A stretch of DNA of 25,151 nt from positions 1 through 25,151 of the IMG/VR virus record IMGVR_UViG_3300042987_001356; one strand, given 5' to 3'. Positions within the stretch are counted from its first letter, which is position 1. The number at the start of each line of letters is the position of its first letter. A program made the position numbers and the translations under genes. Below are positions 1 through 25,151 of the stretch, one piece after another. Below the pieces are notes generated by a model, which saw only the letters and a list, made by a program, of their open reading frames with translations, was not told the DNA's origin and did not search any database. This DNA comes from a virus.

Positions 1-77
1 AGGTCGGCAGGCTGGTACTGCGGCACATGAGTAGACATAACTGCTACTAGGGCGATGGCTGCCAATGTGGTACGCAC
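1..77 (-). CDS. Partial small membrane or secreted protein (N-terminus only)
   Basis: A reading frame opens with GTG at 77, sharing one base with the TAG stop of the upstream gene (TAGTG), and runs off the window edge after 25 residues. The visible part begins with an arginine followed by an uninterrupted hydrophobic stretch (about residues 3-14, LAAIALVAVM), which looks like a signal peptide or membrane anchor. An alternative ATG at 84 in another frame has a closer purine-rich ribosome site but gives a less hydrophobic peptide. Function cannot be said; the end of the gene is outside the window. Confidence 0.45.
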   Translation of the reverse strand, partial: MRTTLAAIALVAVMSTHVPQYQPAD

Positions 78-211
78 TAAGCATCTGTTCCCTTCTCTCC
101 TTTCTTGGCTTCAATGCAAAACTTGCAAAGCCAAACGTGCCTGACTTCCTTCATGTCATCGAAGTTGAAGAGTCCTCGGCACTCGGAGCAGTAGACCTTG
201 ACGTATCCCAC
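77..211 (-). CDS. Small zinc-ribbon-like protein, 44 aa
   Basis: The GTG start at 211 lies just after the RusA-type gene stop and is preceded by a GAGGT ribosome site six bases upstream. The product carries two CxxC knuckles (YCSEC at residues 8-11, LCKFC at 29-32) separated by about 18 residues, the layout of a treble-clef or zinc-ribbon fold, and ends in a Lys/Glu-rich tail. It is probably a structural-zinc protein binding nucleic acid or a partner protein. It sits in the leftward early operon with several similar small Cys proteins. No specific family was recognised. Confidence 0.7.
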   Translation of the reverse strand: MGYVKVYCSECRGLFNFDDMKEVRHVWLCKFCIEAKKGEKGTDA

Positions 212-212
212 G

Positions 213-641
213 TCAGACCTCAGTTACTTGAATGAGCAGCCCCTCATCCTCGGGGCTATCGCACCTTTCAATGCGACCTGAAAGGATAGCCACATGCTGA
301 TAGCCGTCGTCAACCACGAGGCCAGCGTCAATGATGCCGTCGATTGCTGCCTTCAATGAATAGATTGCGTTGCCTGCATCCTCAGGTCGGTACAAGTTCG
401 TTCCCTTTGTGCGTTTAAACCAACGCAACACGAGGACTACATGGGCTGGGTCGAGCGGGGAGTCGATGGCCTGCACGCATTCATCAGCGAGCAGCGCCAC
501 CGCTACTTCTCCCCGCATCTTCCCCTTTGCTTCGCTAATGGCGATAGGAACCCGGCCTTCCTTCCGCTCACCACGGTTGGGTGACAACCACTTAGACGGA
601 AGGAGGCCGGGGATGAAGACGCTAACGCTGCGTCCTACCAC
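213..641 (-). CDS. RusA-like Holliday junction resolvase
   Basis: This 142-residue protein matches the RusA endodeoxyribonuclease pattern. An acidic/Asn motif at residues 85-92 (RPEDAGNA) is followed by a helix with D101 (AAIDGIIDAG), a DD pair at 111-112, and a C-terminal strand EGLLIQV. In E. coli RusA the equivalent Asp residues bind the metal ions that cut four-way junctions. In phages RusA proteins resolve recombination or replication intermediates before packaging. The GTG start at 641 overlaps the end of the upstream zinc-ribbon gene by seven bases. Length is normal for the family. The exact catalytic triad is inferred by pattern, not alignment. Confidence 0.8.
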   Translation of the reverse strand: MVGRSVSVFIPGLLPSKWLSPNRGERKEGRVPIAISEAKGKMRGEVAVALLADECVQAIDSPLDPAHVVLVLRWFKRTKGTNLYRPEDAGNAIYSLKAAIDGIIDAGLVVDDGYQHVAILSGRIERCDSPEDEGLLIQVTEV

Positions 642-868
642 GCCTGTTCGTTCTCACGCAATGGCGCAGAGCCCGGAAGGTGAATGCCCACTCGCAGCGC
701 CTTCGCTTCCTTTGCGTTCATAGAGTTAATCTTGCGTGCTGCGTCAACGCCATATGAGATGAAGCCACTGAACTTCTTCTTGGCCCCACACTTCTGGCAC
801 TTGGCGGGCACGATGTTCCCACCGTCAGCCTCAAGCATCCAGTGATGGACGCACTTAGGCTTGGTCAT
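635..868 (-). CDS. Zinc-ribbon-like protein, 77 aa
   Basis: The 77-residue product has CVHHW near residue 6 and CQKCG at 24-28, so a Cys/His plus CxxC set that could hold one zinc ion. A basic segment follows (GAKKKF). The C-terminal half is a neutral, probably helical segment. The ATG at 868 overlaps the stop of the upstream HNH-like gene (ATGA), and its own end overlaps the RusA start, so the three genes are translationally linked. It may be an accessory to DNA metabolism, but no named family is recognised. Confidence 0.65.
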   Translation of the reverse strand: MTKPKCVHHWMLEADGGNIVPAKCQKCGAKKKFSGFISYGVDAARKINSMNAKEAKALRVGIHLPGSAPLRENEQAW

Positions 869-1332
869 AGGTCTACCACCACATCCTTCGGACTCAGGAG
901 GAAGGGCCAGTCTTTTCCGTCTTGGTGAAAGAAGTGATTACGCGCCCACTCACGCCCGTCAGGGTCTTGCTGAAACCATCCGTTGTGGTACTCGCATACG
1001 GTGACAACGGGAAACTTCTCGGCTGCTCGCTGTCCTCCAAAACTACCGCGAGGTGCAATGTGATGAGGCGAGAGCCGTCCATAGCAGCGGTTTGGAACTC
1101 CGGCTGCTTCAGCAGCACAACTCGCTGCGTCTCCTCTGCTGTAAACGTCAGCGTGTTCTTGTGAAGCGAGATATTCACGCTTGCCCTCCGACATGGGCTT
1201 GAGCCCAGCCTTGCGTTCGTCCTGATAGTTGTGCGTCCACGTTGAACCAATGTGGTTCTCGTGGTTCTTAGCGCCCCCACACTCGGCGCATCTAGGCTTC
1301 GGCTTCACACCGATGCTTGCCCTTCCAGACAT
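865..1332 (-). CDS. HNH-endonuclease-like protein with zinc knuckles
   Basis: The 155-residue protein has an N-terminal CAEC knuckle (residues 15-18) followed by NHENH, then a region resembling an HNH nuclease core. That core has C83, a PHHIAPRG segment with the HH pair at 90-91, and TVCEYHNGWF with C113, H116 and N117. The HH, N and H spacing agrees with the beta-beta-alpha-metal fold used by HNH nicking and homing nucleases. Phage HNH proteins either assist packaging or act as free-standing mobile nucleases. This one lies in the early operon, away from terminase. Nuclease activity is inferred from the motif only. The start overlaps the small upstream gene. Confidence 0.6.
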   Translation of the reverse strand: MSGRASIGVKPKPRCAECGGAKNHENHIGSTWTHNYQDERKAGLKPMSEGKREYLASQEHADVYSRGDAASCAAEAAGVPNRCYGRLSPHHIAPRGSFGGQRAAEKFPVVTVCEYHNGWFQQDPDGREWARNHFFHQDGKDWPFLLSPKDVVVDL

Positions 1333-1429
1333 TCACCTCGGCCTCGGGAATGCTGGCCCCGCGCTTACCGCAGCGGGTGCATTCCGGGATAGCCTCACCC
1401 TTGAACATCGACATATGAACTAGAAACAT
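1292..1429 (-). CDS. Tiny CxxC protein, 45 aa
   Basis: The ATG at 1429 shares its first base with the TAA stop of the HTH gene, and GAGGGG lies just upstream as a ribosome site. The 45-residue product contains ECTRCGKRG and a single later Cys (HRCEAEA). That would give three cysteines plus a histidine for a possible zinc site. Its 3' end overlaps the HNH-like gene by 41 bases in another frame. An internal ATG at 1414 is an alternative start. Short and unrecognised, but the coupling and motif support it. Confidence 0.5.
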   Translation of the reverse strand: MFLVHMSMFKGEAIPECTRCGKRGASIPEAEVNVWKGKHRCEAEA

Positions 1430-1683
1430 TACCCCTCAACCTCCCAGCCTGTACGCAACAGTGCGTTGCGAATAGCGGTAGCAGCAGCAGGCAAGTCCTC
1501 TGCCACGACAAGGAACCCCACATCGGTCGGACGGATAGCCGCCTTCAACTTCGGTGCCCTGCTCAACGTGACGTAGATAGCCTGACGAGATACGCCAGCC
1601 TTCTCTGCAATGTCGGTCACGCTGAACCCAGCGCGCCGCTTACGGATAACATCGGCAGCGTCAATCTTGCGAATAGCGGGCAT
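1429..1683 (-). CDS. Small helix-turn-helix DNA-binding protein
   Basis: The 84-residue protein has a clear helix-turn-helix at about residues 18-43 (FSVTDIAEKAGVSRQAIYVTL). The pattern AEKAGVS-x-x-AIY is typical of resolvase, MerR or phage Cro/excisionase-like recognition helices. The remaining C-terminal half (VGFLVVAEDLPAAATAIRNALL) looks like a small alpha/beta tail. It may regulate the early operon or act as a recombination directionality factor; neither is shown. It is followed by the 45-residue CxxC gene with a one-base overlap. Confidence 0.7.
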   Translation of the reverse strand: MPAIRKIDAADVIRKRRAGFSVTDIAEKAGVSRQAIYVTLSRAPKLKAAIRPTDVGFLVVAEDLPAAATAIRNALLRTGWEVEG

Positions 1684-1695
1684 GTGTGCCTCTCT

Positions 1696-1869
1696 TTAGT
1701 CCGGTGCGCTTGCGTTCTTTAGCCGAGGCTTCTGCCGAGAACGGTCAGCCTGTGGGTCGGGTAGTACGTTGAAGTATACAACCTTCCCGCACGTCATGCA
1801 CTCCGCATCACCGTCGTCTACGCGGCTTGGATACAGATTGCTTCCGCACTTTGGGCACGTCTTGCTCAT
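1696..1869 (-). CDS. Small zinc-ribbon protein, 57 aa
   Basis: The chosen ATG at 1869 has a GAGAGG ribosome site five bases upstream and starts the protein with MSKTCPKCGSNLY. A second CMTCGKV pair follows near residue 24, giving the classic CxxC...CxxC zinc ribbon of about 25 residues. The C-terminus is basic (SRQKPRLKN). An upstream extension to 1980 is possible but adds unmotivated sequence overlapping another gene. Probably nucleic-acid-binding; no specific role is known. Confidence 0.75.
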   Translation of the reverse strand: MSKTCPKCGSNLYPSRVDDGDAECMTCGKVVYFNVLPDPQADRSRQKPRLKNASAPD

Positions 1870-1993
1870 CGCGTCCTCTCTTCCATTCTTCGACAGCAGC
1901 CATGGCGCACTCGACACACTTCTGTCCAAGCGCCATCTGCTTGCCGCACCCACCAAGACAAGGTTCGTACAAACGCTCATCTACTCCGGGCAA
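1808..1993 (-). CDS. Small Cys-rich protein with basic tail, 61 aa (TTG start)
   Basis: No ATG or GTG fits well, but a TTG at 1993 has a GAGGTG ribosome site six bases upstream. The frame then encodes a Cys set (CLGGCGKQM, KCVEC) followed by a helix (AMAAVEEWKRGRDEQD) and a strongly basic end (SKPRRRR). This is the same build as the neighbouring zinc ribbons. The last 62 bases overlap the next zinc-ribbon gene in a different frame. The start codon is uncertain; the Cys spacing makes a chance frame unlikely. Confidence 0.5.
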   Translation of the reverse strand: MPGVDERLYEPCLGGCGKQMALGQKCVECAMAAVEEWKRGRDEQDVPKVRKQSVSKPRRRR

Positions 1994-2178
1994 TGAGAAC
2001 ACCTCGGCTCTTTGTCTTGGTCGTACCAGCGGGCAGGCCCGAGGCAGCAGGCGCAGGCAAAGACCTCCGCCCACTGCGCTTCGTGGTCATCCTCTGGTGT
2101 CGCTTCGATGCGAGTAGACAGCACGTCGTACCGCTTCTCCATCGCCTCCTGAGTGACACCGTGAGTACAGGTAGCCAC
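1981..2178 (-). CDS. Small zinc-binding protein, 65 aa
   Basis: A GTG at 2178 overlaps the TAG stop of the helicase ATPase gene by one base, and GAAGAGG upstream serves as ribosome site. The product has an N-terminal CTHG, then FACACCLG and a C-terminal RCSHCPE, so two CxxC pairs separated by about 18 residues. It is another member of the run of small Cys proteins downstream of the helicase and is probably co-translated with it. Function unknown. Confidence 0.65.
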   Translation of the reverse strand: MATCTHGVTQEAMEKRYDVLSTRIEATPEDDHEAQWAEVFACACCLGPARWYDQDKEPRCSHCPE

Positions 2179-3635
2179 TAGAAGATAGCCTCTTCTTCCT
2201 TGACATAAGGAACTGTGAACTGTTCTCCCCTATACTCTGGAGACTGAACAGTTACTTCTTCTTCATTGAAGGTGGACTGCACACCCACAACTTCGTTGTT
2301 GTGGGTGGGTGTGCTGTCAGGCGTTGTCTCAATCAAACTGTTCGGGTCTTCATTGCGGAACACTTCGTTTTGGACAGACTCTGACAGGTCATAAAGAACT
2401 TTCCTGCCGTCACGCCCAGCCTGAGCGAACCGCTCCGTCCCAAGCACCTTCACCACGGTAGAGCGCGATGCTCCGATTCCCGCTGCAATCTTTTCCGCGT
2501 CTGCTGCCCCGAACAACTCTAGGTATTCCTCGACCTGCTCGGACGTGGACTGCTTCTTCTGTGCGGAAATCTCGACGAACTCGTTGGGCTTGGCCTTGCG
2601 GACAAGGTTCAATCCGTACTGGTCGAACACTAGTGCAATCTGTGTAAACGCCGTGTCCTTGCGGATGTCGTTCGCCTTGTCCACGCGCAGGCCGATGCCC
2701 AGCGTGTCGCCCTTGCTCTTGTCGTCGGTCATCAACTGCACCGTCACGTCGGCGGCAGCGTCGAACATCTGACTGCCGAACGTGTGCGACTCGTCACCAC
2801 GAGGGGTGTGCGCCAGCACCGCCCACGCAGCGGGCGAGAGGCTGTTCAGCGCGTCCATCGCCTTGTTCGCCGGGTCATTGTCGATGAGGTTGCCGTAGCC
2901 CATGCGGGACAGGGAGTCCACGAGGACGAACGACACGCCCTCCCGCTCCACCGTCCGCTGGATACCGTCAATCACATCGGGCAGGCTGCGCCCACGCCGG
3001 TCGAGGCGAAGCAACTCACGGCTGCGAGGCAGGCCGAGCGACTGGTTGATGTCACCGAGGCGCACGTCTACCGACTCAGCAGACCGCTCAAGGTTCACGA
3101 ACAGGGCAGGCCCTTGCTTCACCGGCCAGAACGTAGAGATGCCAGCGTCCACCGTGACGCAGAACAACATGCCGAGCCACGACTTACCACGACCGGGCGG
3201 CGCAAAGATGATGGTGCCACCACCCTCTACGACGAACGGGTTGATGACGAACTGTTTATACGTGCGCTCGTTGGCACCACCACGGCGCTCCGCTTCCTGA
3301 CTGCCAATCTCGTACTGCCACAGCCCACGCTGGAACAGCATCAAGTCCATGCTCATCCGTGCTGCGTCGTATCCGTTCGCAGTAAGGATGGCCTTCATCG
3401 CCTCCTTCTTGAAGATGGCATTGACCAGACGCTCGCGCTCCTCACGTCGGCCCACGTTGTACGTGTCCTCGTCAAGCGGGATAGCGCCACGGCCATGCTC
3501 ACGGAAGCCGATGCTCACGGTAGCGTGAACACCAGTGCGCTCGTTGCGCACGTTGGCTGCCTGATAGATGAGGTCGATGCCCTCGGCCTCGACGATAGAT
3601 TGAATGGCACCGTTGGGTGTGCGGTGATAGTCCAT
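2178..3635 (-). CDS. RecA-fold replicative helicase ATPase (DnaB C-terminal / RepA-like)
   Basis: This 485-residue protein has a Walker A loop at about 145-152 (APPGRGKS). A Walker B strand lies at 236-241 (FVLVDS), followed by a sensor-like segment (WAVLAHTPRGDESHTFGSQMFDAAADV), as in DnaB/RepA-type hexameric helicases (AAA_25-like). Residues 365-416 look like a winged helix (EQVEEYLELF...GASRSTVVKVL...GRKVLYDLS). The ATG at 3635 overlaps the stop of the DnaB-N gene (TGATG), so both are made together; a longer frame upstream is shadow. It probably unwinds DNA at the phage fork. Residues from about 420 onward are low-complexity and encoded by a sequence repeated at 11612-11800. Confidence 0.8.
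   Translation of the reverse strand: MDYHRTPNGAIQSIVEAEGIDLIYQAANVRNERTGVHATVSIGFREHGRGAIPLDEDTYNVGRREERERLVNAIFKKEAMKAILTANGYDAARMSMDLMLFQRGLWQYEIGSQEAERRGGANERTYKQFVINPFVVEGGGTIIFAPPGRGKSWLGMLFCVTVDAGISTFWPVKQGPALFVNLERSAESVDVRLGDINQSLGLPRSRELLRLDRRGRSLPDVIDGIQRTVEREGVSFVLVDSLSRMGYGNLIDNDPANKAMDALNSLSPAAWAVLAHTPRGDESHTFGSQMFDAAADVTVQLMTDDKSKGDTLGIGLRVDKANDIRKDTAFTQIALVFDQYGLNLVRKAKPNEFVEISAQKKQSTSEQVEEYLELFGAADAEKIAAGIGASRSTVVKVLGTERFAQAGRDGRKVLYDLSESVQNEVFRNEDPNSLIETTPDSTPTHNNEVVGVQSTFNEEEVTVQSPEYRGEQFTVPYVKEEEAIF
2203..2371 (+). repeat. Copy A of duplicated hairpin element (inside helicase gene 3' end)
   Basis: Three blocks in the same order and orientation match 11612-11800. Block 1 (2203-2243 against 11620-11661) is identical at 38 of 42 aligned columns. 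Block 2 (around 2279-2314) is a hairpin with the same TTCGTT loop. Block 3 (about 2335-2371) shares AACTGTTC and GGAACA...TTCGTTT. In this copy the sequence is read on the minus strand as the last ~65 codons of the helicase ATPase. Confidence 0.8.
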
Positions 3636-4105
3636 CAGAACATCCCCTCGTACTTGTCCACCCACTTGGACTCGGCACCGTAGCCCTGCTGCACCATCTT
3701 GGTTCCCGTCTTGATAAGGGCACGCCTCTCTGCGTACTCCTTCACCATCTTGGCCCACGCACCACAGCCGTATGCCGAGTAGTTCTCGTCCATCAGAACA
3801 AGCAGGAACGGCTCGGCATACAGGTGCGGGGCCAGTAGTTTATCAAGGGCGTCAAGGTATCCAAGTTCAGCGAGCGCATGGCACACAGTCGGCACAGTGA
3901 CAGGCTCGCCCCGGTGCCATAGCCAGCCGAACGCACGCCATACGGCACGGTTCTCTGGCACAAAGAAGCAAGCAGGGTCGAGTGTGTTTACACGTTCAGC
4001 CAGTGCAGTCGGCTCGTCGTTGAGTACCGCACCAATCAACTGCCTCTCTGCGCTGTCCGAGTGTGGCACCTCTCCGCGCCTCGGTGCAGCGTTAGGTGTT
4101 GTCAC
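3635..4105 (-). CDS. DnaB helicase N-terminal domain protein
   Basis: The 156-residue protein matches the N-terminal helical domain of DnaB: SAERQLIGAVLND near residue 18, then DPACFFVPENRAVWRAFGWLWHRGEPV, and further on VCHALAELGYLDAL. It also keeps the linker-like helix at the end (WAKMVKEYAERRALI...GTKMVQQGYG). In DnaB this domain forms the trimeric collar that binds primase, and the linker packs on the next ATPase subunit. Here the protein stops there and the ATPase follows as a separate gene with a TGATG junction. A GTG start at 4105 has a strong AGGAGG site. Together the two genes probably make one helicase. Confidence 0.75.
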   Translation of the reverse strand: MTTPNAAPRRGEVPHSDSAERQLIGAVLNDEPTALAERVNTLDPACFFVPENRAVWRAFGWLWHRGEPVTVPTVCHALAELGYLDALDKLLAPHLYAEPFLLVLMDENYSAYGCGAWAKMVKEYAERRALIKTGTKMVQQGYGAESKWVDKYEGMF

Positions 4106-4295
4106 CGTTCCCTCCTAATCCACTCAGAGCGCGCCGCAGACGATCCGCGTAGTCCCTGAAGCGGTCGCGTTCTGCTGTAAGGGAGTCGATGGCCTCCACC
4201 AGAATAGCAACGTCAGAAAGCGGGAAGCAGTTGTCTCCCCGTTGCAACCCCTCCCTGATCTCTGCGAGTCGGCGTACTGAGTCCTCTTGTGTCAT
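4092..4295 (-). CDS. Small coiled-coil protein, 67 aa
   Basis: The ATG at 4295 has an AGAGGTG ribosome site eight bases upstream. The product is helical with charged heptads (AIDSLTAERDRFRDYADRLRRALSGL), so probably a short coiled coil. The frame stays open upstream to a GTG at 4550, giving a 152-residue alternative whose extra part is hydrophobic and crosses an inverted repeat; the shorter form is preferred because of its ribosome site. It overlaps the DnaB-N gene start by 14 bases. It could be a helicase accessory, but nothing in the sequence proves this. Confidence 0.6.
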   Translation of the reverse strand: MTQEDSVRRLAEIREGLQRGDNCFPLSDVAILVEAIDSLTAERDRFRDYADRLRRALSGLGGNGDNT

Positions 4296-4312
4296 TGTGT
4301 AAACACCTCTCT

Positions 4313-4341
4313 GCTCCTGCGTGCTATTGAACGGATGAGTG
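4313..4341 (-). repeat. Left arm of 29-bp imperfect inverted repeat
   Basis: On the minus strand this reads CACTCATCCGTTCAATAGCA followed by CGCAGGAGC. It matches the plus strand at 4544-4572 in 26 of 29 positions; the three differences are all transitions. The arms enclose 202 bases. In the minus frame it encodes THPFNSTQE; the other arm in its plus frame encodes THPLNGTQE, so the frame is conserved between the arms. Confidence 0.85.
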
Positions 4342-4543
4342 CGGGCCTCCCGAATGAACGGCTCGCCCTGCGTTGCCGCAAGGTGAAAACACCAAACGTC
4401 GAATGTTCCAGCCGTGATGTGCGCCTTGAACTCTATTGCGCTCAGTCCGACAACGCCTCCCCAGCACGTATCAGACAGCAACACACCACACGCCACGTCG
4501 CCCGGGTAGACAACCCAAGATAGAAACGCTGCTGGAACCTGAC

Positions 4544-4572
4544 CACTCACCCGCTCAATGGCACGCAGGAGC
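4544..4572 (+). repeat. Right arm of 29-bp imperfect inverted repeat
   Basis: This is the plus-strand partner of 4313-4341, with three mismatches. It lies directly before the Thr/Pro repeat and its reading frame (THPLNGTQE) continues without a stop into that repeat. Such arms could permit inversion of the enclosed segment by recombination, or mark an old inverted duplication or an assembly artefact. Confidence 0.85.
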
Positions 4573-4588
4573 GCGTGCCAAGTTTTTT
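4560..4588 (+). terminator. Possible plus-strand intrinsic terminator
   Basis: A 7-bp GC-rich stem (GGCACGC at 4560-4566, GCGTGCC at 4573-4579) with a six-base loop is followed after three bases by six T residues (4583-4588). The form is that of a Rho-independent terminator for rightward transcripts. No rightward promoter or secure rightward gene is seen upstream, so its use is unclear; it could block antisense transcription into the operon. Confidence 0.4.
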
Positions 4589-4811
4589 AGTTACCCCGAC
4601 TCCGACTCCGACCACGACTCCAACTCCGACCCCGACCCCGACCCCGACCACGACCCAGACCACGACCCAGACCACGCCCACCACCCCGACCCAGACCCCG
4701 ACCGCGAACACGACCGCGACCACGACCCAGACCCACACCGCGACCCCGGCCCCGACCCCGACCACGACCCAGACCCAGACCCCGACCGCGACCACGACCG
4801 CGAACACTTGA
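4575..4811 (+). CDS. Thr/Pro-rich low-complexity frame (doubtful gene or fragment)
   Basis: A GTG at 4575 opens a 78-residue plus-strand frame that is almost all Thr alternating with Pro, Thr, Gln or Ala. It ends in TGA at 4809-4811. Several repeat units differ only by synonymous changes in this frame (ACT for ACC, CCA for CCG at about 4590-4640), whereas the same changes alter residues in the minus frames. This suggests the repeat once coded, or codes, on the plus strand. Such Thr/Pro tracts serve as flexible linkers in virion fibres. It lies opposite to all neighbouring genes, so it may be a displaced fragment. Confidence 0.3.
   Translation: MPSFLVTPTPTPTTTPTPTPTPTPTTTQTTTQTTPTTPTQTPTANTTATTTQTHTATPAPTPTTTQTQTPTATTTANT
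4590..4811. repeat. Hexamer-like low-complexity repeat (ACCNNG)n
   Basis: About 220 bases repeat a degenerate six-base unit, ACC followed by CCG, ACG, CAG or GCG. The minus strand is correspondingly G-rich with several GGGG/GGG runs two bases apart (GGGGTCGGGG type). A minus-strand frame starting at ATG 4833, two bases after the upstream gene's stop, reads through it as a Ser/Gly/Trp/Arg-rich 80-residue peptide ending at 4591. That leftward frame is a possible but less supported gene. Confidence 0.9.
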
Positions 4812-4835
4812 CCATTTGATAGTTTGTCGCCATCG

Positions 4836-5099
4836 CTACTTCAGAATCCCAAATGACTCGATGGCCGAAGTCTGCACGTACCACGGGCCGGGAAGCCGCT
4901 GGTAGTCCTTCCAGTCCTTGTCGTCGAATGGGCCTGTCTCGTAGACGATGCCTGCGTTCTCCAACAGAACGCAGGCATCGTTTACGCCCACAAGATTCCC
5001 CGTGTAAATGTAGTTTAGGCAGAACAGGGTCACTCGCTCACCGAGCAGCGCCAGCAACCCCTCACCATCGACCTCTGCCACGTTCATAATCTTTTTCAT
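4836..5099 (-). CDS. Conserved phage protein, 87 aa, unknown function
   Basis: The product (core LLGERVTLFCLNYIYTGNLVGVNDACVLLENAGIVYETGPF...WYVQTSAIESFGI) resembles, from memory, a small protein widespread in tailed phages and usually annotated hypothetical. Alternating hydrophobic strands and a glycine turn (YTGNLVGV) suggest a small beta barrel, perhaps Sm-like, but this is only a fold guess. The start has ATG at 5099 with GAGAGG and a nearer CAGGA upstream. It follows the SSB gene in the leftward operon with a 27-base gap, so it may be a DNA or RNA transaction accessory. Confidence 0.7.
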   Translation of the reverse strand: MKKIMNVAEVDGEGLLALLGERVTLFCLNYIYTGNLVGVNDACVLLENAGIVYETGPFDDKDWKDYQRLPGPWYVQTSAIESFGILK

Positions 5100-5126
5100 T
5101 TCCTGACTGTCCTCTCTCGTTACTGA

Positions 5127-5579
5127 CTAGAACGGCTCGTCGTCGTCGTACTCGGAGCCCACCTGCACGACAGGAGCCTCGTACTGCGCGGCGTACTGTT
5201 TCGCGCCGTTGAAGCCACGCTGCTTCGGCGCAGCGGTCGAGATGAACTTCACGCCAAGCCGCCCACCCTCGGCCAGCCCACGCGCACCAGACTTGCGCAC
5301 CGCATCCTGCACGGCCTTCTGCATCTGGCCCTTGATGTACAGCGTGCGGTTCCCGTCGTCGTCCTCGTCGTCACGCTCGTCAGTGTGAAGCGTCACCACC
5401 AACTGCATCATCGGGTCACCGTTGTCCCACGTCCGGGGCGTCCCGGTCTTGATGTCGGTCTGCTGCTTGACCTCCATCGACAGGATGGTGCCCACCACCT
5501 TGTCGCCCTCGGCCTCGAACTTGGCGGACTTGGCACCGCCGCCCATCAGGAAAGCGTTGGGGTCTGCGTAGTTAGTCAT
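5127..5579 (-). CDS. Probable single-strand DNA-binding protein
   Basis: This 150-residue protein starts with DPNAFLMGGGAKSAKFE and a strand-rich body (VVGTILSMEVKQQTD...MMQLVVTLHTD...RTLYIKGQMQKAVQDAVRKSG). It ends in a disordered acidic tip DDDEPF, the hallmark of bacterial and phage SSB tails that recruit replication partners (DDDIPF in E. coli SSB). It would coat single-stranded DNA during replication and recombination. The ATG at 5579 overlaps the stop of the upstream gene (TAATG), indicating coupling to it. The OB fold itself is inferred; the tail and the context near the helicase genes are the evidence. Confidence 0.7.
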   Translation of the reverse strand: MTNYADPNAFLMGGGAKSAKFEAEGDKVVGTILSMEVKQQTDIKTGTPRTWDNGDPMMQLVVTLHTDERDDEDDDGNRTLYIKGQMQKAVQDAVRKSGARGLAEGGRLGVKFISTAAPKQRGFNGAKQYAAQYEAPVVQVGSEYDDDEPF

Positions 5580-6019
5580 TACTTTTCCTCCATGTAAACA
5601 GTCAATGCTTCGCTGCCGGTGCCCGGCATCTCGAACTGTGCGATGGCGTCAGCCCACGATGCGCCCTGCTCCTTGCGGAAACGGCTCAGCATCGTGTGGT
5701 CGATACGCACCATGCCAGCGTTCGCCGCCTTGATGAGCGCGTCGATGCCGCCCTGCGTAGTGACGAGTGACACCACGTCGTATGTCGGTGTGCCCTTGCG
5801 CTCGGTAATCTTGGCCGCTGCACCCGTCTCCGGGTCACGCATCCAACGCTCATTAGTGAGCGCCATGTGCTGCTTGATCTGATCGACAGCAAACTTCTTC
5901 GCTGCCTCTAGTGGCTTCAACTCTTCGTTGATGTGCGCCACGCTGGTGATAAGGTCGAGGATGCGGCGCTCGCTGGCCGCATCCTGCTCACCGATGTAGT
6001 TGTCGAAGTCTGTAGTCAC
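5579..6019 (-). CDS. Hypothetical helical protein coupled to SSB, 146 aa
   Basis: The first half is helical and charged (ERRILDLITSVAHINEELKPLEAAKKFAVDQIKQHM), the second compact (TPTYDVVSLVTTQGGIDALIKAANAGMVRIDHTMLSRFRKEQGASWADAI). A GTG at 6019 with AGGTGG upstream is the start. Its stop overlaps the SSB start, so the two proteins are probably made in a set ratio. Similar proteins occur beside SSB-like genes in other phages in my recollection. A role in recombination or DNA end binding is a guess from position only. Confidence 0.65.
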   Translation of the reverse strand: MTTDFDNYIGEQDAASERRILDLITSVAHINEELKPLEAAKKFAVDQIKQHMALTNERWMRDPETGAAAKITERKGTPTYDVVSLVTTQGGIDALIKAANAGMVRIDHTMLSRFRKEQGASWADAIAQFEMPGTGSEALTVYMEEK

Positions 6020-6020
6020 G

Positions 6021-6212
6021 CTACCACCTCAACATAATGGTCAACGTCATTTGGTCACTGGACTGTCGCACTTCCACGAGTGCGTCATCCGGTGCGCCTT
6101 CTGCGCGCATCGTGTGGAGTGCGTCGACGATCCCAGAAACACGAGCCGGAACATTCAATGCCTGCATGTGGTGCGTCCGATAGATTCGGATGCCATCGGT
6201 CTGCGTAATCAT
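6021..6212 (-). CDS. Small hypothetical protein, 63 aa
   Basis: The product has a helix (ARVSGIVDALHTMRAEG) and a C-terminal strand pair (DALVEVRQSSDQMTLTIMLRW). ATG at 6212 is preferred because AGAGGTG lies nine bases upstream, as in other genes of this operon; a GTG at 6224 is possible but has no room for a ribosome site. It is packed directly before the 146-residue gene. No family recognised. Confidence 0.55.
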   Translation of the reverse strand: MITQTDGIRIYRTHHMQALNVPARVSGIVDALHTMRAEGAPDDALVEVRQSSDQMTLTIMLRW

Positions 6213-6242
6213 GTCGTCTACCACCTCTCTGCGATGATTGTA

Positions 6243-6578
6243 TCAGTCAACCGGCAATAGATCAAAGAGTGAATCCTGCCCGGTGTGGGAAACTTCTCGC
6301 AACTCTGAGTCGATCTCGTCCACGTCCTCGACGACAACGCGCGCCCACTCCGGGTGTCGGTCTGCCATCTGCAAGCCCATCATGAACGTGCTTGCCATGT
6401 GCTGCGCCTCGTCATCGTCACGCGACAGATCAGAGAAACGGATCGTCATGAACTGATAAACCACGGCAGACACGCCAGCGGTACGCATCAGCGCGCGGAT
6501 GACGTTCTTGTATTCCTCAGATGCTCCGTCCTCCTCCTCGTTTCCGAGTAGGTTTCGGATCTCGTCCTCGATGTTCAC
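6243..6578 (-). CDS. Acidic hypothetical protein with C-terminal clamp-binding-like motif
   Basis: The 111-residue protein is acidic throughout (NLLGNEEEDGASEEY near the N-terminus, VVVEDVDEIDSEL later). Close to its C-terminus it carries QDSLFDLL; QDSLF fits the bacterial sliding-clamp binding pentapeptide (QLSLF/QLDLF type). If real, it would bind the host beta clamp. The GTG start at 6578 overlaps the stop of the upstream gene by four bases (GTGA). No known domain was recognised in the main body. Confidence 0.6.
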   Translation of the reverse strand: MNIEDEIRNLLGNEEEDGASEEYKNVIRALMRTAGVSAVVYQFMTIRFSDLSRDDDEAQHMASTFMMGLQMADRHPEWARVVVEDVDEIDSELREVSHTGQDSLFDLLPVD

Positions 6579-6823
6579 TTGACGCGCGCCACGTACAGCG
6601 CGCCGTCAATCTTGGCGAAGCGCAGCGAGTACTTGCGGCCACCCTGATACGCGGTAGCGCGGAGCATCCCCTTCGCGTACGGCTCGCCCCGCACGAGGAA
6701 CTCATCCGGCACGCGCACGGGCTCGTCAATCACCAGCGACCGCACGAACGCAGTCCAGCCGCGATGCTGGATGCTCAGCGCGTTATCCCGGAACGTCTCC
6801 ATCGTCACAGTCTCGTTAGTCAA
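6575..6823 (-). CDS. Small hypothetical protein, 82 aa (TTG start)
   Basis: The start is taken as TTG at 6823 because a full AGGAGG ribosome site lies six bases upstream; a longer frame to 6895 lacks such a site. The product is a small alpha/beta protein with basic patches (RGWTAFVRSLVIDEPVRVPDEFLVRGEPYAKGMLR, then GGRKYSLRFAKIDGALYVARV). Its stop overlaps the next gene by four bases, so the two are probably co-translated. Function unknown. Confidence 0.6.
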   Translation of the reverse strand: MTNETVTMETFRDNALSIQHRGWTAFVRSLVIDEPVRVPDEFLVRGEPYAKGMLRATAYQGGRKYSLRFAKIDGALYVARVK

Positions 6824-6865
6824 CTCAAGCCTCCTGAATACCTGCGCCAATCCGACGCGCGCCGA

Positions 6866-6917
6866 GCGGGAGCCGAGGCTAGTAGACTCCCGCACGGCGC
6901 GCGGCGTACTGCCGCGC
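6866..6917. other. Two adjacent intergenic hairpins
   Basis: In the gap between the 55-residue and 82-residue genes there are two inverted repeats. The first is GCGGGAG (6866-6872) with CTCCCGC (6887-6893). The second is GCGCGGC (6899-6905) with GCCGCGC (6911-6917) around a five-base loop. Neither has a T-tract on the leftward side, so RNA stabilisation or processing is as likely as termination. Confidence 0.45.
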
Positions 6918-6927
6918 CGCCCTCCTG

Positions 6928-7095
6928 CTACCAGAACCGCTCGCCGTTGATGTACACGCGCACGTCATTATCAACGCACCAGCCGCCGAGGCTCGACACG
7001 ACCCACTTCACAGCCTCGGTTGCATCATCGAACTCGCCATGCACGCGCACGATTGAGTTCTCGTCGTTCGGGTACTCAATGTCAACAGTAGTCAT
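6928..7095 (-). CDS. Small hypothetical protein, 55 aa
   Basis: A 55-codon frame starts at ATG 7095 with a GAGAGAGGG ribosome site four bases upstream and ends in TAG at 6928. The product is a compact alpha/beta protein (a strand IVRVHGEF, a helix DDATEAVKWVVSSLGG, then strands WCVDNDVRVYINGERFW). The layout of strand, helix and two strands resembles many tiny phage proteins, but no family name can be given. It lies in the leftward operon after the 31-residue membrane peptide. Confidence 0.65.
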   Translation of the reverse strand: MTTVDIEYPNDENSIVRVHGEFDDATEAVKWVVSSLGGWCVDNDVRVYINGERFW

Positions 7096-7107
7096 TTCGC
7101 CCTCTCT

Positions 7108-7203
7108 CTAGAACGCGCCAGCGTACAGCCCGCAGAGCAGCACGCCCATGAACACGATGAACCCGAAGAAGAACACCTGTGCCAACTCAACAACTTCACG
7201 CAT
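7108..7203 (-). CDS. 31-residue single-pass membrane peptide (copy 1)
   Basis: ATG at 7203 begins MREVVELAQVFFFGFIVFMG and ends with LLCGLYAGAF. A hydrophobic segment from about residue 9 to 29 could span the membrane once, with a short charged N-terminus. It has a GAGGGGG ribosome site upstream. Its length, MRxxVExxQV start and AGAF ending match the peptide at 10639-10734, so the two are paralogues. A role at the host inner membrane (for example superinfection exclusion or a lysis aid) is possible but not shown. Confidence 0.6.
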   Translation of the reverse strand: MREVVELAQVFFFGFIVFMGVLLCGLYAGAF

Positions 7204-7234
7204 CACGCGCGCCCCCTCTTGTAGATTTACAGTG

Positions 7235-7492
7235 TTATACGTGGCGACCACAGCGGTACAAGTCAACGTCGATAGCAACCCCAGCAGCGGGACATTGAGT
7301 CCCGTCCTTGAGTACCTTCTGGCAGCGCGGAACCGGGACGTCACGGCCATTGACAGCGCGGTACGTGATCGCGGCGAACCCATCGGCCACCTTGATGACG
7401 CGACCGTTGGCCCGCCAGCCGATCCAGTTGTTGGCATTGAGCGGGTCGCCGCTCGAAACGATGGGCGTTGCATCGACAACCTTACGCATCAT
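7235..7492 (-). CDS. Small zinc-binding-like protein, 85 aa
   Basis: The 85-residue product has a strand-rich N-terminal part (NWIGWRANGRVIKVADGFAAITYRAV). A C-terminal Cys/His set follows (RCQKVLKDGTQCPAAG...LYRCGRHV), which could bind one zinc. The first ATG at 7492 overlaps the TAA stop of the upstream gene (TAATG), with GAGAGG seven bases upstream. It is followed by the membrane peptide gene after 31 bases. Unknown function; possibly nucleic-acid-binding. Confidence 0.6.
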   Translation of the reverse strand: MMRKVVDATPIVSSGDPLNANNWIGWRANGRVIKVADGFAAITYRAVNGRDVPVPRCQKVLKDGTQCPAAGVAIDVDLYRCGRHV

Positions 7493-7806
7493 TACTTGTC
7501 CTCTCCGGTAGCCTGAGCGATAGCGGCGAACGCAGCGTCCAGCGCCTCGTCGTCAATCGGTGTCCATTCCTGTTCTTCGGCGGGAACGCCTCGGAATGTG
7601 CGAGCCGTTGCCGCCAGTGCTTCCAGCGCCGCCAGTAGGTCTGGTGCTGCTGCGATGAGGCGGGCGTTAGCCTCGGAGTAGATACCATTTGCGACATGCG
7701 TCGTGTCGCGGTCGCCGTTGACATGCCAAATATCTACACTGACTCCCGGCGCGCGAGTAGCGGTCGCTCGGTAATCAGTCCACGGCCCCGGTGTGTGCAT
7801 AGTCAT
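7492..7806 (-). CDS. Conserved phage hypothetical protein with HTPGPW start
   Basis: The protein begins MTMHTPGPW and contains NARLIAAAPDLLAALEALAATA, a combination I recognise from many phage and prophage hypothetical proteins of about 80-110 residues. The helix of Leu/Ala repeats after the NARLIAAAPDLL motif is its constant core. No biochemical role is known to me. ATG at 7806 is used, with 7800 as an alternative; GAGAGG sites precede both. A 17-bp perfect hairpin lies about 45 bases upstream of the start. Confidence 0.8.
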   Translation of the reverse strand: MTMHTPGPWTDYRATATRAPGVSVDIWHVNGDRDTTHVANGIYSEANARLIAAAPDLLAALEALAATARTFRGVPAEEQEWTPIDDEALDAAFAAIAQATGEDK

Positions 7807-7849
7807 AGCCTCTCAGTCCTCTCACTAGCCTCGTCTGCGCCTGATCTGG

Positions 7850-7891
7850 CGCGCGGGACACTGGCGGGGGCCATCGCCAGTGTCCCGCGCG
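7850..7891. other. Perfect 17-bp hairpin in an intergenic gap
   Basis: The arms are 7850-7866 and 7875-7891 (CGCGCGGGACACTGGCG and its exact complement) with an eight-base loop. It is the most stable inverted repeat in the left arm. It sits between two leftward genes, with no T-run after it on either strand. It may limit readthrough, protect the 3' end of the upstream message, or be a protein-binding site. Confidence 0.8.
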
Positions 7892-7918
7892 GCATAGCAG
7901 CCGCGCCCCCGGTTGAGC

Positions 7919-8101
7919 CTACGCCGTGCGCTTGACTAGCAGCTGTTCGTCGTCAGCGAGTACCGATGAGGTCACAACGGTCTCGACCGGGATGAGCCCG
8001 GAGACGGTCAAGGCCATCTCGTAGAGCGCCTCGTGCAAGGCGAGCGCGTCCGGGCTCGCCTCGTCTGCATCCACCGACACGTTGATCACAATGGTCGCCA
8101 C
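7919..8101 (-). CDS. Small hypothetical protein, 60 aa
   Basis: The GTG start at 8101 is chosen over a longer frame because GAGAGG lies nine bases upstream and a promoter-like sequence (8151-8179) lies just beyond. The product has a strand (TIVINVSVDAD), a helix (SPDALALHEALYEMALTV) and another strand (VETVVTSSVL), so a small alpha/beta fold. No family recognised. It is the first gene after the promoter in its transcript. Confidence 0.6.
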   Translation of the reverse strand: MATIVINVSVDADEASPDALALHEALYEMALTVSGLIPVETVVTSSVLADDEQLLVKRTA

Positions 8102-8150
8102 GGTTCGTTCCTCTCTTGCGCCGTCTACTGATTGCCTCGGCGCTGTGGTC

Positions 8151-8179
8151 ATCATGCGCCTATGCGCTGCAGCTGTCAA
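8151..8179 (-). promoter_or_regulatory. Sigma70-like promoter P1 (leftward)
   Basis: On the minus strand a perfect TTGACA (8174-8179) is followed by a 17-base spacer and CATGAT (8151-8156, four of six to consensus). The surrounding gap is AT-rich compared with its neighbours. It is placed about 50 bases upstream of the 60-residue gene, as expected for a short leader. Confidence 0.65.
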
Positions 8180-8228
8180 CTATCAAAAACTAACGAAATC
8201 TAGCAAACTGCTGTTCGAAATAAGTGTT

Positions 8229-8597
8229 CTAATCAGCCGCGAGGATGCGCCGCGCAGCGTCGGCAACGTCAGCGCGCATCGCGCAGTAAGCGCCGTACGT
8301 GATTGCCTCGTCGAGGTCTCCGGCATGAGCCCAGCTGTATTCCTCGACCGCGTCGGCGTTGTCGGACAGCGAGCGCACGAGGCGAGCGCGCCACGTGTAG
8401 ACCACCCATTCGGAGCCGTCGGTGTACTCGTGTGCGAGGTCGTCGATCTCGTCCTCGGGGTTGTCCTCGTTGCGCTTGCGCGCCTCGTCCGCCACCCAGC
8501 GAGCGTAATCGCTCACGTCCGCGTAGTAGGACTGCCGCAGCACACGGATCGCGTCCTGTTCCTGATCCTCGGTGATGCGCGTGTTCGTCGTGGTCAT
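8229..8597 (-). CDS. Acidic hypothetical phage protein, 122 aa
   Basis: The 122-residue acidic protein has a DEIDDLAHEYTDGSEWVVYTWRARLVRSLSDN core; I associate the DGSEWV(I)YT pattern with a widespread phage hypothetical family. ATG at 8597 has GGGAGG nine bases upstream. The many Asp/Glu residues and helices suggest a soluble binding protein. No activity can be assigned. It stands alone between two intergenic gaps. Confidence 0.7.
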   Translation of the reverse strand: MTTTNTRITEDQEQDAIRVLRQSYYADVSDYARWVADEARKRNEDNPEDEIDDLAHEYTDGSEWVVYTWRARLVRSLSDNADAVEEYSWAHAGDLDEAITYGAYCAMRADVADAARRILAAD

Positions 8598-8691
8598 AGT
8601 ATCTAGCCTCCCGATGCTATCCCCTGTGCCATGAGCGGCACGCTAGGCGCGCGTACAGGTGCTGCACGTGCGCCCCGCGTGATGTTATGGG

Positions 8692-8856
8692 TTAGTACGA
8701 TTCCGCCCAGTCTGAAGCGTCTACGTACCACCGCCCGGAGTAGCCGACGATCCACGACGGGCGCAGCCCGCGCGTGTCGAGCATGATCGACGCTGGCCCT
8801 TCGCCCGTCTCGCGCTCGATCCGATCCTTGAGTGCGATAGCCTGCCGCTTAGTCAT
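8692..8856 (-). CDS. Small hypothetical protein, 54 aa
   Basis: A 54-codon frame runs from ATG 8856 (GAGAGG upstream) to TAA at 8692. The product has a basic N-terminal helix (TKRQAIALKDRIERETG) and a Trp-rich C-terminal half (PSWIVGYSGRWYVDASDWAESY). It follows promoter P2. No family recognised; a small DNA- or protein-binding role is only a guess. Confidence 0.65.
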   Translation of the reverse strand: MTKRQAIALKDRIERETGEGPASIMLDTRGLRPSWIVGYSGRWYVDASDWAESY

Positions 8857-8892
8857 GTCCTGATCCTCTCTCGGTTACCTTCGTTATTGGTG

Positions 8893-8922
8893 AGTATGAT
8901 CCCGGTATGTGTCAGCTGTCAA
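8893..8922 (-). promoter_or_regulatory. Sigma70-like promoter P2 (leftward)
   Basis: The minus strand has a perfect TTGACA (8917-8922) followed by GCTGACAC; the TTGACAGCTG start is shared with P1. A CATACT box (8893-8898) lies 18 bases on. The next leftward gene starts at 8856. Confidence 0.6.
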
Positions 8923-8931
8923 ACGCTAGTA

Positions 8932-9456
8932 CTAGTCGAGCCTACCGGTAGCGTGAGCCGTGATTCCGGCGTCCTGCAGCACGCGCGCCATGGCCTGAGC
9001 GTGCGCGATCTTGCGGTCGTAGGACTGCGAGTAGTCACTAATCCAAATATCAATCCCGCCGTAGTAACTGCGGCGCGCGTAGCCCTGCGCCGTCAACCAT
9101 CGCGCGAACGACGACGATCCAGGCCGGATGTTGACCCAGGCAAACCCGCATACGCCAGACGGGACATACCACGATTGCGTGATAGGCGAGGCATCGTCGA
9201 GTACGTCCGCGTGCTGATCGACAATCATCGGCGCGGGATTGCATGCTTCACCCGCGGCGCGTCCTGCCGCGTACGCGCGAGCGTACAACTCAGCGTGAGC
9301 GGCAGCCCGATCATCGCGAGCGGCGGCAGAATCGGCGACCATATCGCGCCATGCCGCGCGTGCCGCCTTAGCACAATCCGCGCAATAGCCTTTTCGTGAT
9401 CGCGCGGACGCGATCCGGCCGTCACCATTGACGCAATAGGCAATCGTCGTAGTCAT
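8932..9456 (-). CDS. Conserved phage hypothetical protein, 174 aa
   Basis: The N-terminal part has YCADCAKAARAAW (a Cys pair) and a long Ala-rich helix. The C-terminal part has WYVPSGVCGFAWVNIRPGSSSFARWL and GGIDIWISDYSQSYDRKIAHAQAMARVLQDAGI, which resembles a conserved domain seen in many phage proteins of unknown function. ATG at 9456 has a strong AGGAGGTGA site. Promoter P3 lies upstream. The conserved aromatic and Gly residues suggest a ligand- or nucleic-acid-binding surface, but nothing more can be said. Confidence 0.75.
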   Translation of the reverse strand: MTTTIAYCVNGDGRIASARSRKGYCADCAKAARAAWRDMVADSAAARDDRAAAHAELYARAYAAGRAAGEACNPAPMIVDQHADVLDDASPITQSWYVPSGVCGFAWVNIRPGSSSFARWLTAQGYARRSYYGGIDIWISDYSQSYDRKIAHAQAMARVLQDAGITAHATGRLD

Positions 9457-9479
9457 AGTAACTCACCTCCTGATAGTAG

Positions 9480-9507
9480 GTTATGCCGCGATATGTGACA
9501 ATGTCAA
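9480..9507 (-). promoter_or_regulatory. Sigma70-like promoter P3 (leftward)
   Basis: The minus strand has a perfect TTGACA (9502-9507), a 16-base spacer and CATAAC (9480-9485). The -10 box is weaker than in P1 and P2. It lies just upstream of the gene starting at 9456, like the other two promoters relative to their genes. Confidence 0.5.
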
Positions 9508-9510
9508 GTG

Positions 9511-9861
9511 CTAGCGGCCGCTATGCATGATTGCGTACGCGGCCGGGCCTTCAACCTCGCGCGAGCGGCCGCGTGAGTCATTCCATAGGCGATGCGCGCA
9601 TGCATTGCATGCGATCACGTATTCGACGTCCGCGCCATGATCGATCCGCACTAGGTTACGCGCGGCGCGTCCGCATGCCGATCCGTTATCGCGCGTAACC
9701 TCGCACGCGCCGCGTACAGCTGCGCCATATTCGCGGCATCGCGAGGCGTTCGCGCCGCGCGCATGCTTCCCCCAATGCCGCGCGATGCATCCAGTGTGGA
9801 TGCCGCCCATAAATGCGTAAATAAAACGTCCACAGCAGCGGCATTCTTCGTTCGAATACAT
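9511..9861 (-). CDS. Cys-rich zinc-binding-like protein, 116 aa
   Basis: ATG at 9861 is chosen because GAGG lies seven bases upstream; a longer frame to 9888 lacks one. The protein has about ten cysteines in groups (ECRCCGRF near residue 7, GCIARHWGKH, CREYG, GACEVT...ACGRAA, ACNACAHRLW). Several zinc-binding knuckles are likely. The ACNACAHRLW ending with His resembles the last part of an HNH/recombination-type zinc site but lacks clear catalytic residues. DNA around it is very rich in GCGC and CGCG. Function unknown. Confidence 0.65.
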   Translation of the reverse strand: MYSNEECRCCGRFIYAFMGGIHTGCIARHWGKHARGANASRCREYGAAVRGACEVTRDNGSACGRAARNLVRIDHGADVEYVIACNACAHRLWNDSRGRSREVEGPAAYAIMHSGR

Positions 9862-9892
9862 TGCTAGCCTCGCAATCCTGATAATCACCTAT

Positions 9893-9908
9893 GCGCCACG
9901 TCTGGCGC
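9893..9908. other. Short GC-rich inverted repeat
   Basis: GCGCCA (9893-9898) and TGGCGC (9903-9908) are separated by four bases in the 95-base gap between two leftward genes. It is a small hairpin without a T-run, so only a weak candidate for an RNA signal. Confidence 0.35.
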
Positions 9909-9956
9909 GGCGCGCGTACGTCGTAGTGACGTCCGCGCGGCCGCGGCATGCGTAGC

Positions 9957-10625
9957 CTACGCGCGCGCCTTGATTGCGGCCGTAGCAGCTGCCTTGCGAG
10001 CGCCATGCACCGCGAACGCGATCGTCGTGCCCGGTCGCATGCACAATCCGCAATCCGCGCACGATCGGCCGCGCGTCTGTTCGGGGCACGGCACGACGCG
10101 GATACCGTCGACGTCATACGCGCGATCACTTTTGTGAGAATCGACAACAATCGCGGCATCGTATCCGCGAGCATGCGCCGCGCGGACGTCGTCGGCCGTC
10201 TCGCACGACGCGCGGACGCTAACGGATTGCCACGACGCGCGCACGACGTCGCGCCATGCATGCGTATACGTCCACGCGCGGCCGCCGCCGCGTGCCGTAT
10301 AGCGTTCGGCCGCGTCCGAAACAATGCGAGCGGCATCGTCCGTAGGACAATCGCCGACAACGTGCAAGCGTAGCGGCCGCGTGCCAGAGAGAGAATCGAT
10401 CGCGTCCGCCTCGGCTCGCGCCACGTCCGCAATCGTCATACCGTCCGCGGCCGTCGCAAGTTGCCGAGTCGCGATGCCAGCGCGGCCGGATTCGGCGTAA
10501 CAACCAGCGCTGCGGAATGGGCAAGCGCTAGGGCAAGTGAGCTGCGCCGCGTACGTCGCAGACACTGCGCCGATCTTAGCGTTGCCGCTAACCTCGACGG
10601 CCGTAGCGGGCTTAGTGATTGTCAT
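9957..10625 (-). CDS. Cys-motif phage protein (CPxxCPFRxxGCYAE type), 222 aa
   Basis: The N-terminal part has NAKIGAVSATYAAQ followed by TCPSACPFRSAGCYAE (about residues 30-45). The middle has LRLHVVGDCPTDDAARI, AWTYTHAWRDVVRASW and SVSVRASCETADDVRAAHARGYDAAIVV, suggesting a beta/alpha barrel-like fold. A second Cys group lies near the end (PCPEQTRGRSCADCGLCM). The two Cys clusters could bind a metal or iron-sulfur centre. The pattern recalls phage DUF families distantly like Gp37/Gp68 (radical-SAM-like), but no SAM CxxxCxxC motif is seen. Start ATG 10625 has AAGAGG upstream. Reaction unknown. Confidence 0.7.
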   Translation of the reverse strand: MTITKPATAVEVSGNAKIGAVSATYAAQLTCPSACPFRSAGCYAESGRAGIATRQLATAADGMTIADVARAEADAIDSLSGTRPLRLHVVGDCPTDDAARIVSDAAERYTARGGGRAWTYTHAWRDVVRASWQSVSVRASCETADDVRAAHARGYDAAIVVDSHKSDRAYDVDGIRVVPCPEQTRGRSCADCGLCMRPGTTIAFAVHGARKAAATAAIKARA

Positions 10626-10638
10626 AGCCTGATCCTCT

Positions 10639-10734
10639 TTAGAACGCGCCCGCGATGATGCCGCAGTAGGCGACCGCGAGCCCCACACACGTTGCGACGT
10701 ACAGCACTTGTAGATACTCGACGAGGTTCCGCAT
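10639..10734 (-). CDS. 31-residue single-pass membrane peptide (copy 2)
   Basis: ATG at 10734 starts MRNLVEYLQVLYVATCVG and the peptide ends AYCGIIAGAF. Residues about 9-29 are hydrophobic enough for one membrane span. It shares length, MRxxVExxQV opening and AGAF ending with the peptide at 7108-7203. A GGGAGGGG purine run lies upstream. It precedes the Cys-motif gene by 13 bases. No family known to me. Confidence 0.6.
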   Translation of the reverse strand: MRNLVEYLQVLYVATCVGLAVAYCGIIAGAF

Positions 10735-10773
10735 CGTCTCTAGCCCCTCCCTGTATCGGCTTGCCATCATCAG

Positions 10774-10818
10774 GCGAGCGGTAGCCGTCCGCTCGCGACT
10801 GCCCCGCTATGGGGCAGT
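10774..10818. other. Two tandem 8-bp perfect hairpins in an intergenic gap
   Basis: Hairpin one pairs GCGAGCGG (10774-10781) with CCGCTCGC (10789-10796) around seven bases. Hairpin two pairs ACTGCCCC (10798-10805) with GGGGCAGT (10811-10818) around five bases. They are one base apart in the 91-base gap between leftward genes. Neither has a downstream T-run on the minus strand. Likely roles are partial termination, RNA protection or a paired protein-binding site. Confidence 0.7.
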
Positions 10819-10825
10819 TTCGGCG

Positions 10826-11071
10826 TTAGTCCTGCGCGCGATAGACGCGCGCCGCGTACCGAAACACGCGCGCGGCCCAGTCGCTGTACTCGGGTAGATC
10901 CATGGTCCCGATCTCAACGTCCGCGAGCGCGAGCCCCTCGCCGACGAGTTTGTTCGCTCGCCGGTAGTCCGCGGCGCATCCGGCGCTCACGCGCAACTCC
11001 TGAGCCGCATCAATCGCGCCAGCGAGCGCGTCGCCTACGGCCACCGGAGTAGTGATTCCTTCCATCATCAT
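10826..11071 (-). CDS. Small hypothetical protein, 81 aa; first gene of the left arm
   Basis: Three ATG codons in a row (11071, 11068, 11065) follow a GGGAGGG ribosome site; the first is given. The product is helical (VGDALAGAIDAAQELRVSAG, ADYRRANKLVGEGLALADVEIG) and ends in SDWAARVFRYAARVYRAQD. It is the first gene of the leftward arm after the large non-coding centre, the place where an early regulator often sits, but no DNA-binding motif is visible. Function unknown. Confidence 0.6.
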   Translation of the reverse strand: MMMEGITTPVAVGDALAGAIDAAQELRVSAGCAADYRRANKLVGEGLALADVEIGTMDLPEYSDWAARVFRYAARVYRAQD

Positions 11072-11371
11072 CGTTCGAGGCCCTCCCGCGTGTACCGGGG
11101 CAGCGGTGCCGCCCCCTGTGAGAGTGACTACACTACGGCCGGCGTTAGAGCGCAATATAGATATGCGTAGATTTTCGAAAAATCCCGAAAATGTTGGCGT
11201 GTGTCGGGATGCGAGGGGTGCGGACGGTATGGGCGCTCACGTCCACACTCTCGCCACAACGCCACCAGACGCGCCACAACGCGTGTCAGCGCCCGCCAGT
11301 GCGAGCGCCAATGCCGAGGGCCGGGGGCCGGATGCGGGTCACTAGGCGAGGCTAGCAGCGCGCCCCCTCGC
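11072..11371. other. Non-coding stretch upstream of the left arm
   Basis: I see no convincing gene here; open frames on either strand look like GC-driven noise. It holds a possible leftward -10 box TATATT (11154-11159, minus strand) without a good -35. A near-palindrome GATTTTCGAAAAATC lies just beyond it, near 11171-11186. This AT-rich patch in GC-rich DNA would suit an early promoter or an unwinding site. Confidence 0.45.
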
Positions 11372-11449
11372 ATACGGGTACCGGGTATGGGTACAGCCGT
11401 GATACGGGTACCCGGTAGGGGTATCGAATACCGGTACCGGGTAGGGGTA
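11372..11449 (+). repeat. Three 22-bp direct repeats (iteron-like)
   Basis: Copies start at 11372, 11402 and 11428. Each follows ATAC[G/C]GGTACC[G/C]GGTA with a GGGTA ending, and the copies differ at only a few positions. Starts are 30 and 26 bases apart. Each contains a GGTACC palindrome. Spaced direct repeats in a gene-free region between the two phage arms are typical of iterons at an origin or of repressor operators. Confidence 0.8.
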
Positions 11450-11611
11450 TGCGCACAACGGAGAGGAACGCTCGCGCGCGCGCGCGGGTTTTCTTGTGCG
11501 TCTCAAAAATTTACACGACACTTTTTGCTAACTTTTCCCTTGTCACACGTAACCCTTTAACTGTTCCCTAAACTGTTCCGGAACAGTTCCAGAACAGTTC
11601 GTTGCACACTT
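11450..11611. other. Non-coding stretch with alternating CG tract and AT-rich patch
   Basis: No gene is seen. A run of alternating CG (about 11469-11486) could form Z-DNA. It is followed by AT-rich DNA (about 11492-11540, TCTCAAAAATTTACACG, CTTTTTGCTAAC). The perfect 18-bp palindrome AACTGTTCCGGAACAGTT lies at 11571-11588, with half-sites at 11559-11567 and 11592-11599. The layout of repeats next to an AT-rich block resembles a replication origin. Confidence 0.5.
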
Positions 11612-11800
11612 CCTGCTTTACATAACGAACTGTGCAACTGTTCTTCCCTATACTCGGGAGAGAACAGCACAGTTCGTTGTAGTTCTTTTCTTTGAATGTA
11701 AAGGGGAGTGGCACACACAACTTCGTTGTTGTGTGTGTGTGCCGCTATGCGATCTGTGCGATGAACTGTTCCGTGTTTTGTCACGGAACAGTTCGTTTCG
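11612..11800 (+). repeat. Copy B of duplicated hairpin element (non-coding)
   Basis: This copy contains three inverted repeats. The first pairs ACGAACTGT and CTGTTCT with partners up to about 11681. The second pairs CACACACAAC (11712-11721) with GTTGTGTGTG (11728-11737) around TTCGTT. The third is a perfect 13-bp stem (11763-11775 with 11782-11794) around TTTTGT. It lies directly after the small terminase stop. No good gene is seen; the open frame on the minus strand is not frame-consistent with copy A along its length. Confidence 0.8.
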
Positions 11801-12244
11801 CTACTCGTTGTCGATAAGGCTTTGTCTGAGTGCCTTGATGTCTTCGATGCTCGTTCCCTCTGGTATCTGGAGGGTAACTTGGCGTGCATCGACCAGTGGT
11901 TCGCGGAACTCGGGGAATCGCTTGGCGAGAAGGTTGAGAGCGGCAACTGCTGCGCCGAGCGTCTTAGGGCCACCCTCGCGGGCTTCCCTGACAATCTCTA
12001 CACATTCATTGATAATGTACTCGACGCTGCCGACGTTTCGTTCAAACGCTTCCCTCTTAGCGGCTTCCATCCTCTTTCGAAGTTCTGGGTGCTTCTCTAG
12101 GCGCTGAGCGTTGTCTGAGATCTTTCCGGGGGTGACTGCCCTTCCTCCCGCCGCCTTGTACGCAGCAGATGGGCCGAGACCTTCAAGGCGCTTCTGGATG
12201 TACAACTCGTTGAACGCGGTAAGTTTTTCGTAGGCCATAGACAT
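11801..12244 (-). CDS. terS: Terminase small subunit
   Basis: The 147-residue protein has the N-terminal pattern of small terminases: LTAFNELYIQKRLEGLGPSAAYKAAGG, then DNAQRLEKHPELRKRMEAAKREAFERN. This is a DNA-binding helical domain comparable to LTxkQexFvxeyl...xAAixAGYs...a.rLlknpkv in Terminase_2-type proteins. A helical oligomerisation region follows. It recognises phage DNA and regulates the large subunit. Here it is encoded on the minus strand, divergent from terL, separated by only 39 bases, which is unusual. ATG at 12244 is given; the second ATG (12238) has the better AGG spacing and may be the true start. Confidence 0.75.
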   Translation of the reverse strand: MSMAYEKLTAFNELYIQKRLEGLGPSAAYKAAGGRAVTPGKISDNAQRLEKHPELRKRMEAAKREAFERNVGSVEYIINECVEIVREAREGGPKTLGAAVAALNLLAKRFPEFREPLVDARQVTLQIPEGTSIEDIKALRQSLIDNE

Positions 12245-12283
12245 AACCTATCAAAGTTGTCGTTGTTGTGCTAGGTTTGTTTT

Positions 12284-13678
12284 ATGACAGCACTTACAAA
12301 AGAGGCTTCGATTGCAGCCCTAGACCGGCTGCTCTGCGAAAAGTCGTTTGTCGAGTTCCTTTCCTATATCAAAGTTCGCTCAGACGACCCGTACAATCCC
12401 GGTGCTGTCCCTTGGAAGAACTGGGACTACCTCATTGAGCGGGCCGAGGCGTGGGCTGAGGGGAAGTCCGAGGTCATCCTCAAGGCACGGCAGTTGGGTA
12501 TGACGTGGCTGTTTGCTGCCTACGCTGACTGGTGCGCGCGTAACGGTAAGGCTGTCGGTGCCTTCTCCGCTGGTCAGGTCGAGTCTCGTGCCATCCTAGA
12601 CCGTGTTCGGTACATCGAGGAGATGCTGCCAAAGCACCTTCAGTCTGGCGCTACTATCAGGTCTGACGACGCTACGTATCCTTCCGGTGGTTCTATCCGC
12701 GTCTTCCCTTCCACGGAACACGCCGGTATCTCCTTTACCTTCCAAGTCGTAGCGTTCGACGAGGCGCACTTCCACCCGTACGGCGCGCAGAACTACGCGG
12801 CTGTCCGTCCTACGCTTTCAGCCGGTGGTCAGTTCCTCATGTTCTCTACTGCCGACCCAACGCTCGGCCCTAACGGATTCTTCCACGATATGTACTGGGC
12901 GTCGGAGCGCGGGGAGACGCCATACACCGCTGTCTTCATTCCTTGGAACGCCCGCCCCGGACGCGACGAGGAATGGCTTGCTCGTGAGAAAGCAGCGTTT
13001 ACAGGACTGCCGGAGGAGTTCGATGCTTATTACCCCTCTACTCCAGAGTCTGCATTCGTCGCTCGGTCTGGTCTGGTCTTTCCTCAGTTCTCTACGCTCA
13101 AGCACGTCAAACCCGCTACTACTCCTCTTAGTGATTGCCGACGAATCGTGGCAGGGGTTGACTTCGGAGGCGGAGACCCTACTGCGGTCGTTATCCTCGG
13201 ACTCGACGCCAATCAGCACGTCCACCAGTACGCCGAGTTCTACAAGCGAGGAAGCGTCGGAGTAGACCAGATTGGCGAGTTCCTCTGCCAATTCCCCGTC
13301 GATGCCGTTATGTGCGACCCATCGCAGCAGACCTCTATCGCCACCCTTGTAGGGACATACAACCTCCCAGCCCGCAAAGGAGATAACCGGCGCGGTAACG
13401 GTCTTGGTCTCCTTGCCTTCCTCTTGGACAACGAACGGCTGACTATCGAACCGTCGAACATCCATTCCATCCAAGAGTTCCCGGGCTACCGCTGGGCTAA
13501 CCGCACCGACCCTAACGACAAGACACGTTATGCAACGGCTACCCCGGTCAACAACCACGCCGACGCTATGGACGCCCGCAGGTACGCCGTCGCTGAAATT
13601 CTGGCAATGCTTATGCCGCGTAAGCAGATGCCTCGCCGTACACTATCTGGAACCCCGTTGAGTAGGAGTGCTGTTTAA
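12284..13678 (+). CDS. terL: Terminase large subunit
   Basis: The 464-residue protein has the packaging ATPase followed by a nuclease. A variant Walker A lies at about 67-74 (KARQLGMT), Walker B at 155-160 (VVAFDE) and the coupling motif at 187-191 (FSTAD). The C-terminal RNase-H-like nuclease shows GVDFGGGDPT with D293, DAVMCDPS, and a final acidic motif NNHADAMDARRYAV. It cuts concatemeric DNA and drives it into the procapsid through the portal. Length is typical. It is the first gene of the rightward late arm; its ribosome site is weak (TAGG). The start is the first ATG after the divergent gap. Confidence 0.95.
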   Translation: MTALTKEASIAALDRLLCEKSFVEFLSYIKVRSDDPYNPGAVPWKNWDYLIERAEAWAEGKSEVILKARQLGMTWLFAAYADWCARNGKAVGAFSAGQVESRAILDRVRYIEEMLPKHLQSGATIRSDDATYPSGGSIRVFPSTEHAGISFTFQVVAFDEAHFHPYGAQNYAAVRPTLSAGGQFLMFSTADPTLGPNGFFHDMYWASERGETPYTAVFIPWNARPGRDEEWLAREKAAFTGLPEEFDAYYPSTPESAFVARSGLVFPQFSTLKHVKPATTPLSDCRRIVAGVDFGGGDPTAVVILGLDANQHVHQYAEFYKRGSVGVDQIGEFLCQFPVDAVMCDPSQQTSIATLVGTYNLPARKGDNRRGNGLGLLAFLLDNERLTIEPSNIHSIQEFPGYRWANRTDPNDKTRYATATPVNNHADAMDARRYAVAEILAMLMPRKQMPRRTLSGTPLSRSAV

Positions 13679-13972
13679 ATGGACGAGAGGAAGCCGCAGA
13701 CTGGCGACCGCCGGTTTGCCTGTCAGTGTGGCGGTTATTTCTTTGATGGCAACGTGGCTATGGCCCACGCTCTTATGGGACACGAGACCGTTCTAGAGCG
13801 GTACAGCAACGGCGACTGGCGCTACCACCCGCAGCCTATCGCTGAATACCTCGTAGAGATGCTGGAGCCCCGGCTGGGCGGCGAGGGCATGGAGGATTAT
13901 GTCCTCCGCCTAGAAAAGATGGCGGCCAACGCAGAGCACGAGACCGCCCGGATGATGAGGAACAGTAATTAA
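13679..13972 (+). CDS. Small zinc-finger-like protein, 97 aa
   Basis: The ATG follows the terL stop immediately (TAA then ATG). Residues 15-35 read CQCGGYFFDGNVAMAHALMGHE; the CxC and HxxxxxxH pairs fit a C2H2-like zinc finger. The rest is helical and acidic, ending LRLEKMAANAEHETARMMRNSN. Small zinc fingers near terminase genes often act as packaging or late gene accessories, but no family was identified. It is co-transcribed and probably co-translated with terL and the next gene. Confidence 0.75.
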   Translation: MDERKPQTGDRRFACQCGGYFFDGNVAMAHALMGHETVLERYSNGDWRYHPQPIAEYLVEMLEPRLGGEGMEDYVLRLEKMAANAEHETARMMRNSN

Positions 13973-14313
13973 TGAGTTACCGATATCGCTGTGTAAACTG
14001 CGGCTACCCAATCATCCGAGACGACGACGTTGCCCGTGGCATGAAGTTGAACTCGTACTCGGCTATCCACTGGAAGACCTGTGTATCCAAGAAGGATTGG
14101 CCCGCGTACATGCTGGTCAAGTCCAACGCCAAGGTTCCGGCTCAGGCCATCATCAAAACAATCTCAAAGATTGTTCAGGACGCTGTACCTATTGGCACCG
14201 AAGATGTTATGGTAACTGACAAGAGTTCCACCGAGGGAGTAGCCGCCCCCGGTTCTAGCGTTCTCCCGGAAGTGGCGGGTACTGGAACGCCAAGTCTCTC
14301 GGTGGAACTCTAA
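13972..14313 (+). CDS. Small zinc-finger-like protein, 113 aa
   Basis: ATG overlaps the previous stop by one base (TAATG). The N-terminal 40 residues contain YRCVNCGYPI and AIHWKTC, so a CxxC...HxxxC set for one zinc. The C-terminal half is Ser/Thr/Val-rich and probably disordered (GVAAPGSSVLPEVAGTGTPSLSVEL). It lies between terL and portal, where such adaptor-like small proteins occur. No specific family recognised. Confidence 0.7.
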   Translation: MSYRYRCVNCGYPIIRDDDVARGMKLNSYSAIHWKTCVSKKDWPAYMLVKSNAKVPAQAIIKTISKIVQDAVPIGTEDVMVTDKSSTEGVAAPGSSVLPEVAGTGTPSLSVEL

Positions 14314-14340
14314 CTTTGTTGCAACGCCAAGGCGGAATGA

Positions 14341-16542
14341 ATGGCTGAAGAATATCCGTCCACAAGCGTAGTCTTGCAGCGCATTCAGCGTTTGTACGAG
14401 GCTACCGCCGACGTTCGTTTCATGATGCGCATCCGTCGCATTCTTGTTTCCCGCGACAACCAGCCCGCTGATTCTGCATACACCGGCACCAACATTCCCG
14501 CTCCGTTCAACACTACGAACCTTGCGCTGCGGACGATGATTGATGCCCCTGCTGCTGCGGCGCAGCACTTTGCTTCCCGCATCTCCTCCAACCTTCCTGA
14601 CATCGAAGTTGTTCCCATCTCTAAGCGGTCGAACATCTCTGTCACGATTGACAAGCAGGCTGGTGAGCAAGAGCGCGTTGACTCTGCTCTGTGGGAAACA
14701 ATGGGTGGGCGTGAGCAGCAGTGGAAGTGCGGCTGGGGCATGTCCCTTGGCGGCGTTGGCTATTACCTCGTCATGCCGCGCGACGCAGACTTCGGTATGC
14801 CAGACCGCATCTTCTATGACGACTTGACCGACGAAGATGTTGCTGACCTTCAGAAGCAAGGTAAGGCCACGCTTACTAAGGTTCCCAACAAGTACGGCAA
14901 AATGGTGTACGCAGAACCCGGTGATGTTTGGGCTGCTCGCCGCAAGGAAGAGTCCGAGAAACGCGCAATTTCCGGTCGCTCTCTCTTTACACTCCGTGCG
15001 TTCCCTCGTGACATGTGCGATGTCGAGAAAGATTCCGACGGTGTGAAGTGGGGCTACATCGTCGAGGAAGTCCCCGGCGATTCCATTGGCGAGGGCTCTG
15101 AGATTGCTATGGCAGCGGCTAAGACCGCTGGCGTAGACGACGAAGACATCGAGCAGTACGGCATCTTTGTCGATAAAAATGGTGTCATTATTGGTGGCAT
15201 TTCTCACGGTGGCCCTGCCCAGTCTGACTGGAAGCGCCCCGATGTCGTAACGATTGTTCGTTACTTTGACCGCATGGAGCAGCGCATTTACGTTGCCCCG
15301 CGTGGCTCTGTTGAGTCTGCGCTCGAAGTGTTCCGTGGTGAGCACGGCTGCAAGGTTGAGGGTGTCCCCGCCTGCCCGCTGGTCGAGGTGCCGTTCTTCC
15401 GCACTGACATCGATGTTCCGCGTCAGGCTTACTCAACTCCGCTCGACAAGATTTTTGCCTACACGCCGCTTATTAACCAGTTGCAGACTCTGCTCTCTAA
15501 CGCTGCTGCGTTCGACCTTATTCCCCGCTGGGTTGTTGAACTCAAGGACGGGTCGATTCTGCGCGGCGAAGACGGCGAGCCAAAGATTGTCGAGTCCGGT
15601 CAGGTTCCCGGCCTGAACCCCAACGAGGCTGCGGCTTATCCCGGTACGCTGCGCCAGTTGACGATTCAGGGTGTGCGTGAGCATGGCGAACTGCTGCGTG
15701 TGTACCTTGAGCAGTTGGCGCAGGCCATGCCGTCTCCAATTACAACTGGTGCCTCTGGTTCTTCTGGTGCTGCATGGACGGCACAGACGCTCATCCAGCA
15801 GGCTCAGGAGACGCTGCGTCAGCCCGTCGATAACCATGCCCGTGCGGTGCAGACCATCCTCAAGATGTGCCACTCGTGGCTGCGTGAACTCGACATGCCG
15901 ATTTACTTCACGTCGGCACCGGGCTTCCGCAAGAACAAGCGGTCTATCCGTGGCGTCATTGAGTTTGACCCCAAGGACTTCACCGACTCCATTTTTGTTA
16001 CGCAGGAACTCGACACGCCGGAAGAGCGGACTGTCCGCATTCAAGTTGGCATGGGCCTCTGGCAGCAGGGCGCTATCGACGACGACGTGTTTTATACCGA
16101 GTACATGCGTACGCCAGATGCACGACAGGCAGTCATTGACCGCTACGTGCAGATGATTATGGACTACGTGATCTACGGTAAGGTTCCTAACGGAGCAAAC
16201 CCGCAAGTCTTTACGCAGTCTCTTATTCTTCAGGTTGCCGACGGTGTGCGTGGAGCAATTCACTACGAACTGCTCAACACGTCTCCTAACTACGCTCTTG
16301 CCAATGCGCGCCAGCAAGCGCAGCAAGCAATGATGCAGTCTCAGCCGATGCTGCCACCGGGTCAGGAAAGCCCGTTCCCCACTTCTCCAATGGAGGCTCC
16401 TAACCAAGAGGAATACGGGAACATCGCGTATCAGGCGGGCATTCGAAGACCCGGTATTGGAATGGCCCCTACGCTTCAGGGCCAACTAGGCGCTAAGGCT
16501 GGCGGTGGTGGTCTGTCGATGCCTGCTGGAGTAGTGCAGTAA
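14341..16542 (+). CDS. Portal protein
   Basis: The 733-residue protein lies directly after the terminase block and has the build of a portal protein. It has an N-terminal helical part (VLQRIQRLYEATADVRFMMRIRRI), a long alpha/beta middle with the crown-to-stem region (TPLDKIFAYTPLINQLQTLLSNAA), and helices near AQAMPSPITTGASGSSGAAW. A Gln/Met/Gly-rich C-terminal tail follows (QQAQQAMMQSQPMLPPG). Portals form the dodecameric ring at one vertex, hold the terminase during packaging and join the neck proteins. Length is within range of podovirus and siphovirus portals. The call rests on size, position and general pattern rather than a signature motif. Confidence 0.8.
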   Translation: MAEEYPSTSVVLQRIQRLYEATADVRFMMRIRRILVSRDNQPADSAYTGTNIPAPFNTTNLALRTMIDAPAAAAQHFASRISSNLPDIEVVPISKRSNISVTIDKQAGEQERVDSALWETMGGREQQWKCGWGMSLGGVGYYLVMPRDADFGMPDRIFYDDLTDEDVADLQKQGKATLTKVPNKYGKMVYAEPGDVWAARRKEESEKRAISGRSLFTLRAFPRDMCDVEKDSDGVKWGYIVEEVPGDSIGEGSEIAMAAAKTAGVDDEDIEQYGIFVDKNGVIIGGISHGGPAQSDWKRPDVVTIVRYFDRMEQRIYVAPRGSVESALEVFRGEHGCKVEGVPACPLVEVPFFRTDIDVPRQAYSTPLDKIFAYTPLINQLQTLLSNAAAFDLIPRWVVELKDGSILRGEDGEPKIVESGQVPGLNPNEAAAYPGTLRQLTIQGVREHGELLRVYLEQLAQAMPSPITTGASGSSGAAWTAQTLIQQAQETLRQPVDNHARAVQTILKMCHSWLRELDMPIYFTSAPGFRKNKRSIRGVIEFDPKDFTDSIFVTQELDTPEERTVRIQVGMGLWQQGAIDDDVFYTEYMRTPDARQAVIDRYVQMIMDYVIYGKVPNGANPQVFTQSLILQVADGVRGAIHYELLNTSPNYALANARQQAQQAMMQSQPMLPPGQESPFPTSPMEAPNQEEYGNIAYQAGIRRPGIGMAPTLQGQLGAKAGGGGLSMPAGVVQ

Positions 16543-16868
16543 TGCCCACTAGCAACAACGTCGAACTGTGGAATGAAATCCGCGAACAGGCGTTTAGTCG
16601 CACGCTTGACCTTGCCACTGAGATGATTGAAGCATCTCTCGGCCCAGATGGAGAAGCATACGGAGACCGCTCAATCTCTCGCGGTAATCGTATTCTTCGT
16701 TTCCAAATGGATGCCCAGAGTGGCGCTCTCGACATTCTCAAAGTGCAAAGCCCGCGCATTTACGAGGATTACGTCAAGCAGTATCTTCGTGACATCAATG
16801 AATCTCCGTTGGTTCAGCCAGCGCCAACTCAGCAGCCTTCGCCTTTTGGCATGATGGGCGGTATGTAG
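16542..16868 (+). CDS. Small hypothetical protein after portal, 108 aa
   Basis: ATG overlaps the portal stop (TAATG). The product is helical (NVELWNEIREQAFSRTLDLATEMIEAS; ILRFQMDAQSGALDILKVQSPRIYEDYVKQYLRDI) with a Pro/Gln/Gly/Met-rich end (PTQQPSPFGMMGGM) like that of the portal. It could be a portal-associated or head-neck accessory, but no known family is recognised. Confidence 0.65.
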   Translation: MPTSNNVELWNEIREQAFSRTLDLATEMIEASLGPDGEAYGDRSISRGNRILRFQMDAQSGALDILKVQSPRIYEDYVKQYLRDINESPLVQPAPTQQPSPFGMMGGM

Positions 16869-18659
16869 ATGTACGAAATCATTTACGTGAACGGTTGGCC
16901 TGCTTTCCGCAAGCCTGATGGTTCCATCCGCCCGTTTATTGCAGGCGCAGAAATAGACGCAACTGGCGGAGATAACGACAAGCCCGATCCACTTGGCGGT
17001 GATAGCGGCAAAGTTGTAACACGCATTGTCGGTGACTCGCTGTACCAATACGATCCCAAAATAGACGATTGGATTCTAAAAGTTCGTGCGCCTATTGCGC
17101 CTACAAAGCCAACGACGTTTGATTACAACATCAAGACTGGCCTTATCATTGGCAGCAACGGCGTAATTTACGTTCCAGATGAAACGCAAACTGGCGGCAA
17201 GCGACCAGCAACTAATGAAGAAATTGCTGCTGCTCGTCGTGCTGCAACAACTTCTGGTACCGCTGGCCGCACGATGTTTCCTGAGGAACTTGCTCTTCTA
17301 GAAGCGCAAACTGCTGCTCAACGTGCTGGTATTGCACAAAATGATTTGCGTATTCAGCAAGACGCAAAGCGGCTTGCCCTTGAACAGCAGAATGCTGCAT
17401 TTACTCAAGCGCGCGCTCTTTTTGCTGATGCGCGCGATGATAAGCGCCTTGCAATGGAAGCAAACCGTGACTTGTTCACGCAGCAGAATTCCATTGCAAA
17501 CCTGCAAATGAACATTGCCCAGATGCAGCAGCGACGTGCTGAGTTGCAAGCAAATCTTGATTTTAATGTTCAGCAACTCAACACTAATGCCATAAATGAG
17601 GCTGCTCGTTTTAACGCGCAGATGGGTTTTAATGTCGAACAGGCTAACGTCGCTGCTGAACAACGTCGTCAAGAACAATTGCAGTCCCTTGCTCGTGACA
17701 TTTCCGAGGCTGCAAAGGCTCCCGGTGACTACGGCAAGTTGGCTGCTCTGACGCTTGCTAACGCTGGTTGGGGTGCGCCGGGGACTGCTATTGGCAAGGG
17801 TGCAGACCTTCGCACCACACAGTCTCTTGCTCCACTTGAGAGCCAGTTGCGTACTCGTCAGGATGTAATGGCGCAGCCTGCTCGACCGTTCTCATACACA
17901 CCAATTACACCAACAATGGCTCAAGCGCCAGTTGTTGCCCCGCTTGACCTTTCAATGGTTAAGGTTCCGCAAATCAATATCCAGCAGCCTTCTGAGCGAG
18001 TTTCTGCTCCAGTAGCAGGCGGAGGTGGTTCTATTTATCAGCCTACTGGGGTACTTGGTGCTCTTGTTGGCGCTCTTCAGGGTGGCGCTTCTTCTGAATC
18101 AGTAAACGCTGCTCTTAATGCAGCAATTGCTGCCCAAACTGGTGCTCCTACTGGTTATCAGGGCGCAGGCGGTGAAAGCGGTGCTACTCCCGCTGCCGCT
18201 AAGGGCGGAATGATGAACGGCGCTTACATCTCTGGTGAGCGCGGCCCGGAACTAAACATTCCGCTTGGCGACAAGACCATCGTGCTCAACCAGAAGCAGA
18301 TGAAGGCTGCTGGCATTGACCTTAAGAAGTTGATGTCTGGCTCTAAGAAGCCTGAGCAGTTTGCTGATGGCGGAATCTTTGACGCTGGCTGGGGCAACGT
18401 GCAAGACCAAGACCGCACGCTGTCGATGCAGTTCCTAAACGATGCACTGGCCCGTGCCCGCGCCGGTACGCCGTTTCAGGAGGGGGCGCTCCCTGCTCCT
18501 ATTTACGCATCTACCCCCGGTTTTAGCCCGCTTGTCACGCAGGTTCTTGGTTCCCTGACGTCCATGGCTCAGGGTGTTCCCACGGAATACTTCCAAGAAC
18601 TTGCCGCAAAGTACCGTCCGTCTGGTATCCGTGAGTCCGTTACGCAGAGGAGCGCGTAA
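16869..18659 (+). CDS. Coiled-coil virion protein with tape-measure-like C-terminal motif, 596 aa
   Basis: The N-terminal 120 residues are compact ([23 protein letters not shown]...). Residues about 138-278 form a long Gln/Ala/Arg-rich helix. A Gly/Ala/Pro region follows, and near residue 456 there is [28 protein letters not shown]. The GERGPEL-type motif is common in tape measure and internal tail proteins. At 596 residues it is short for a siphovirus tape measure. It may be an internal virion or ejection protein of a short-tailed phage. It precedes the small basic genes with TAATG coupling. Confidence 0.6.
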
Positions 18660-18796
18660 TGCCACTGAAGAAGGGTTCAAGCCAGAAGGTCATCTCGTCT
18701 AACATCAAGACTGAGATGGCTCACGGCAAGCCACAAAAGCAGGCTATTGCTATTGCCATGCGTTCCGCTGGTAAGAGCAAGAAGGGAATGAAGTAG
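18659..18796 (+). CDS. Small lysine-rich phage protein (KKGSS...[10 protein letters not shown] type), 45 aa
   Basis: The 45-codon frame starts with ATG at 18659, overlapping the upstream stop. The product [16 protein letters not shown]...[21 protein letters not shown] is of a type I recall as a very common tiny phage protein: a Lys/Ser-rich start, a helix and a basic end. It is usually annotated hypothetical. It is probably DNA- or protein-binding in the virion or during late infection. Confidence 0.8.
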
Positions 18797-18933
18797 TGGA
18801 CACGAACTGCAAGGACTGCGGCTGCGACCCGTGTTGCTGCGGCCCCAAGAAGGCTATCTACGCTGACTACTCTATGCCGGTGGTCAACGTGGTAAAGCCC
18901 AAGGGCTTCAAGTCTTCGAACACGGTGAAGTAA
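18796..18933 (+). CDS. Tiny Cys-rich protein, 45 aa
   Basis: A GTG at 18796 shares its G with the upstream TAG stop. The first 15 residues hold six cysteines (NCKDCGCDPCCCG), a density seen in metallothionein-like or zinc-cluster peptides. The rest is short and basic (VVNVVKPKGFKSSNTVK). It lies among small structural-gene neighbours. A metal-binding role is inferred from composition only. No family recognised. Confidence 0.65.
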   Translation: MDTNCKDCGCDPCCCGPKKAIYADYSMPVVNVVKPKGFKSSNTVK

Positions 18934-18934
18934 C

Positions 18935-19234
18935 GTGGCTTCCCCCGCTTGGCAGCGCAAGGAGGGTAAGAACCCTGCTGGCGGCCTTAACGAGAAGGGA
19001 CGTGCTTCTGCTCGTGCTGAAGGCCACAACCTGAAGCCGCCCGTAAAGTCGGGCGACAACCCGCGCCGAGCCTCGTTCCTTGCCCGCATGGGCAATATGC
19101 CGGGGCCGGAGCGCAAGCCAAACGGGGAGCCAACTCGGTTGCTTCTTTCCTTGCAGGCTTGGGGGGCTTCCTCCAAGGCTGATGCCAAGGCAAAGGCAAA
19201 GGCAATCTCGGCTCGCAACAAAGGAAAGAAGTAA
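18935..19234 (+). CDS. DUF6321-like basic phage protein, 99 aa
   Basis: GTG at 18935 starts a protein beginning ASPAWQRKEGKNPAGGLNEKGR, with conserved LKPPV, NPRRASFLARMGNMPGP and PTRLLLSLQAWGA, then a Lys/Ala-rich end. From memory this is the DUF6321 pattern, frequent in aquatic phages. It is basic and Pro/Gly-rich, so it may bind DNA or the capsid interior. The biochemical function is not known. It is packed tightly with its neighbours. Confidence 0.8.
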   Translation: MASPAWQRKEGKNPAGGLNEKGRASARAEGHNLKPPVKSGDNPRRASFLARMGNMPGPERKPNGEPTRLLLSLQAWGASSKADAKAKAKAISARNKGKK

Positions 19235-19639
19235 ATGACTCTCGTTCTCCCTAACGTCGGTGAGACGTTCCTCCTGAACCTGATGACCAACAACGCCAGC
19301 ACGCAGAACCTGACGTTGCGTCTGTACTCGAACAACTACACTCCTGTCGAGGCTTCGACGTACGCTTCGTTTACCGAGGCTACGTTCACTGGCTACTCGG
19401 CTGCTGCACTGACCGCTGGTTCGTGGACGATTACCGCTGCCGATCCGTCCACCGCTGCGTATCCGCAGGTGACGTTTACATCGACGGCTGGCTCGCAGAA
19501 CCAGAACATCTACGGTTACTACGTCACTCGCGCCACTGGCCCCGAGGTCGTGTTTGCCGAACTGTTCACGGACGGCCCGTACAACATCGCTAACAACGGT
19601 GACGCTATCAAGATTACCCTGAACTTCACGATGGCCTAG
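19235..19639 (+). CDS. Beta-rich virion protein, 134 aa
   Basis: The protein is made of short strands with Thr, Asn and Ser (LTLRLYSNNYTPVEASTYASFTEATFTGY; TITAADPSTAAYPQVTFTS; NIYGYYVTRATGPEVVFAELFTDGPYNIANNGDAIKITLNF). I recognise this from tailed phage late regions as a probable head decoration or minor tail protein. No charged helices or motifs for catalysis are seen. ATG directly follows the DUF6321-like stop. The exact place in the particle is unknown. Confidence 0.65.
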   Translation: MTLVLPNVGETFLLNLMTNNASTQNLTLRLYSNNYTPVEASTYASFTEATFTGYSAAALTAGSWTITAADPSTAAYPQVTFTSTAGSQNQNIYGYYVTRATGPEVVFAELFTDGPYNIANNGDAIKITLNFTMA

Positions 19640-19660
19640 CCGCAGTAGCGGAGTAAATAA

Positions 19661-20764
19661 GTGGCCCAGACCCTCTTTGGTTCTGCCTATTTCGGCACGG
19701 ACTACTTTGGGTCTGGGCCTAATACTTTCACGTATTCGGGTTCTGGTGGCGCAACTTCTGGTGGCGCTGCAACTACCAGCGTCCTTCACATCAAGTCGTA
19801 CACTGGCTCTGGTGGTGGTACTGCCGGAGGCGCTGCTACCACTTCAGTCCTCCACATCAAGGCCTATACAGGTTCAGGCGGTGCAACTGCTGGCGGCGCT
19901 GCCACAACGTCTGTCCTGCACGTCAAGGCATACGTTGGTTCTGGTGGTGCTGTTGCAGGTGGTGCAGCCACAACCCTTCTTTCTCGTACGTACACGTACG
20001 TCGGTTCAGGCGGTGCCACTGCCGGTGGCGCTGCAACAACCGAATACCTGAGAGTCTTTAGTTATGTAGGCTCAGGCGGCGCTACTGCTGGCGGTGCCGC
20101 TGAAACTCTGTTTGTTGACATCCACGAGTACACGGGCAGCGGCGGTGCAATCGCTGGCGGCGCGGCTACTACGTCAGTTCTGCACGTTTACACGTACGCA
20201 GGGTCTGGCGGCGCTGACGCTGGTGGTGCAGCCGATACAGTTTTCAACAGGACTTATGAGTACGTTGGCAGTGGCGGCGGTACCGCCGGTGGTGCAGCCA
20301 CAACTTCTGTTCTGCATGTTTACACATATGCAGGAAGTGGTGGCGCTACAGCGGGTGGTGCCGCCGAAACGCTGTTCGTTCATATCTATAACTACACAGG
20401 TTCCGGCGGAGCAACCGCAGGCGGTGCTGCTACCACCTCTGTACTGCACGTTAATTCGTATGTGGGTTCTGGTGGCGCTACCGCTGGCGGGTCTGCTGAC
20501 GTTCTGCACATCAAGGTCTACTCAGGCTCTGGCGGTGCCACCGCTGGCGGCGCAGCGGTCGTGGTATGGGAACCAGCAGCGCCCGGTACGGTGGTTATCT
20601 ACGATGTTCAGGTCAGTGGTTACGTCATGGTTATCGAGACTTCTCCTGCCGTAGAAGTACACGACACGTTATATGGCGGTACACTGAGTCTGATAGATTT
20701 TGCCCCAACCGCTATGCTTTACGACATGGCTCTTGGAGGAACGGCGGTACTGGTAGATGTCTAA
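19661..20764 (+). CDS. Gly-rich tandem-repeat virion fibre-like protein, 367 aa
   Basis: After a 24-residue start (AQTLFGSAYFGTDYFGSG) the protein holds 13 tandem repeats of about 22 residues (nucleotides about 19733-20569). Each has Y-x-GSGGATAGGAA followed by a short strand (TTSVLHV, ETLFV). The C-terminal 60 residues are a beta region. The Gly runs suggest a polyglycine helix bundle or a repetitive beta fold as in some tail fibre tips and adhesins. It is probably a tail fibre or spike, with repeats that can expand or contract. GTG start with GCGGAG upstream. Confidence 0.65.
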   Translation: MAQTLFGSAYFGTDYFGSGPNTFTYSGSGGATSGGAATTSVLHIKSYTGSGGGTAGGAATTSVLHIKAYTGSGGATAGGAATTSVLHVKAYVGSGGAVAGGAATTLLSRTYTYVGSGGATAGGAATTEYLRVFSYVGSGGATAGGAAETLFVDIHEYTGSGGAIAGGAATTSVLHVYTYAGSGGADAGGAADTVFNRTYEYVGSGGGTAGGAATTSVLHVYTYAGSGGATAGGAAETLFVHIYNYTGSGGATAGGAATTSVLHVNSYVGSGGATAGGSADVLHIKVYSGSGGATAGGAAVVVWEPAAPGTVVIYDVQVSGYVMVIETSPAVEVHDTLYGGTLSLIDFAPTAMLYDMALGGTAVLVDV

Positions 20765-21050
20765 CTACACGACCGGAACGATGGTGCGTTTGAACGGTTC
20801 GTTCCGCACTATCTACGGTGTCCTTGACGACCCGGCCACGGTGACGTTTGAGATGCAGGTTCCCGACGGGACTATCACGACGTACACCTACGGCGTTGAC
20901 AACGAACTTATCCGCGAATCGGAGGGCAACTACTACGTAGATTGGACAACCTCTGACGTTGGTACGTACACGTACCGCTTTGCTTCCGTTGGCACGGTGA
21001 CGGCAGCGAACGAGAACACTTTCACTGTGCCTACCTCACCGTTTGCATAG
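20757..21050 (+). CDS. Small Ig-like beta-sandwich virion protein, 97 aa
   Basis: ATG overlaps the end of the repeat gene by eight bases. The sequence (RLNGSFRTIYGVLDDPATVTFEMQVPDGTITTYTYG...GNYYVDWTTSDVGTYTYRFASVGTVTAANENTFTV) has the strand spacing and Y-x-Y before the last strand typical of Ig-like domains added to phage head or tail surfaces. It could help weak binding to the cell surface. Probably a partner of the preceding fibre protein. Confidence 0.6.
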   Translation: MSNYTTGTMVRLNGSFRTIYGVLDDPATVTFEMQVPDGTITTYTYGVDNELIRESEGNYYVDWTTSDVGTYTYRFASVGTVTAANENTFTVPTSPFA

Positions 21051-21059
21051 GAGTACACA

Positions 21060-21335
21060 ATGGCTGGCTACGGCATGAAGAAGATGGCTACTGGTGGGAT
21101 GACTGGCCGCCCGAAGACTATGGGTGCCGCGATGAAGCAGGTTGAGAAGTCCGCCGCTGACCGCCGCCTCGACAAGATGGCTGGCGTCAAGGAGGGCTCG
21201 GCCAAGGACATTCGCGCCGACAAGATGCAGGCCAAGAACCTGATGGCTGGCAAGCCGCAGGTCAACGGTGGCGTTAAGGCTGCTTACGGCATCAAGAAGA
21301 TGTCCAAGGGCGGCACGATGAAGCGCGGCAAGTAG
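21060..21335 (+). CDS. Small basic Lys/Met/Gly-rich protein, 91 aa
   Basis: The product has repeated KMATGG/KMSKGG elements at both ends (GYGMKKMATGGMTGRPKTMG; GIKKMSKGGTMKRGK) and is strongly basic. The KMAxGG pattern is familiar from small virion proteins of podoviruses and marine phages. It might bind packaged DNA or the portal. GGAG seven bases upstream supports the ATG. No enzymatic motif seen. Confidence 0.65.
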   Translation: MAGYGMKKMATGGMTGRPKTMGAAMKQVEKSAADRRLDKMAGVKEGSAKDIRADKMQAKNLMAGKPQVNGGVKAAYGIKKMSKGGTMKRGK

Positions 21336-21353
21336 CCGCAAAGGGGCGGGTTC

Positions 21354-24113
21354 ATGGCATTTGGGGAACCGCTAGACTGGACTCTTCAGCGTCAGCAGGA
21401 TGCTACTCAGTATTTCTCGACGCTTGAAGATTTTTCTCCTGACGAGAACATTGACATTGACATGTCGATGTTTGAACGCGGTGATGTTCCTTCTACATTT
21501 TCTCAGTCTGCCATGAACCTCGCCGGTTACGCTGCTCAGTCGCGTATGCCGCAGCAGCAGCAGACGCAAGAGCCGGGGTTCCTTAGCAAACTCTTTAGTT
21601 TCCTTGGAGAAGTAGACAAGCCTATCTCCACCCGCCTTGGCTTCAAGGCTGAAGGTGAAGGCATTGCTAGTTCTCTTGAAAACATTGCAATGGAAGAGGC
21701 TACCCGCCCTTCCAACATTGTTTTGTCTGCTCTTGGTTTGTTTACAGGCGGACTTTCAACTGGCGCTGCTGGTGCCCGTATTGCCGCTTCTGTTGCAGCG
21801 CGAAACGTAGCGCGCAACGTAGGCATGGGTATTGGTGCTCGTATTGCTGGCAACGTAGCAGAGCAGGGCCTTGAAGCCGCTGGCGTAGAAAACCCTTACA
21901 TCCGTGGCGCAGTTGGCTTTGGTGCTGGTGCACTTGGTGGCTCCCTTGCAGGCGGCGCAATGTCTTGGGCTCGTGTTGCCAAGATGGGAATCATGCAGGG
22001 TGACGAGGCTGTTACTGCTGCTGCTCGTGCAGAACTTGCAGCGCAGGAAGCGGCTCAAACTGCAAGGCAGCAGTCGAGGTATGGCTATCTTGTTGAGGGT
22101 CTAGGAACTAGGTTTGGTCAAGGGACTGAAGTAGGCATTGGTATGCCTGCTGAAAATGTTTATGCAGGTCTTCCGCCGATGGGTGCGCGACCAACTGCTA
22201 CTAGAACATTCCCTCAGGGTTCTGCTCAGGTTGCTGCTGGAGGTGGCGTTCCGCCCGCTGCTGGTGGTGGAGCAGGCTCTGGTGGCGCTGGTGTTGGTGG
22301 TGGCTTTGGTGGGGGTGCCGGTGGCACTGGTGGCACGGCTGGTGTTGGTGGCAATCCTTGGGCGAATTCACCTTACTTTCAGCAGCAGGCCGCTAATCAA
22401 GCAAACGCTGCAATGCAGGCTGCGCAACAGGCTGCTGCCACCGCCGCTGCTGGCCCTCCTACATGGAAAACAATGAACTGGAAAGAACGTGCAATGGGAC
22501 TTCTTGGAATCCCAATGCATGTCCGTTCATCTTTGGACATTTCTGGTTTTAGGCAAATTGAACCATACGTTGCTGGAAGAATTGCAAGCGGAGATGTACA
22601 GCGCGTTTGGGATATCTTTAAGAAGGAATATCCTGCGGGATTTAGCGAAAAAGTTTTCCAAGACCATTTGGATGATATCTATAATTCTGCAAATGCTCAG
22701 CATTATGCAAACATGGGAATTAAATTTAGTGACCTTGTTGGTTCAAGGGAAGAGATGCTTTCATCTGGTCTTATTGAAGGCATCCCAATTTTAGGTAAAT
22801 TTTTTCGTGGTTCTGACCGTGCTTATTCTGCTGCTGTAAACGAAGCGCGTCGCGGTCTTGCCGATGCATTTATTGAAAAAATTAATAAGTTTGATCCTGC
22901 GCAAGCGCAGGCAATTCTAAACGATCCAAAGCAGATGGAACGCTTTGGCAAATTTGTTATGGCGGCAACTGGTCGCGGTTCACTTCCAAAGTGGATTTCA
23001 GAAAATGCGCTTCTTGGGCAGCCTATTTTTTGGGCACCAAGGCTGTTTGCTTCTCGTTTGCAGATTCCGCTTACCGCTCTCTTTGCCCCAATTTCTGCTA
23101 GCGGAAACATCATTCGCGGCGAAGCCATCAAAGAACTTGTTGGCATGGTTGGAACCAACAGCGCCATGCTTTATGGACTTAAAAATCTTGGTGCTGCTGA
23201 CGTTGAACTTGATCCACGCTCATCTGACTTTGCGCAAATTCGAATTGGTGATAGGCGTTTTGATACTTGGGGCGGATACCGACCTATTGCCAACCTGACG
23301 TTCCGCCTTGGCACGTCTATGACAAATGCACTGACTGGCAGTGAATACGAAAATTACAAAGGAATCTCTGGTGTTTCTGGCGAAGGCGAACTTTACAGCA
23401 AGCCTACTTATGACATTGTTCTAGACTTCCTTAAGAGCAAGATGTCGCCGGTTGCAGGTGCTGTAGCAAGTCAGTTGAGTGGTACTGATTTTACTGGCAA
23501 ACGTATTACTGACAATAGACTTAAGGAACTAGGTTTTAATCTATTGGTTCCACTTTCCGTGGAGCAGTTGGGTCAGGAATACTACACCCAGTTGCCTGAA
23601 GAATTAAAGCAAAATGGCGCTATTAATGCATTTAAACGTGCAGGTCAAATTACTGCTGCCAATCTTGTTTACATGAATGGAATCGGAGGCGGTTATTACT
23701 TGCCGCGTCCCGCTGATCTTGCTGCTATGGGCAAGTACAGTGAGATGAGTCCTGAAGACAAATTGGATGCTATTCGTTCAATGTCATGGTCAACTATCAA
23801 AGACTCAATTGGAGCATCCAACTTCAAAACCTACAAGGCTTGGAGTGATTCTCTTGCAAAAGATTATTCAAAAATGTACCGAGATGCTGGGTTAGACGCG
23901 GCTTACTCACAGCAACTTGCTCAAAATATGGTTTCTCGTATGGCTGCTAGCAAGAACTACCAGAACATTTCTAGGATGTACGAGAACCAATGGATTATGG
24001 AAAATCCAGACGTGGCACGCCGGATTGTAAATGAGGAATACAAGAAGCCATTTAACGAGCGCCGTCTTTCGCTTACTCAAGAGCAGATGGCACTCCTTCA
24101 GAGTTTCCAGTAG
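21354..24113 (+). CDS. Large internal virion or polyvalent-type protein, 919 aa
   Basis: The N-terminal 120 residues are acidic and Gln-rich. Two glycine/alanine-rich hydrophobic segments follow (about 121-150 and 184-208), which may insert in a membrane. A Gly-rich linker lies near 289-335. The C-terminal part is helical, with FGKFVMAATGRGSLPKW and PIFWAPRLFASRLQIPLTALFAP (about 530-580). This resembles, from memory, a domain of large polyvalent/DdrB-like phage proteins. Proteins of this kind are usually packaged and ejected with DNA. No lysozyme or protease motif was found. Confidence 0.55.
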   Translation: MAFGEPLDWTLQRQQDATQYFSTLEDFSPDENIDIDMSMFERGDVPSTFSQSAMNLAGYAAQSRMPQQQQTQEPGFLSKLFSFLGEVDKPISTRLGFKAEGEGIASSLENIAMEEATRPSNIVLSALGLFTGGLSTGAAGARIAASVAARNVARNVGMGIGARIAGNVAEQGLEAAGVENPYIRGAVGFGAGALGGSLAGGAMSWARVAKMGIMQGDEAVTAAARAELAAQEAAQTARQQSRYGYLVEGLGTRFGQGTEVGIGMPAENVYAGLPPMGARPTATRTFPQGSAQVAAGGGVPPAAGGGAGSGGAGVGGGFGGGAGGTGGTAGVGGNPWANSPYFQQQAANQANAAMQAAQQAAATAAAGPPTWKTMNWKERAMGLLGIPMHVRSSLDISGFRQIEPYVAGRIASGDVQRVWDIFKKEYPAGFSEKVFQDHLDDIYNSANAQHYANMGIKFSDLVGSREEMLSSGLIEGIPILGKFFRGSDRAYSAAVNEARRGLADAFIEKINKFDPAQAQAILNDPKQMERFGKFVMAATGRGSLPKWISENALLGQPIFWAPRLFASRLQIPLTALFAPISASGNIIRGEAIKELVGMVGTNSAMLYGLKNLGAADVELDPRSSDFAQIRIGDRRFDTWGGYRPIANLTFRLGTSMTNALTGSEYENYKGISGVSGEGELYSKPTYDIVLDFLKSKMSPVAGAVASQLSGTDFTGKRITDNRLKELGFNLLVPLSVEQLGQEYYTQLPEELKQNGAINAFKRAGQITAANLVYMNGIGGGYYLPRPADLAAMGKYSEMSPEDKLDAIRSMSWSTIKDSIGASNFKTYKAWSDSLAKDYSKMYRDAGLDAAYSQQLAQNMVSRMAASKNYQNISRMYENQWIMENPDVARRIVNEEYKKPFNERRLSLTQEQMALLQSFQ

Positions 24114-24155
24114 TTGACTTTGTTTACACAAAGTAGTTACCATAATTGAGTCTTG

Positions 24156-24175
24156 ACTCCCGCAAACGCGGGAGT
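24156..24175 (+). other. GC-rich hairpin upstream of the scaffold gene
   Basis: ACTCCCGC (24156-24163) pairs with GCGGGAGT (24168-24175) around AAAC. It ends six bases before the AGAGGAG ribosome site of the next gene. There is no T-run, so it more likely stabilises or modulates the capsid/scaffold message than terminates. A second weak dyad CTTTGT...ACAAAG lies at 24118-24133. Confidence 0.6.
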
Positions 24176-24193
24176 GGCGGAGAGGAGTATCAG

Positions 24194-25075
24194 GTGGTCA
24201 TGCAGGCAGGTATGTCGGATCAGCGCCGTGGTTTGTTTGACGATCTGGAAGACGAAATCCTTACGGATCAGGAAGCGGAAGCGCCTGTACCCAACACGGA
24301 TGAGTCGCCAGTACCAGAGATTGAACCGACCGCTGTACCCGAACCCGAGTCTGACTTTGACATCAATACTCCAGAAGGAGTAGCCAAGGCCGCCGAGCGA
24401 TCCGAGGCTCTGCGCAACTATCTGGAGAAGGTTCGTCTCGACACGGCCAATGCCGAGCGAGTCCGTTATCAGAATGAGTTGCGTCGAGAGCAGGGGACAA
24501 GTGAGCGGGCTGCGGCTTACCACCAATCCGTTATTGACAGACTGCTGGCTGGCGAAAACCCTGAGGCACTAAAGCGGGAGATTCCCGTTTACGTTGCTGC
24601 TAATCAGGGATGGGCTCAGGCTCAGGTCGTTGCTGACCTGCTTGAGCAGGCTGTTCAGTTTGCTAACGATGACCAGAAGAAGGAAATTCAGGGCATTCTT
24701 AGCGAGGCTGACAGCCCCGGAGCAATTACAAAGGCAGCGGAAAAGGCTGTCGAGTTTATGCTTTCCAGTCACGCCGACCAGACTCTTGCCAATCTAGACT
24801 TTAACAATCTTAAGGAACACCCCCGCTTTGGTGAGTGGCTTACCAATGAAGTGAAGGCGCGCATGGAGGAAGAGATGAAGGCTCAGGAAACGCAGAGCAA
24901 GTCTCGACCTCAGGCTCCCGCCGTCCCCTCTGGTACCGCTTCCACTGGCGGAATTTCAGCAGAGCAGTTCGTCTCCATGGACAAGGCAGCACAGGACAAG
25001 TACCTCTCCAACCTCACTGAAGAGCAGGAGGACGCCCTGATGACTGCCCTGTACGAAGCCGCTCGCGGCGGGTGA
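24194..25075 (+). CDS. Probable capsid scaffold protein, 293 aa
   Basis: The start is taken as GTG at 24194 because AGAGGAG lies six bases upstream; ATG at 24200 or a longer frame to 24146 are alternatives. The protein is acidic and mainly helical (LFDDLEDEILTDQEAEAP...EGVAKAAERSEALRNYLEKVRLDTANAERVRYQNELRREQ), Pro/Glu-rich early and disordered near the end (QETQSKSRPQAPAVPSG). A final helical part follows (SMDKAAQDKYLSNLTEEQEDALMTALYEAA). This and its place immediately before the capsid gene fit a scaffold. It would guide procapsid assembly and then leave or be lost. Confidence 0.7.
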   Translation: MVMQAGMSDQRRGLFDDLEDEILTDQEAEAPVPNTDESPVPEIEPTAVPEPESDFDINTPEGVAKAAERSEALRNYLEKVRLDTANAERVRYQNELRREQGTSERAAAYHQSVIDRLLAGENPEALKREIPVYVAANQGWAQAQVVADLLEQAVQFANDDQKKEIQGILSEADSPGAITKAAEKAVEFMLSSHADQTLANLDFNNLKEHPRFGEWLTNEVKARMEEEMKAQETQSKSRPQAPAVPSGTASTGGISAEQFVSMDKAAQDKYLSNLTEEQEDALMTALYEAARGG

Positions 25076-25103
25076 CGGGCGGCCCTAAGAAGGGAACCCA
25101 GTA

Positions 25104-25151
25104 ATGGCGCTCTACCCGAGCACCGTCCAGTCTGCTATTCCGCAGTTGTGG
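25104..25151 (+). CDS. Probable major capsid protein (N-terminal 16 codons only)
   Basis: ATG at 25104 with AAGGGA upstream begins MALYPSTVQSAIPQLW and runs off the window. This N-terminus after a scaffold gene agrees with major capsid proteins of many environmental phages. Only 16 residues are visible, so the call depends on gene order and the short start. Confidence 0.65.
   Translation, partial: MALYPSTVQSAIPQLW

Follow-up and report, generated by a model that had tools for sequence, protein, structure and literature searches.

In phage lambda, the origin repeats are located inside gene O, the gene of their own reader, and in P4 the iterons follow one another at about one per helical turn, with crr as a second cluster kilobases away. 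The winged helix of the P4 alpha protein has been reported to bind the ori repeats (PMC4234260). In SPP1, oriL is found inside gene 38 and oriR about 13 kb away, and repeats occur in both (PMC6316719). Joint exchange of an origin and its reader has been described in the PLEs of V. cholerae, in which the origin and the origin-binding domain, that of RepA, were swapped together between relatives (PMC8263062).

The phage DNA analysed here (the window, a 25,151-nt IMG/VR record) was compared with G001, a near-complete 38.5-kb relative with 94% identity in the helicase and 98% in TerL. The host is probably an actinobacterium, since the SSB-like protein of the window is nearest to mycobacteriophage SSB-like proteins. 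The window carries one element twice: copy A (2203..2371, minus strand) encodes about residues 424-480 of a helicase at the 3' end of its gene, and copy B (11612..11800, minus strand) is its noncoding counterpart in the spacer after terS.

As in SPP1, two similar repeat clusters are placed about 10-13 kb apart, one of them within a replication gene, and the noncoding cluster has adjoining AT-rich DNA; unlike in SPP1, where gp38 is a separate initiator and an AT-rich element accompanies each of the two origins, the helicase itself is the candidate reader here, and copy A is without such an element. The likeness to P4 lies in a helicase with a C-terminal winged helix (predicted here), in short sites at about the helical period beside AT-rich DNA, and in a second cluster kilobases off, whereas the helicase differs from P4 alpha in having no recognised primase domain and another ATPase family (AAA_25), and a hairpin stands between the sites. 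The joint swap of putative origin repeats and a candidate binding domain among relatives recalls the RepA/origin modules of the PLEs, although the repeats there are three semi-palindromes of about 30 bp and no second in-gene cluster has been described. Lambda differs in its single origin and longer iterons. The duplication is real and ordinary in principle, as paired initiator clusters are already known; its unusual features are the position of one cluster, at the 3' end of a helicase gene, and the natural specificity swap that the two phages present.

Gene layout and architecture of the two copies

Gene order beside terS (11801..12244, minus strand) is divergent, with terS and the early genes running leftward and TerL and the structural genes rightward. 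The gene that holds copy A (2178..3641, minus strand) encodes a helicase-type ATPase (Pfam AAA_25, E 5.5e-17), and its start is overlapped by a gene for a separate DnaB N-terminal-domain protein (3635..4105, minus strand). Of the separate initiator, helicase loader and DnaB helicase genes expected in an SPP1-type system, nothing beyond these two was recognised, and many early genes are without a family match. A primase domain in the helicase was searched for with Pfam and NCBIfam, and none was found; weak PHROG primase matches fall within its ATPase region.

The duplication was recovered at the positions, in the order and in the orientation given by the preliminary description, with 9.4 kb between the copies. 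For the first block (2203-2244 against about 11620-11662), the 38 identities and 4 mismatches claimed earlier were found again in an alignment counted by eye, which also requires one 1-nt gap; ungapped, the block matches at 27/42 positions at best, and this is still the top match within the window. That description does not mention the short sites that recur within the copies and next to them, which are the subject of the next section.

In copy A, the inner block (2211..2253) contains the sites AACTGTGA at 2211 (plus strand), AACTGTTC at 2218 (plus) and AACTGTTC at 2246 (minus), with an invariant CCCTATACTC in its middle (2228-2237). The hairpin follows at 2282..2311, with the core CACAAC-AACGAA-GTTGTG on the minus strand, and then the outer dyad (2336..2365), formed by AACTGTTC at 2336 (plus) and AAGTGTTC at 2358 (minus), 22 nt from start to start. 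Copy B repeats this plan, with an inner block at 11628..11674 (sites at 11628 and 11636 on the plus strand and 11667 on the minus strand), the invariant CCCTATACTC at 11646-11655, the hairpin at 11712..11741 (minus strand) and an outer dyad at 11764..11793, in which AACTGTTC at 11764 (plus) and the site at 11786 (minus) are likewise 22 nt apart from start to start. The 22-nt dyad spacing is found in 4/4 copies, i.e., A and B of both the window and G001, and GAGTATAGGG is also invariant in the element. As described before, both copies form the hairpin CACAAC-TTCGTT-GTTGTG, and their stem difference, C-G in copy A and A-T in copy B, is compensatory; on the minus strand, the 5' arm has 4 extra nt in every copy.

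The element is conserved as nucleic acid, as the earlier reading held, with one copy coding and the other noncoding and with both loci kept in G001. The statement that the reading frame is not kept is right overall, because the left half is shifted in the window and the frame is lost in copy B of G001, although the hairpin (HNNEVV) and inner block (SPEYR) of the window share one frame in both copies. Deletion by recombination between the copies is possible in principle, and the window and G001 both retain A and B.

Copy B was also found in three further contigs (L007, L008/L015 and L010), and in L007 an additional kinase-like gene lies between terS and copy B. Conservation of the hairpin among relatives is partial: the five closest contigs all have an identical core, and none is present at about 87% TerL identity, as judged in the L017-L022 group where the spacer after terS is readable. 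This group (TerL identity about 85-87%) has different short repeats immediately after terS; the record of L022 (G006) stops 88 nt past the terS stop codon. In the distant relatives G007-G011, terS is laid out differently, and they are uninformative for the element. No further carrier of the element was found in 2.9 million viral contigs and GTDB genomes, and TerL had no match in GTDB genomes either. Three more viral contigs hold the 18-nt hairpin core without the remainder of the element, apparently by chance. Searches of phage records, viral contigs and related records for the helicase returned G001 as the only orthologue besides the window's own, and an ssb scan aimed at the helicase of the L017 group returned L054 as the sole new record, which is without the system.

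Repeated sites and their joint change

The site of the window is an 8-mer, AACTGTTC/GAACAGTT; AACTGTTC occurs 11 times, with 0.72 expected. The helicase 3' end holds 4 sites, whereas synonymous recodings average 0.33, and 0/5,000 of them reach 4. Site density is 24 per kb in A and B together and 0.3 per kb elsewhere in both genomes, and a search for a third cluster in the window and G001 found clusters at A and B only. Beside copy B, a further five sites form an array (11559..11611; 11559 and 11571 on the plus strand, 11581, 11592 and 11604 on the minus strand) with a spacing of 10-12 nt. The array recurs in G001 (35821 and 35832 on the plus strand, 35843, 35853 and 35865 on the minus strand), and L022 likewise has five sites, spaced 11, 10, 12 and 11 nt. 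Copy A has its dyads and hairpin without such an array.

The DNA next to the array is AT-rich (about 11490-11550), reaching 62% AT in 60 nt with a window mean of 43%, and it includes TCGTGTAAATTTTT (11505..11518, minus strand), which is kept after the sites in those relatives with a readable spacer. The AT-rich TCGTGTAAATTTT adjoins the array in the window and G001 and also follows the terS repeats in L017-L021. No comparable block was found at copy A, where 60-nt windows peak at 55% AT.

In G001, nearly all corresponding sites of both copies read AA[CG]TGTG[AG]. The counts of TGTTC/TGTGA are 4/1 in A and 8/1 in B of the window, as against 0/3 and 1/9 in G001; for A[CG]TGTTC versus A[CG]TGTG[AG], the two phages differ with p = 0.0014 in B and p = 0.14 in A alone. 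Across copies and genomes, 15 columns are copy-specific, 5 are genome-specific and 0 are crossed. Gene conversion between A and B is, therefore, unlikely, since copy-specific bases are preserved in both genomes while the sites change. Within copy A, the site change alters helicase residues 428, 434, 463-467 and 472-475, and the DNA of the hairpin between the altered sites is almost unchanged. That so many sites changed together, at both loci and on either strand, points to one trans-acting DNA-binding protein of altered specificity, and it strongly suggests that a single phage protein reads both clusters.

Candidate readers and functions of the clusters

One candidate for this protein is the helicase that holds copy A. 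Its codons from about 355 to 434 have diverged at the DNA level between window and G001, with flanks about 95% identical; the swapped tract (2364-2563), sharply bounded and with 67-76% DNA identity against about 95% elsewhere, surrounds a predicted winged-helix domain (residues about 366-416; 2394..2546, minus strand). The predicted fold (pLDDT about 80 in the core) comprises three helices plus a wing of two strands and matches winged-helix proteins at low Z, and the G001 domain has a weak IclR-type HTH match. The origin-binding domain of P4 is not among the listed winged-helix matches, and its absence from them excludes nothing. Comparison of the two sequences showed that the predicted winged-helix domain and the sites were exchanged together between the window phage and G001; this tracking of reader and site rests on a single pair, since two helicase orthologues are all that were found. 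Its position, the type of site and the precedents of SPP1, P4 and the PLEs all favour the helicase as the reader, and its modelled winged helix may be the domain that reads the sites, an identification that we hold about as readily as we doubt it.

By analogy with oriR/oriL of SPP1 or ori/crr of P4, copy B might be a replication origin and copy A a second initiator cluster, with the helicase as a putative initiator; we regard this best explanation as about evenly balanced between right and wrong. The winged helix would bind the phased five-site array at copy B, the adjoining AT-rich DNA would open, and the helicase would be loaded there, while copy A, within the helicase's own gene, might be an auxiliary origin or else play a regulatory part from a distance. 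The operons diverge from immediately beside copy B. In G001, the cumulative GC skew reaches its minimum about 2 kb away from this copy, which is weak evidence because the skew follows gene direction. Two observations stand against an origin: the DNA-binding domain of TerS has likewise been exchanged, and copy A is without an AT-rich block. Moreover, an origin does not account for the hairpin and the invariant GAGTATAGGG.

A packaging site read by TerS is the main rival. Residues 1-64 of TerS (12053-12244) have 50-66% DNA identity to G001, against about 94% in the rest of the gene, with a sharp border, and this N-terminal part is predicted to adopt the DNA-binding fold of SF6 TerS (TM-score 0.83 normalised to 4zc3). 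Copy B, next to terS, could then be a pac or cos site and copy A another, the two perhaps brought together by TerS rings, which we think possible and rather doubtful. The repeats follow terS in all close relatives, and a spacing of one helical turn between sites would be in keeping with DNA coiled around a ring. In T4, gp16 favours the 3' end of gene 16 and a pac synapsis was proposed (PMC3012670), which resembles the present locus in a favoured site close to the 3' end of terS and in a model pairing two sites, but the T4 sites were not described as phased 8-mers and are not tied to a helicase gene. A pac site 9.4 kb off, within a helicase gene, would not be expected, and the domain exchange could concern a pac that overlaps the sequence coding for the TerS N-terminus, which is the arrangement in SPP1. 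Across six TerS types, L017 and L021 have the same sites and share only 2/12 residues of the recognition helix (L021 has a deletion there), while the window and G001 have different sites and yet share 6/12; TerS fits less well as the reader, since differences in its recognition helix are out of step with differences in the sites. The specificity of small terminases was called unclear and controversial in a 2022 review (PMC9611059).

A transcription regulator of the phage, with the sites as its operators and the invariant CCCTATACTC serving as a -10 element, is an unlikely explanation. TATACT differs from the -10 consensus by one base, in A and B alike it lies between inverted sites, and an early promoter-like TTGNNN-N17-CATACT of relatives, compared by eye, has a similar -10; however, there is no -35 at the proper distance and no promoter call at copy A or B, and a promoter at copy A would be directed against the helicase gene or start within it. 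The sole clear HTH gene (1429-1683) keeps its recognition helix between the phages, and its product was rejected as the site reader, the helix being identical in the window and G001. The reading of TATAGGGA as a T7-like promoter served by a phage RNA polymerase was also rejected, as no such polymerase was recognised by eye in the ORF lists of the near-complete G001 and the centre of the motif is near-symmetric.

A single site code might instead have two readers, the helicase winged helix for replication and the TerS N-terminal domain for packaging, a combination to which we give a small chance. If true, the origin and the packaging start would have been exchanged between the two phages as one set with their two readers.

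The preliminary description had proposed a structured RNA or a mobile hairpin element. The two hairpins with invariant loops and stems changing in pairs would suit a structured RNA such as a put- or nut-like antiterminator or a terminator, and the copy B structures are unusually stable compared with dinucleotide shuffles (z -3.9 to -7.6); those of copy A are no better than recoded sequence, as 6% and 30% of synonymous recodings fold equally well. No Rfam family matched, no terminator was called at the hairpins, and repeated sites lying beyond the stems show the same change. RNA stems would not require the 8-mer to change jointly at over ten places on the two strands, as it does here. As to mobility, the full pair occupies the same two loci in the window and G001, and the searches above yielded no other copies. 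Both proposals are accordingly very improbable.

Least probable of all is a host protein as the reader, with the two phages using different hosts: a concerted change needs one reader only and the hosts are probably actinobacteria, but a phage domain exchanged beside the sites is the simpler reader, and the exchange of both phage domains would be left unexplained.

Significance of the phage pair

Whether the clusters serve an origin with a second initiator site or a packaging start, the window phage and G001 present a natural domain-swap, in which close relatives have diverged in a single site code, at two distant loci, and in two domains that are candidates for binding DNA. This pair bears on two possibilities, a helicase that recognises its own origin from within the gene encoding it and a TerS that recognises phased sites.

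Helicase and SSB-like proteins

The helicase-type AAA_25 ATPase gene on the minus strand (2178-3641), whose 3' end holds copy A of the duplicated element, is overlapped at its start by a gene for a small separate protein consisting of a DnaB N-terminal domain (3635-4105), and the two products together constitute a split DnaB-like helicase. The helicase ends in EEEAIF and the SSB-like protein (5127-5579) in DDDEPF, and both ends are like SSB-type acidic C-terminal tips. A GAC-rich tandem repeat with a 12-nt unit, in which several frames are open, also lies in the window at 4590-4810, and most of it is missing from G001, the near-complete relative.

Spacers near terS

Arrays of GAACN4GTTC, a motif resembling actinobacterial LexA (SOS) boxes, occupy the spacer after copy B in G001 (35061-35748) and positions 1132-1389 of the related contig L017; they are absent from the window, where the counterpart spacer carries GGGTACCGGGTA repeats (11368-11449) in their place. 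By eye, a promoter-like TTGNNN-N17-CATACTACGT is conserved in relatives 5' of the first early gene (L004, about 2560-2590; spacers of L017 and L020); it was not seen in the window spacer. One relative, L007, carries an inserted kinase-like gene (2747-3118) that separates terS from copy B.

Scattered genome-wide motif

Across the whole G001 genome, GTGTAAAC/GTTTACAC occurs 27 times at scattered positions (1.05 expected), and seven times in the window (0.54 expected), at 2642, 3986, 4297, 13991, 20186, 20318 and 24122. It is also frequent in the related records G002-G006; the distant relatives G007-G011 have almost none. This scattered distribution is reminiscent of stoperator-like sites.
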